A stretch of DNA of 53,692 nt. Source: Bacteroidia bacterium. GTDB taxonomy: Bacteria > Bacteroidota > Bacteroidia > UKL13-3. The position numbers were made by a program, and so were the translations under genes. Location of the stretch: assembly GCA_025454975.1 (NCBI GenBank), contig JALONK010000018.1, positions 1 through 53,692 of the forward strand, read 5' to 3'. The notes below the pieces were generated by a model. That model had not been told where the DNA came from. It made no database searches and saw nothing but the letters and a program-made list of their open reading frames with translations. Shown piece after piece: positions 1-53,692 of this stretch; the stretch's first letter is position 1; every line of letters begins with the position of its first letter.

Positions 1-1982
1 GGCTGGTTGCGGCATATCCATTGAGTGCCTAAGGGCGAAAAGCTTGGTATGGGATGTACGGTTACCTGAAACGTATCTCTTAATGGACAGCCAATAAAGA
101 TGCCTGCACTTGGAGTTCCCGACAAAGCAATTTGTGTTGAAGTTGGTGGTGTAAATAATAATGAAGATCCACTTCCTATTATCGCACCGGTTGTTGCATT
201 ACGCCAGGTATAATTACCAAACGGCAAGTTTATCGTTACCCGACCGCCTTCGCAAATTGAGGTGTCGTTTAGTGAAAATATTGGTTGTGCATTTAATATC
301 TCTACTGTATCATACATCTCAAGCCTACAATTTGAAACAGCGTTTGTTCTTGGAACATCTGCAAAATACCTCACTAAATACTTACCGGGTTGTCTGTAAA
401 AAAAGGTATCTGATATTATACGCCTCGGGCCGGTTACAAGCCAGCTTTGATTTGACGTTGGGTTTGGTTGTGTAGATGTAATGGTTCTAAAACCTCCTGC
501 AAAAGTAAAGTCGTTTGGTTGGTTGGCTATTTGTAGTGTTGCCGAGGTTATAAAATTCGATGTGTCTATTCTATTAACATTAACGATTACCCGATTACAA
601 TTTCCTGACTGTTTGGTTATTCCCAACTTAACTTTTGGAACAACTGTAATCCTTGCCACCCGACTTGTGTATCCCATGTTGGGACATTTGTTGTCTCTAG
701 CGTTTATGGTAACATAATAAGGTGTTTCTCTTCCATCTCCCTCTTCTGTTTTCCAGCTAAACAGCCAACTGTCTTGCCTTGGCCGTGGTGAAGTATTAAT
801 TCTGTTAAACGACAACTTGCCCGGGCGCTCTAAAGAATTATTCCACCAAATGGTGGTGGTATCTGGGGTGGTTTGATTGCTTAAACTATCATCATCTAAT
901 GCTGTTACTGTAAAACCCAGGCTGTCTCCTTCACAAACAGTATAATTCATTGGTGTAATAAAGCCGGTCATGTTTGTACCCGATCGCAATACAGGAACAA
1001 TATTTGATCCGCAATTGGTAACATAAACCTGTAAATCTCTATTTGAAATTCCAATAAGTTGATAAACCCCATTAGCATTACGCCGCCACTCTTTAACGAA
1101 ATATGAAAAATTGCCGTATATAACATTTTGGGTATAGTTAACTGGATTAAAGCTTAAAACTCCAGTTGCCGTATCAAGAATAATATACGGGTCTATAGGA
1201 AAGTTAATATGAGGCGGCGCTGTTGCGTTTAATGGAAATGGATAAAAGGCAGAAAAAGGTGGTTGATATTGAACAGCCCCCCCCCCGGTATTGAGGGAAC
1301 TATCTAATTCAAAACTTAATGAGTCTCCATCCGGGTCAACAGCTCCGTGAGAAAGGGTACTACTTTGTGTAGAACAAACAGAAATTACCGCTTCGTTCAA
1401 AAACCTCGGGCTATTGTTTAAAAATGTGGAATTAGGAGGTCCTATACTAAAGGTGTTGCCAATTCTAAATCCGGTGCCGCCGGAATTCGCTAAATTAGTT
1501 ATTCCGCTATTTCTGCAACACTGCTCCCAAAAGACATCCCAAAATTGACAAGTATTTGGTTGATTCAGTGTCGGCAAGTTCATGTCTAATATCCCCTCAA
1601 AAATGTATTTCTCTATTGAGGGTGTAAAAGGCCCCGGTGTTTTTGTATTCATATTGGTACAACCATTAACCCCTGTAGTTGGACAAGCTTCCTTTCTAAA
1701 AAGCTCTGCATCTTCTACTTTTACAAAATTAAGTGTTGCATTTATTTGGCTTGGCATACTTGAACAACCTGAGTTTAGGGTAGTATTTGGTCTTACAGCT
1801 ATAGGCTGTGTACAAACTGAACTTAAACATAAATTGGCTCCCGAACAATCTCTGTACAACGTAAGCCTTACCCTCCATACCCGATATGATATTTGTGTGA
1901 GCTCCATTTCACCACCCACCAAATGTGTTGCAAAAAGTGGTGACGTAATTATGGTTAACAAAATGATTAATAGTTTTTTCAT
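1..1982 (-). CDS. large secreted surface protein, 5' part (runs off window)
   Basis: The minus-strand frame is open from the ATG at 1982 down to position 1 without a stop (660 codons visible), so the 3' end lies outside the window. It begins with a signal peptide (MKKLLIILLT..., cleavage near FA-TH). Immediately after comes HLVGGEMELTQ, the typical start of very large Bacteroidota cell-surface proteins that usually carry PKD/Ig-like repeats and a C-terminal T9SS type B domain. Cadherin/PKD-like text is visible (VDPDGDSLSFEL near residue 218), and an Ig-like module begins near residue 570 (DTSICEGG). It probably acts outside the cell in adhesion or gliding. A run of 10 G on the coding strand (1277-1286) encodes glycines; the frame is intact with G10. 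The sorting domain itself cannot be seen here. Substrate unknown. Confidence 0.85.
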   Translation of the reverse strand, partial: MKKLLIILLTIITSPLFATHLVGGEMELTQISYRVWRVRLTLYRDCSGANLCLSSVCTQPIAVRPNTTLNSGCSSMPSQINATLNFVKVEDAELFRKEACPTTGVNGCTNMNTKTPGPFTPSIEKYIFEGILDMNLPTLNQPNTCQFWDVFWEQCCRNSGITNLANSGGTGFRIGNTFSIGPPNSTFLNNSPRFLNEAVISVCSTQSSTLSHGAVDPDGDSLSFELDSSLNTGGGAVQYQPPFSAFYPFPLNATAPPHINFPIDPYIILDTATGVLSFNPVNYTQNVIYGNFSYFVKEWRRNANGVYQLIGISNRDLQVYVTNCGSNIVPVLRSGTNMTGFITPMNYTVCEGDSLGFTVTALDDDSLSNQTTPDTTTIWWNNSLERPGKLSFNRINTSPRPRQDSWLFSWKTEEGDGRETPYYVTINARDNKCPNMGYTSRVARITVVPKVKLGITKQSGNCNRVIVNVNRIDTSNFITSATLQIANQPNDFTFAGGFRTITSTQPNPTSNQSWLVTGPRRIISDTFFYRQPGKYLVRYFADVPRTNAVSNCRLEMYDTVEILNAQPIFSLNDTSICEGGRVTINLPFGNYTWRNATTGAIIGSGSSLLFTPPTSTQIALSGTPSAGIFIGCPLRDTFQVTVHPIPSFSPLGTQWICRNQ

Positions 1983-2082
1983 ATAATTAATTACTGTCCA
2001 ATTATATAAATATTTAATTGCAGATAAAAGGGGAAAATATCAATAATTCTTTTTATAAATGTAGTGCTTCATTTATTTTGTT

Positions 2083-2090
2083 TACATTTG
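2083..2090 (+). promoter_or_regulatory. -7 element of the panD promoter
   Basis: TACATTTG matches the Bacteroidota housekeeping -7 consensus TAnnTTTG and ends 11 bases before the panD ATG. No clear -33 TTTG is visible at the expected distance. Confidence 0.5.
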
Positions 2091-2101
2091 CCCCGCTTTT
2101 T

Positions 2102-2452
2102 ATGCAAATCGAAGTATTAAAATCTAAAATTCATCGCGTTAAGTTAACGCAAACTGAATTACACTATGTAGGCAGCATCACCATTGATGAAGCTTTACTT
2201 GAAGCCGCCAATATGATTGAGAACGAAAAGGTTCAGGTGGTTAATGTAAACAATGGCGAACGCCTTGAAACTTACATTATTAAAGGAGAGCGCAACAGCG
2301 GCGTAATATGCCTTAATGGTCCGGCAGCAAGAAAAGGTTTTGTTGGCGATCACCTAATTATCATATCTTATGCCCTAATGGATTTTGAGGAGGCGAAAAA
2401 ACACACCCCAATTGCCATTTATCCCGACAACAACAACAAACTAATCTCTTGA
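2102..2452 (+). CDS. panD: aspartate 1-decarboxylase (pyruvoyl enzyme)
   Basis: PanD converts L-aspartate to beta-alanine for pantothenate and CoA synthesis. From the ATG at 2102 the protein is 116 aa, the usual family length. It reads [20 protein letters not shown], then HYVGSIT. Gly24-Ser25 is the self-cleavage site that yields the pyruvoyl group. The frame stays open 28 codons further upstream, but that extension has no homology to the family and would overlap the promoter (TACATTTG at 2083-2090), so I chose the inner start. The stop TGA overlaps the TTG start of the next gene in the sequence TTGA, suggesting translational coupling. Confidence 0.95.
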
Positions 2453-3441
2453 GTAATTCGATAAAACAAGCTATTCAGTATGCAATTGTATTTGCAATTG
2501 GTGGGCTGTTTTTATTCTTGGTTTTCAACAAAACAGATTGGCAACAATTATGGTCTATCCTTTCTAATGCCAACTATTATTGGATTGCTGTTGGTATGTT
2601 TATTTCTTGGATAAGTCATATCATTCGGGCATATCGAGCAACTATGTTGTATGAAGCCATGTCGTATAAGGTTTCAGTAGCGAACAGCTATCATGCAGTA
2701 ATCATTGGTTATTTTATGAACTATTTGATTCCGCGAGGCGGAGAAATCTCAAGAGCGGCATCCGTATTTAAAACCAATCAATTGGCCTTAGAAAAAGGGC
2801 TAGGCTCAATTGTAACGGAGAGATTAGTTGATTTAATCATGATGTTATTTGTGCTTGCCATTGTGTTTGTATTTCAAGTTGATTTAATCTTAAGTTTTTT
2901 ACAGAAACAAACTTCAAATACGTCTGGTACAAACAGCTCCTCTGTAAACATTATTTACATTATAGGTGTAGCTCTACTATCAGTCATATTTATATTCGTA
3001 TTTCGTAAAAAAATCACTGCGTTTCCTTTGGTATTAAAGGTAATTGATAAGTTAAAGGGGTTTGCTTCCGGACTTACAAGTATTACTAAAATAAAACGCC
3101 CAATATTATTTATAGTGTTATCTGTTTGTATTTGGGTTTGTTACATTTTAATGATGTACTTCTGTTTGTTCGCTTTACCGGGTACATCATCGCTTAATTT
3201 TTTGCAATGTTTAACCGTTTTCGCTCTCGGAACTATTGGCGTTATAATTCCCGCCCCGGGCGCCGGTGCCGGTACTTATCATTTTGCAGTAATGCAAGGG
3301 TTGTTGTTATTTGGCGTTGCCGAAACCGAAGGTACTGCATATGCAACACTTGTGCATGGAGCACAAATGATTATGTTTTTGATTCTTGGTGTAATCAGCT
3401 CTGTGATTGTACTAAGAAAAACTAAAAAACAACACGCCTAA
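2449..3441 (+). CDS. lysylphosphatidylglycerol synthase TM-region / UPF0104 membrane protein
   Basis: This 330 aa polytopic inner-membrane protein belongs to the UPF0104/LPG_synthase_TM family (AglD/YbhN-like). Members are thought to flip or transfer lipids or lipid-linked groups; the substrate here is unknown. Diagnostic features are an early [12 protein letters not shown] segment, a [17 protein letters not shown] loop (conserved N, P, RGGE), and a C-terminal [13 protein letters not shown] segment. About eight hydrophobic segments are visible. There is no soluble C-terminal transferase domain, so it is not a full MprF. The start is TTG, overlapping the panD stop by 4 bases. The next gene, a heptose adenylyltransferase, starts 4 bases after its stop, so both may contribute to envelope lipids. 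Confidence 0.8.
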
Positions 3442-3445
3442 TCAC

Positions 3446-3940
3446 ATGTCAAAACATCAAACAATTTTAGATAAAATATTTACAACAGTCGCTAACCTGC
3501 AAAGCCAAGTTAAATTGTGGCAAAAGAATGGGGATACAGTAGTGTTTACCAATGGCTGTTTTGATTTATTACATAAAGGCCATGTTGACTATCTGGCAAA
3601 AGCCGCCGACCTTGGTGCTAAGTTAATTATTGGCGTAAATACAGATGCCTCTGTAAGTAAACTTAAAGGACCAAACAGACCAATACAAGATGAACAAAGT
3701 CGTCTGCAAATTCTAGCTTCTTTGTATAGTGTTGATGCTGTTATTCTGTTTAATGAAGACACTCCTTATGAGTTAATAAAAGCCATACAGCCGGATATTC
3801 TTGTAAAGGGTAGCGACTATAAACCTGAATCTATTGTTGGGTTTGATATTGTTACAGCAAAAGGTGGTGTAGTTAAAACAATTGATTTTCTGCCGGGCTT
3901 TAGCACCAGCGCCATTGAGAAAAAAATTAAAACCTCCTAA
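3446..3940 (+). CDS. rfaE2: D-glycero-beta-D-manno-heptose 1-phosphate adenylyltransferase
   Basis: This 164 aa stand-alone nucleotidyltransferase corresponds to the C-terminal half of E. coli HldE. It makes ADP-heptose for the LPS inner core. The cytidylyltransferase-like motif is NGCFDLLHKGHVDYL (HxGH, near residues 36-50). ILVKGSDY follows in the second half. The family length is about 160 aa. No kinase half (HldE N-terminal domain) is fused or adjacent in the window, so it must be encoded elsewhere. It starts 4 bases after the upstream membrane protein and is probably co-transcribed with panD and that gene. Confidence 0.88.
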   Translation: MSKHQTILDKIFTTVANLQSQVKLWQKNGDTVVFTNGCFDLLHKGHVDYLAKAADLGAKLIIGVNTDASVSKLKGPNRPIQDEQSRLQILASLYSVDAVILFNEDTPYELIKAIQPDILVKGSDYKPESIVGFDIVTAKGGVVKTIDFLPGFSTSAIEKKIKTS

Positions 3941-3993
3941 TCAATTTAAACAAAGGGTTGTTTTGGTTTGTTAATCAAAAAACTAAACTTAAC

Positions 3994-5307
3994 ATGACCC
4001 AACCTATTGCCGTATTTTGGTTTAGACGAGACCTTCGGTTACACGACAATGCCGGGCTTTATCATGCCTTAAAAAGTGGATACCAGGTGCTGCCCATATT
4101 TATTTTTGATGAAGAGATTCTTTCTAAATTGGAAGACAAAGCAGATGCAAGGGTTTCCTTTATTTACCAAACCATTAAACAACTTAAACAGGAACTCAAC
4201 GAAACTGGTTGCGACTTGCAAGTGTATTATGGCAACCCCATTCAAGTTTGGAAAAATATCCTTAATTCTTTTGATGTGAAGTCGGTATATACCAATGCCG
4301 ATTATGAACCTTATGCAAAACAAAGAGATTCACAAGTTGAGGATTTGTTAAATGCCCGACAGGTTTCATTTAATGCTTATAAGGACCAATGCATTTTTGA
4401 CTACACAGAAATTTTAAAAGATAATGGAACTCCCTACACCGTATTCACTCCTTATAGTAAAAAATGGAAACTAGCCTTCAAACCATATCATGTAAAAGCT
4501 TATCCTGTAGAAAAATATAAAACAGCGTTTGTTAAGGTTTCTCCAAAACCAATGATTGAATTGGAGGAGATGGGCTTTCAAGCTTCATCATTAAATTTTC
4601 CACCTGCATCTATCGCTCAAAGTGTTATAAAAAACTACGACAAAACACGAAACTTTCCGGGTGTGCTTGGCACGTCAAGGCTTGGGATACATTTTAGATT
4701 TGGTACCATTAGTATTAGAGAAAAGGCTGCAAAGGCCGCTTCTCTTAACGAAACATTTTTAAACGAGTTAATCTGGCGTGACTTTTACATGATGATTCTT
4801 GCGCATTTTCCGCATGTTGCATCAAACGCATTTAGGAAAGAATATGACCAAATTGAATGGATAAACAACCCGAGTGATTTTGAGGCTTGGTGTGAAGGAA
4901 AAACAGGATACCCAATTGTTGATGCCGGCATGAGAGAATTAAACAGCACCGGATATATGCATAACAGGGTTCGCATGATTGTTGCCAGTTTCTTAACTAA
5001 ACACCTGCTTATTGACTGGAGGTGGGGCGAAGCCTATTTTGCAAAAAAACTTTTAGACTTTGATTTAAGTGCAAACAATGGCGGTTGGCAATGGACGGCA
5101 GGATGCGGTACTGATGCCGCGCCATACTTTAGGGTGTTTAATCCAACATTACAAACCGAAAAATTTGATAAAGACTTAAGTTATATAAAAAAATGGGTGC
5201 CCGAAATCGGTACAGCAGCTTACCCAAAACCCATTGTGCAGCACGAGTTTGCACGAAAACGTTGTTTAGAAACTTATAAAGTTGGTTTAGGGAAAATTAC
5301 TGTTTAA
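3994..5307 (+). CDS. phr: deoxyribodipyrimidine photolyase / cryptochrome family
   Basis: The product is a 437 aa FAD-binding photolyase that uses blue light to split cyclobutane pyrimidine dimers. The N-terminal Rossmann domain starts VFWFRRDLRLHDN. The C-terminal FAD domain shows GTSRLGIHFRFG, LIWRDFYMMIL, and the Trp-rich stretch KLLDFDLSANNGGWQWTAG. In these motifs N-NGGWQW-AG-D binds FAD and the lesion. I use the ATG at 3994 because the protein then begins MTQPIAVFWFRRDLRLH like its relatives; the open TTG upstream adds 12 unrelated residues. It is shorter than some family members (about 470 aa). I cannot separate a CPD photolyase from a cryptochrome-like paralogue by eye. Confidence 0.9.
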   Translation: MTQPIAVFWFRRDLRLHDNAGLYHALKSGYQVLPIFIFDEEILSKLEDKADARVSFIYQTIKQLKQELNETGCDLQVYYGNPIQVWKNILNSFDVKSVYTNADYEPYAKQRDSQVEDLLNARQVSFNAYKDQCIFDYTEILKDNGTPYTVFTPYSKKWKLAFKPYHVKAYPVEKYKTAFVKVSPKPMIELEEMGFQASSLNFPPASIAQSVIKNYDKTRNFPGVLGTSRLGIHFRFGTISIREKAAKAASLNETFLNELIWRDFYMMILAHFPHVASNAFRKEYDQIEWINNPSDFEAWCEGKTGYPIVDAGMRELNSTGYMHNRVRMIVASFLTKHLLIDWRWGEAYFAKKLLDFDLSANNGGWQWTAGCGTDAAPYFRVFNPTLQTEKFDKDLSYIKKWVPEIGTAAYPKPIVQHEFARKRCLETYKVGLGKITV

Positions 5308-5341
5308 TTATTTTCTCTGTAAAACTTCACTGTTTGGTGTT

Positions 5342-5349
5342 TACATTTG
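5342..5349 (+). promoter_or_regulatory. -7 element of the sbtA promoter
   Basis: TACATTTG fits TAnnTTTG and is separated from the sbtA ATG by 4 bases, which would put the transcription start at or next to the start codon. Confidence 0.5.
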
Positions 5350-5353
5350 TGTT

Positions 5354-6331
5354 ATGTTGAATATAACACAATCCATTGGGGGTAGCTTAAGCAGTCCTAT
5401 GGTGCTAGCATTTTTGCTTGGTATCATAGCAACGCTAATTAAAAGCGACCTAAAGTTTCCCGAAGGAATGTATTTGGGACTTACCATATTTCTGCTATTC
5501 GCTATTGGCTTAAAAGGCGGACACAAACTTAGCCACGCCAGTATTAGCGAATTTATTTTGCCGGGTATTTCAGCAATTGCTGTTTGTATAATTATTCCAA
5601 TTGCCAACTTCTTTTTACTTACAAAACTACTTGGCTTTTCAACAGTAAATGCTGCCGCTATTTCAGCGCATGTTGGCTCTGTTTCGGTTGTAACGTTTAG
5701 TCAAGTTAGTATAATGCTGGAAAAATCAGGCATACAATATGAAGGCTTTATGCCGGCTATTTTGGCAATTATGGAAGTGCCGGCCATTTTGGTTGCTTTG
5801 TTTTTAGCTCAAAACAGCTTACAGGTTAATAAAGAAGAAAGGCGGGATTTGTTGCATGAATTATTTACCAACAAAGGAATTGTATTGCTTATTGGAGGTA
5901 TAATTATTGGCATGCTTACAGGAGATGATGGATATAAACAAGTTGAGCCTCTTTATGATGGAATGTTCAAAGGAATCCTATGTTTGTTTTTATTAGAAGT
6001 GGGTTTAGTAACCGGTAGGCGTTTGTTTGATCTTACCAAGGTTGGCCCTAAGCTATTAATTTATGGAATCACAATGCCAATTGTGCATGCTGTTATTGGT
6101 ATTATACTAGCTCACGTTTCCGGATTAAGCGAAGGTGGAGCGATTGTTTTCGCTACCTTATGCGCAAGCGCCAGTTATATTGCGGCTCCGGCGGCAGTTC
6201 GTATTGCACTTCCTGATGCTAACCCAACATATTATTTAACAGCGGCCTTGGTAATTATTTTTCCATTTAACCTCACTATTGGAATTAGTATTTATATGAA
6301 ACTTGCACATTTAATTTATTCGGTATGGTAA
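5354..6331 (+). CDS. sbtA: SbtA-type sodium-dependent bicarbonate transporter
   Basis: This 325 aa membrane protein is of the SbtA/DUF897 family, known in cyanobacteria as a high-affinity Na+/HCO3- symporter. The signature ISAHVGSVSVVTFSQ is present, as is the second-half counterpart FATLCASASYIAAPAA, which reflects the inverted-repeat fold. About ten hydrophobic segments can be counted. The ATG lies only 4 bases after a TACATTTG promoter element, so the mRNA may be leaderless. The stop overlaps the start of the PII-like gene by 7 bases, the same pairing as cyanobacterial sbtA-sbtB. Transport of bicarbonate is an inference from family. A gamma-carbonic anhydrase lies 4.6 kb downstream. Confidence 0.85.
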   Translation: MLNITQSIGGSLSSPMVLAFLLGIIATLIKSDLKFPEGMYLGLTIFLLFAIGLKGGHKLSHASISEFILPGISAIAVCIIIPIANFFLLTKLLGFSTVNAAAISAHVGSVSVVTFSQVSIMLEKSGIQYEGFMPAILAIMEVPAILVALFLAQNSLQVNKEERRDLLHELFTNKGIVLLIGGIIIGMLTGDDGYKQVEPLYDGMFKGILCLFLLEVGLVTGRRLFDLTKVGPKLLIYGITMPIVHAVIGIILAHVSGLSEGGAIVFATLCASASYIAAPAAVRIALPDANPTYYLTAALVIIFPFNLTIGISIYMKLAHLIYSVW

Positions 6332-6630
6332 AATTAGTTCCTTTAAAAATGGTAACCATTATTGCTTTAGATGCATTACAACATAAATTAATCGCTGATA
6401 TTAAAAACTGCGGAAGTAAAGGATATACCGTAGCTGAGGTTGAAGGAGAAGGAATTCACTCAAAACATTTTACTGACTGGGAGGGAAGAAACGTGAGGAT
6501 AGAAACCTTAGTTACTGAAGAAATTGCAGATAAGATTATGCAAACCATTAGCGAAAAATATTTTGACAGATATAGCATAGTTGCATTTGTAAGCACGGTT
6601 GAAGTACTAAGAAAAGAAAAGTTTGCTTAA
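6325..6630 (+). CDS. sbtB: SbtB-like PII family regulator
   Basis: This 101 aa protein has a PII-like ferredoxin fold. It shows the beta-alpha-beta pattern of PII proteins: TIIALDALQHKLIADI, GYTVAEVEGEG, RIETLVTEEIADKIMQTI, YSIVAFVSTVEVL. In cyanobacteria SbtB binds adenine nucleotides (cAMP, AMP, ADP) and gates SbtA. The gene overlaps sbtA by 7 bases, so the two are translationally coupled. The C-terminus lacks the Cys pair of the redox loop found in some cyanobacterial SbtB. A start at the internal ATG 6349 would remove the first 8 residues and is equally compatible with the fold. It is not a GlnB (no T-loop uridylylation Tyr context). Confidence 0.78.
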   Translation: MVKLVPLKMVTIIALDALQHKLIADIKNCGSKGYTVAEVEGEGIHSKHFTDWEGRNVRIETLVTEEIADKIMQTISEKYFDRYSIVAFVSTVEVLRKEKFA

Positions 6631-6648
6631 CCTCTTCTATTAATCACC

Positions 6649-7986
6649 ATGCCTCGCTTTACCTTTAATGATATAAAACAATTTATCACCCACGACATTT
6701 GGTATGTGAATGTTGAACAATTCCCACCTTGGCAGCGTAAGGGAATTAAATTATTACGCATAACAATACTTGGTGTAAAAGACATTATTCGTAAAGACTT
6801 ATCTCTTCGTGCAAGCGCATTAACTTTGTATTCAATAATGTCTATTGTTCCGGTATTCGCAATGGTTTTCGGTATTGCAAAAGGATTTGGATTAGAGGCT
6901 TATTTAGACGGGCAACTTAAGCAGTGGCTTGGTGCTCAACCGGAAGTTTTAAACAATGTAACCAATTATGCTCATAATATGTTGGGCAGCGTAAAGGGTG
7001 GCGTAATTGCCGGACTTGGTTTTGCGTTATTGTTGTGGACCATCATTCAAGTGTTAGGAAATATCGAACATGCATTTAACTCGATTTGGTATGTTAAACA
7101 ACCTAGAACTTGGGTTCGTAAGTTCACTGATTATTTATCAATCATGTTAGTGGCTCCCTTGTTTATTATTGCTTCAGGCACGGCTACATTGTTCATTAGC
7201 ACACAAGTAAAAGAATTAATCGTGCATTTTAGTTTTTTGGGAGAAACATTAACAGATGTAATCATCGTTTCGTTAAAAGTGCTTCCGTTTTTCACAACAA
7301 GTTTGTTGTTATTCCTACTATATCAGGTGATGCCGAACACAAGGGTTAAGCCTATTGCAGCATTACTTGCCGGAATTATCGCCGGCACGGTTTTTCAGTT
7401 TTTCCAATGGGGGTATATCAACTTTCAAATTGGCGTTTCAAAATACAATAGTATTTATGGTAGCTTTGCTTCAATCCCATTATTTATAACTTGGCTTCAG
7501 TTTAGCTGGACGATAGTATTGGTTGGTGCAGAAATTTCATATAGTATTCAAAATATTGAGGTGTTTGAGTCGGAACAAATTACTGTTAACATAAGCCATA
7601 AAATGCGCATGTTATTTGCCATTTATGCTTTACAACACATCACTAAAAAATTTAGTGAGGCACAAACAGCTCCTGATGCTATAGAACTAACCAACAAATT
7701 AAAAATTCCATTAAGTGTTTGCAAAAAAACTTTAAGGCTGCTTCAAGATGCTGAATTAGTTGTTCCGGCTCAGTTAAACACAAAAACTAAGGAGTATAGT
7801 TTTGTACCTGCATTAGACCCAAAATTTTTCACCATAAGTTTTGTGATTAATAAACTTGAAAATATTGGTGAGCTGAAAAAAATTAACGACCCTGATGGTG
7901 CGTTTCATCGCTTAAAAGCGCAGTACATACACCTTGAAAAAGCCATGGAAGAGTCGTCGTCAAACAAACACATACTAGATATATAA
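6649..7986 (+). CDS. YihY/BrkB family inner-membrane protein
   Basis: This 445 aa protein of the YihY/virulence factor BrkB family (formerly misnamed RNase BN) has six transmembrane segments. They lie between about residues 45 and 305, including SLRASALTLYSIMSIVPVFAM and WLQFSWTIVLVGAEISYS. After the membrane part there is a soluble C-terminal region of about 130 residues. It reads like a winged-helix/MarR-type segment (ELTNKLKIPLSVCKKTLRLLQDAELVV), which is common in Bacteroidota members. The function is not firmly known; transport or envelope roles have been suggested for the family. The stop TAA shares its last base with the ATG of aat. Confidence 0.85.
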   Translation: MPRFTFNDIKQFITHDIWYVNVEQFPPWQRKGIKLLRITILGVKDIIRKDLSLRASALTLYSIMSIVPVFAMVFGIAKGFGLEAYLDGQLKQWLGAQPEVLNNVTNYAHNMLGSVKGGVIAGLGFALLLWTIIQVLGNIEHAFNSIWYVKQPRTWVRKFTDYLSIMLVAPLFIIASGTATLFISTQVKELIVHFSFLGETLTDVIIVSLKVLPFFTTSLLLFLLYQVMPNTRVKPIAALLAGIIAGTVFQFFQWGYINFQIGVSKYNSIYGSFASIPLFITWLQFSWTIVLVGAEISYSIQNIEVFESEQITVNISHKMRMLFAIYALQHITKKFSEAQTAPDAIELTNKLKIPLSVCKKTLRLLQDAELVVPAQLNTKTKEYSFVPALDPKFFTISFVINKLENIGELKKINDPDGAFHRLKAQYIHLEKAMEESSSNKHILDI

Positions 7987-8567
7987 TGGAGGTAATAACA
8001 CCTGATATGTTGTTGATGGGATACACGCTTGGGATTTTCCCCATGGCCGACCCTGCACAAAATCACGAGATTTTTTGGGTTGAACCGGAAATGAGAGGCA
8101 TTATACCACTAGAGCAGTTTAAGGTTAGTAAATCGTTGCGCCAAACCATTAGAAGTGGCAAATATCATGCTACCATGAATACTCGGTTTGAAGAGGTAAT
8201 AAGAAGTTGTGCCGACAGACCGGAAACTTGGATATCTGACGACTTAATTGATTTATATATTCACTTACACAAGGAAGGATTCGCATACAGCTTCGAAGTG
8301 ATAAATCAACAAAACAATTTGGTAGGAGGCCTGTACGGTGTTGCATTGGGCAAAGCCTTTTTTGGAGAAAGCATGTTTAGTAAGGAAAGAGACACAAGCA
8401 AAATTGCTTTGTTTGCTTTAGTTGAATGGATGAAACACAACGGATATGAACTATTAGACACCCAATATATAACCGATCATCTAAAGTCGCTAGGTGCAAT
8501 TGAAATTACGCAAGATGAATATAAGCTATTACTTCAGGATGCTCTTCATGAAGACGAATACTTTTAA
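7986..8567 (+). CDS. aat: leucyl/phenylalanyl-tRNA--protein transferase
   Basis: Aat adds Leu or Phe from aminoacyl-tRNA to proteins with N-terminal Arg or Lys, creating N-degrons for ClpS/ClpAP. The 193 aa frame has the family landmarks: MGYTLGIFPMAD, the FWVEPEMRGIIPL segment, WISDDLIDLYIHLH, LVGGLYGVALGKAFFGESMFS, and LLDTQYITDHLKSLGA. It is shorter than the E. coli enzyme (234 aa) but keeps all core motifs; many phyla have this compact form. It overlaps the preceding gene by one base (TAATG). An arginyl-transferase-like gene lies 1.6 kb downstream. Confidence 0.92.
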   Translation: MEVITPDMLLMGYTLGIFPMADPAQNHEIFWVEPEMRGIIPLEQFKVSKSLRQTIRSGKYHATMNTRFEEVIRSCADRPETWISDDLIDLYIHLHKEGFAYSFEVINQQNNLVGGLYGVALGKAFFGESMFSKERDTSKIALFALVEWMKHNGYELLDTQYITDHLKSLGAIEITQDEYKLLLQDALHEDEYF

Positions 8568-8602
8568 GCAATTATTAAGCGTTTTTTAGCTAAACTTGTG
8601 TT

Positions 8603-9274
8603 ATGCTTAAAAAGTGGTTTGTTTTAATCTTGTTGGTTTTTTCTATACCTGTTTTTGCCCAAACGGATAGTACTTCAACAAATGAAGAAGACGATGATGA
8701 CGAAGGCGTATTGGTTAAACACAATATGAACGAACAACATAAGTTTGGCTTAAAACTTGGCGTGGGGTTTTGTACTGTTACCGGAGAAGAAATGAGCAAT
8801 CCGCGACCATTGGTTGGAATAAGTGGATCGGTATATTATCGTTACAAATTAAATGAAAAACTTGCTATTCAACCTGAAGCCGGTATTGGACTAAGAGGTA
8901 GTAACTTTAATAATAATAATGGTGAATACAGCAAACTTCGGTTGTATTATTTTGATATGCCAATGCTAATGGTGTACGCAATAAACGAACCCAAAACAAC
9001 CCATATAATTGGTGGATTGCAATATGCGCGATTGTTAAATGCTTCCATTTATGTTGAGCCCAATTCGGTTGCAGAAGGCACCCCGCCGGCCTTAATTAAA
9101 AATGACTGGAGCCTTTTGGCTGGTGTTCAGTTTTATGGTGGAATAGTTGGTTTTCAATGCTTATTAAAATATGGATTGGTTAATATTAACAATGGCTTAA
9201 TTCCTAACTTAAATCCATCGTTTAAAAACAAGGATATTCATACATTTGCACTGGAATGCAGCCTTCTTTTTTAG
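8603..9274 (+). CDS. outer-membrane beta-barrel protein (PorT-like)
   Basis: This 223 aa protein has a clear signal peptide (MLKKWFVLILLVFSIPVFAQ, 20 residues). A strongly acidic linker (residues 28-34, EEDDDDE) follows. Alternating hydrophobic/polar strands ending in FALECSLLF are consistent with an eight-stranded barrel of the outer-membrane beta-barrel/PorT type. No catalytic motif is visible. Such barrels are frequent in Bacteroidota and their individual roles are mostly unknown. It stands between aat and pyrF with short gaps. Confidence 0.7.
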   Translation: MLKKWFVLILLVFSIPVFAQTDSTSTNEEDDDDEGVLVKHNMNEQHKFGLKLGVGFCTVTGEEMSNPRPLVGISGSVYYRYKLNEKLAIQPEAGIGLRGSNFNNNNGEYSKLRLYYFDMPMLMVYAINEPKTTHIIGGLQYARLLNASIYVEPNSVAEGTPPALIKNDWSLLAGVQFYGGIVGFQCLLKYGLVNINNGLIPNLNPSFKNKDIHTFALECSLLF

Positions 9275-9305
9275 GTTACAAATTTTTACGTAATAATATA
9301 CATCA

Positions 9306-10124
9306 GTGAACAAATCAGAACTTATCCATCAAATTAAATCCATCGGAAGTTTTTTATGCGTTGGTTTAGACAGCGATATCAATAAAATACCAAAACATTT
9401 ATTACAAGAAGAAAATCCGATATTGGCATTTAACAAGCAAATTATTGATGCTACAAAAAACTATTGTGTAGCCTATAAAATTAATACTGCTTTTTATGAA
9501 GCGATGGGTTATAGTGGATGGAAAACAATGGAAGAAACCCTTGCCTATATACCAAAAAATAAATTAACCATTGCAGATGCAAAAAGGGGTGACATCGGAA
9601 ACACCAGTAATATGTATGCAAAGGCTTTCTTTGAAACCATTCCATTTGATGCCATTACTTTGGCTCCATATATGGGTAAAGATTCATTATCGCCATTCTT
9701 TGAATATCAAAACAAATGGGGAATTATTCTCGCCCTTACTTCAAACCCGGGAAGTGCCGATTTTGAGCAACAAACAGTAAATCATCAAAAGCTATTTGAA
9801 CATGTTATAGAAACCTTTTCACAAGTTGGCACATCAGAAAACACGATGTTTGTTGTTGGCGCTACAAAACCGGAAGAGCTTGGAAAGATTAGAAAAATGG
9901 TGCCTGATTACTTTTTCCTTGTACCCGGTGTTGGTGCTCAAGGAGGAAGTTTGTCTGACGTATGTAACTATGGACTAAACAATGAAATTGGCTTGCTTAT
10001 AAATGCATCAAGAAGTATTATTTATGCTTCCTCGTCTGATGATTTTGCAGAAAAAGCAGCAATTGAATCCGCGGCAATGGCGAATGAAATGAAAGAAATA
10101 TTGAAAGTAAAGGGTATTATTTAA
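9306..10124 (+). CDS. pyrF: orotidine 5'-phosphate decarboxylase
   Basis: PyrF catalyses the last step of UMP synthesis. The 272 aa length and sequence match the longer class found in Bacteroidota and Mycobacteria. LCVGLDSD (residues 17-24) is the first substrate loop, DAKRGDIGNTS (Asp91, Lys93, Asp96) is the catalytic array, and VPGVGAQGG is the phosphate-binding loop. The start is GTG. It is followed after 14 bases by the arginyl-transferase-like gene. Confidence 0.94.
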   Translation: MNKSELIHQIKSIGSFLCVGLDSDINKIPKHLLQEENPILAFNKQIIDATKNYCVAYKINTAFYEAMGYSGWKTMEETLAYIPKNKLTIADAKRGDIGNTSNMYAKAFFETIPFDAITLAPYMGKDSLSPFFEYQNKWGIILALTSNPGSADFEQQTVNHQKLFEHVIETFSQVGTSENTMFVVGATKPEELGKIRKMVPDYFFLVPGVGAQGGSLSDVCNYGLNNEIGLLINASRSIIYASSSDDFAEKAAIESAAMANEMKEILKVKGII

Positions 10125-10138
10125 TCAAACTCTTTAGT

Positions 10139-10909
10139 ATGTTTATTGACGAGACAACACTTCAAAACTTAGCGCCAATTAACACCGAAAAATTAGACCG
10201 GTTGTTAGAGAATGGCTATTACAGAACTCGTCAGTTTATGTTTACCACAGATGCAATATTTTATGAAACTGATTATTACCCTGTGTTTTGGCTTAGAACC
10301 CGAGTGTCGGATGTTGTACTTAATAGAACTGCAAAAAAAATAAATAAACTAAATTCACGATTTAGTTATGCCGTAAAACCCGGTAATGTTACATCAGAAC
10401 AAGAAGACCTTTTTAAATTATATAAAACACACATTGCTTTTGAGCACTCAAATAGCGTTTATGAAAACTTATACGGCGAGCACGAAAAAAGTATATTTGA
10501 AACAAGTGTAATTGAAGTTAGAGATGAGGGAAAACTAATTGCTTGCGGTTTCTTCGATAATGGGAAAGAAAGCATTATGGGCCTCATTAATTTTTATCAC
10601 CCGGATTATAAAAAATTTAGTCCGGGTAAAAACTTGATGTTACAAAAATTAAACCTTGCCACACAGTGGGGGAAAAAATATTATTACACCGGTTATATTG
10701 CTCTAGGCTTAAATCATTTCGATTACAAAACATTTCCCGATGATATGGCTGTGGATGTTTTTATGTGGGACACACAAACATGGGAACTCTTTGGCGATAA
10801 GGGTAAACAAATGCTTGAAAAAAAATATCTTGAGCAAATGGAAGAATATTTAAAAGCCTATAATACTGAGGTTAATAATCAGCAGAAATTAAATGAATCA
10901 GAAAATTAA
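10139..10909 (+). CDS. arginyl-tRNA--protein transferase (Ate1/Bpt)-like protein
   Basis: This 256 aa protein resembles the Ate1/Bpt aminoacyl-tRNA-protein transferases. The N-terminal part reads GYYRTRQFMF...PVFWLRTRVSDVVLNRTAKKINK, which follows the family pattern of a G-R-S/T segment, then a P-x-R-V block, then basic residues. The usual Cys residues of that region are absent. The second half has a GNAT-like fold with GLINFYHPDYKKFSPGKNLM and YYYTGYI, matching the conserved P-x-Y...G...Y-x-G-Y region. It may transfer an amino acid to protein N-termini, or it may be a repurposed relative. The stop overlaps the carbonic anhydrase gene by 17 bases. Confidence 0.6.
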   Translation: MFIDETTLQNLAPINTEKLDRLLENGYYRTRQFMFTTDAIFYETDYYPVFWLRTRVSDVVLNRTAKKINKLNSRFSYAVKPGNVTSEQEDLFKLYKTHIAFEHSNSVYENLYGEHEKSIFETSVIEVRDEGKLIACGFFDNGKESIMGLINFYHPDYKKFSPGKNLMLQKLNLATQWGKKYYYTGYIALGLNHFDYKTFPDDMAVDVFMWDTQTWELFGDKGKQMLEKKYLEQMEEYLKAYNTEVNNQQKLNESEN

Positions 10910-11429
10910 TGTAATTAAAAATCCTACACTTGGCTCAAACGTTTGGATTGCCGATACGGCAAGGGTTATAGGGAATGTTAGTTTAGGAAATAGTTGTTCG
11001 GTTTGGTTTGGTGCAGTAATTCGAGGGGATGGAGATAGCATTACCATTGATGAACAAACAAATATTCAAGAGAATGCAATAGTGCATGTTGACCCTGGGT
11101 TTCCTGTAAAAATTGGGCGACAATGCATTATTGGACATGGAGCAATAGTGCATGGAGCCACCCTTGGAAATCATGTTTTGGTTGGAATGAGAGCAACAAT
11201 TTTAAATGGGGCACAGATTGGAAATTACTGCATTATCGGGGCACACGCGTTGGTTACAGAAAAAATGATAATTCCCGACTATAGTGTTGTGATGGGTACT
11301 CCTGCCAAAATAATTAAGCAGTTAACCCCTGAACAAATAATAAAAGTTGAAAAAAACGCAACTGCGTATGTTGAACTATCTCAAATATATTTGTTACAGC
11401 GCAAGGATTTAACCAACGATGCTTTCTAA
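10893..11429 (+). CDS. gamma-class carbonic anhydrase family protein
   Basis: This 178 aa left-handed beta-helix protein is built of hexapeptide repeats (IGNVSLGNSC, IGRQCIIGHGAIVHGATLG, IGNYCIIGAHALV). The metal-binding histidines of the CamH/YrdA subgroup are present: His65 (VHVD) and His82/His87 (GHGAIVHG). The five-residue spacing of the last pair is as expected. The acidic loop of Cam is missing, as is normal for CamH. Carbonic anhydrase activity has been shown only for some members. Its start lies inside the end of the upstream gene. Confidence 0.88.
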   Translation: MNQKINVIKNPTLGSNVWIADTARVIGNVSLGNSCSVWFGAVIRGDGDSITIDEQTNIQENAIVHVDPGFPVKIGRQCIIGHGAIVHGATLGNHVLVGMRATILNGAQIGNYCIIGAHALVTEKMIIPDYSVVMGTPAKIIKQLTPEQIIKVEKNATAYVELSQIYLLQRKDLTNDAF

Positions 11430-11493
11430 TCAAGCAGGTAATAGCTTAATAACTTGCAATAATGAGGATGATAGCCTAACTTCGTAATTGATT

Positions 11494-11721
11494 ATGACAA
11501 CAAACTGGTATAATATTAAATATGATGTAGAAAGACATGCATTCGGAGTTTGCACCTATCTTGGTGAAAAGTTTGGAATTGCTTCTTCAAGAATACGGTT
11601 GTATTTTATTTATACTTCATGCCTAACCTTAGGCTCTCCATTAATTATATATTTGGTGATGGCCTTTTGGCTAAACTTAAAAAAGTACATCCGCCAACGC
11701 TATACCATTTGGGATTTATAA
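11494..11721 (+). CDS. PspC-domain membrane protein
   Basis: This 75 aa protein has a single PspC domain. It starts with a short soluble part (FGVCTYLGEKFGIASSRIRLYFIY), followed by a hydrophobic helix pair ending VMAFWLNLKKYI. The family name comes from phage-shock protein C, which senses envelope stress; stand-alone PspC proteins are common in Bacteroidota. I chose the ATG at 11494 rather than the TTG two codons earlier. The two-component kinase gene begins 10 bases after its stop, so it may report to or be co-expressed with that system. Confidence 0.8.
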   Translation: MTTNWYNIKYDVERHAFGVCTYLGEKFGIASSRIRLYFIYTSCLTLGSPLIIYLVMAFWLNLKKYIRQRYTIWDL

Positions 11722-11731
11722 TCACTAAATA

Positions 11732-12844
11732 TTGAAAAAACTTGCTGTAATTTTTACTGTATTATCTGTTTACATCGTAGCTGCTTTTGCTTGGTGGACT
11801 TATGCTCATATTCGCAATAGCAAGCAATTACAACAAGCAGAAATAGAAAACCTAGAATTAATGCCTTATCGTGCAACACTTCAAGTTCGTGAAGCTGTTG
11901 ATCAGGAAATGTTTGCAGACACCAACGCATTAAAAAAGTTCTTTGAGTTTAACTATCCTCAACTTGATCTATATTTCATGCCCGATGAAGGAGATCCACT
12001 GTTTAATTACATGATTGTTCCTTCGAAAAACACTTTTGACGAAATTAATCAGCGCTATAAAAGAAAAGTATGGATGTATAGCCTAGAAGGCATAGTGATG
12101 GTGCTTTTACTTTTTTGGGGGATTATCTGGGTGTACCATACTTTACAAACCCGACTTAAATTAAAAAGGCAGCAAAGTAATTTTCTGTTAAGCATCACAC
12201 ATGAATTAAAAACGCCGCTTGCATCTATAAAATTATACCTTGAAACCCTAATTAAAAGGGATTCGTTGGACCCTCAGCAAAAACAATTAATGTTAAAAAA
12301 CAGCTTGAGTGATGTTACAAGGTTGCGCGATTTGGTTGACAACCTATTAACCGCAGCCCAACTTGACGCACACAAATTTAATGTAACACTTGAAGATGTT
12401 AATATTAGCGAATTGCTTCATCAAACTATTGACAAATACTGTATGCCAAGAAATTTGTCGTCGCGGCTTGAAACTGTTATTGCTAAAGATGTAAAAACAA
12501 AAGCAGATTCTTTGGCAATGGAAATGGTATTTACGAATTTAATTAGCAATGCGTTTAAATATAGTCCGGGTGATAAGAAGGTAAAAGTAACGTTAAGTAC
12601 GCTTGAAAAGCATGTGAATATTGAGTTTGTTGATGAAGGCGCCGGGATCAGCAAGGCAGACAAAGAACAACTTTTCGATTTGTTTTTTAGGGCAGGCGAC
12701 GAAAATACTCGTAAAACTAAAGGGACCGGATTAGGTCTGTATATTGTAAAAAATTTGTTAAACCTTCATCATGCCGAAATAATTGTAAACGATAATAGTC
12801 CTTCAGGGGTTATATTCAAAATAAGTTTACCATATCATGCATAG
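11732..12844 (+). CDS. membrane sensor histidine kinase
   Basis: This 370 aa HisKA/HATPase_c kinase starts at TTG. One transmembrane helix (about residues 4-22) and a second (about 118-136) flank a small periplasmic sensor of about 90 residues with no recognisable domain. Cytoplasmic motifs are the H-box SITHELKTPL with phospho-acceptor His157, the N-box NLISNAFKYS, the G1 box DEGAGIS and the G2 box GTGLGLYIV. There is no HAMP domain of usual length. It overlaps the response regulator gene by 8 bases, marking them as cognate partners. The signal is unknown. Confidence 0.93.
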   Translation: MKKLAVIFTVLSVYIVAAFAWWTYAHIRNSKQLQQAEIENLELMPYRATLQVREAVDQEMFADTNALKKFFEFNYPQLDLYFMPDEGDPLFNYMIVPSKNTFDEINQRYKRKVWMYSLEGIVMVLLLFWGIIWVYHTLQTRLKLKRQQSNFLLSITHELKTPLASIKLYLETLIKRDSLDPQQKQLMLKNSLSDVTRLRDLVDNLLTAAQLDAHKFNVTLEDVNISELLHQTIDKYCMPRNLSSRLETVIAKDVKTKADSLAMEMVFTNLISNAFKYSPGDKKVKVTLSTLEKHVNIEFVDEGAGISKADKEQLFDLFFRAGDENTRKTKGTGLGLYIVKNLLNLHHAEIIVNDNSPSGVIFKISLPYHA

Positions 12845-13532
12845 AATACTACTCGTTGAGGACGAAGAGCACTTGCAACATGCAATCAAACTAAACCTCG
12901 AAATGGAAAATTATGCCGTTAACGCTGTTGGCGATGGCAACTCTGCTATTAAAACATTCAGAGAGGAAAAGTTTGATTTAGTGATTCTTGACATCATGCT
13001 TCCGGAAACAGACGGATTAATGGTGTGTGAGAATATCAGACTTCATGACGCTAATGTTCCCGTATTGTTTTTATCTGCTAAAAACACACCCGCCGACCGC
13101 ATCACCGGTTTAAAAAAGGGTGGTGATGACTATATGACTAAACCCTTTGACTTGGAAGAGTTGTTGCTACGCGTGAAGAAGTTGATTGAGAAAAGTCAAA
13201 AGATACAATTACAGTCGGAAGGGAAAACATCTACCATATATAAGTTTGGCGAAAACTGGATAAACTTTGAAAGCTATGAGGCACATGGTATAAACGGCAA
13301 GCTCGACTTAACAAAAAAAGAAATATTGTTGATGAAGCTGTTGATTGAGAACAAAAACCAAGTTGTAAGTCGCGAACATATATTAAAAGTTGTATGGGAT
13401 TATACCGTAATACCTAACACCAGAACTATTGATAATTTTATCTTAGCATTAAGAAAATACTTCGAAGTTGACCCTAAAGAGCCAAGATTCATACAAAGTG
13501 TTAGAGGTGTTGGGTATAAATTTGTAGAATAA
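12837..13532 (+). CDS. OmpR-family response regulator
   Basis: This 231 aa protein has a receiver domain (residues 1-118) and an OmpR/PhoB winged-helix DNA-binding domain (about 135-231). The acidic pocket is in LLVEDEE, the phospho-acceptor is Asp52 (VILDIMLP), and the conserved Lys102 is in TKPFD. The effector domain shows LTKKEILLMKLLI, REHILKVVW and VRGVGYKF. It overlaps the upstream kinase gene by 8 bases. No following gene belongs to the operon; the next genes encode ribosomal proteins from their own promoter. Confidence 0.95.
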   Translation: MHRILLVEDEEHLQHAIKLNLEMENYAVNAVGDGNSAIKTFREEKFDLVILDIMLPETDGLMVCENIRLHDANVPVLFLSAKNTPADRITGLKKGGDDYMTKPFDLEELLLRVKKLIEKSQKIQLQSEGKTSTIYKFGENWINFESYEAHGINGKLDLTKKEILLMKLLIENKNQVVSREHILKVVWDYTVIPNTRTIDNFILALRKYFEVDPKEPRFIQSVRGVGYKFVE

Positions 13533-13708
13533 ACAATACTTACAATTGTAATAACATATAAAATATTCGAGAGGCGCTAGTTGATTTTACCTCAATTGTA
13601 GATTCAATTTGCGCCTTTCACTTTTGTAAAAAAGGCAATAAAATACCAGTAGCAAGTTTTTTTTGCATGTTTTTTTCACATTTTGTTGTGAATTAAAAAA
13701 CGATGCCT

Positions 13709-13716
13709 TACTTTTG
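13709..13716 (+). promoter_or_regulatory. -7 element of the rplM operon promoter
   Basis: TACTTTTG fits TAnnTTTG. A TTG at 13686-13688, 20 bases upstream, is a plausible -33 element. The GTG start of rplM is 35 bases downstream. Confidence 0.6.
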
Positions 13717-13751
13717 CCACCCCTAAATCAGGATATAAAATAATTTTAATT

Positions 13752-14195
13752 GTGGATACATTAAGTTATAAAACTAAATCGGCCAACAAGGCAAGCGTAA
13801 CCAAAGAGTGGTTCGTTTTTGATGCTGAAGGCCAAACCGTAGGTCGTTTTGCTAGTAAATTAGCTAACATTTTAAGAGGAAAACATAAAACGACTTTTAC
13901 GCCTCATGTAGACTGTGGTGACAATGTTATCATTATCAATGCTGATAAGGTTCGTTTCACAGGAAATAAAATGAACGATAAAGAATATGTGTTCTATTCG
14001 GGTCATCCCGGAGGGCAGCGTTTTGAATCGGCTAAAAACATGCTTGAGAAGCGCCCTACTTATGTTGTGGAACATGCCATTGAAGGTATGCTTCCTAATA
14101 ATAAATTAGGTCGTGCTATTTTTAAAAATCTGTTTGTTTATGCCGGTAGCGAGCATCCACATTCAGCTCAACAACCAAAAGAAATTAAATTCTAA
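13752..14195 (+). CDS. rplM: 50S ribosomal protein L13
   Basis: The 147 aa protein carries the L13 landmarks EWFVFDAEGQTVGRFASKLANILRGKHK and FTPHVDCGDNVIIINADKVRFTGNK, with GMLPNNKLGRAIFKNL near the end. It is a component of the large ribosomal subunit. The start is GTG at 13752. It is first in the rplM-rpsI-rpsB-tsf cluster, an order common in Bacteroidota, and rpsI starts 3 bases after its stop. Confidence 0.98.
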   Translation: MDTLSYKTKSANKASVTKEWFVFDAEGQTVGRFASKLANILRGKHKTTFTPHVDCGDNVIIINADKVRFTGNKMNDKEYVFYSGHPGGQRFESAKNMLEKRPTYVVEHAIEGMLPNNKLGRAIFKNLFVYAGSEHPHSAQQPKEIKF

Positions 14196-14198
14196 ACA

Positions 14199-14585
14199 AT
14201 GGAAGTAATAAACGCATTAGGAAGAAGAAAAACTTCTGTGGCCAGGGTATATTTAACTCCGGGTACCGGAAAATTTGAAGTCAACGGAGTTGATTCAAAA
14301 GTTTATTTCCCAACTATCGTATTACAAAATAGCATTGCGCTGCCTTTACAAGTAACCAATACTTTAGGTCAGTTTGATGTAACTTGTAATGTAGCAGGCG
14401 GTGGGGTATCGGGTCAGGCAGATGCAGTAAAACTTGGTGTTGCTCGTGCCTTGATTTCACACAATGCAGAATTAAAGCCTGCACTAAAAGCAGAAGGCTT
14501 AACGACTCGCGACCCTAGAATGGTTGAACGTAAAAAACCGGGTCAAAAGAAAGCCCGTAAGCGTTTCCAATTCGTTAAACGTTAA
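14199..14585 (+). CDS. rpsI: 30S ribosomal protein S9
   Basis: The 128 aa product begins with NALGRRKTSVARVYL and ends in the basic tail RKKPGQKKARKRFQFVKR. The C-terminal KR reaches the P-site tRNA in the small subunit. It directly follows rplM (3 bases) and is 24 bases before rpsB. Confidence 0.98.
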   Translation: MEVINALGRRKTSVARVYLTPGTGKFEVNGVDSKVYFPTIVLQNSIALPLQVTNTLGQFDVTCNVAGGGVSGQADAVKLGVARALISHNAELKPALKAEGLTTRDPRMVERKKPGQKKARKRFQFVKR

Positions 14586-14609
14586 TCAAATTTTTCATTA
14601 TCAAATAAT

Positions 14610-15353
14610 ATGTCACAAATCACACAACAAGAGTTGTTGGAAGCGGGTGTACACTTTGGCCACCTTACCCGCAAATGGAATCCTAAGATGGCTCCGTATA
14701 TTTTTATGGAGAAAAATGGAATCCACCTCATCGACCTTAACAAAACAGCAGTTAAGTTAGAAGAGGCCGCTCAAGCCATCAAAAACATTGTAAAATCAGG
14801 CCGTAAAGTTTTGTTTGTTGCTACTAAAAAACAAGCAAAAGAAATGATTGAAATGGAAGCAAAACGCGTGAACATGCCTTTTGTTACCGAGCGCTGGTTA
14901 GGAGGTATGTTAACTAACTTTACTACCGTGCGTAAGTCAATCAGAAAACTGCAAACGTTGGACAAAATGGCTACTGACGGTACCTACTCAAACATGGCTA
15001 AAAAAGAGCGTTTAATGGTTGAGCGTGAGAAAGAAAAGTTACGCAGGGTATTAGGAGGTATTACTGAATTAAATCGTTTGCCGGCTGCGCTATTCATAGT
15101 AGATATTAAGCGTGAGCATATTGCAGTAGCCGAAGCTCATAAGTTAAATATCCCAACATTTGCTATGGTAGATACTAATTCTGACCCAACAGTGGTTGAT
15201 CATCCAATACCTGCAAATGATGATGCTGCAAAATCAATCGCATTAATAGCAAGAGTAATAACAGATGCAATAGCTGAAGGATTAGCAGAGCGTAAAAAAG
15301 AAAAAGATTCAGAAACCGATAAAGAAAAGGTAGAAGAAACTACAGAAGCATAA
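14610..15353 (+). CDS. rpsB: 30S ribosomal protein S2
   Basis: The 247 aa S2 protein has [24 protein letters not shown] at the N-terminus, then [19 protein letters not shown] and [12 protein letters not shown]. The C-terminus is a charged Glu/Lys-rich tail. It is followed by a strong hairpin terminator at 15360-15385, before tsf. Confidence 0.98.
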
Positions 15354-15359
15354 CTTTTT

Positions 15360-15385
15360 AAAATCGGCCCACAAGGCCGATTTTT
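15360..15385 (+). terminator. rho-independent terminator after rpsB
   Basis: A perfect 10-bp stem AAAATCGGCC / GGCCGATTTT with a 5-base loop (CACAA) ends in a run of T. It begins 7 bases after the rpsB stop and may attenuate read-through into tsf. Confidence 0.9.
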
Positions 15386-15442
15386 GTTCATGCCTGTTTT
15401 AAGTTTATTATTTATTAATCATTTTATAAAATTATCATTACA

Positions 15443-16273
15443 ATGAGTACAATTAGTGCTGCTGACGTAAACAAATTGCGCCAAATGACCGGAGCCGGTA
15501 TGATGGATTGCAAAAAAGCTTTAACCGAAACAAATGGCGACTTCGATGCTGCAGTTGATTTCTTGCGTAAAAAAGGCGCTAAGGTTAGCGCTGCCCGTGC
15601 CGACAGAGATGCAAAAGAGGGTGCTATTATTGCAAAAACTTCTTCTGATAGAAAAACCGGAGTAATCATTCAACTTAGCTGTGAAACCGACTTTGTTGCT
15701 AAAAACGAAGACTTCGTAAAATTCGCTAACAGTATTGCAGAATTAGCCTTAGCAAATAAACCTGCTTCATTAGATGCTCTTAAAGCACTTGATTTAGATG
15801 GTTTATCACTTAGTGATAGATTAATTGAACAAGTAGGTAAAATCGGCGAGAAAATTGACGTAGTAAAATATGAACTTGTTGAAGCAAATAATGTTGTTGG
15901 ATATATTCACGGAGCAAATCGCTTAGCCGTACTTGTTGCTTTAAACAATAACCCTTCAGATGCTAATTTTACAGCCGGAAAAGATGCCGCTATGCAAGTT
16001 GCTGCATTAAACCCAATTGCTGTTGACAAGGATGATGTGGATAGCACCACTATCGAACGTGAACTTGAAATTGCAAAAGAACAAATTCGTGCAGAAGGAA
16101 AACCGGAAAATATGGTTGAAAAAATCGCACAAGGTAAACTTAGCAAATTCTATAAAGAATCAACATTGTTAAACCAAGAGTTTGTTAAAGATGGTTCTTT
16201 AACCGTTGCTCAAATGCTTGACAAAGCAGAAGCAGGATTAAAAGTGCTATCTTTTAAACGCATATCTTTATAA
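15443..16273 (+). CDS. tsf: elongation factor Ts
   Basis: The 276 aa protein is the nucleotide exchange factor for EF-Tu. The N-terminal UBA-like domain reads VNKLRQMTGAGMMDCKKALTET, followed by the core with QLSCETDFVAKNEDF and KIGEKI. A C-terminal helical stretch follows. The length is normal. It sits between two hairpin terminators, so it is expressed either by partial read-through from rpsB or from its own start in the 57-base gap. Confidence 0.98.
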   Translation: MSTISAADVNKLRQMTGAGMMDCKKALTETNGDFDAAVDFLRKKGAKVSAARADRDAKEGAIIAKTSSDRKTGVIIQLSCETDFVAKNEDFVKFANSIAELALANKPASLDALKALDLDGLSLSDRLIEQVGKIGEKIDVVKYELVEANNVVGYIHGANRLAVLVALNNNPSDANFTAGKDAAMQVAALNPIAVDKDDVDSTTIERELEIAKEQIRAEGKPENMVEKIAQGKLSKFYKESTLLNQEFVKDGSLTVAQMLDKAEAGLKVLSFKRISL

Positions 16274-16292
16274 AACATTAACTTATTATCTT

Positions 16293-16324
16293 AAAAAGTT
16301 GCCCCAACATGGCAACTTTTTTTT
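16293..16324 (+). terminator. rho-independent terminator after tsf
   Basis: A perfect 11-bp stem AAAAAGTTGCC / GGCAACTTTTT with a 7-base loop and a T run of eight. It ends the ribosomal protein/tsf cluster. Confidence 0.92.
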
Positions 16325-16338
16325 GCAATAATTTTACT

Positions 16339-16354
16339 TTTAGGCAAGCCTAAA
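16339..16354. promoter_or_regulatory. DtxR/IdeR-like palindrome upstream of the TonB receptor
   Basis: TTTAGGCAAGCCTAAA is a perfect inverted repeat (7-base arms, 2-base centre). It resembles the operators of DtxR-family iron or manganese repressors (TTAGG...CCTAA). It ends 5 bases before the -7 element TATATTTG (16360-16367). A further half-site GCCTAAAT follows at 16371-16378. A metal-dependent repressor bound here would block the promoter. The regulator itself is not in the window. Confidence 0.55.
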
Positions 16355-16359
16355 TTAAT

Positions 16360-16367
16360 TATATTTG
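16360..16367 (+). promoter_or_regulatory. -7 element of the TonB receptor promoter
   Basis: TATATTTG fits TAnnTTTG, 21 bases before the ATG at 16389, between the DtxR-like palindrome and a downstream half-site. Confidence 0.6.
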
Positions 16368-16388
16368 TACGCCTAAATTTATTTTTAT

Positions 16389-18755
16389 ATGAGTCGAATA
16401 GTCCTTTTGCTTATTTTATATTTATTCTCCACAGAGGTAATGGCCCAAGTTGGGCAAATTAAAGGTGTTGTACTATCAGATTCTCTGCCAATTGAAGGGG
16501 CGGTTATTAGTGTTCCTTTGTTAAATAAATCAACCCTAAGTAAAAATAACGGCCAATTCCAATTGCTGAACATTCCTCCCGGAAAACACCAACTACAAAT
16601 GGTATTAACCGGCTACGAAAGCATCATGATTGAAATAGAAGTAGTTGCTGACAAAACTATACAGGTTACCCTATTAACCAAAGAGCGAAAACTTGACCTT
16701 GATGAGTTAGTTGTAACGGGTACACGCTATGCTATCCCAATTCAACAGTCGCCTGTTATAATAAATACCATATCAAACAAAACATTTGAAGCAACACAAT
16801 CCTTGAGTCTTGCAGAAGGACTCAATTTTGCCCCAGGTTTACGCCTCGAAAACAACTGTCAAAACTGTGGATTTACCCAACTCCGCATGAATGGATTAGA
16901 CGGCCCTTACTCACAAATATTAATAAATAGCCGACCAATATTTTCGGCTCTAGCAGGAGTTTATGGTTTAGAAATGCTTCCAACAAATATGATTTCAAAA
17001 GTGGAGGTAATGAGAGGGGGCGGTTCGGTGCTTTATGGTGGAAATGCAATCGCAGGAACCGTGAATATTATCACAAAAGACCCTTCTAGAAATTCAATTG
17101 AAGCATCAATAAATCAAGCTTTGATAGACATGGAAGCCAGCGACAGAACTATTACCTTTAATAGTTCTATCGTAAATGAAGAATTAAATAGCGGCTTAAC
17201 CATTTTCGCATTTAACCGTAATCGCGACTATTGGGACGCAAACAACGATGGTTTTTCTGAAATCACTAAACTACAAAACAGCACAATTGGATTAAACGCT
17301 TTCCGAAACTTTTCAGGAAGGAGTCGCATTTCATTATCGGCAATGTTTACCGATGAATTTAGAAGAGGCGGAAACAAATTTAGCCTTGAACCACACCAAA
17401 CTGACATTACTGAACAACTAAAACATCGCATAGGAAACATTAACCTTACTTACGAACATTATTCGAAAAATTATAAACAAAAGGTTGCTGTTTATTCATC
17501 AATACAATGGATTGGGCGACAAAGCTATTACGGTGGTGGCGGAAGAGTACTTGTGCCTGGTGATTCATTAACCGATGCTGACTTATTAGCCATTAACGCT
17601 TATGGAAAAAGCAATGATTTCAGCTTAGTAAGTGGAGTACAATATGCTTATGAACCGAACAAAAAATGGCATTATACAATTGGTTCGGAACTACAGATGA
17701 ACTCGGTGGTTGACCAAATGCCGGGCTATGGAAGAAGCATTAATCAGCAAGTAATTACATCGGGTAGCTATGTACAGGTTTTGTATAAACCTATAAAAAG
17801 ATTAACTATAACTAGTGGTGCCCGTTTTGATGGAGTAAACATATCCGGCAATTATAAATTAAGTGGAGAAGCACTCAATAACAATAGAACGCTTTATGTA
17901 TTAGTGCCAAGAGTTTCTGCCTTATACAATATTACCTCAACCATTCAGGCGCGTGTAGGTTTTGCTCAAGGATACCGTGCGCCTCAAGCTTTTAATGAAG
18001 ATATTCATATTGAAACTGTTGGTGGTGCTGCAAGATTCGTTCAGCTTGGTGCCGGACTAAAAACAGAAAGATCAAACAGCTATACAGCCTCAATTAACTA
18101 CACAAAAACAAAAGGTAAAAACGAATTTAGTTTCTTAATTGAAGGCTTTAGAACAGAATTAAACAACCCCTTTATCAATAGTAATGCATTCGAACTGCCT
18201 TCTGGGGTTGCGGTGGTTACAAAAAGAAATGGAAGCGGAGCTATAGTACAAGGGTTAAATATTGAAGGAAATATGGCTTATGGAAAACTTTTTGTGTTTC
18301 AAATTGGAACTACCATACAAGAAGCAAAATACAGACATACAGAATTATTGTGGGAGGGAGATGTTGCCGGCGAATCAATTCAAACAAAAACAAACACATT
18401 ATTGAGAACCCCCAATATTTACGGTTATTACACGGCCATGTATAATCTAACAAAGCGAGTTTCTGTGTCGTTGTCGGGTAACATTACCGGTAACATGATG
18501 GTAGCCCATGTTATTGATCCGGAAAACGAAAAAACAGTATTGAAAGAAACCCCATGGTTTTTCGACCAAAGTTTTAGGTTGAGTTACGACCTATACAAAA
18601 TCAAAACCACTCGCATTCAAATATTCGGAGGAGCGCAAAATGTGTTTAATAGTTTTCAAAATAATTTTGACAGGGGTGCATTAAGAGATGCCGGCTTTGT
18701 ATTTGGACCGGCTCGACCAAGAACCTTGTATTTTGGGATGAAGTTTGCTTTTTGA
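16389..18755 (+). CDS. TonB-dependent outer-membrane receptor
   Basis: This 788 aa receptor has a signal peptide (cleaved after VMAQ) and a carboxypeptidase-like regulatory domain (residues 23-95). Next comes a TonB box region with DLDELVVTGTR, a plug domain (about 110-225) and a 22-strand barrel ending in YFGMKFAF. The plug contains ENNCQNCGFTQLRMNGLDG, a Cys-x2-Cys that may bind a metal or form a disulfide. The plug end reads VEVMRGGGSVLYGGNAIAGTVNIITKDP. With the DtxR-like operator upstream, uptake of a metal or metal chelate is likely, but the ligand is unknown. No SusD partner is present, so it is not a SusC-type glycan importer. Confidence 0.93.
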   Translation: MSRIVLLLILYLFSTEVMAQVGQIKGVVLSDSLPIEGAVISVPLLNKSTLSKNNGQFQLLNIPPGKHQLQMVLTGYESIMIEIEVVADKTIQVTLLTKERKLDLDELVVTGTRYAIPIQQSPVIINTISNKTFEATQSLSLAEGLNFAPGLRLENNCQNCGFTQLRMNGLDGPYSQILINSRPIFSALAGVYGLEMLPTNMISKVEVMRGGGSVLYGGNAIAGTVNIITKDPSRNSIEASINQALIDMEASDRTITFNSSIVNEELNSGLTIFAFNRNRDYWDANNDGFSEITKLQNSTIGLNAFRNFSGRSRISLSAMFTDEFRRGGNKFSLEPHQTDITEQLKHRIGNINLTYEHYSKNYKQKVAVYSSIQWIGRQSYYGGGGRVLVPGDSLTDADLLAINAYGKSNDFSLVSGVQYAYEPNKKWHYTIGSELQMNSVVDQMPGYGRSINQQVITSGSYVQVLYKPIKRLTITSGARFDGVNISGNYKLSGEALNNNRTLYVLVPRVSALYNITSTIQARVGFAQGYRAPQAFNEDIHIETVGGAARFVQLGAGLKTERSNSYTASINYTKTKGKNEFSFLIEGFRTELNNPFINSNAFELPSGVAVVTKRNGSGAIVQGLNIEGNMAYGKLFVFQIGTTIQEAKYRHTELLWEGDVAGESIQTKTNTLLRTPNIYGYYTAMYNLTKRVSVSLSGNITGNMMVAHVIDPENEKTVLKETPWFFDQSFRLSYDLYKIKTTRIQIFGGAQNVFNSFQNNFDRGALRDAGFVFGPARPRTLYFGMKFAF

Positions 18756-18848
18756 ATGCATTTACCCGATAAAAACCAAACAATAACCGAAACTGATTTT
18801 TATTCTTCAGTCAATTGTTCAACTTTGTATAACAATTTTAACTGAAAT

Positions 18849-20243
18849 ATGTACATCGAACAATTATACACAAACTGTTTAGCACAAGCAGCATACTATA
18901 TTGAGAGTAATGGAGAGGCGGCAATAATTGACCCACTAAGGGATTATGAAACATACATTAATAAAGCAAAACAGCGTGGAGCAAAAATAAAATACATATT
19001 TGAAACACACTTTCATGCCGATTTTGTAAGCGGACATATTGATTTGTCAAAACAAACAGGGGCAACAATTATTTATGGCCCTTCCACAAAAACCAACTAT
19101 GCTGTTCATGTAGCTCAAGATGGGGAACGCATTTTGTTAGGCGATGTGTGGTTTACCGTTTTACATACACCCGGCCACACACCGGAAAGTAGTTGTTACT
19201 TATTGCAAGATACCGATGGAAACCCTTACGCAGTATTTACAGGCGACACATTGTTTGTTGGCGATGTAGGAAGGCCCGACTTACTGGATGGTTTAATTAC
19301 AAAAGAAGAATTAGCGTCAATGATGTATGATTCTTTACGAAATAAATTAATGGTGTTGCCGGATAATGTTATTGTATATCCCGCCCATGGAGCAGGGAGT
19401 GCTTGTGGTAAAAACATAGGCAAAGAAACCCACAGCACTATTGGAGAGCAAAAACAAAATAACTACGCTTTACAACCAATGACTAAAGAGTTGTTTGTTA
19501 AAACGCTTACCGACGGTATACAGCCGGCTCCCGCCTATTTTTTTAAAGATGCCGCACTAAACAAGCAAGGTTATGCCACATTTGAAGAGGTTCTTAATAG
19601 CGGCTTGCGTAAGTTGTCGGTAGCCGATTTTGAAAAAGAAATAAAAGCAGGAGCCACCATTATTGACACACGTATACCTGATGTTTTTGAAAATGGTTTT
19701 ATTCCCGGTTCAATTAACTTTGGACTTAACGGACAATATGCGATATGGGCGGCAACAGTGCTTGATATAAACACGCCAATTATATTGGTGGCTGAGCCCG
19801 GAAAAGAACAAGAAAGCGTTGAGCGATTAACACGAGTTGGATTTGAACATTTGTTAGGTTGTTTAAACGGAGGCTTTGAGGCTTGGCTTGATGCAGAAAA
19901 AAGATACGACATGGTAATTTCAATTGATGCGGAAGAGTTTACCCTTGATGTAAAACATAGTGATGCTATTGTTTTAGATGTAAGAAAACCCGGTGAATTT
20001 AATGATTTACATGTTGAAAAGGCCATCTTTCAACCCTTAGATAAGCTTAATAATGACTATAAAAACCTGTCGCCCGAAAAGGAATACCTAATTCATTGCG
20101 CAGGAGGCTATAGAAGTATGATTGCCGCGAGTTTTTTAAAAGCAAAAGGATTTAAAAATGTGAAAAATGTTTGGGGCGGATTTGCCAAAATAAAAGAATT
20201 TAATCAGTTGCCTTTTGTTAGCGAAAAGGTGGGGCAAAATTAA
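18849..20243 (+). CDS. CstB-like persulfide dioxygenase with two rhodanese domains
   Basis: This 464 aa multidomain enzyme has an N-terminal metallo-beta-lactamase domain of the persulfide dioxygenase type. It shows THFHADFVSGH (His54, His56, Asp58), HTPGHTPES, FTGDTLFVGDVGRPD and PAHGAGSACG. Two rhodanese domains follow (about 255-350 and 365-460). The first has no Cys in its active loop (LVAEPGKEQES); the second has Cys417 in IHCAGGYRS. This pattern (dioxygenase, pseudo-rhodanese, active rhodanese) is that of staphylococcal CstB, which oxidises low-molecular-weight persulfides and makes thiosulfate. It probably detoxifies sulfide in the cytoplasm. No CstR-like regulator or SQR lies nearby. 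Confidence 0.82.
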   Translation: MYIEQLYTNCLAQAAYYIESNGEAAIIDPLRDYETYINKAKQRGAKIKYIFETHFHADFVSGHIDLSKQTGATIIYGPSTKTNYAVHVAQDGERILLGDVWFTVLHTPGHTPESSCYLLQDTDGNPYAVFTGDTLFVGDVGRPDLLDGLITKEELASMMYDSLRNKLMVLPDNVIVYPAHGAGSACGKNIGKETHSTIGEQKQNNYALQPMTKELFVKTLTDGIQPAPAYFFKDAALNKQGYATFEEVLNSGLRKLSVADFEKEIKAGATIIDTRIPDVFENGFIPGSINFGLNGQYAIWAATVLDINTPIILVAEPGKEQESVERLTRVGFEHLLGCLNGGFEAWLDAEKRYDMVISIDAEEFTLDVKHSDAIVLDVRKPGEFNDLHVEKAIFQPLDKLNNDYKNLSPEKEYLIHCAGGYRSMIAASFLKAKGFKNVKNVWGGFAKIKEFNQLPFVSEKVGQN

Positions 20244-20347
20244 TTACACCGTCCACAATCAATAACTGGATACCCTTGTAAAGGGGGCGCTCTTTAATAT
20301 TTTAAGATTGTAGATATAAGATTGTTCCATTTTAACGTTATGTTGGG

Positions 20348-20983
20348 ATGGAAACAAAAGCACTCTTCTTTTTATTAATATTTAGCGGAGCACTTTTTCA
20401 ATGCAATGAAGTTCAATCTGTTTATAAGAACAATATTAATAGTTTATCAACTTCAGCATATCAACCTGATAAAGTTAGAATAAAAGAAGCCTTTAATTTT
20501 TGCAAACGAAACAGGTTTGATACGTTATTTTGTATTTTAATTGATATGAAAATACATTCCGGAAAAAGCCGGTTTTTTGTTTGGGATTTTAAAAATGAAA
20601 TATTGCTAAAAAAATTCCTTGTAAGTCACGGTTGCTGCAATAATCCTTGGAGTGAAGACAAATCAAAAGAAAGCCCTGTGTTTAGCAATATTGACGGAAG
20701 CCATTGCTCTTCATTAGGCAAATATAAAATTGGAGCTCGTGGGCCAAGCGATTGGGGAATTGGTATAAAATACTTGTTACATGGACTCGAAAAAAGCAAT
20801 AGTAACGCAGCCGCGCGATTTATTGTATTACATAGCTGGGATTTGATTCCAGATGAAGAAGTATATCCGGCAGGGGTTGCCGAAGGCTGGGGCTGCCCAA
20901 GCATATCCAATAGCGCACTAATGTGGCTTGATTCGGTTTTAGTTAAAAAGAGTAAGCCGGTATTGCTGTGGATGTATAATTAG
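20348..20983 (+). CDS. L,D-transpeptidase catalytic domain-like (YkuD_2) protein
   Basis: This 211 aa exported protein begins with a short hydrophobic segment containing Cys (GALFQCNE), either a lipoprotein signal or a plain signal peptide. The body fits the YkuD_2 family: VWDFKNEILLKKFLVSHGCC, then SSLGKYKIGARG, IVLHSWDL and WGCPSISNSAL. The conserved H (LHSWD) and GCP Cys are the expected catalytic His and Cys. It probably acts on peptidoglycan or a related substrate in the periplasm. The 263 bases that follow are AT-rich, with no gene or clear hairpin. Confidence 0.72.
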   Translation: METKALFFLLIFSGALFQCNEVQSVYKNNINSLSTSAYQPDKVRIKEAFNFCKRNRFDTLFCILIDMKIHSGKSRFFVWDFKNEILLKKFLVSHGCCNNPWSEDKSKESPVFSNIDGSHCSSLGKYKIGARGPSDWGIGIKYLLHGLEKSNSNAAARFIVLHSWDLIPDEEVYPAGVAEGWGCPSISNSALMWLDSVLVKKSKPVLLWMYN

Positions 20984-21246
20984 TATTGTCAATGGCTTGT
21001 ATTGTAACTATTAAAAACAATTCTTTAGTAGGTTTTATTTTTTTTTTACGCCATTAAATTACCCCTGCTATTTTTTACATGATTTTTTATTGTAGTTAAC
21101 CCCCTTAAATATTATTAATTGTAGTCTTTATGAGTTTAATTGTTAAGGCATGTGTGTTTAGCATCCTTAAAATATAAAGATATTTAATTACTACAAACAA
21201 CATTTTATTTTTTACCTCGTTAAACAATCACATCAACAATAAAGCT

Positions 21247-23268
21247 ATGCGTTACATATTATCAATGATCGCATTGCTTACTATGGTTATAGCAAGCAGT
21301 GCAACCGCCCCTGTCATCAAACAATTTTCTATTCATTTTAATTCTGATGAGCATACATTAGATCCTGAAGACCGACTGGTACTGCAAGAGGTAATGAAAT
21401 ATATTAATTCATGCAAATATGCCGAGGTTGAGTTATATGCCAACACTGATAACGATGCTTCTGATAATTACAACATCCTGCTTTCTCAAAGAAGAGCCTC
21501 TTCTGTTAAAGCCTTTTTTACCGGTAATCAAGCGTTAGAAAAAAGAATCCGTGTAGCAGCAAATGGTGAAAGCAAACCTGTTGCTGAAAATAAAACAGAA
21601 GAAGGCAAAGCAAAAAACAGACGCGTTGATATTATAGTAAAATCGTATGCTATAAGCTCGGCTGCTGATGCCTTAAACGCTGCCAATCCTGTTAAAGTTG
21701 AATCGTTTTCAATAAATGCAAACATCAACAATAATATTGTTGGAAAACAAGGAACTGTTTTATTCGTTCCTGCCGGCAGTATTATTCAAGACAATGGCAC
21801 TCCTGTATATGGTATGATTAATCTTCAGCTTAAAGAATATTATTCACCGGCAGATATAATTGCTTCAAAAGTTTCAACATTATGCGATGGTAAGATACTT
21901 GAAACAGGAGGTATGTTTGATGTTTCTGCCTCTCAAAATGGTAAGCAATTAAAAGTTAAAAGCGGCACATCAATTTATGCCGCCATCCCAACAAGAACGC
22001 CTAAACAAGATATGAAGCTATTTACAGCTTCAACCAATTCAGATGGGGTTACTGTTTGGCAAAACACCAATGCGTCATTTACAACAGCTCAACAAAGAGA
22101 AACCTTATTAAACATCGAAACACTAACCAAAATGTTATTGCCAAATACCGAATATACAACCACTGTTTCATTTGAATACAAATTGCCTATACTAGGTAAA
22201 AGGCCAACCCATCCGGGACGTGCGCCTAAACTTGTTAAGTCGAAAAACCGCTCCTTGAAAACTCTTTTTAAATCTATTTACACGAAAAAAGAAAAAAGGA
22301 TGAAGGAGCTTCAGAGAAAAGACGCTAGAGAGAAAAAAACATTTGAAACACGCCTTAAAAACTATAACAAGAGACTGGCTAAATATGAAGCAGACTTAAA
22401 AAAATATCTGGAAGACTCAGCGGCTTTTGAAAAAGAATATTCAGAAAGCTTTCAAGCATGGGTTAGCAGTAATAGAATAGCACATCAAGAACGGATAAAT
22501 AATATACCAATTGAACATTGGAATCGTGCAATAACCTTTTTATTGAACAACTCAACAAATACCGAGAGCCTAAAAGAATTAAAGCTATTCTTCAGTAGTC
22601 ATCTAAATATTCCTAACGGAATCGTTCAAGAAGTGATTCAATATTGCATTGCAGATGCCATTTTATCGGCTTATGAAAACAAGAGTATGGCAGAAGTGGT
22701 TCGATTAAATAAATTTAGGCCGATACTTAAATTAAATCCCAATAATCCAAATTCGGAGCTTCGCCGATTAGCTGTAAACATTAATAAGCCGAAATCAATT
22801 ATTCAAGAACAGCTAAAAAAGTATCCTGAATTATTTGAAATATTAAACGATGAATTGGCGAGAATGTATAAATATGAAGCAAGCAGAATTGCCTTGCAAA
22901 GTAGTGGCGTAGCCGCTGCATACCAAACTGCACTATCTTCTTTTGGTATGTTTAATTGCGATCGCTTTTCTACTACTCCCGAAAACCAATTGGTAAGTGT
23001 TGAAATTCCTTATGACGAGGCTGCTTTGGTTTCTTTCTATATCCCTGAGTTAAAGGCATACATCTACCCTTACCAAGATAAGCTTAAGTATCATGCAAAA
23101 TTGCCTAAAAACTTAACTGTTGTGGTTGTTTATGTAACCCATGATAAAGAATCAGGACCTATGATGTATATAAACAAAACCAAATTTACATCAAGGGCTG
23201 TTATCAGGCCAACACCGCAATTTGTTACAATTGCCGAAATGTCGAAAAGCTTGAAGTCGTTATCTTGA
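21247..23268 (+). CDS. secreted protein with N-terminal OmpA domain
   Basis: This 673 aa protein has a signal peptide (MRYILSMIALLTMVIASSATA). An OmpA-like peptidoglycan-binding domain comes first (about residues 25-135), with ELYANTDNDAS, LLSQRRASSVKAFF and KAKNRRVDIIV. Placing this domain at the N-terminus is unusual; it is normally C-terminal. Next is a beta-rich segment (about 150-290; GTVLFVPAGSII...) of unknown family. A highly charged, probably coiled-coil stretch follows (about 335-405; KKEKRMKELQRKDAREKK), then an alpha/beta C-terminal part. It may tether an envelope structure to peptidoglycan. The following barrel gene starts 31 bases after its stop and is likely co-transcribed. Confidence 0.75.
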   Translation: MRYILSMIALLTMVIASSATAPVIKQFSIHFNSDEHTLDPEDRLVLQEVMKYINSCKYAEVELYANTDNDASDNYNILLSQRRASSVKAFFTGNQALEKRIRVAANGESKPVAENKTEEGKAKNRRVDIIVKSYAISSAADALNAANPVKVESFSINANINNNIVGKQGTVLFVPAGSIIQDNGTPVYGMINLQLKEYYSPADIIASKVSTLCDGKILETGGMFDVSASQNGKQLKVKSGTSIYAAIPTRTPKQDMKLFTASTNSDGVTVWQNTNASFTTAQQRETLLNIETLTKMLLPNTEYTTTVSFEYKLPILGKRPTHPGRAPKLVKSKNRSLKTLFKSIYTKKEKRMKELQRKDAREKKTFETRLKNYNKRLAKYEADLKKYLEDSAAFEKEYSESFQAWVSSNRIAHQERINNIPIEHWNRAITFLLNNSTNTESLKELKLFFSSHLNIPNGIVQEVIQYCIADAILSAYENKSMAEVVRLNKFRPILKLNPNNPNSELRRLAVNINKPKSIIQEQLKKYPELFEILNDELARMYKYEASRIALQSSGVAAAYQTALSSFGMFNCDRFSTTPENQLVSVEIPYDEAALVSFYIPELKAYIYPYQDKLKYHAKLPKNLTVVVVYVTHDKESGPMMYINKTKFTSRAVIRPTPQFVTIAEMSKSLKSLS

Positions 23269-23299
23269 GGCCGATTTAAATTATTATCTTCGCTGATAC

Positions 23300-24421
23300 A
23301 TGATTAAATCGAGGTTATTAATATTGGTTGTTTGTAGTGTATTCAGCAATATTGCTTCTGCTCAACTCAACAATTTAGCCCTAAGTGACGAATGGTTATT
23401 TAACGAAAACGACACCGGTCGGTTTCAGCTTCACGTAAATCATTTAGGCTATTTAAGAAACACCGAATATTTTAATTCGTTTGAGTTGGGCAGAACCCTT
23501 TTTGGACAGCAACTTCATCCTAGAATTGGATACGTGGCGGCAAAAGGAATTTTATTACAGGGTGGAGTGTTTTTAAGAAGCGATTTTGGCGCTATACCCA
23601 ACATCAACCAAATTCAGCCAACCTTAACTGTTAAGCTTTTAAATGAAAAGGCAGGAAGAAGTTTTTTGTTTGGAACACTTGAAGGTGCGCTAGCGCACCG
23701 TTTAATTGAGCCACTGTTCGATATCAGTCAGGGTATAGAAAACCGCATCGAAAATGGTGCCCAGTTTAAGGTTAATAACAAAAAATTGTTCTTCGATACT
23801 TGGGTGAATTGGCAGCGATACATCACCAAGGGTTCGCCTCATCAAGAACAATTTCAGGCCGGGCTTAACCTTGCACCTGTTATTTATGAGTCAAAATCTC
23901 AATTGTCAATTACGCCAATTTTACAAGCAACGGCCTTTCATCGCGGAGGGCAAATTGATGCAAGCGATAGTCCCCTGGTTATGATATTTAATTTGGCTGG
24001 AGGAGTAGCGTTTAAACAAATTTATACAACCTCGATTGTTCGAGAGGTTAGCTTAAGCGGATACTTTACCAAACTAGAAGAAACATCAAGTAACGGGTTG
24101 TTTTCGGTGAAGTCCGGTTTGGGATTTTATCAAAACTTTTTTATTAAAAGCAAGTCGTTAGGATTGATGTTGAGCTATTGGGAGTCTAATAATTTTAATA
24201 GCGCTTTAGGGGCACCGGTATTGATGTCACAGTCAGCATCCCTTAGTAATGTTTTCAGTAAAAAAAGACAATTATTATTCGTTAGATTATTATATGAAAA
24301 ATCGCTTAGCAACAACTTTCAACTGGTTGCAAGAGTAGAGCCTTTATATGATTTTACGACAAGTTTGTTAGATTATAGCATGTCTGTTTATTTGTGTTAC
24401 AGGATTAATCGCTCATTTTAA
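23300..24421 (+). CDS. predicted outer-membrane beta-barrel protein
   Basis: This 373 aa protein has a signal peptide cleaved after ASAQ. The body consists of regularly alternating amphipathic strands rich in aromatic residues, ending in YLCYRINRSF, as expected for an outer-membrane barrel. I do not recognise a named family. It follows the OmpA-domain gene after 31 bases, and the two may form a functional pair in the envelope. No catalytic motif is visible. Confidence 0.6.
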   Translation: MIKSRLLILVVCSVFSNIASAQLNNLALSDEWLFNENDTGRFQLHVNHLGYLRNTEYFNSFELGRTLFGQQLHPRIGYVAAKGILLQGGVFLRSDFGAIPNINQIQPTLTVKLLNEKAGRSFLFGTLEGALAHRLIEPLFDISQGIENRIENGAQFKVNNKKLFFDTWVNWQRYITKGSPHQEQFQAGLNLAPVIYESKSQLSITPILQATAFHRGGQIDASDSPLVMIFNLAGGVAFKQIYTTSIVREVSLSGYFTKLEETSSNGLFSVKSGLGFYQNFFIKSKSLGLMLSYWESNNFNSALGAPVLMSQSASLSNVFSKKRQLLFVRLLYEKSLSNNFQLVARVEPLYDFTTSLLDYSMSVYLCYRINRSF

Positions 24422-24454
24422 ATAAATCCCAATCCTTTTTTGTTTCTTTGCAAG

Positions 24455-24808
24455 ATGAGTATCAGACAGGAAAAGCACGGAAAAATGTTACAGAAAGAAC
24501 TTGCTGTAATATTTATGGAGAATCGCTCAGAAATGTTTAATAATGCATTTATTACCATAAGCGGGGTTCAAGTTTCACCAGACTTAAGTCATGCTAAAGT
24601 ATACCTGAGTTTGTTTAACGAAAAAAACAAGGAAGAGCTTTTGCGCACTATTAATCTTCAACAAGTTTTGATAAGAAAGCTGTTGGCCGGAAGAATTAGA
24701 AAACAAGTAAGAATTATTCCTGAACTACAATTTTTTATTGACGACAGCTTAGACTATGTGTTTAAGATGGAGAAGCTATTTAATGATATCAATAAAAAAG
24801 ATAGCTAA
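24455..24808 (+). CDS. rbfA: ribosome-binding factor A
   Basis: RbfA is a KH-fold protein that helps 16S rRNA maturation and cold adaptation of the 30S subunit. The 117 aa product starts MSIRQEKHGKMLQKELAVIF and shows the conserved block VSPDLSHAKVYLSLF and a C-terminal FFIDDSLDYVFKMEKLF. I chose the ATG at 24455; the TTG at 24440 would place five non-homologous residues in front and overlap a promoter-like TTTCTTTG (24443-24450) that lies 4 bases before the ATG. Confidence 0.93.
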   Translation: MSIRQEKHGKMLQKELAVIFMENRSEMFNNAFITISGVQVSPDLSHAKVYLSLFNEKNKEELLRTINLQQVLIRKLLAGRIRKQVRIIPELQFFIDDSLDYVFKMEKLFNDINKKDS

Positions 24809-24813
24809 CACCC

Positions 24814-25122
24814 CTACCCTATTTTTTCCATTACTGTTCGAAATGCAATAAATTTGTCTTTAAACATTTTTAGCGCATCGGCTTGAAGTGATGGGGCAAA
24901 TTCTTGTTGGTATTTTTCATAATGCTTCATGTCGGGCGCTGAATATTGAATAACGTAAGTTGTGCCTGTTTCATCATCCTGCCTGGTTAAAAGTTTATGA
25001 AAGGAATAAGAAATAAACATACCTGTTTTCATCACCTCAGGGATATGCTTATCCTTCATCCAGGTTTCCCATAATTGGCAAACCTCTTCTTCAACATTTA
25101 CTGTTACATTATAAATTATCAT
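24814..25122 (-). CDS. DUF4286 family protein
   Basis: This 102 aa protein matches the DUF4286 family found mainly in Bacteroidota. It reads MIIYNVTVNVEE...WMKDKHIPEVMKTGMFISYSFHKLL, then TYVIQYSAPDMKHYEKYQ. The fold is probably a dimeric alpha/beta-barrel (ferredoxin-like, as in antibiotic biosynthesis monooxygenases). No function is known. It is convergent with rbfA (5-base gap) and divergent from the sufA-like gene. Confidence 0.85.
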   Translation of the reverse strand: MIIYNVTVNVEEEVCQLWETWMKDKHIPEVMKTGMFISYSFHKLLTRQDDETGTTYVIQYSAPDMKHYEKYQQEFAPSLQADALKMFKDKFIAFRTVMEKIG

Positions 25123-25170
25123 ATCAATTAAAATAGGCTACAAAATAAACAAAACAAATAAACATTATAA

Positions 25171-25183
25171 CCAAACTGTTTGG
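25171..25183. promoter_or_regulatory. 13-bp inverted repeat between DUF4286 and the sufA-like gene
   Basis: CCAAACTGTTTGG is a perfect palindrome (6-base arms around T). It lies just upstream of the -33 element of the sufA-like promoter and in the control region of the divergent gene. It could be an operator; no matching regulator is known to me. Confidence 0.4.
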
Positions 25184-25187
25184 ATGT

Positions 25188-25218
25188 TTTGTAACCAAAA
25201 GAATAGATTATACCTTTG
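25188..25218 (+). promoter_or_regulatory. promoter of the sufA-like gene
   Basis: TTTG at 25188-25191, a 19-base spacer and TACCTTTG at 25211-25218 match the Bacteroidota sigma consensus exactly. The ATG is 20 bases downstream. Confidence 0.7.
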
Positions 25219-25238
25219 TTAAATAAAATAAGATTATT

Positions 25239-25565
25239 ATGATTACAGTAACCGATAAAGCCGGTGTTCAAATCGAACGCCTAAAAGAGGAACAAGGCTT
25301 GTCTTCTGAACACTTTCTACGTGTTGGGGTTGACAGCGGAGGCTGTTCAGGGTTATCCTACAACTTAGACTTTGATACAGTTCTTAAGGAGGGCGATCAA
25401 GTATTTGAACATAATGGAGTAAAAGTAGTGTGCGATGTAAGAAGTATGTTATATTTATTTGGTACAGAGCTTGATTTTTCAGATGGATTAAATGGAAAAG
25501 GTTTTAGTTTCAACAATCCAAATGCCTCACGTACATGTAGTTGTGGCGAAAGTTTTGCAGTTTGA
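25239..25565 (+). CDS. HesB/IscA/SufA-type iron-sulfur assembly protein
   Basis: This 108 aa A-type carrier assembles and delivers Fe-S clusters. The three conserved cysteines are present: Cys36 (GGCSGLSY) and Cys100/Cys102 (CSCGESF). Length and spacing are typical. It is monocistronic here, not in a suf operon, with its own consensus promoter and a nearby palindrome. Whether it corresponds to SufA, IscA or ErpA cannot be decided by eye. Confidence 0.92.
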   Translation: MITVTDKAGVQIERLKEEQGLSSEHFLRVGVDSGGCSGLSYNLDFDTVLKEGDQVFEHNGVKVVCDVRSMLYLFGTELDFSDGLNGKGFSFNNPNASRTCSCGESFAV

Positions 25566-25607
25566 GGATAATTTTTATTGAAAACCTTGAAATTTAAAAT
25601 AATGCGC

Positions 25608-25615
25608 TATATTTG
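25608..25615 (+). promoter_or_regulatory. -7 element of the rpsT promoter
   Basis: TATATTTG, preceded 18 bases upstream by TTG (25587-25589), 29 bases before the rpsT ATG. Confidence 0.6.
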
Positions 25616-25644
25616 CAGTCCTTTTTACAGAAAATAATAGAGCA

Positions 25645-25947
25645 ATGGCTAATCATAAATCAGCAATAAAGCGCATTAGAGCAAATGCCACAAAACGTTT
25701 AAGAAATCGTTATCAGGCTAAAACTACGCGTACCCTAATTAAAGGTTTACGTACGAGCACAGACAAGGTTGAGGCGCAAGGAATGTATAATAAAATAGCT
25801 TCTTTGTTAGATAAGTTAGCTAAGAAAAACATAATTCATAAAAACAAAGCTTCAAACCAAAAAAGTAAATTAGCAAAAGTTGTTGCTAAAATTGGTACAG
25901 AAACTAAAAAAGTGGCTACAAAAAAGGCTTCTTCAAAAAAGAAATAA
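25645..25947 (+). CDS. rpsT: 30S ribosomal protein S20
   Basis: The 100 aa, very basic helical protein starts [21 protein letters not shown] like S20. It ends in a Lys-rich tail (KKASSKKK) that is longer than in E. coli. It binds 16S rRNA early in 30S assembly. It has its own promoter and a strong terminator. Confidence 0.95.
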
Positions 25948-25968
25948 AATTTTATATATATGATTTTT

Positions 25969-25998
25969 AAAAGGCTTTCCTTTCGGAAAGCCTTTTTT
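25969..25998 (+). terminator. rho-independent terminator after rpsT
   Basis: A perfect 12-bp stem AAAAGGCTTTCC / GGAAAGCCTTTT with a TTTC loop, ending in T's. Confidence 0.92.
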
Positions 25999-26054
25999 GT
26001 TTGTGTTTGTAAGGTGTCTTGTTTATGTTTACACTCAACTAATAATTTGAACCA

Positions 26055-26669
26055 TTGGAAAACTTTTGGGATATATTTAAGCCTAAAGTGCTTGTAGAAT
26101 ATGGCGGATTAGCGCTTGTGCTTGTAGTTATTTTTTTAGAGAATGGCGTTTTCTTTGGATTCTTTCTTCCGGGAGACTCTTTGTTGTTCACTGTTGGACT
26201 GCTCTGTTATTTAGGGGTGTTGGATGTTGAGTTAGGATCATTAATCATATATATCGGTTTAGCCGCTATTGCCGGATATTATGCCGGATATTACTTTGGA
26301 TTTAAAACAGGTAACGCGTTATATAAGCGTGAAGACACCCTGTTTTTTAAAAAGAAGTATATTTTTACTGCTGAAGATTTTTATAAGAAATATGGAGGCC
26401 TAACATTAATTATGGGAAGGTTTTTACCCATTGTTAGAACTTTCGCCCCGATTTTAGCAGGAATAGTAAAGGTAAAACATAGCACGTTCTTCTTTTATAA
26501 CGTTGTTGGTGCATTTTTATGGCCAGGAACCATTGTTACAGCCGGCTATTTCGTTGGTAGTGTTTTTCCAAATGCTCTTAACTATCTCGATTTTATTGTT
26601 ATTGGTTTTATTGTGGTAACAACTATACCTATAATTAATAACCTACGTAAAAAGAAAAGTCAACAATAA
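26055..26669 (+). CDS. DedA family membrane protein
   Basis: This 204 aa inner-membrane protein has the DedA/VTT signature. It shows FLENGVFFGFFLPGDSLLFTVGLL with the acidic residues, and the amphipathic GRFLPIVRTFAPILAG with the conserved Arg residues. DedA proteins affect membrane polarity, and some flip undecaprenyl phosphate or phosphatidylethanolamine. The start is TTG at 26055, with no ATG candidate nearby. It is convergent with the LolE-like gene (2-base gap). Confidence 0.88.
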   Translation: MENFWDIFKPKVLVEYGGLALVLVVIFLENGVFFGFFLPGDSLLFTVGLLCYLGVLDVELGSLIIYIGLAAIAGYYAGYYFGFKTGNALYKREDTLFFKKKYIFTAEDFYKKYGGLTLIMGRFLPIVRTFAPILAGIVKVKHSTFFFYNVVGAFLWPGTIVTAGYFVGSVFPNALNYLDFIVIGFIVVTTIPIINNLRKKKSQQ

Positions 26670-26671
26670 AG

Positions 26672-27904
26672 TTATCCATTATTCTTTGCCAACTTTTCTG
26701 CCTTTAGTGCGGGATACCAAGAGGTAATTACTCCTAAAACAACTACGGTTATAAAAACAATCAAAACGTCTGAAGCAATAACCTTTATAGGATAGGCACT
26801 AAAAAGTTCATTAATGCTGCCATCAATTGCTATAATGCCATAATGTTGTTGCACCAAACTTAAGACTAACCCTAAAATTATTCCAATGCCGCCACCAAAA
26901 ACAGAAATCATAAGTCCTTCGAAAAGAAAAACGCGTCGGATAATTTCTGATGTCAACCCCATGCTTTTCATAATGGTTATATCTTTGGTTTTTTCGATTA
27001 CCAAGATATACAACGAGCCAATGGTATTTGACGCGGCCACAAGCAAAATAAAAAGCAAAATCATGTAACTTACTGCCTTTTCCGACTTCATTACTTTAAA
27101 AAAGGTTTCTCGTTGTTCGTACCTATCTTTAATTAAACAGTTGGCGCCTAATAATTCGTTTAACTTGCTTTTTACGGCTGACAGTTTATTTATGTTTTCA
27201 ACCTTTATGTCTATTGCAGAAACAACATTGTTTCGGTTCAATAATTCGGATGTAAATGTAAGTGGACAAACAATATATTTGTTATCCACTTCTTCTTGAA
27301 CCGAAAAAACCCCACCCGGATAAACCAGTGCTTTATTAAACGCTCCTTCTGTAGAAATTACTGTTGAAACGTCTCTGTTTGGTACATAAATGCCTAATGG
27401 CTTAAACACATCATTTGGGTCAACGGATAGGCGATATGCTATTCCTTGTCCAACAACGGCGTATATACTATCATTTCGAATATCAACAAAGCCATTAATA
27501 ATCGTGCTGTCAAATCGGGTAACTTCATCATAAAACTCATCAACACCTTTTATTGTAGCAATTGTTTGTTGATTATTATACCTCAATAATACGTTTTCTT
27601 CTAAAGTAGCAGAGGCGTATAAAACACCTTCAACGCTTCTTATAAGGTTTAGGTTTGCTTGGCTATTACTTATGATTTTACCCGATTTTGGAACAATTTT
27701 TATGTCAGGATCGAAATTGGTATACAACGATGCAAACAAGCTTTCAAAACCATTAAATACACTTAAAACAATAACCAGTGCAGCGGCGCCAACCAAATAT
27801 CCCAAAAGAGAAATGCCGGAAATTATTGTTATCAAACCAAGTCCCCCGGTTTTCTTTCTAGAGAAAAAGTATCTGAATGCAATAAAAAGGGCTAACCTAT
27901 TCAA
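26672..27904 (-). CDS. LolC/LolE-type ABC transporter permease (FtsX family)
   Basis: This 410 aa permease has an N-terminal transmembrane helix (LITIISGISLLGYLVGAAALVIVLSVFNGFE), a periplasmic MacB-like core domain (about 50-265), and three C-terminal helices. The C-terminal part carries the FtsX landmark KTKDITIMKSMGLTSEIIRRVFLFEG. In Proteobacteria LolCE with LolD extracts lipoproteins from the inner membrane, and the same role is likely here. No ATPase gene is adjacent. The start is TTG, 11 bases after the end of the upstream methyltransferase gene, suggesting an operon. Confidence 0.87.
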   Translation of the reverse strand: MNRLALFIAFRYFFSRKKTGGLGLITIISGISLLGYLVGAAALVIVLSVFNGFESLFASLYTNFDPDIKIVPKSGKIISNSQANLNLIRSVEGVLYASATLEENVLLRYNNQQTIATIKGVDEFYDEVTRFDSTIINGFVDIRNDSIYAVVGQGIAYRLSVDPNDVFKPLGIYVPNRDVSTVISTEGAFNKALVYPGGVFSVQEEVDNKYIVCPLTFTSELLNRNNVVSAIDIKVENINKLSAVKSKLNELLGANCLIKDRYEQRETFFKVMKSEKAVSYMILLFILLVAASNTIGSLYILVIEKTKDITIMKSMGLTSEIIRRVFLFEGLMISVFGGGIGIILGLVLSLVQQHYGIIAIDGSINELFSAYPIKVIASDVLIVFITVVVLGVITSWYPALKAEKLAKNNG

Positions 27905-27915
27905 CTGGTTTGGAG

Positions 27916-28719
27916 TTAATCTTTATAGGCTTTTACAATTAAGCCGGTACCGGTTTTGTGCGTAGTGTAAGTATCAGCCCAATTTAACAAATAAGCAAAC
28001 GGGTATGTTAATATATAATAAAAAGGAAGAATTATAAAAAAAGCCTTGCTTGCGTTCAGCATACTCATCGGGTATTTCATACTAAGTTTCCATGCTATTT
28101 TACCGGGAGCCCCATAAGAATACAATATTTCCATCTTATTAAATCCGGCTTTTTTAAGCTTCAAGCGCATTTCTTCTACAGGATAACCATCTCTAACATG
28201 CTCTCCGATAAAAGACTCTCCGTGCTCATCAGCATTACTGCCTCCTTGATCACTTGGAGTAGAAATAAGAAGCATGGCCCCACTTTTCATTGAACGATTA
28301 AAGTGAGTAAACACATCAACATCCTCTAAAATATGTTCCATTACATCTACACAAAGCACCAAATCATATTCATTAGTTGCATGCGGTTTTGTTAAGTCGC
28401 CCACTTTGAATGTTACATTCTTATATCCGATTTGTTTAAAAAAGGCATTACAATCTTCTATTTGTTCTTCTTTTACATCAACTGCTTCAATAATACAATT
28501 CGGATTTTTTCCGGCAACATAAAAGCTATATTGACCGAAGCCGGAACCCGCATCCATCATTTTAAATGATTTCTTAAAGCCCGGCCAATTGCGTAATTCA
28601 CGATGTATATGCCAAGTACGCAGCAACAATAAATCAAGTAATTTATAAAACAACTTACGAAGCGTTATCGAGCGGTTAAATACAATTCCTAGGTCTTTCT
28701 TTATCGGGTCGTATTCCAT
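27916..28719 (-). CDS. class I SAM-dependent methyltransferase
   Basis: This 267 aa protein has motif I MMDAGSGFGQYSFYVA (Gly-rich SAM loop), the acidic residue in IEAVDVKEEQIE, motif IV YDLVLCVDVMEHILED and a downstream LLISTPSD. A hydrophobic C-terminal segment (about residues 222-248) suggests membrane association. Such enzymes in Bacteroidota often act in lipid or polysaccharide metabolism; the substrate is unknown. It is upstream of, and probably co-transcribed with, the LolE-like gene. Confidence 0.85.
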   Translation of the reverse strand: MEYDPIKKDLGIVFNRSITLRKLFYKLLDLLLLRTWHIHRELRNWPGFKKSFKMMDAGSGFGQYSFYVAGKNPNCIIEAVDVKEEQIEDCNAFFKQIGYKNVTFKVGDLTKPHATNEYDLVLCVDVMEHILEDVDVFTHFNRSMKSGAMLLISTPSDQGGSNADEHGESFIGEHVRDGYPVEEMRLKLKKAGFNKMEILYSYGAPGKIAWKLSMKYPMSMLNASKAFFIILPFYYILTYPFAYLLNWADTYTTHKTGTGLIVKAYKD

Positions 28720-28815
28720 TTTTATAATTCAATATTTTTATTGCGGCAATATACATTAAACCATCAGAAAAATGAACACCTGTTGATTACATGGCCGGAG
28801 GATTTAACCATAAAT

Positions 28816-28846
28816 TTTGGCAGACACATTTTGTTTTATACTTTTG
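28816..28846 (+). promoter_or_regulatory. promoter of the gtrA-like gene
   Basis: TTTG at 28816-28819, a 19-base spacer and TACTTTTG at 28839-28846. The GTG start is 4 bases after the -7 box, so the transcript is likely leaderless or nearly so. Confidence 0.65.
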
Positions 28847-28850
28847 ATAC

Positions 28851-29369
28851 GTGAAGCAAATCAAAGCCATTAGAAAATGGATACGTCAATATCCAATGTT
28901 GCACAAATTTTTGAAGTTTGGCTTTGTTGGCTGTGCCAGTACTGTTGCCAGCTTAATGGTGTTTTGGCTTATTGCTGTGCAGTTCCCCCAACTCAATTTA
29001 CTATCCAAAGCCATTGGCTATATTATGGGGTTTTTTGTTGGATTCTCTTTAAATAAATTTTGGACATATGTTGACCAAACGGAAGATGGAGAAAAGTATT
29101 TGTTAAAATATATTGTGGTTTATGGCATCACCTTTTTTGTTTACTTATTGTTTAATTACGTGTGCGATCACTATATACATCCAGAACGTTTTATTGCGCC
29201 CGGTTTTAGTGCATTGGGATTGCCTGAGTGGGCAGATTGGTTGTTAAAAAACGGAACCTTCGTAAGTAATATATTATCAATTGGGGTGAATGTGGTGTTG
29301 AACTTTTTGGGTACAAACTTTTTGGTGTTTAGGGTGCCTGAGCCAAAAGAATTGTTCGACGAAAACTAG
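28851..29369 (+). CDS. GtrA family membrane protein
   Basis: This 172 aa protein has four transmembrane helices of the GtrA family, beginning FLKFGFVGCASTVASLMVFW, with GFFVGFSLNKFWTYVD and ending VVLNFLGTNFLVFR. Family members help move lipid-linked sugars (undecaprenyl-P-glucose and similar) across the inner membrane. No glycosyltransferase is adjacent, so the partner is unknown. The start is GTG. Its 3' end overlaps the convergent transglycosylase-like gene by 4 bases. Confidence 0.88.
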   Translation: MKQIKAIRKWIRQYPMLHKFLKFGFVGCASTVASLMVFWLIAVQFPQLNLLSKAIGYIMGFFVGFSLNKFWTYVDQTEDGEKYLLKYIVVYGITFFVYLLFNYVCDHYIHPERFIAPGFSALGLPEWADWLLKNGTFVSNILSIGVNVVLNFLGTNFLVFRVPEPKELFDEN

Positions 29370-30595
29370 TCTTTCTTCTTAAGCTTTTTCTTTTGTGCCG
29401 GCGACATACCATTGATGCGTTTGTAGTATCCTGTTTTTGATTGCTTAACCCAAATGGTAAGTTTTTGTCCGCTCTTTAGTTGGTTTGATTTAAGCTTATT
29501 CCAACTTTTTACCTCAAAAACAGTAACATCAAACCAGTCTGCCACATCACTCAGTTTATCATTTTTCTTTACCACATAGTACACCCTCTTTTTATCAAAA
29601 TTAGTTTGTTCTTTAGGTTTAGTTTCGGGGGGGCCGGTTTTGGATGATTTTGAAGAATCAATGCCGGTTTTCTGTATAGCCACCGGAGTAAACTCAGTAG
29701 GATTAGGCAGGGGTTTATATACGCTATCTTTTAACAAATCAAAGTGTTTGCCTTTCGATTTTGGTAACCTTATTATGTATCCATCCAAATTATAGGGTAT
29801 AACATCCTTTTTGAATGTTGGGTTAAGCCTCCTTAGTTGTTCAATAGGAATGTCTAAGGTTGATGAGATTTGCTGGAACGAGAGCCACTTATTAACCAAA
29901 ACGCTATCAGTTTCTATTAACAAAGAAGGTGCTGAGGGCTTAACACCATGCTCTCGATAAAAATTACATATATATGCGGCAGCAATAAATTTTGGATACG
30001 CTTCTCTAGTACCTTCCGGTAAAAAAGGATAAATATCCCAGTAGTTCATACTATTACCGGCCATTCTTATTGCTTTATTTAGAACAACAGGAGAATTTGC
30101 GTATGCCGCAATAACCAAGGGCCATTGACGATAAATACTATATAAATCTTTTAAGTGGGTTGCAGCTGTAAACGAAGATTTGGTTTGATCTTTTCGTTCG
30201 TCAACGTATGAGTTTACCTTTAACTTATACATTTTAGAAACTTGATACGACATCAACCAAATTCCGCTGGCGCCGGAGCTCGCTTGAACTAATGGGTCTA
30301 ATTCAGAAAGTGCAACAGCTAAATATTTTAAATCGCCCGGAACACTTTTACCTCGTAAAACACGATCTAACATTGGGAAGTACATTTTACTTAAACCAAC
30401 AATTTCTCTTGTCTTCTCCGGGTTAGCAAGATAGGCATCAATATGTTTGCGTACCTCTGGATGATACGTAACGTCTACTTGAGCCTTTAATCCTGATAGT
30501 CGTTGGATATAAAGCTGCTCATTTGCGGATTCCTTAGCGTTAACAATTAAAACACTTAACACTAATGAATAAACTATTGTTAATATTCTTTTCAA
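29366..30595 (-). CDS. degenerate MltD-like lytic transglycosylase with two LysM domains
   Basis: This 409 aa exported protein has a signal peptide (residues 1-20), an SLT domain (about 80-215) and two LysM domains (about 228-280 and 333-377), then a basic tail. The SLT body is well preserved around the active site (GDLKYLAVALSELDP, GASGIW, FLPEGTREAYPKFIAAAYI). The catalytic Glu, expected in the family pattern YLAVAES, is Leu96 here. The AYNxGPG motif is AYANSPV. I infer loss of enzyme activity and retention of peptidoglycan binding. Glu98, two residues on, could be a displaced catalyst. The start is TTG, 11 bases after gatA. Confidence 0.8.
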   Translation of the reverse strand: MKRILTIVYSLVLSVLIVNAKESANEQLYIQRLSGLKAQVDVTYHPEVRKHIDAYLANPEKTREIVGLSKMYFPMLDRVLRGKSVPGDLKYLAVALSELDPLVQASSGASGIWLMSYQVSKMYKLKVNSYVDERKDQTKSSFTAATHLKDLYSIYRQWPLVIAAYANSPVVLNKAIRMAGNSMNYWDIYPFLPEGTREAYPKFIAAAYICNFYREHGVKPSAPSLLIETDSVLVNKWLSFQQISSTLDIPIEQLRRLNPTFKKDVIPYNLDGYIIRLPKSKGKHFDLLKDSVYKPLPNPTEFTPVAIQKTGIDSSKSSKTGPPETKPKEQTNFDKKRVYYVVKKNDKLSDVADWFDVTVFEVKSWNKLKSNQLKSGQKLTIWVKQSKTGYYKRINGMSPAQKKKLKKKD

Positions 30596-30606
30596 TGTTT
30601 TCTTTT

Positions 30607-32016
30607 TTATATTAATGATGCCAAGCTCATTAAATTACCTTCTTCAAATGGCCTTCCCATTAACTGCACGCCCATAGGCATTTTATTTGAATGTTCTGCC
30701 ATTGGCACAGATATAGCAGGGTAACCGGTTATGTTAGCATGAACGGTAAATATATCGGCTAAATACATGGCAATTGGGTTATTTGCTTTTTCACCAAACT
30801 TAAAAGCCGGGGTAGGTGTAGTTGGCGATAATATGAAATCATAATCATTGAAAATTTCCAATGTTTTTTGCTGTACCAAGCGCCTAACCTTTTGTGCTTT
30901 GGTGTAATATGCGTCATAAGAACCGGCAGACAACACAAAGGTTCCAAGCATTATCCTTCGCTTTACCTCTGCTCCAAATCCTTCGCTTCTCGATTTTTTA
31001 AAAGTGGTTTCAAGATCTCCGGCCTCTTTACTTCTGTGGCCAAACATTAACCCACTGTAGCGAGAAAGATTAGAAGAGGCTTCGGCTGTGGTAAGCACAT
31101 AATAAACAGGAACAAGGTAATCTAAATAGGGGAAACTAACTTCAACCACTTCATGTCCTAATTTTTTCAATTTATCTATTACAAGTAATGTGTTTGACTG
31201 AACCTCGCTGTCAATTCCCTCATGATAAACACACTCTTTTATATAAGCAATTTTAACCTTAGAAGGTGGCATTATTGAACTGTAAGCTGGCACCGGATTG
31301 GCAGAAGACGTTGCATCATTTTCATCTCTTCCTGATATCACCTCCATAACCAATTGCATATCTTGCATGCTTTTGGTTATTGGACCAATTTGATCGAATG
31401 AAGAAGCATAAGCTAATAGTCCATTTCTTGAAATTCTTCCATAAGTTGGCTTCAAACCAATAACTCCACAAAATGCCGCTGGCTGTCTTACAGAACCACC
31501 GGTATCGCTAGCAATAGCAACCTGGCACAAATCTGCTTGAACGGCAACTGCTGCTCCTCCCGACGAACCACCTGAAACCCTAGTTGTATCCGCAGCGTTT
31601 TTAACCGGACCATAATAAGAGGTCTCGTTAGAGGCGCCCATCGCAAACTCATCACAGTTTAATCTACCAATAATTATTGCATCTTCAGCAAGAAGCCTTT
31701 CAACAGCAGTGGCATGGAATAAAGATTCAAAGCCGCTTAACATTTTAGATGAAGCAGTAACTTGATGACCTTTGTAACAAATATTATCTTTTAATCCTAT
31801 AACCATTCCGGCTAATTTACCGGCGGTACCTGCGTTTATCTTTTGTTGAATTTTATCCGCTTCTAAAAGTGCTTCTGTTTCAAAAACTTCAACGAAAGCA
31901 TTTAGATGTTGGTGTGTGCTAATGTTATCTAAATAATGCAAAACAAGACCACGTAGGGTGATCTTGTTTTGTTTTATATCTTCTACAATATGGTTTAACG
32001 TACTGTAATTTTCCAC
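30607..32016 (-). CDS. gatA: Asp/Glu-tRNA amidotransferase subunit A
   Basis: GatA is the amidase subunit of GatCAB, which converts Glu-tRNA(Gln) and Asp-tRNA(Asn) to the amidated forms. The 469 aa protein holds the amidase-signature triad Lys76 (GLKDNI), cis-Ser151 (SGGSSGG) and Ser175 (DTGGSVRQPA), with the same spacing as characterised GatA. gatB and gatC are not in the window. The start is GTG, 2 bases after the tatA stop, so tatA-gatA-transglycosylase form a tight minus-strand operon. Confidence 0.96.
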   Translation of the reverse strand: MENYSTLNHIVEDIKQNKITLRGLVLHYLDNISTHQHLNAFVEVFETEALLEADKIQQKINAGTAGKLAGMVIGLKDNICYKGHQVTASSKMLSGFESLFHATAVERLLAEDAIIIGRLNCDEFAMGASNETSYYGPVKNAADTTRVSGGSSGGAAVAVQADLCQVAIASDTGGSVRQPAAFCGVIGLKPTYGRISRNGLLAYASSFDQIGPITKSMQDMQLVMEVISGRDENDATSSANPVPAYSSIMPPSKVKIAYIKECVYHEGIDSEVQSNTLLVIDKLKKLGHEVVEVSFPYLDYLVPVYYVLTTAEASSNLSRYSGLMFGHRSKEAGDLETTFKKSRSEGFGAEVKRRIMLGTFVLSAGSYDAYYTKAQKVRRLVQQKTLEIFNDYDFILSPTTPTPAFKFGEKANNPIAMYLADIFTVHANITGYPAISVPMAEHSNKMPMGVQLMGRPFEEGNLMSLASLI

Positions 32017-32018
32017 TA

Positions 32019-32237
32019 TTAAGCTTTTGTTTCTTCTTTTCTGTCTTTTTCTTTCATACCTTCTTCAATGTGAGATTTAACATTTTTCTTAGCATCGTTA
32101 AATTCTCTTATTCCTTGTCCAATGCCTCGCATTAATTCAGGAATTTTTTTACCCCCAAACAACAACACCACAACTAGAATGATAAAAATCCATTCTCCTC
32201 CTCCAAGGTTACCTATAAATAATAAAGAAGTGCTCAT
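32019..32237 (-). CDS. tatA: Sec-independent translocase protein TatA/E
   Basis: This 72 aa protein has an N-terminal transmembrane helix ([29 protein letters not shown]), with the FGGKK-P hinge and an amphipathic helix ([14 protein letters not shown]). It is followed by a charged tail. It forms the pore component of the twin-arginine translocase. TatC is not in the window. A TAACTTTG promoter element lies 22 bases upstream of the ATG. Confidence 0.93.
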
Positions 32238-32259
32238 ATTAATCTTTTTAATGAAGCGA

Positions 32260-32267
32260 CAAAGTTA
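32260..32267 (-). promoter_or_regulatory. -7 element of the tatA-gatA operon promoter
   Basis: On the minus strand this reads TAACTTTG, matching TAnnTTTG, 22 bases before the tatA start. Confidence 0.5.
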
Positions 32268-32289
32268 AATTTAATTTTATTAAAACCTA

Positions 32290-33852
32290 TTATTTAAGCG
32301 ACACCAACTTTTTGAGTTTTTTAAGCTCTTTATCCGTAAGGTGGCGCCACTCTCCCCTTTCCAAACCCTTTTTATCTAATGCGGCAAACTCAAGCCTATC
32401 AAGTTTGTCAACCAAATAGCCTAATGCCTCAAACGTGCGGTGAATAATTCTATTTTTACCGCTGTGTATTTGAATCATTACCTCTTTTTTGTCTTTTGGA
32501 TTTGGCAATCCAACCATATCAGGAATAAACGGACCATCCTCCAGCTGAACACCGTTGTTAACCAAATCATGCATATCTTTTGCTTGCATAGCTTTATTCA
32601 AAACAGCCTTGTAAACTTTAGTAACATTATATTTTGGATGAGTAAGGCGCTGTGTTAACTCGCCATCATTGGTTAATAATATTACGCCCGTGGTGTTTCT
32701 ATCCAACCTGCCAACCGGATAAACCTTAGGCAAGCGAGGGTCTTGAATCAAATCCATAATTATTTTACGCTTTTCAGGATCATCGCTGGTAGTTATGGTG
32801 TCCTTAGGCTTATTCATAATTAGATATGCCTTTTTCTCCCAGTTTAATTTTTCTTTGTTATACCTTACTTCATCACCAGGCTTAACCTTGTAACCCATTT
32901 CAGTGATTACAACTCCATTTACCTGAACCAAACCTGCGCCAATTAATGTATCGGCTTCACGTCTACTACAAATTCCTGCATTTGAAATAAATCGGTTTAA
33001 CCTTACCTCTCCCTGAACTAAATTATTTAAACTTTCTTCACTTGCAGCAATAATGTCTCTTGCCTTCGCCCCTCTAACCATTTTGGTTGTTCCTCTTGCT
33101 TTTGATTCACGTACAGGCCTTCTATCATCACCTCTTCTTGCTGTACTATCATCCGAAAATCTTTTACGTTTTGGAAACGAATCATCTTGAGATGGCCCTT
33201 TTTTTCTCAACGGTTTATCAAAGTTCCTTACGCCTCTTTTTGGTCTTTTATCGTCGCTGTCGTTATCTGATCTGTTAAATGTTGATTGGTTTCGTTTTAG
33301 AAAAGAATCATCTGAAGGTCCGGATTTTCTGAACGGCTTATCAAAACTTCTTGTTCCCCTTTTTGGTCTTCTGTCATCGCTGTCTTTATCCGCTCGGTTA
33401 AATGCTGGTTTATTTCGTTTTGAAAAAGAATCATCTTCACTTGATTTTAACCTTGAGTATGGCTTGTCTGTGCTTCTCTTGAATCTTGAGTCTGCCGGCT
33501 TTCTGTCGTTAAATTTACCTGTAGATTTTTTTTCTCTAAAAGGTTTGTTATCATCACTTCTATATGTTGAGGAAGATGACGCCTTTTTAAAACCGGTTTT
33601 CTTTTTCCAACCACTGCTAGTCCTTTCGTCTCCCTTCTTATCGGCTGGTTTGCTACTTTTGTATGGTGTTGACCTGTATGGTTTATCCTCAGAGTTACTT
33701 TTTTTCCTTTCATCATCTCTGCTTGATTTAAACGGCTTGTTCTTTGAGAATCGCCCCTCTGTTGCTCTATTTTTATTGCCGAATGATGATTTTTTTTCGC
33801 CTTTGGATGAAGACTTTTTATCGTCGTTATAAGGTCTTTTTCTAAGTCCCAT
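32290..33852 (-). CDS. RsuA/RluB-type pseudouridine synthase with long charged N-terminal extension
   Basis: The C-terminal half of this 520 aa protein is a 23S rRNA pseudouridine synthase of the RluB/RsuA family. An S4 RNA-binding domain (about 283-330; RLNRFISNAGICSRREAD) precedes the catalytic domain with Asp384 in GRLDRNTTGVILLTNDGEL and the C-terminal GKNRIIHRTFEALGY. Residues 1-270 form a disordered Lys/Arg/Asp/Ser-rich extension. It includes a tandem repeat of about 41 residues (units starting at 140, 181 and a partial one at 223; each begins DDSF and contains DSDD-RPKRG and FDKP-RK-GPS). Such extensions probably bind rRNA or change localisation. Confidence 0.92.
   Translation of the reverse strand: MGLRKRPYNDDKKSSSKGEKKSSFGNKNRATEGRFSKNKPFKSSRDDERKKSNSEDKPYRSTPYKSSKPADKKGDERTSSGWKKKTGFKKASSSSTYRSDDNKPFREKKSTGKFNDRKPADSRFKRSTDKPYSRLKSSEDDSFSKRNKPAFNRADKDSDDRRPKRGTRSFDKPFRKSGPSDDSFLKRNQSTFNRSDNDSDDKRPKRGVRNFDKPLRKKGPSQDDSFPKRKRFSDDSTARRGDDRRPVRESKARGTTKMVRGAKARDIIAASEESLNNLVQGEVRLNRFISNAGICSRREADTLIGAGLVQVNGVVITEMGYKVKPGDEVRYNKEKLNWEKKAYLIMNKPKDTITTSDDPEKRKIIMDLIQDPRLPKVYPVGRLDRNTTGVILLTNDGELTQRLTHPKYNVTKVYKAVLNKAMQAKDMHDLVNNGVQLEDGPFIPDMVGLPNPKDKKEVMIQIHSGKNRIIHRTFEALGYLVDKLDRLEFAALDKKGLERGEWRHLTDKELKKLKKLVSLK
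33187..33435 (-). repeat. tandem repeat inside the rluB-like extension
   Basis: Two units of 123-126 bases (codons 140-180 and 181-222) encode near-identical segments with shared blocks DDSF-KRN, FNR-D-DSDD-RPKRG and DKP-RK-GPS. A third partial unit follows at codon 223. The copies have diverged mostly at synonymous and conservative positions. Confidence 0.75.
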
Positions 33853-33870
33853 ATTGAATAATTAAGATTG

Positions 33871-33878
33871 CAAAGGTA
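33871..33878 (-). promoter_or_regulatory. -7 element of the rluB-like gene promoter
   Basis: On the minus strand this reads TACCTTTG, 18 bases before the start codon. It lies close to the divergent patatin promoter element at 33884-33891. Confidence 0.55.
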
Positions 33879-33883
33879 TTGAT

Positions 33884-33891
33884 TATCTTTG
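33884..33891 (+). promoter_or_regulatory. -7 element of the patatin gene promoter
   Basis: TATCTTTG fits TAnnTTTG, 16 bases before the ATG at 33908. The opposite-strand element of the rluB-like gene is only 5 bases away, so the two promoters must compete for polymerase. Confidence 0.5.
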
Positions 33892-33907
33892 AATACCTGA
33901 TTGAATA

Positions 33908-36250
33908 ATGTTGAATTTATACGTTGTGGCTAAAAAGTGCATCAAACATCTGTTTTCATATTGCCTTCTACTTTTGTTGATATGCGTCGCTTTTTACTCA
34001 TTTGCTCAAACAAATATTAACACAGAAAAACGGCCTAAAATTGGGTTAGCATTAAGCGGCGGCGGTGCTAAGGGTCTGTGTCATATTGGTGTACTACAGG
34101 TATTAGAAAAAGCCGGAATTAAGTTTGATTATATTGTTGGTACATCAATGGGTAGTATTATAGGGGCGCTTTATGCTTCAGGTTATTCAGCCGATAGTAT
34201 AGCGGTATTGGCAAAAACCCAGGACTGGGATTATTTACTTGCCAATACACCCGAATTAAGGCAAATTTCAATCGAAGAAAAGGCTGACTTCGGTCGTTTT
34301 TTGTTTGAAATTCCGATCGAAAACAAAAAGATTCGGCTTCCAAGGGGGGTTATTGATGGTCAAGAGCTTTCGCTACGCTTATCTTACCTCTTTTCACCTG
34401 TATATCAAAACAAGTCATTCCTTACCCTCCCCATTCCATTTACTTGTATAGCAACAGATATTACTACAGGTGATATTGTGGTTTTAGACAGTGGTAATTT
34501 AGCCGAAGCTGTTAGAGCCAGCATGGCAATCCCATCCATTTTTACGCCGGTAGAATATGACAACCGTTTATTAGTTGATGGAGGTATAGTAAGAAACTTT
34601 CCGGTTTCACATGTTAAAGATATGGGCGCCGATTTTGTTATTGGTATCAACCTAAGTAAGGGTCTGCTTAGAAATGAAGAAATTAACAGCCTATTTGATA
34701 TCATGAACCAATCAATGTTTTTAAGTGACGGAGAAGACACAAAAAAACAACGAGAATTATGCGATTTTTTAATTGAGCCTGACTTATCAGGTTACACAGC
34801 CGCAAGCTTTTATGCTGTTGATTCATTAATAAAAAGAGGATATGAGGCAGCACTTCAAGTTCTACCCGAACTACTACGGGTTTATTCATCAGGAATTAAT
34901 GTTTCTGGTAAGTCTATACGAGATACAAAAGTGGATTCAGTTTTGATATCTGACATTGAACTTGTTGGTGTTAGCAGAGCAAACGAAGAGTTGGTTATTG
35001 ACCGCCTTGGTATAGAACTCAATAATAAATATTCTCTTGCATCATTTCCCAATGCCATTCAACAAGTATTCGGAACACGTAATTTTAGAAAGTTAAGCTA
35101 TCAATTAATCCCAAATCATCCGGATAAAGCACGTCTGCAAATACGAGCAATTGAAAACCCATTTACATTTTCTAATGTTTCCTTAAATTACAATTCATTT
35201 TCAAAAGCATCCTTTATATTAAACGTAACCACAAGAAACATCATTGGTAAAAATAATCGCCTAAGTGCTACCATAAACCTTGGAGATATGTTGAGGTTTA
35301 AATCCGATTTTTTCAAATATATAGGCAAGAAAAAAAATCACAGTTTTGGCATTAGTGTTTTATTCGACCGTTTAAGTTTTCCAGTTTTTAATAGCACTGA
35401 GCGAGTTGTTTTATATAATAAATTGTATGGTGGTGTTGATTTAAAGTATCAAATTGCAAATATGACAACCAGCTCTTATGGAGTTGGCCTAAGAAGGGAG
35501 TATATTGGGTTTGTACCTACATTAATTGGTGTAGGTAGAAGTTTAGAGGGTAGCATGTATCACGATAAGCTCTATTTATTTCACACCAGAAACACCTTAA
35601 ACAGACATTATTTTCCTAAAAGCGGCGTAAGAATAAATGGAGAGTTAGCATACTTTCATCATTACCGTAATTCTTTTTCCAAGTTACGTTTGGCTGAGGG
35701 GTCTATTCAGAATAATAATAATGGACTTCCTCAAAATTTTTCTGATTCCACGGTGGGGGTTGGTTATCTGCAATTAAAGTTTATCGGAGAAAGGATTATT
35801 AAAGTTTCAAAATCTCTTTATGTAAAACATAATTGGGTTATTGCTTTATCTATTAACCCTGAACGGCCCAACCGGGCAATCGAAACCTCCTATAATAATT
35901 TTATTGCTGGTGGGTTAATTCCCCAATTTAATAATCAAGTGCCATTTGTTGGCCTAACTGATTTTCAGCTACGCACAAATAATTTATTAGCAACCGGCAT
36001 CAATTTTCAGTATGAAGTAATAAAAAACATATTCATTACTCCAAAAGTAAATGGCATGATTTACGCTGAACTGATAGATGGCCTAACAGATCTTTATTCC
36101 ATTCAAAAAACAAATAAATATGTTATTGGCTATGGTATAAGTTTGGGATATTTATCATTCTTGGGTCCAATTGAGTTTACTTTAATGCAAAACGTTCCAT
36201 TAAAAAACTATAGTTTATATGTAAACATTGGACATACCTTTGTTTGGTAG
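33908..36250 (+). CDS. patatin-like phospholipase with outer-membrane barrel (type Vd-like)
   Basis: This 780 aa protein has an N-terminal hydrophobic export signal (to about residue 33). The patatin domain (about 43-310) follows, with the oxyanion motif SGGGAKG, nucleophile Ser80 in GTSMG and catalytic Asp224 in VDGG. Next is a POTRA-like segment (about 343-412; ISDIELVGVSRANEELVIDRLGI) and a C-terminal 16-strand barrel ending in YVNIGHTFVW. The order patatin-POTRA-barrel is that of PlpD-type V secretion, where the lipase is carried to the outer surface; in many Bacteroidota it may stay periplasmic. Lipid substrate unknown. Confidence 0.9.
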   Translation: MLNLYVVAKKCIKHLFSYCLLLLLICVAFYSFAQTNINTEKRPKIGLALSGGGAKGLCHIGVLQVLEKAGIKFDYIVGTSMGSIIGALYASGYSADSIAVLAKTQDWDYLLANTPELRQISIEEKADFGRFLFEIPIENKKIRLPRGVIDGQELSLRLSYLFSPVYQNKSFLTLPIPFTCIATDITTGDIVVLDSGNLAEAVRASMAIPSIFTPVEYDNRLLVDGGIVRNFPVSHVKDMGADFVIGINLSKGLLRNEEINSLFDIMNQSMFLSDGEDTKKQRELCDFLIEPDLSGYTAASFYAVDSLIKRGYEAALQVLPELLRVYSSGINVSGKSIRDTKVDSVLISDIELVGVSRANEELVIDRLGIELNNKYSLASFPNAIQQVFGTRNFRKLSYQLIPNHPDKARLQIRAIENPFTFSNVSLNYNSFSKASFILNVTTRNIIGKNNRLSATINLGDMLRFKSDFFKYIGKKKNHSFGISVLFDRLSFPVFNSTERVVLYNKLYGGVDLKYQIANMTTSSYGVGLRREYIGFVPTLIGVGRSLEGSMYHDKLYLFHTRNTLNRHYFPKSGVRINGELAYFHHYRNSFSKLRLAEGSIQNNNNGLPQNFSDSTVGVGYLQLKFIGERIIKVSKSLYVKHNWVIALSINPERPNRAIETSYNNFIAGGLIPQFNNQVPFVGLTDFQLRTNNLLATGINFQYEVIKNIFITPKVNGMIYAELIDGLTDLYSIQKTNKYVIGYGISLGYLSFLGPIEFTLMQNVPLKNYSLYVNIGHTFVW

Positions 36251-36404
36251 AAAACTGCTTTTCAGTTAATTAATAAGTTTAACAATTTTGTTAGTTTTTA
36301 AATTGTTGATTATCAGACGTAAAAACCAGCCTTTTTATTTAGTGTCTAATAAAACATCTCGGTGTGGGTAAACACTTTATTCAACTTTCTAAAAAACGTC
36401 GTTT

Positions 36405-36417
36405 ATAGCTAAGCTAT
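36405..36417. promoter_or_regulatory. 13-bp inverted repeat upstream of the M16 genes
   Basis: ATAGCTAAGCTAT is a perfect palindrome (6-base arms around A), ending 4 bases before the TAATTTTG promoter element. It may be an operator; no partner is identified. Confidence 0.3.
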
Positions 36418-36421
36418 GGCC

Positions 36422-36429
36422 TAATTTTG
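36422..36429 (+). promoter_or_regulatory. -7 element of the M16 peptidase operon
   Basis: TAATTTTG fits TAnnTTTG, 28 bases before the GTG start at 36458. Confidence 0.45.
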
Positions 36430-36457
36430 TTCTTTTTCCAATTAAAAAACCTCTTTT

Positions 36458-37705
36458 GTGATTACTTTTAATGATTTTACACTAAGCAATGGGCTTCAAG
36501 TTATTCATCATTTTGATGCCAGCTCAAGACTCTGCGTTTTAAATGTGTTGTATAAGGTTGGTTCGAAAAATGAAAATCCTGAAAAAACCGGATTTGCTCA
36601 TTTATTCGAACATTTAATGTTCGGCGGTTCAAAGCATGTTCCTGACTTTGATACTGTATTGCAGCAGATAGGCGGTGATAATAACGCATTTACTAGTAAC
36701 GACTTTACAAATTATTATATCACGGTTCCCTCTAACAACATTGAAACAGCCTTTTGGATTGAGAGCGATAGAATGTTAGCGCTAGATTTTAATCAAAAAA
36801 GTTTAGATGTTCAAAAATCAGTTGTAATAGAAGAGTTTAAAGAACGGTACCTTAATCAGCCTTATGGAGACGTTTGGCTCCAGCTATTGCCTTTAGCTTA
36901 TAAAAATCATCCTTATCAATGGCCTACGATTGGTAAAGAAATAAGTCATATTGAAACCGCAACGCTTGAAGATGTAAAGGATTTCTTCTATAGTTATTAT
37001 GCACCCAATAATGCAGTTTTAATTCTATGCGGAAATATTTCATTAGAAGAAACCAAAAGGCTTAGCGAAAAGTGGTTTGGCGACATTGAAACCAGAAATG
37101 TCCCGGCTTATAATCCAGTTAAAGAACCTGTTCAACTGGAGAAAAGAACAAAGCATATTTACAGTGATGTTCCTGTGGATTTGTTAGTTATGGCATTTCC
37201 AATTTGCGAAAGGGTACACGCTGATTTTTATGCTATTGATCTATTAACCGACATTCTAGGTTCAGGAAAATCCTCGCGTTTATATTCCCGTTTATTAAAG
37301 GAAAGAAACATTTTTAGTGAAATAGATTGTTACCATAGCGGAGATGCCGAAGCTGGTTTATTAATCATTGAGGGTAAGCTTAGCTTGGGTATTACTTTAG
37401 AACAAGCAGAGAACGAGGTATGGATTGTACTTAACGATCTAATAAAAACCGGTATAGATGAGCAAGAGTTGATTAAGGTTAAAAACAAAACAGAAACAAA
37501 CATTCGCTTTAACGATATTGGTGTGTTAAATAAGGCTATGAAATTAGCTTATGCTTCATATTATGGAAATTTAGACTTAGTTAACACCGAAGCGGATAAC
37601 TACCTATTAGTAACTACAAATCAAATTATGATGGTAGCTAAAAGCTATCTTTTACCCGAACACTCCAACGTACTTTATTATCACTCAAAAAATGGCGCTA
37701 GATAG
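36458..37705 (+). CDS. M16 family zinc metallopeptidase (catalytic subunit)
   Basis: This 415 aa protein has the inverted zinc motif HLFEH (His48, Glu51, His52) and a downstream Glu pair at about 125-126 (VIEEF), the third zinc ligand. GDNNAFTSNDFTNYY is also typical of M16 peptidases. It has no signal peptide, so it acts in the cytoplasm or is exported another way. The start is GTG. It overlaps by 14 bases the second M16 gene, with which it most likely forms a heterodimer, as in mitochondrial processing peptidase. Confidence 0.92.
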   Translation: MITFNDFTLSNGLQVIHHFDASSRLCVLNVLYKVGSKNENPEKTGFAHLFEHLMFGGSKHVPDFDTVLQQIGGDNNAFTSNDFTNYYITVPSNNIETAFWIESDRMLALDFNQKSLDVQKSVVIEEFKERYLNQPYGDVWLQLLPLAYKNHPYQWPTIGKEISHIETATLEDVKDFFYSYYAPNNAVLILCGNISLEETKRLSEKWFGDIETRNVPAYNPVKEPVQLEKRTKHIYSDVPVDLLVMAFPICERVHADFYAIDLLTDILGSGKSSRLYSRLLKERNIFSEIDCYHSGDAEAGLLIIEGKLSLGITLEQAENEVWIVLNDLIKTGIDEQELIKVKNKTETNIRFNDIGVLNKAMKLAYASYYGNLDLVNTEADNYLLVTTNQIMMVAKSYLLPEHSNVLYYHSKNGAR

Positions 37706-38960
37706 AAAAATTGCCCCAGACACCTTAACCATAGAAAAGTTTGCATTTCCTGATTGTGAAAAGCATTTAACACCAAGTGGACATACCATATATGCTGTTA
37801 CCTCAAGCAACGAGGAGGCAATTAAATTAGAGATAGTTCTTAACGCCGGAATCTGTAAACAAAATAAAAACGCTCTTGCTGCTGCTGCTAATTCATTGAT
37901 GAGTGAAGGAACCAAATTAAGATCATCAATTCAGATTGCAGATGAAATGGACTCGTTCGGTGCATATTTCCAAACTAAATGTTTAATAGATGATAGCACA
38001 ATTACCTTATACTGTTTAAAAAAACATTTAAACAGTTGCTTAAGCGTAATATCTGATTTCTTATTAAACCCACAATATCTTGAAAGCGAAAGACTTATAT
38101 ACATAAACAATCAAAAAGAGCGGTTAAAAGTTCAATTAGAAAAAACTGGCTACTTATGTAGAAAAGCGTTTTATAATGCAGTATTTTCGGAAACAAGTCC
38201 AATCGTATCATTCTCTGAATCAATAGATTATGATAATATTTCACGTGAAACGCTTATTCAATTCCACGAAAATCATATACACAAACAAGTGGTGTATATA
38301 GCAATTGCCGGCGATGTTAACCAGGAGGTAATTAATACTGTTTCAAATTTCCTTAATAACTTCAATGTAAGCGAAAGAAAGAACAGTTATCTACAAAACA
38401 AGGCGAAATCCGAGAATGTAGTGATTAGAAAAGATAAGAGTATACAAGCAACACTAAGGGTTGGTGGAAAAATGATCAATAGAAAGCATAATGATTATAG
38501 ACAGCTACAACTTGCAAATCTCGTTCTTGGCGGTTATTTTGGATCGAGACTGATGAAGAATATCAGAGAAGACAAAGGATTAACTTATGGAATATATTCA
38601 ACGCTTGAATCGTATTTGGATGATGCCTGTTTTTATGTAGAAGCTGATGTAAATGCTAAAAAAAAGGAATTGGTCGTTGCTGAAATAACAAATGAACTCA
38701 ATATGCTTTGTTCAACAAACATTCCTGAAGAAGAATTAAATAAAGCAAAAAATTACCTTATCGGATCAATATTAAGAGGAATAGATGGGCCGTTTTCTTT
38801 ATTAGATAGACATCGAATACTTATAGATTATGGATTCGAACAAAATTACTATGATGATTTTATTGAGATAATAAAATCTACAACTCCTGAAGAAATTCGT
38901 TTGTTAACGGCCAAATACTTTAACCCAGACAACCTCGTTACTGTTATATGCGGTGGGTAA
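37692..38960 (+). CDS. M16 family peptidase, non-catalytic partner
   Basis: This 422 aa M16-fold protein (NAGICKQNKNALAAAANSLMSEGT, SFGAYFQTKCLIDD) has no HxxEH at the place of the zinc motif. It is therefore the inactive partner of the preceding gene. The second half carries GGYFGSRLMKNIREDKGLTYGIYS, the substrate-binding R...Y motif. Overlaps on both sides (14 bases upstream, 13 downstream) show a tight operon. The coding sequence contains a near-perfect parS palindrome at 38237-38252. Confidence 0.9.
   Translation: MALDRKIAPDTLTIEKFAFPDCEKHLTPSGHTIYAVTSSNEEAIKLEIVLNAGICKQNKNALAAAANSLMSEGTKLRSSIQIADEMDSFGAYFQTKCLIDDSTITLYCLKKHLNSCLSVISDFLLNPQYLESERLIYINNQKERLKVQLEKTGYLCRKAFYNAVFSETSPIVSFSESIDYDNISRETLIQFHENHIHKQVVYIAIAGDVNQEVINTVSNFLNNFNVSERKNSYLQNKAKSENVVIRKDKSIQATLRVGGKMINRKHNDYRQLQLANLVLGGYFGSRLMKNIREDKGLTYGIYSTLESYLDDACFYVEADVNAKKKELVVAEITNELNMLCSTNIPEEELNKAKNYLIGSILRGIDGPFSLLDRHRILIDYGFEQNYYDDFIEIIKSTTPEEIRLLTAKYFNPDNLVTVICGG
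38237..38252. other. parS-like ParB-binding site 1
   Basis: TATTTCACGTGAAACG matches the widely conserved parS 16-mer TGTTTCACGTGAAACA at 14 of 16 positions, including the 12-base palindromic core. It lies inside the second M16 gene. Confidence 0.75.
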
Positions 38961-40681
38961 TACTGTTTATATCAATTTTAATATGTTTAGAATTACATGC
39001 TCAGCAAAGTTCCATCAGACGGGTATGTCCTCAAGGATTTGATAACACCATATTTTATAACACTACTGGATTAACAGGCTGCGAATTCAAGTATATTTTA
39101 TTGTACGAGAAAAAAGGAGAGTCGGGAATATTTAAAATAATTGACACTATCCGAAGTAAACTAGCAAATCAATACACGCACGTTAACGCAACAGCGCCAC
39201 TATCAGAACCGAATTCTATTTATTTCCTTGAACGCGTAGATTCATGCATTAATACAATTAGTACATTTAGCGATACAATAAAAGTAGATATTGAACCTCC
39301 GCTACCTTCTGAGCTTGACTCTGTAAGTGTAGACTATATCAACAATAGAGTATTATTAGGTTGGCAAAGAAATAAAACTCCTGATTTTGATAAATATCTA
39401 CTTTATGTTTTAGTAAATGGTTTTTTTGTAGCTATGAATCCATCAGAAACAATAGATACTTTTGCTACTGATTTAGGAACAAGGGATCCAAAAACAGGAT
39501 CTTTTACATATACAATAAACACAAGAGATAGCTGCGGAAGGCTTCCGGCTTTTGAAAAAAGACATTCAACAATTTATTTATCGAACAGTGTAGATACTTG
39601 TAAAAAAACTGTGTCGTTAACATGGAGTCATTATATAGGTTGGAATACGATAAAAAGTTATGAGATATTTTGCAGTAGCAATAATGGGCCTTTTGTTTCC
39701 ATAGGAACAACATCCGGAACAACAAATTCTTTTATAAGCAGTATCGTACTTGGAACAAGTTACAGATATTATGTGAGAGCTTTTAAAGATACAACTATAA
39801 TCATTAGTAGCTCATCAAATATTACTGCCGTAAATACAAGATTGAGAAATGAGCCTAATAAGCTTATCATTAGTTCTGTTGGTTCTAACGCACCTGGTGG
39901 GGAAGAATTAACTATTAACGTTTTACCATTTACTAATTCTGAAATTAAAGCATTGCGTTGTGGTTATTTCACAAACGCTTCGGCAAGCAATTATTTTAAT
40001 ATTAATCTTTCCGATGTTGGTAATACTATAAATTTAGGCTTATCAGACCGAATTAAATATAACTTCTTTTTAGAAATAACTGATTTATGTGATCAAACCA
40101 TTGTTAAATCTGACACGTCCACAAACATGGTTTTGACGGGAAAAGAAACGAATGCAATAAAAGCATTGGATTGGAATCCATATTCCACGTGGAACAATGG
40201 TGTAGAAACATACATAACATACAGAGGTACAGGCAATAACAATCTGTTTTCTTTGTTAAACTGGAAAACAACTATAGATACAACTACAACAGATACTGAA
40301 ACGTTAGAAACAGTTGGTAATGAAGGAGAGTGCTATCAAGTTGAAGCAAAAGAGAATAATTCAAACAATACCAGTAAAAGCAATATCTTTTGTTTTGCAT
40401 TACCCGATGGAGTGTACGTCCCTAACGCTTTTTTCCCAAATGGGATTAACAGAATATTTAAACCAAGAGGGACTAATATAGAAGAAGAAAAATCAGAGAT
40501 ACTGATTTGGAGCAGATGGGGTTCATTAGTATTTAGGGGAACTGTTAAAGATGGTTGGAACGGAATTGATATCAATAATGATGTGTGCGCAGACGGTTTA
40601 TATGTTTACCAAATTATTATAATTAACGAAATAACAAATGAAAAATCATTACTTAGGGGAACAGTTACACTACTCAGGTAA
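38948..40681 (+). CDS. secreted protein with fibronectin-like domains and T9SS type B sorting domain
   Basis: This 577 aa protein has a signal peptide (ILICLELHAQQ). Several beta-sandwich modules of the fibronectin III type follow (near residues 110-165, 210-285 and 385-465). The C-terminal gliding-motility-associated domain (about 483-577) shows VYVPNAFFPNG, ILIWSRWGSLVFRG, DGWNG and CADGLYVYQIII. That domain (CHU_C, T9SS type B) directs export through PorV-type T9SS and surface attachment. The gene overlaps the upstream M16 gene by 13 bases and ybeY by 44 bases. It carries parS-like site 2. Confidence 0.88.
   Translation: MRWVILFISILICLELHAQQSSIRRVCPQGFDNTIFYNTTGLTGCEFKYILLYEKKGESGIFKIIDTIRSKLANQYTHVNATAPLSEPNSIYFLERVDSCINTISTFSDTIKVDIEPPLPSELDSVSVDYINNRVLLGWQRNKTPDFDKYLLYVLVNGFFVAMNPSETIDTFATDLGTRDPKTGSFTYTINTRDSCGRLPAFEKRHSTIYLSNSVDTCKKTVSLTWSHYIGWNTIKSYEIFCSSNNGPFVSIGTTSGTTNSFISSIVLGTSYRYYVRAFKDTTIIISSSSNITAVNTRLRNEPNKLIISSVGSNAPGGEELTINVLPFTNSEIKALRCGYFTNASASNYFNINLSDVGNTINLGLSDRIKYNFFLEITDLCDQTIVKSDTSTNMVLTGKETNAIKALDWNPYSTWNNGVETYITYRGTGNNNLFSLLNWKTTIDTTTTDTETLETVGNEGECYQVEAKENNSNNTSKSNIFCFALPDGVYVPNAFFPNGINRIFKPRGTNIEEEKSEILIWSRWGSLVFRGTVKDGWNGIDINNDVCADGLYVYQIIIINEITNEKSLLRGTVTLLR
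40181..40196. other. parS-like ParB-binding site 2
   Basis: TATTCCACGTGGAACA matches TGTTCCACGTGGAACA (parS variant) at 15 of 16 positions, inside the T9SS protein gene. Confidence 0.8.
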
Positions 40682-41093
40682 AATATACTTTAATTGTATT
40701 GATAGAAATCCCAAATTAAAAGAAATAAAGAAAATGCGGCAATGGATTGCGGATTGTGTCCATAGGGAAAAACATACGCTGGGTGAAATATCATATAACT
40801 TCTGTTCCGATGATTATCTTCATGACATGAATGTGAAGCATTTAAAGCACGACACACTCACTGATATAATTACATTTAACCTCAATGAAAAAAAAGTAAT
40901 TATCGGCGATATCTACATCAGTTATGATAGGGTTAAAGAAAATGCGAAGGAAATGAATCTTTCTTTAAAAATAGAGTTAAGCAGGGTAATGATACATGGC
41001 GTTTTACACCTTTGTGGGTATAAGGACAAACAAAAGAAAGACATTATAATCATGCGACAAAAAGAGGACTATTATTTATCTTTGCTGCCGTGA
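40638..41093 (+). CDS. ybeY: endoribonuclease YbeY (rRNA maturation)
   Basis: This 151 aa protein is a UPF0054 zinc RNase involved in 16S rRNA 3'-end processing and quality control. The metal motif is HGVLHLCGYKD (H-x3-H...; the last ligand of the usual H-x5-H is Asp, as in other Bacteroidota). DTLTDIITFNL is the conserved central block. Its start at 40638 lies 44 bases inside the preceding gene; a later start would lose conserved N-terminal sequence, so I keep it with moderate certainty. mnmG follows after 53 bases that contain parS-like site 3. Confidence 0.9.
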   Translation: MKNHYLGEQLHYSGKIYFNCIDRNPKLKEIKKMRQWIADCVHREKHTLGEISYNFCSDDYLHDMNVKHLKHDTLTDIITFNLNEKKVIIGDIYISYDRVKENAKEMNLSLKIELSRVMIHGVLHLCGYKDKQKKDIIIMRQKEDYYLSLLP

Positions 41094-41099
41094 TTTCCA

Positions 41100-41115
41100 A
41101 ATTTCACGTGAAACA
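41100..41115. other. parS-like ParB-binding site 3
   Basis: AATTTCACGTGAAACA matches parS TGTTTCACGTGAAACA at 14 of 16 positions. It is in the ybeY-mnmG intergenic gap, 31 bases before the mnmG ATG. Confidence 0.75.
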
Positions 41116-41146
41116 TTTAAAATTTAACTAAATAATTGATATTCAA

Positions 41147-43012
41147 ATGTTTAAAGAATATGATGTGATTGTTGTTGGTGCCGGACATGCCGGGTGTGAA
41201 GCTGCTGCTGCTGCTGCGAATCTCGGGTCTAAGGTATTACTAATAACTATGGATATGACCAAAATTGCACAAATGAGCTGTAACCCTGCAATGGGTGGCG
41301 TGGCAAAAGGTCAAATTGTTAGAGAGATTGATGCACTTGGTGGATACTCAGGAATTGTAAGCGACAAGAGTACAATTCAGTTTCGTATGTTAAACTTGAG
41401 TAAAGGTCCTGCGATGTGGAGCCCAAGGGCACAGAACGACAGAACACTTTTCAGTATTTATTGGAGAGAAATATTAGAACAAACACCCAATATTGATTTT
41501 TGGCAGGATATGGTAAGAGAAATCATTGTTGACCATAATCAAGTTAAAGGGGTTGTAACAGGAATGGGGCAAAGGATTTATGCTAAGTCGGTAGTTTTAA
41601 CGAATGGAACATTTTTGAATGGAATAATTCATATTGGTACGAAGCAATTTGGCGGTGGTAGGATAGGAGAAAAAGCTTCTTCTGGTATTACAGAACAATT
41701 AATATCTCTAGGATTTGAAAGTGGACGGATGAAAACAGGAACCCCACCAAGGGTTGATGGTAGGACACTCGATTATACAAAAATGGAAAGGCAAGATGGA
41801 GATATTAATCCATCAAAATTTTCATACCTATCCGACATACAACCTGTAAAGAACCAAATACCATGTTATATCACATACACTAATGAAAGTGTACACGAAA
41901 TCTTAAGAACCGGATTCGATGAATCACCAATGTATGCAGGACGAATTCAAGGTTTAGGACCAAGATATTGCCCAAGTATTGAAGATAAGATTAACAGATT
42001 TGCAGAGCGAGAAAGACATCAAATTTTTGTTGAACCGGAAGGGTGGAATACAGTAGAAATTTATGTTAACGGGTTCTCAACCTCACTTCCTGATCATATA
42101 CAATTTGAAGCAATCAAAAGAATTCCAGGTTTTGAAAATGTTAAACTATTTAGGCCGGGATATGCTATTGAGTATGATTATTTTCCACCAACACAACTTA
42201 AACTAACCTTAGAAACTCATGGCATTAACAACCTTTACTTTGCTGGCCAGATAAATGGAACAACAGGGTATGAAGAAGCTGCGTGCCAAGGATTAATTGC
42301 AGGAATAAATGCGCATTTAAAAATATTTGGTAAAGACCCCTTCATTCTAAAAAGAAGTGAGGCTTACATTGGGGTTTTGATTGATGATTTAGTAAATAAA
42401 GGTACAGATGAACCTTACAGAATGTTTACTTCTAGAGCTGAGTATAGGATTTTATTAAGACAAGATAATGCAGATATAAGGTTAACAGAAAAAGGATATG
42501 ATATTGGTTTAGCGAAGAGTGAAAGAATGGATATGGTTAATAAAAAGATAAAATATACGGATGAAATTATTGAATACTTCAAGAAAACATCAGTTAAGCC
42601 AAACGAAGTAAATCCTATGCTTGAACATTTAAAAACAACGCCAATATTACAAAACTATAAATTAGATCAAATTCTTGGACGACCACAAGTTTCACTAGAT
42701 AATTTAAAAGAATGGATTCCATCAGTAAATGAATTCACATCAAATTTTGATAATGAGTCAATGCTACAGGCTGAAGTATTAATTAAATATGAAGGTTATT
42801 TGGAAAAAGAAAAACAAATGGTTGACAAAATGAACAGACTGGAAGATGTGAGAATTGCAGAAGGTTTTGATTTTGGTTTAGTTCAATCTATCTCGAAAGA
42901 AGCAAGAGAAAAACTAACAAAACAAAGGCCCAAAACATTAGGACAGGCTTCAAGAATCAGCGGAATTTCTCCGGCAGATATTAGTGTATTATTAATTCAT
43001 TTGGGAAGGTAA
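41147..43012 (+). CDS. mnmG: tRNA uridine-5-carboxymethylaminomethyl enzyme MnmG (GidA)
   Basis: MnmG with MnmE installs the cmnm5 group at U34 of several tRNAs, using FAD and methylene-THF. The 621 aa length is normal. Motifs are the FAD loop VVGAGHAGCEAAAAAA, then CNPAMGGVAKGQIVREIDALGG, the GTFLNGIIHIG segment, and the PTQLKLTLETHGINNLYFAGQINGTTGYEEAA block. The C-terminal helical domain ends GISPADISVLLIHLG. In many bacteria this gene (gidA) sits next to oriC, which agrees with the parS-like sites around it. Confidence 0.97.
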   Translation: MFKEYDVIVVGAGHAGCEAAAAAANLGSKVLLITMDMTKIAQMSCNPAMGGVAKGQIVREIDALGGYSGIVSDKSTIQFRMLNLSKGPAMWSPRAQNDRTLFSIYWREILEQTPNIDFWQDMVREIIVDHNQVKGVVTGMGQRIYAKSVVLTNGTFLNGIIHIGTKQFGGGRIGEKASSGITEQLISLGFESGRMKTGTPPRVDGRTLDYTKMERQDGDINPSKFSYLSDIQPVKNQIPCYITYTNESVHEILRTGFDESPMYAGRIQGLGPRYCPSIEDKINRFAERERHQIFVEPEGWNTVEIYVNGFSTSLPDHIQFEAIKRIPGFENVKLFRPGYAIEYDYFPPTQLKLTLETHGINNLYFAGQINGTTGYEEAACQGLIAGINAHLKIFGKDPFILKRSEAYIGVLIDDLVNKGTDEPYRMFTSRAEYRILLRQDNADIRLTEKGYDIGLAKSERMDMVNKKIKYTDEIIEYFKKTSVKPNEVNPMLEHLKTTPILQNYKLDQILGRPQVSLDNLKEWIPSVNEFTSNFDNESMLQAEVLIKYEGYLEKEKQMVDKMNRLEDVRIAEGFDFGLVQSISKEAREKLTKQRPKTLGQASRISGISPADISVLLIHLGR

Positions 43013-43048
43013 CATCCCGTTTAACCAATTATTTCTTTTCTTTGTATT

Positions 43049-43939
43049 ATGGAGAAAATTAATGTGTGTCCGGTATGTGGTGGCGACAATATTTCAACTG
43101 TGTTGTCTTGTAAAGATTATGTTGCAAGTGGTGAAATATTTTGTTTAACAAGGTGTAATCACTGTACTTTTTTGTTTACCAATCCTAGACCTACTGCTAA
43201 TGAAATCGGGAGATATTATCAAAGCGATAAATATGTTTCGCATGCAGGTAATAAAGATGAATTTAGCTTCATGTATAAAATTTACGATTGGGTTAGAGAC
43301 TATAGTATCAATAAAAAAATAGATCATATTAAAACATACCATACTAAAGGTAAACTTATGGACCTTGGTTGTGGATTGGGATACTTTTTAGATGGTGTAA
43401 TAAAAGATGGTGTATTTGAGGCAATTGGTGTTGATGTAAGTGATGAAGCCGTTACTTATGTTAAAAATAAATTTGGTTATCAAGTATATAATGAAAATGA
43501 ACTTGATATGTTTACTCATCATTCGTTTGATGTGATAACACAGTGGCATGTACTGGAACATGTACATTTGTTGAACAACCGAATGGAACAACTTAAAAAT
43601 TTATTGAGTAAAACTGGAACAATGTTCATTGCAGTGCCTAATAGTAATAGTTGGGATGCAAATTATTACAAAGAATTTTGGGATGGGTATGATGTGCCCA
43701 GACACCTCTATCATTTTAATCAAAAAAGTTTTACTCATTTGATAAGTAAACATGGGTTTAAAATTGTAGAAACTAAAAACATGCCGTTCGATGCTCCTTA
43801 TATTAGCATGAGAAGCGAGGTACATAAAGGAAATAGTTTTGAAATGATTAGAGGTGCAATTTCCGGATTACGCTCAACGGTTGCCGCCCAAAGAAATAAT
43901 GATCATAGTAGTTTATTATTCGTTGTTCAGCATGCGTAG
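43049..43939 (+). CDS. class I SAM methyltransferase with N-terminal zinc ribbon
   Basis: The N-terminal part of this 296 aa protein has Cys pairs CPVCGG (Cys7, Cys10) and CNHC, forming a zinc ribbon. The methyltransferase domain has motif I LMDLGCGLGYFLDG, an acidic loop IGVDVSDEA, and VITQWHVLEHV. The arrangement resembles enzymes acting on nucleotide-linked sugars or polysaccharides, but the substrate is unknown. The ATG is 4 bases after a promoter-like TTTCTTTG (43037-43044). Its last 8 bases overlap the Ig-like lipoprotein gene. Confidence 0.88.
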   Translation: MEKINVCPVCGGDNISTVLSCKDYVASGEIFCLTRCNHCTFLFTNPRPTANEIGRYYQSDKYVSHAGNKDEFSFMYKIYDWVRDYSINKKIDHIKTYHTKGKLMDLGCGLGYFLDGVIKDGVFEAIGVDVSDEAVTYVKNKFGYQVYNENELDMFTHHSFDVITQWHVLEHVHLLNNRMEQLKNLLSKTGTMFIAVPNSNSWDANYYKEFWDGYDVPRHLYHFNQKSFTHLISKHGFKIVETKNMPFDAPYISMRSEVHKGNSFEMIRGAISGLRSTVAAQRNNDHSSLLFVVQHA

Positions 43940-45518
43940 ATTTCAGAAATTAAGTTCATATCTATTTTTATTTCTGATTTCCGGTTGCGCACAAATTGTA
44001 AGTCCAACAGGTGGAAACAAGGACGATAAATCACCAATGGTGATAGCTATGAAACCAGAGAACAAAACTGTTTCATTTAATGAAAAAAAAATAACAATTT
44101 CTTTTGATGAGTTTATACAATTAAACTCTCCTTCAGAACAAATAATCATATCGCCACCTATGGAGAATAAGCCAACCTTTAATTCGAAAGGTAAGGTTTT
44201 AGAAATAAGACTTGATGGTAATTTACTTCCCAATACAACTTATACATTAAACTTCGGTAACGCAATTGGTGATAACAAAGAAAATAATATAGTTAGTAAC
44301 TTGGTTTATGTATTTAGTACCGGACAACAACTTGACTCATTAACTATTAATGGAAAAGTTGTAGATGCTTTCAACAATAAGCCACTTAAAGATGTAGTTG
44401 TCGGATTATATTTAGATGAAACCTTTAACGACTCAACGATTATAAAGGAGAAGCCTATTTACTTTTCTAAAACTGATAATGAAGGTGAATTTAGTATTTT
44501 AAACTTACCCTCAAAGTTATTTAGATTTTTTGCCATAAAAGATGACAATAAGAACCTAAAATGGGATAAAAACGAATCAATAGCATTTTTTCAACAGCCT
44601 ACTAAACCAGGTGATTCAAATACTAATAATTTATTACCAAAAATATTCAAGCCGAATTTATATGCTAGTGGTAAAATTATAGATACCTTCAGTAATCAAC
44701 CTCAAAAGTTTACCTTTATTATTTATAAATCTGATACCGTATTAATCCAATCAAACCAAAACAATGAAATTTGGTACCGGAAGGTAAAAGGTAATGAAGA
44801 TATTGATACCTTTTTTGCATACACCAAAACACCGGAGAATAAAGATGTTAATTTCAATGTAAACATTAATGGTACTGCCCGAAACATAATACTCCAACAA
44901 AAAAATACCTTTAAAGCTGATAAACTCAACATTAGTATAGACAAGAATATTGAACTAAATGATAGTATAAAAATTGTATCAAATAATCCGATTACAAACA
45001 TAGATCAAGAAAAAATTATATTGCTAAAAGATAGTATAGCACATCCATATAGTTTAATCAAAACAGATGCATTTAACTATTATATAAAATTTAGATACAA
45101 AGAAAAGGAAAGCTTTAAACTTGAATTAAGGGATAGTGTTTTTAAAGATATATATGGCAATTACAGTAAAAAGGAAAAAAACACCTACAATATAAAAGCA
45201 AGTAAAGATTATGCCTCTCTTTTATTACATGTAAAATTACTCAACAAACTTCCGTATCCGGTGATATTACAAATAATGAGTAGTGATGAAAAAGAGATTT
45301 TTTATACCTATAAAGTTAATAATTCAATTGATTTAGAAATTCCATTTATGTTGCCAGGTTCTTATAAAATAAAATATATTCATGATGAGAATAAAAATGG
45401 GAAATGGGATAATGGCGATTTAACTAAGTTACAGCAGCCTGAAAAAGTTGACTATTTTAGTGAAACACTTAATGTAAAGGCTTATTGGGACTTGGAACAG
45501 AGTATTTTAGTTAAGTAA
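43932..45518 (+). CDS. lipoprotein with Ig-like domains
   Basis: I choose the ATG at 43932, which gives 528 aa beginning MRRFQKLSSYLFLFLISGCAQ. This has a good lipobox (ISGC); the open frame upstream lacks any such signal. The first domain (about residues 35-120) reads like a bacterial SbsA-type Ig-like domain (SFDEFIQL, LPNTTYTLNFGNAI). Repeated beta modules follow (GKVVDAFNNKPLKDVVVGLYLD). It ends ADY-like with an EF-type loop DENKNGKWDNGD. It is probably exposed on the inner or outer face of the outer membrane. The next 387 bases contain no gene. Confidence 0.8.
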   Translation: MRRFQKLSSYLFLFLISGCAQIVSPTGGNKDDKSPMVIAMKPENKTVSFNEKKITISFDEFIQLNSPSEQIIISPPMENKPTFNSKGKVLEIRLDGNLLPNTTYTLNFGNAIGDNKENNIVSNLVYVFSTGQQLDSLTINGKVVDAFNNKPLKDVVVGLYLDETFNDSTIIKEKPIYFSKTDNEGEFSILNLPSKLFRFFAIKDDNKNLKWDKNESIAFFQQPTKPGDSNTNNLLPKIFKPNLYASGKIIDTFSNQPQKFTFIIYKSDTVLIQSNQNNEIWYRKVKGNEDIDTFFAYTKTPENKDVNFNVNINGTARNIILQQKNTFKADKLNISIDKNIELNDSIKIVSNNPITNIDQEKIILLKDSIAHPYSLIKTDAFNYYIKFRYKEKESFKLELRDSVFKDIYGNYSKKEKNTYNIKASKDYASLLLHVKLLNKLPYPVILQIMSSDEKEIFYTYKVNNSIDLEIPFMLPGSYKIKYIHDENKNGKWDNGDLTKLQQPEKVDYFSETLNVKAYWDLEQSILVK

Positions 45519-45905
45519 TAAACATCAATTGTGGATTGCGACATTTTAACTCATGGATAAACGTTGAAAACTATTTTAATAACAATATCAATTGATTAAA
45601 TGCGACATTGTGTACATTATATCTACATGTTTAACACATTAATTTCATTTAAATTTTATACCAATTTATATGTGATTTAGGTTATCAACGATGTGAATAA
45701 AACATAAATATAAGCAAATTATCAGTAAGTTAGGATGTGAATTAGATGTGAATCAAATAAGAATAACCACAAAAACGAAAAAAATAAAATAAGTTTTACG
45801 CATAATTAACACCATAATAATAAATACAACTTTTATAAATTAATTTAATTGAATTAATAGGTTGTGAATGCGACATCTAAAAAATTAATTAGTTTTGGCA
45901 TTGCT
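45519..45905. other. candidate chromosomal replication origin (oriC)
   Basis: This is the only long gene-free stretch in the window and is strongly AT-rich. DnaA-box-like sequences are present: TGTGAATAA at 45692-45700 (perfect reverse match to TTATNCACA), TGTGAATTA at 45736 and TGTGAATCA at 45747 (one mismatch each). Starts at 45692, 45736 and 45747 are 44 and 11 bases apart, a helical phasing. Looser versions are at 45530 (TGTGGATTG) and 45863 (TGTGAATGC). TTATCAACG at 45682 faces the first box. The word TGCGACAT occurs three times (45537, 45601, 45869). An open GTG frame at 45864 would extend PheS by 14 residues into this region, but I do not believe it. Confidence 0.5.
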
Positions 45906-46919
45906 ATGATTGAGAAATTAAAACAGATTCAAGACGAAATAGAAAGAAAAATTCTGGAAAAGGCAGAAGATGCTGAACAGTTTAGGTTAACTTATTTAAG
46001 TCGTAAAGGAAAATTAAATGATTTATTTGAAGAGTTTAAAGCTATTCCTAATGATTTAAAGAAGGAAACAGGAAAACTTATGAATCAGGTTAAACAATTA
46101 GCCCAGGATAAGTTTAACGCAGCAAAAGAAAAGTTCGAGGATACTTCAACAATCACAAGCAATAAATATGACTTAAGCTTACCGGCATATCCTTTTATTG
46201 CGGGAGCTCGACATCCATTATTATTGGTAGAAAAGAAAATTGTAGAAATATTCAATAAACTTGGATTTAGCTTAGCTTATGGACCGGAAATAGAGGATGA
46301 TTGGCATAATTTTTCAGGATTAAATTTTCCGGATAATCATCCTGCAAGAGACATGCAAGACACGTTTTTTATTGAAAAAGATATTGCATTGCGCACACAT
46401 ACTTCATCTGTTCAAGTAAGATTAATGGAGAATAAAAAACCACCTATTCGTGCAATAATGCCGGGTAGGGTTTATCGTAATGAAGCCATTTCTGCCAGAG
46501 CACATTGCTTTTTCCACCAAATTGAAGGAATTTATATTGATAAAAAAGTTTCATTTGCTGATCTTAAACAAACACTTTATTATTTCGTGCAAGAAATGTT
46601 TGGGAATGACTTTAAAATAAGATTTAGGCCAAGTTATTTTCCATTTACCGAACCAAGTGCTGAAATGGATATCTCATGTATCATTTGCAAAGGGAAAGGT
46701 TGTAATGTATGTAAGCATAGCGGTTGGGTTGAAATTTTAGGTTGTGGTATGATAGATCCTAATGTATTACAGGATAACGGAATTAATCCTGAGGAATACT
46801 CAGGTTTTGCTTTTGGAATGGGCATTGAGAGAATAACAATGCTAAAATATGATGTTAAAGATTTACGAATGTTTTCAATAAACGATGTAAGATTTCTTCA
46901 ACAATTTGAATCTGAATAA
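45906..46919 (+). CDS. pheS: phenylalanyl-tRNA synthetase alpha subunit
   Basis: From the ATG at 45906 the protein is 337 aa and begins MIEKLKQIQDEIERKI, as in other PheS. It charges tRNA(Phe) as an alpha2-beta2 enzyme with PheT, which is not in the window. Motif 2 is RAIMPGRVYRNEAISARAH and motif 3 is FAFGMGIERITMLKY. A Cys-rich insertion CIICKGKGCNVCKHSGW forms a probable zinc knuckle typical of part of the family. Confidence 0.96.
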   Translation: MIEKLKQIQDEIERKILEKAEDAEQFRLTYLSRKGKLNDLFEEFKAIPNDLKKETGKLMNQVKQLAQDKFNAAKEKFEDTSTITSNKYDLSLPAYPFIAGARHPLLLVEKKIVEIFNKLGFSLAYGPEIEDDWHNFSGLNFPDNHPARDMQDTFFIEKDIALRTHTSSVQVRLMENKKPPIRAIMPGRVYRNEAISARAHCFFHQIEGIYIDKKVSFADLKQTLYYFVQEMFGNDFKIRFRPSYFPFTEPSAEMDISCIICKGKGCNVCKHSGWVEILGCGMIDPNVLQDNGINPEEYSGFAFGMGIERITMLKYDVKDLRMFSINDVRFLQQFESE

Positions 46920-46943
46920 AAAAATTTTCCCGCTGCGCGGCTA

Positions 46944-47798
46944 ATGTTTGAAACAATAAATCAACAACAACAGAATAAAATAATTTTATGCTTTGCATGG
47001 CAGGCAGAAGCTAATCCGTTTATTAAAATTTCAAATGCAAAACTTACTCAACAAAATAAAAAGTTTAAATTTTACAGCTCACCTTCAACCGATATAATTA
47101 TTACAGGAGTAGGAGCCTTTAATATGTCGGCCGCAATGGGTTGGATACAACAATTTATAAAGGATATTGCAGTTTATTGGAATATTGGTTTTTGTGCTGG
47201 GCAAGAACAAAATATATTTTCGTGGTTCAGAATAATTAAGGTAAGTTATCAGGACAATATGCGCGATTTTTATCCCGAAATTGAAACCAAATCACCACTA
47301 CCTTTTGCCACATTAAGAACCGTTAATTCACCGGTAAATAATAAGCAGATTGAGAATTTAGGAGCAGAACTTGTTGATATGGAAGCTTACGGTTTTTGCA
47401 AAGGGCTACAGCCTTTTCATAACAGTTCATTTATACAAATCTTAAAATGGGTTAGTGATAATGGAATAGAGAACTTTGATAAAACAGCAGCGCTTAAACA
47501 ATATGAAAATTCAATAGAACAAGTATTTGATTATATAGTATCACGATCTGAAGAAATAATAAATTCGCACAAGAATAACTTAGGTATTATCAATCCTATT
47601 TTAGAACAAACCAAAGAAAAGTTATCATTAAGTTTTACGCGAACTCATCAATTAAAAGATGCGTTAAGATTTGCATTATATTATAAGGGTGAAACCTTCA
47701 TTCATAAAGAGGTTACGAGTATAAATAATGATTTAGAAACCCCGGAAAAAAAGGTAAGCACATTTAATCAACTAATAAAAAAACTTACTCATGTTTAA
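46944..47798 (+). CDS. MTA/SAH nucleosidase-like phosphorylase superfamily protein
   Basis: This 284 aa protein resembles the PNP/UDP phosphorylase and MTA/SAH nucleosidase superfamily. Recognisable parts are ITGVGAFNMSAAMGWI (nucleoside-binding loop), NIGFCAGQ, GAELVDMEAYGFCKG with the catalytic-site Glu, and LKWVSDNG. About 85 extra residues follow the core. It may cleave 5'-deoxyadenosine or methylthioadenosine, removing inhibitory by-products of radical SAM chemistry. The stop overlaps the SPL-like radical SAM gene by 8 bases, which supports a joint task. Confidence 0.72.
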   Translation: MFETINQQQQNKIILCFAWQAEANPFIKISNAKLTQQNKKFKFYSSPSTDIIITGVGAFNMSAAMGWIQQFIKDIAVYWNIGFCAGQEQNIFSWFRIIKVSYQDNMRDFYPEIETKSPLPFATLRTVNSPVNNKQIENLGAELVDMEAYGFCKGLQPFHNSSFIQILKWVSDNGIENFDKTAALKQYENSIEQVFDYIVSRSEEIINSHKNNLGIINPILEQTKEKLSLSFTRTHQLKDALRFALYYKGETFIHKEVTSINNDLETPEKKVSTFNQLIKKLTHV

Positions 47799-48780
47799 TG
47801 AATTTGTTTATGTAGAAAAAGATATTTCTAACCACCCGAATACATTAAGCATTTTAAATAAAATTAATGCGAAAGAAGTTGTTTATATAAAACATTATAA
47901 AGATGTATTTAACCAATCGGGTAGTGATTGGCGCCGACAAAAAGCAACACAAAAGTTAATACTTGCACAACGAACCGAACAGTATTATTATACCGGTTCA
48001 GATGTTACTCCCGATTTTGGATTTAGACATTTTTATTACAATACACTAGCATTAAACTGTTTGTATGATTGTGATTATTGTTATTTACAAGGTCTTTTTA
48101 ACTCGGCCCACATGGTTTTGTTTGTGAACAATGAAACCTTCATTGACGAAACAGAAAAGTTAATTTCAAAACTTGATGGACCTGTTTATTTTGCACTATC
48201 TTATGACACCGATTTATTAGCTATTGACCAATGGTATTCATACATTACACCTTGGATAAACTTTGTAGCCAAACAGAATAAACTTACCATTGAAATTCGC
48301 ACAAAAAGCGTAAATATAAAACCACTGAAAAGCTTAATTCCAAATAATCAAACGATATTAGCCTGGACATTATCACCGCAAAAAATAATATCTATCCATG
48401 AACCTAAAACGCCTTCTGAAAAAGCAAGAATATCTGCAATTAAAGAAGCTCTTCGGCTGGGATGGCGTGTACGAATATGTATTGACCCAATATTGCATGT
48501 ACCTGATTTTAAAGAAGCATATACTTCAATGATCAAGCGATTGGCTGAAGAAATTGATTTAAATAAGGTAGATAGTATCAGTTTGGGGGTATTCAGAATG
48601 AATCATCTTTTTTTAAAGCGTATGCAACAACATCAAAGCGATTCAGGGTTATTGTTTTATCCTTACCAAAAAAACGGTGATACCTTAACGTATTCAAATT
48701 CGATAAAAGATGAATTAATTAAGCATGTGATTGGTTGTTTAAAACAACAACACCCACAACTTCAAATTGTAACACAATAA
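47791..48780 (+). CDS. SPL family radical SAM protein
   Basis: This 329 aa protein has the radical SAM Cx3Cx2C cluster motif (Cys90, Cys94, Cys97) in LNCLYDCDYCYLQG, the sequence context of spore photoproduct lyase. The upstream segment YYYTGSDVTPDFGFRHFYY is also SPL-like. SPL repairs the UV lesion 5-thyminyl-5,6-dihydrothymine in spores. By my alignment, the hydrogen-donor Cys (140/141 in bacilli) is Tyr138 here (ALSYDTDLLAID), so the reaction may differ. The gene overlaps the nucleosidase-like gene by 8 bases and precedes an SDR gene by 10 bases. Nothing in the window suggests sporulation. Confidence 0.85.
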   Translation: MFNEFVYVEKDISNHPNTLSILNKINAKEVVYIKHYKDVFNQSGSDWRRQKATQKLILAQRTEQYYYTGSDVTPDFGFRHFYYNTLALNCLYDCDYCYLQGLFNSAHMVLFVNNETFIDETEKLISKLDGPVYFALSYDTDLLAIDQWYSYITPWINFVAKQNKLTIEIRTKSVNIKPLKSLIPNNQTILAWTLSPQKIISIHEPKTPSEKARISAIKEALRLGWRVRICIDPILHVPDFKEAYTSMIKRLAEEIDLNKVDSISLGVFRMNHLFLKRMQQHQSDSGLLFYPYQKNGDTLTYSNSIKDELIKHVIGCLKQQHPQLQIVTQ

Positions 48781-48790
48781 AACTACTATT

Positions 48791-49480
48791 ATGTTAAAGC
48801 GGATATTAATTACAGGGCATAGCAAAGGAATCGGAAAGGCCTTAACTGAGATGTGTTTATCAGCCGGGCATCATGTATCTGGCATATCCCGAACAGCAAT
48901 TGATAATCATCCGCATTTAACACAATTTAGTGCAGATTTATCAACAGAAACAGGAATTAAACAATCATGTAAATGGCTTGAACAACAAAAGTTCGATGTA
49001 GTTATTTTAAACGCAGGTTACAACAATATAAAACCGCCTGAAGCTTATTCTATTAATGAAGTTGTAGAGATAATAAATGTTAATTTAACTTCTCATGCGT
49101 CTATAATAAAGGCAACTATAAACAGTTTGTTGTTAAACAAAGGAATGATTATTGGAGTTGGAAGTTTTTCAGGAACAGAAGTACAAAAGTGGAATAACTT
49201 TTATGGGTCGGCGAAAGCGGGTTTTCACCATTTATTAAATAATGTATTTGAACAATACCGAAAACAAGGATTAAGAGTTACTGCTATAATTCCCGACATT
49301 GCAGATACTTCTTTTTATGATCACCAAGACTTTGAACCATCATCAAATAAAGAAACACATATAAAAGCAACCGACGTTGCAGCAGCCATTTTTAATTTAA
49401 TAGAATCGCAAGCAACATATGTAACCACACAACTGTTTATTCGTCCGCAAAGGTTTGAATTAAACAGAAAGAAGAAGTGA
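48791..49480 (+). CDS. short-chain dehydrogenase/reductase
   Basis: This 229 aa SDR has the NAD(P)-binding loop ITGHSKGIGKAL (TGxxxGIG), NAG (VILNAGYNN), GVGSFSG with the catalytic Ser region, and YGSAK (Tyr-x3-Lys). The Arg (GISRT) after beta-2 hints at NADPH. It is the third gene of the nucleosidase / SPL-like / SDR cassette, which suggests that it reduces or oxidises a product or substrate of that pathway. It is convergent with the YdeI-like gene. Confidence 0.88.
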   Translation: MLKRILITGHSKGIGKALTEMCLSAGHHVSGISRTAIDNHPHLTQFSADLSTETGIKQSCKWLEQQKFDVVILNAGYNNIKPPEAYSINEVVEIINVNLTSHASIIKATINSLLLNKGMIIGVGSFSGTEVQKWNNFYGSAKAGFHHLLNNVFEQYRKQGLRVTAIIPDIADTSFYDHQDFEPSSNKETHIKATDVAAAIFNLIESQATYVTTQLFIRPQRFELNRKKK

Positions 49481-49491
49481 GTACAACTAAC

Positions 49492-50145
49492 TTACTTGTC
49501 ATGAAAGCCTTTGCCCTGTAAAATACCCGGAATGTGTTTATTAATTCTTTTGAGACGCGTTTCTGATTGTTTGGCTTGCGCAAAATAAATTAAATAGCCC
49601 CTTTGTTTACCCGGAGTAAGGGCAAGAAAAGCAGATTTAAATTTTGGGTTTTCTTCAAAAACAATGTTTAGCTCTTCTACTTTCGGCGATGCAATTGAAT
49701 GGTCTTTTTCAATTTTTTTCCCCGACAGTTCAATTTGTTTTGCCTCTTCTATATATTCTCTTAAAACAAATTCTTGGGCAATTATTTGATCAGAATGATT
49801 AAAACGAATCAACCTGCCATGTTGTGAATTTGGCCCGGGTTTTTCTAAAATATTAGCCGGGTCGTTTAACAATGCGCCCTTTAAAAAACTAATAATTGCA
49901 CCACTTTTAAGAGCACTGATTAAAATAACATTTGAACCATTAACTGTATAACATGCCACACCCCATTTTCTTTCTTCTTTTAATCCTGTTGATAGCAATA
50001 TTTTCCTGAGCAAGGTTAATTCGTTATTCCAAACAATGGCTTTACAATTAGGTGTACCTACTAAGTTGCACCTGCCGCAACCATGTAAGAAAAAATCATC
50101 AACATTTTCGTTTAACATGATACTTTTCTTATTAGCCATTCTCAT
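49492..50145 (-). CDS. YdeI/OmpD-associated family protein with DUF1801 domain
   Basis: This 217 aa protein has an N-terminal DUF1801-type domain (WNNELTLLRKILLSTGLKEERKWG). It ends with the Bacteroidota YdeI motif LTPGKQRGYLIYFAQAKQSETRLKRI and LQGKGFHDK. A Cys pair in GCGRCN near residue 23 may bind metal. The function is unknown. A second ATG (50139) gives a protein two residues shorter. It is 12 bases downstream of the SRPBCC gene and likely co-transcribed with it. Confidence 0.85.
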   Translation of the reverse strand: MRMANKKSIMLNENVDDFFLHGCGRCNLVGTPNCKAIVWNNELTLLRKILLSTGLKEERKWGVACYTVNGSNVILISALKSGAIISFLKGALLNDPANILEKPGPNSQHGRLIRFNHSDQIIAQEFVLREYIEEAKQIELSGKKIEKDHSIASPKVEELNIVFEENPKFKSAFLALTPGKQRGYLIYFAQAKQSETRLKRINKHIPGILQGKGFHDK

Positions 50146-50157
50146 GAATCAAACGAT

Positions 50158-50580
50158 TTAACCAAGGCTTTCTAAATACGTTTTGTATTGGTTTAAAATA
50201 GATTGCCAGCCCATTTCCTGCATATCAATTGGGTTTTCATTTTCAGCATCAAACGCAATAGAAACTAAGGTGTTTTGTGAATCAATTTCCTCAAAAAGTA
50301 CTTCTATTTTACGGTTGTCAGGCATGGTATATGTAAAAGTATTTTCAAGAGTAATTTCATTATAAATGGCCTCAAAATCAAATCCCCAACTGCCATCTTT
50401 TGCTTCCATCCGTGCAAAATATTTTCCACCAACCGTCAAATCGTTAGTAGCTTTAGGGCAACACCAGTCCTCAGATGCAAAATTCCATTTTATTATATGT
50501 TCGGGTGAAGTGTAAACCTCCCAAGCTTTTTGCTTTGAAGCATTAACCTCCGCTTGGATGTTAATTTTAATAAATGACAT
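50158..50580 (-). CDS. SRPBCC (AHSA1-like) domain protein
   Basis: This 140 aa protein has the START/AHSA1 fold. It begins KINIQAEVNASKQKAWEVYTSPEHIIKWNFASEDWCCP, contains GGKYFARMEAKDGSWGFDFEA, and ends EMGWQSILNQYKTYLES. Such single-domain proteins bind small hydrophobic ligands or have unknown roles. It is the upstream gene of a pair with YdeI, a frequent neighbour in Bacteroidota. Confidence 0.87.
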   Translation of the reverse strand: MSFIKINIQAEVNASKQKAWEVYTSPEHIIKWNFASEDWCCPKATNDLTVGGKYFARMEAKDGSWGFDFEAIYNEITLENTFTYTMPDNRKIEVLFEEIDSQNTLVSIAFDAENENPIDMQEMGWQSILNQYKTYLESLG

Positions 50581-50656
50581 AAAGGGTTAAATTAGGTATT
50601 GCAATATAAAATAAGTTAAGCACTCATCATAAGCATAAACGTTTAATTCTGGTGTT

Positions 50657-51115
50657 CTATTTCATATCAATTAATTCAACATCAAACAACAAAGTAGAAT
50701 AGGGGGGGGTTTCACCGGCTTGTTTGCCACCATAGCCTAAAGAAGGAGGAATAATTAAACGTATTTTATCTCCTTTTCTCATCAGTGCAATGCCCTCGTC
50801 CCAACCCTTGATTACCATTCCTGTCCCAAGCATAAAACTAAAAGGAATATCCCTTTTAATTGAAGAGTCGAATATTTTACCATTAGTTAAAAACCCTGTA
50901 TAATGAACTTGAACAACCTTTCCAATATTAGCTTTTGCAATTGAAGTATCGGGGTTTTGATAAACCCATATATATTTTAGTCCGCTTAAAGTTGTTATCG
51001 TATCGGCTTTAACAATATCCCATGGTTTAATTTCAATACGATTATTACACGCCGCTACCACTAGAACCAAAGCGGAAATGTATACGATTTTATTCTTTAT
51101 GAACCTCTTAATCAT
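50657..51115 (-). CDS. FKBP-type peptidyl-prolyl isomerase, lipoprotein
   Basis: This 152 aa protein has a lipobox (VVAACNN) and one FKBP domain. It shows [38 protein letters not shown] and RLIIPPSLGYG. These hold the FKBP active-site aromatics (Y, F, W). It probably folds proteins on the periplasmic side of the membrane. A tract of 8 C on the coding strand (50702-50709) encodes TPPY near the C-terminus. It is separated from the upstream triple-FKBP gene by a terminator hairpin. Confidence 0.92.
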   Translation of the reverse strand: MIKRFIKNKIVYISALVLVVAACNNRIEIKPWDIVKADTITTLSGLKYIWVYQNPDTSIAKANIGKVVQVHYTGFLTNGKIFDSSIKRDIPFSFMLGTGMVIKGWDEGIALMRKGDKIRLIIPPSLGYGGKQAGETPPYSTLLFDVELIDMK

Positions 51116-51128
51116 TTTAGCAAAATAA

Positions 51129-51158
51129 AAAAGCGGACTAAAAATAAAGTCCGCTTTT
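51129..51158 (-). terminator. rho-independent terminator between FKBP genes
   Basis: A perfect 11-bp stem (minus-strand AAAAGCGGACT / AGTCCGCTTTT) with an 8-base loop, 6 bases after the triple-FKBP stop, ends in T-rich sequence. The plus strand also reads as a hairpin. Confidence 0.85.
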
Positions 51159-51163
51159 ATGAA

Positions 51164-52429
51164 TTAATTTTTTACATCAACCAATTCAACATCAAATATC
51201 AAGGTTGAATTTGGCGGAATTGATCCACTTCCTCCTTCTCCGTATCCTAAACCCGGAGGAATAATCAAGCGAAGTTTATCACCTGTTTTCATCAAAGCAA
51301 TACCTTCATCCCATCCCTTTATTACGTAGCCGGCCCCTAGCGGAAAACTAATCGGATTTCCTCTTTCAACCGAACTGTCAAACAGTTTACCATCCAAAAG
51401 AAAACCACTGTAATGCACATCAACGGTTTTGCCCGATTCTGCTTGTTTTGCATTTGGGTTTGTTGTTCTTTCAACAACAATATATTTTAATCCACTCGCA
51501 GTAGTAATGGTGTCTGTATTTTTAATGTCCCATGGTTTAATGGTTTCTTTCACATCCAAAAGCTCAACATCAAAAATTAAAGTTGCATTGGGAGGGATAA
51601 CTCCACCTGCTCCCTGTTGTCCATAAGCTAATGATGGAGGAATAATGAATTTAATTTTATCGCCTGTTTTCATTAGTTGAAGTGCCTCGTCCCAACCTTT
51701 AATTACCTGACCTTTGCCAACTTCAAATTCAAAAGGCTGATCTCTATCCACCGAACTATCAAACGATTTACCATCACGCAAAAAACCACTGTAATGCACC
51801 TTAACTTTTGTACCTGGGCTTACCCTTTTCGGGTTGGTTTGGGTTGATGATTTAACAACCACATATTTTAAACCACTAGGTGTGGTAATCGCTGTTTTTT
51901 CGTCGGCATCCCAAGGTTTACTTGGCTCAATAACATCAATTAATTCTACCTCAAATATCAACGTAGCATTTGGGGGAATAACACCTCCTGCACCTCTTTC
52001 GCCATAACCTAATTGAGGAGGAATAGTTAATATGGCTTTATCACCAACATTTAATAAAGCAATTCCTTCGTCCCAGCCTTTAATAACTTGACCTTTTCCA
52101 AGGGGAAACTTAAATGGTTGGCCGCGATCAACCGAACTATCAAAAACTTTTCCATCAGATAGTTTTCCGGTGTAATGCACAACTACCCTCATTCCATTAG
52201 TAGCTTTTTTGCCATTTCCTTTTTGGGTGATTTTATATTTCAACCCCGATGCTGTTGTATATTCCACGTTTAATTTTTGTGTAGTAGGTTTAGCAGAAAC
52301 TGCAGTTTTAGGCTTGGTTGAGGAAACCGGCTTTTTGCTTCCATTTGTCGGTTTTCCCTTAGGTTGTTGAGCATAGATTAAAATTGAAAACATTAATCCT
52401 ATACATACACTTGCTGTTCTGATTACCAT
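51164..52429 (-). CDS. exported protein with three tandem FKBP domains
   Basis: This 421 aa protein has a signal peptide (ILIYAQQ) and a Lys/Pro/Thr-rich linker (residues 22-52). Three full FKBP domains follow (about 55-165, 180-290 and 305-421). Each repeats VHY(T/S)G, KVFDSS-like, VIKGWDE and IPP-LGYG, so all keep the active-site pattern. The linkers share the phrase KPWD...TASGLKY. This looks like internal duplication. It is probably a periplasmic or surface folding factor for the many secreted proteins of this cell. The next FKBP gene upstream ends 11 bases before its start. Confidence 0.92.
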
Positions 52430-52440
52430 AACTTAAATTA

Positions 52441-53274
52441 TTAATCAACTTTTGTAAGTTCTAATTCAAAAACTAATGAACTGAATGGAGGAATTACCCT
52501 ACCATCGCCTCTTGGCCCGTAGGCAATATTCCAAGGAATAAAAGCTTTAACTTTTTGTCCCTGTTTCATTAACAACAAAAGCTCATCCCAACCACTAATT
52601 ACTTGGCCAAGCCCCGCAGAAATGGTTATTCCACTTTCTACATTTTCATCAAACACTTGACCATTTAAAAAGGTGCCTCTGTATAATGCGGTTACTTTGT
52701 TTCCTTTCTTTACTGCTTTTCCTTTACTGTCTTTTTCAACTACATAAGCTAAACCACTTGCTGTTCTTTTTATATTTGGAATCATTGAAACTGCTTTTTC
52801 AAACGCAACTGAGTCTTTAACCCTCATTTCGTTAATTTCATCTTGTTGCTTTTTCTCAAGTTGTTTCTCATTAATGATTTCAGCTACTGAAAAAGTAAAA
52901 TGGATGTTTTCTCCTTCTTTCACAAATGGAGGACGTCCTGATCCAAAACTTTTCAAGAAGAATGTATCTGCATTGATTGTCATTTTTATGCTATCACCAA
53001 CTGATAGGGTTTCGAAAATCGAACGAAAGTTTGGTTCGTTTACAGGGATAAAAACAGGCGTGTTTTTAGTGTATGTTTCAACAATTATGGAATCATTTGA
53101 AGCAATTGATAGTTGATAATTACCGTATAAGAATAAAGTAGAATCATTATCAACCGAAAGGGTTCCATCGGTATGTTTTAAAATAGTGTATTCTACACCA
53201 TTCTCGGTTTTTTTGGTTCCGCATGATATAGCAATGATGCTAATTGCGGCTAATACTAAAATTGAGTTTTTCAT
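52441..53274 (-). CDS. FKBP-type isomerase lipoprotein with degenerate N-terminal FKBP-like half
   Basis: This 277 aa lipoprotein has a lipobox AISCGTKK. The C-terminal half (about 165-277) is an FKBP domain with ALYRGTFLNGQVFDEN, VISGWDELLLLMKQG and IPWNIAYGPRG. The residue pattern is weaker than in its neighbours (Trp-Asn instead of Pro-Pro). The N-terminal half (about 25-140) has the same order of strands (YTILKH..., LSVGDSIKMTI, GENIHFTFSVAEI) but no active-site motif. I read it as a decayed FKBP repeat. A charged helix (NEKQLEKKQQDEINEM) links the halves. It starts right after the nrnA-like gene. Confidence 0.88.
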   Translation of the reverse strand: MKNSILVLAAISIIAISCGTKKTENGVEYTILKHTDGTLSVDNDSTLFLYGNYQLSIASNDSIIVETYTKNTPVFIPVNEPNFRSIFETLSVGDSIKMTINADTFFLKSFGSGRPPFVKEGENIHFTFSVAEIINEKQLEKKQQDEINEMRVKDSVAFEKAVSMIPNIKRTASGLAYVVEKDSKGKAVKKGNKVTALYRGTFLNGQVFDENVESGITISAGLGQVISGWDELLLLMKQGQKVKAFIPWNIAYGPRGDGRVIPPFSSLVFELELTKVD

Positions 53275-53275
53275 G

Positions 53276-53692
53276 TTATGCTAATAAATGCTTGTATGCT
53301 TTAAGTGCTTCTTTAAATTGTTCTTCAACCGTTAATATGTGCTGATTGCTTTCTCCACCGGCAGCATTAAAATGCCCACCTCCGTTAAAATATTTCCTTG
53401 CGAATTCGTTTGCCGGAAAATCTCCTTTACTTCTAAAACTCATTTTAACCAAAACTGTTCGATCAACAATTAAGACCGAAAACTTGACTCCTTTTATGGC
53501 CAATCCATAATTAACTAACCCTTCAGTATCTCCGGTTATAATGTTAAAACGACTCAGTTCTTCCGCATTAATTACTATTAATGCGGTATGATATTCCGGT
53601 AAAATTTGCAACTTTTCATTTAAGCAATACCCTATAAATCTCATGCGATCGGCAGAGTAATTGTCGTATATATTTTCAAAAATAATATTCGG
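53276..53692 (-). CDS. DHH/DHHA1 phosphoesterase, 3' end (NrnA-like; runs off window)
   Basis: This is the last 138 codons of a gene whose frame is open to the window edge. The C-terminal DHHA1 domain has GGGHFNAAGG, the nucleic-acid-binding motif of oligoribonuclease/pAp phosphatase NrnA and RecJ relatives. SFRSKGDFPANEFARKYFNGGGH is also NrnA-like. NrnA degrades short RNA oligomers and 3'-phosphoadenosine 5'-phosphate. The catalytic DHH domain lies outside, so the assignment rests on the C-terminus. It leads into the FKBP genes with 1 base between. Confidence 0.82.
   Translation of the reverse strand, partial: PNIIFENIYDNYSADRMRFIGYCLNEKLQILPEYHTALIVINAEELSRFNIITGDTEGLVNYGLAIKGVKFSVLIVDRTVLVKMSFRSKGDFPANEFARKYFNGGGHFNAAGGESNQHILTVEEQFKEALKAYKHLLA

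Follow-up and report, generated by a model that had tools for sequence, protein, structure and literature searches.

The window, by which we mean the whole stretch of DNA analysed (53,692 nucleotides, 53.7 kb), contains a 387-base gap at 45519-45905 that separates a Big_5-domain gene from pheS. The genome belongs to a family of uncultured Bacteroidota, whose relatives carry public labels such as Sphingobacteriales bacterium 49624_E34 and Bacteroidetes bacterium RE-27jun17-99. The gap and its surroundings comprise the following features.

38237-38252, + strand: parS-like site TATTTCACGTGAAACG
40181-40196, + strand: parS-like site TATTCCACGTGGAACA
41100-41115, + strand: parS-like site AATTTCACGTGAAACA
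41147-43012, + strand: mnmG (gidA), an origin-linked gene flanked by parS (PF01134, E 3.8e-163)
43854-45518, + strand: upstream neighbour, a Big_5/DUF2141-domain protein (Pfam domain match)
45519-45905, no strand assigned: AT-rich gap, candidate oriC (GC 0.23), between the Big_5-domain gene and pheS
45906-46919, + strand: pheS, phenylalanyl-tRNA synthetase alpha chain, starting from ATG (PF01409, E 1.4e-95)

A preliminary description of this DNA had called the gap extremely AT-rich and the longest gene-free stretch, and had placed it 2.5 kb from mnmG and 4.4 kb from the nearest parS-like site. These statements hold. The lowest-GC 380-bp windows of the 53.7 kb fall in the gap, mnmG (identified by Pfam) ends at 43012, and the nearest parS-like site is the one at 41100-41115. 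A seemingly longer gap at 718-1581 (864 bp) was rejected as a competitor, as it lies inside a gene at 3-1982 on the - strand that is open at the contig edge.

Within the gap, three DnaA-box-like repeats had been pointed out, TGTGAATAA at 45692, TGTGAATTA at 45736 and TGTGAATCA at 45747, with looser copies toward both ends. We found all three, spaced by 44 and 11 bases, and the outer copies proved to be TGTGGATTG at 45530 and TGTGAATGC at 45863. In total, TGTGRAT occurs at five sites, all on the + strand (TGTGGAT at 45530, TGTGAAT at the others). When the gap was shuffled 20,000 times (first-order), no shuffle contained four same-strand TGTGAAT words, and 3 contained three. With one mismatch to the E. 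coli consensus TTATNCACA allowed, the gap has 3 sites where 1.3 are expected (p 0.17), which is not significant alone. The evidence for the boxes rests on the precise repeats and on their conservation. A second repeat, TGCGACAT, which was absent from the preliminary description, occurs three times in the 53.7 kb, at 45537, 45601 and 45869, always within the gap; two copies of it arose in 1 of 20,000 shuffles. The elements of the gap are listed below.

45530-45538, + strand: DnaA-box-like TGTGGATTG (reverse of CAATCCACA), with TGTGNAT at this place in 8 of 8 genus members
45537-45544, + strand: TGCGACAT copy 1, a word found only in the gap within the window
45563-45576, + strand: GTTGAAAACTATTT (GTTGATAACTATTT in most of the genus), between the conserved TGCGACAT copies, alignment columns 48-61
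45601-45608, + strand: TGCGACAT copy 2, conserved in the genus
45682-45700, no strand assigned: inverted DnaA-box pair TTATCAACG-A-TGTGAATAA
45736-45755, + strand: two TGTGAATNA boxes 11 bp apart (one helical turn)
45803-45822, + strand: degenerate BUS-like unit, with box TAATTAACA, spacer CC and trios ATA-ATA-ATA (p 0.115 for this copy)
45863-45869, + strand: DnaA-box-like TGTGAAT, with GTGAAT invariant in 8 of 8 genus members
45869-45876, + strand: TGCGACAT copy 3, not conserved in the genus

As a check, it had been proposed to ask whether relatives keep these repeats in front of pheS; they do so both within the genus and across the family. When eight species of the genus are aligned, this non-coding DNA spans 405 columns with a mean column identity of 81%. 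The left-end TGTGNAT, the TGCGACAT pair, GTTGATAACTATTT and the inverted box pair are kept, as are the 11-bp-spaced box-like sites, a box with trinucleotides and the TGTGAAT close to pheS. In congeners, the inverted pair reads CTATCCACA with TGTTAATAA or TGTGTATAA, and the 11-bp-spaced positions are retained as TGTTA-type variants. The variant cores in the conserved cluster are TGTGAAT, TGTGGAT, TGTTGAT and TGTTAAT. Across the family, 39 pheS regions representing nine genera were compared, and their upstream gap usually measures 390-480 bp (three shorter automatic lengths are due to chance antisense frames, and two regions end at contig ends). Its GC is mostly 0.18-0.28, so that an AT-rich candidate unwinding region is found in most of the family as well as here. 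The top enriched 7-mers of these gaps are DnaA-box variants and TGTCGCA. Weighted by genus, TGTGAAT scores 6.6 of nine genera (0.86 expected), TGTTGAT 5.5 of nine (1.0 expected) and TGTCGCA 4.6 of nine (0.07 expected). The enriched words in nine genera and the shuffles thus both place the cluster of DnaA boxes above chance.

The published basal unwinding system (BUS) combines a DnaA box with a short spacer and DnaA-trios, perfect trios being 5'-CTA-3' on the upper strand (PMC8287927, PMC8235120). In several genera of the family, a box followed by a short spacer and CTA/TTA trinucleotides recurs about 100-150 bp upstream of pheS. At positions comparable to that in the window, the g5 unit reads CAATTAACA-G-CTA-TTA-TTA-TTA-TTA, and the g2 unit reads ATATTAACA-TCT-CTATTACTATTA, i.e., trios CTA-TTA-CTA-TTA (p below 0.01 for either); several g2 and g5 members have their units 124-150 bp before pheS. 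The unit is moderate in some members of g1, g6 and g9 and weak in this genome. About a dozen of the 39 family sequences have no qualifying unit under the scoring rules used, and some further sequences have their best-scoring match elsewhere in the gap. The order of elements, which is clear in several relatives, is the same as in the B. subtilis BUS (boxes 6/7, spacer, DnaA-trios; PMC6669920, PMC8235120). In contrast to B. subtilis, the unit of the window is degenerate (TAATTAACA-CC-ATA x3), and the candidate origin does not adjoin dnaA.

A parS cluster lies near pheS in all 18 family genomes searched, every site of the perfect pattern TTYCACGTGRAAY being located about 4-9 kb from pheS. This includes G028, the sole single-contig genome of the comparison, in which nearly all other genomes are fragmented assemblies. 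Since in most of the other families parS flanks mnmG as well, it marks the mnmG neighbourhood and not the exact gap. Among the families examined, pheS lies beside this mnmG/parS neighbourhood only in the present one.

Uncorrected GC skew was dominated by gene direction in the window and was discarded as an origin marker. The skew analysis was therefore confined to fourfold-degenerate and non-coding sites, and the gene strands were treated separately. The window's own switch was fitted at 37-41 kb from too few informative sites. For the relatives, the stretches were centred on pheS, which somewhat favours central switch points; a negative-to-positive switch whose 4-log-unit interval covers the gap was obtained in five of the eight (G058, G034, G065, G075 and G066). 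In six pooled genomes, picked after the single results had been seen, skew lies between about -0.03 and -0.10 on the left side of the gap and between +0.03 and +0.13 on the right; pooling all eight likewise gives a sign change at the gap. The skew check suggested in the preliminary description thus favoured the gap in five relatives, but the switch of G024 lies 26-39 kb away, G027 gave no origin-type switch, and the best local switch of G028 lies ~240 kb from pheS (skew interval ~81-97 kb). A rearrangement in G028 is a possible reason for its displaced switch.

The displacements in G024 and G028, together with the linkage of parS to mnmG and not to pheS across other families, could mean that the true origin lies elsewhere within tens of kb, for example, by mnmG. 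The gap would then be a site that titrates or regulates DnaA (datA- or DARS-like) or a DnaA-controlled promoter. We regard this as improbable, because five relatives put the skew switch at the gap itself, which also surpasses every other gene-free stretch of the window in length and AT content. Furthermore, unwinding sites, not titration sites, are where a BUS layout would be expected (PMC8287927).

Taken together, we predict from sequence comparison, with high confidence, that the gap at 45519-45905 is the chromosomal replication origin (oriC). The earlier suggestion of an origin candidate that is not only a promoter of pheS is thereby supported by conservation, by the proximity of parS and by the skew switch in most relatives. 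The whole family very probably keeps its predicted origin before pheS, a few kb from the segregation sites and far from dnaA. At such an origin, DnaA would bind the boxes of the gap, and from the box beside the trinucleotides a DnaA filament would be loaded onto one strand. Opening would follow in the AT-rich DNA around 45803-45822 and to the right of it, beside pheS, after which the helicase would be loaded and two forks would depart bidirectionally. ParB on the parS sites 4-7 kb away would then segregate the new origins.

As pheS lies directly downstream, its promoter must also sit within the gap. One may go further and read the gap as serving pheS regulation alone, either through a promoter to which transcription factors bind or through a long 5' leader, with TGTGRAT and TGCGACAT as operators. 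Consistent with this, a module of TGCGACAT and GATAACTAT is also found before a carB-like gene in G058, as would be expected of a regulon motif. However, in the other families examined, pheS is driven from gaps of mostly 35-220 bp, in nearly all of which the motifs are absent; no comparable gap follows the Big_5 gene there, which has different neighbours. A promoter accounts neither for the skew switch, nor for DnaA-box variants as the top words, nor for the box-trio unit. With regard to a leader or riboswitch, the gap matched none of the Rfam families at E up to 1, and its RNA fold z-score of 0.10 indicates that its stability is not unusual. A solely regulatory role is therefore quite unlikely, and an origin that also houses the pheS promoter remains our preferred reading.

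The second repeat deserves separate consideration. Copies 1 and 2 of TGCGACAT occur with a 64-bp spacing in this genome and in six congeneric relatives. Elsewhere in the stretches sampled from eight relatives, the 8-mer is sparse, although a few non-coding copies occur. In G058, a roughly 750-bp gap before the carB-like gene (named by eye; L241:18676-19110, contig C137 about 1,238,676-1,239,110) holds four TGCGACA/TGTCGCA sites around TTGATAACTAT and resembles the module of the pheS gap, from which gene it lies ~119 kb away. Given this second location, the module may serve transcription-factor binding, origin regulation or both. We tentatively raise the possibility, which we hold to be doubtful, that TGCGACAT-GATAACTAT(TT)-TGCGACAT is a second, non-DnaA control module of the family's origins, through which a putative family-specific protein couples initiation to a signal. 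If the module does regulate initiation, it would indicate a new origin-binding factor. Besides, two TGTCGCA sites ~190 bp apart, without the GATAACTAT core, were observed in G034 before an isoaspartyl-peptidase/asparaginase-like gene (named by eye; L243:10450-10660).

Few studies address origins in Bacteroidota, and a location at dnaA is often taken for granted. In this genome, dnaA is on another contig (one PF00308 match, E 1.1e-63) and encodes a canonical DnaA of 478 aa, with the box-binding signature GGRDHSTVIHA near the protein end (read by eye). The preliminary description had held that a better box cluster next to dnaA would speak against the gap. Three perfect TTATNCACA boxes do lie within about 160 bp upstream of dnaA here, but 15 relatives have only 0-2 perfect boxes at that place. 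These boxes fit dnaA autoregulation. An origin at this textbook location is hardly credible, as the dnaA of G028 (at 985 kb, far from pheS and parS) has positive skew on either side, i.e., it lies within a single skew arm with no switch, and has no perfect parS nearby.

The oriC of E. coli likewise lies near mnmG and not beside dnaA. It shares AT-rich DNA and closely spaced DnaA boxes with the candidate, whereas the neighbour of the candidate is pheS. In Flavobacteriaceae, the origins of Mariniflexile litorale and Algorimicrobium bowmanii have been predicted near mnmG by Ori-Finder 2022, with GC-skew support, and that of Mariniflexile explicitly not at dnaA (PMC11278836, PMC12843772). The candidate described here differs from these in its place directly before pheS, about 2.5 kb from mnmG, and in carrying the TGCGACAT motifs. 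Thus, mnmG-side, non-dnaA origins of Bacteroidota have already been reported by prediction, and what is new here is the family-specific place before pheS. Our literature search returned no paper that combines replication origin, pheS, DnaA boxes and oriC. A conserved candidate origin on the pheS side would provide a reference for growth estimates from read depth and for orienting assemblies in this uncultured family.

Two further sites were observed in other genomes. Eight DnaA-box-like sites precede an nrdJ-like gene in G028 (L208:8930-9520, about 148,930-149,520). The gene, named by eye, resembles a B12-dependent ribonucleotide reductase, and its control by DnaA is possible. This 149-kb cluster was weighed as the origin of that genome, the skew interval of which lies at about 81-97 kb. 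In another family (f20), G053 has an AT-rich gap (L306:1-400; GC about 0.23) that precedes a nadA-like gene located upstream of mnmG. This gap holds TTATCAACA-type box pairs near parS and is a candidate origin of that family, which suggests a different exact origin position there.
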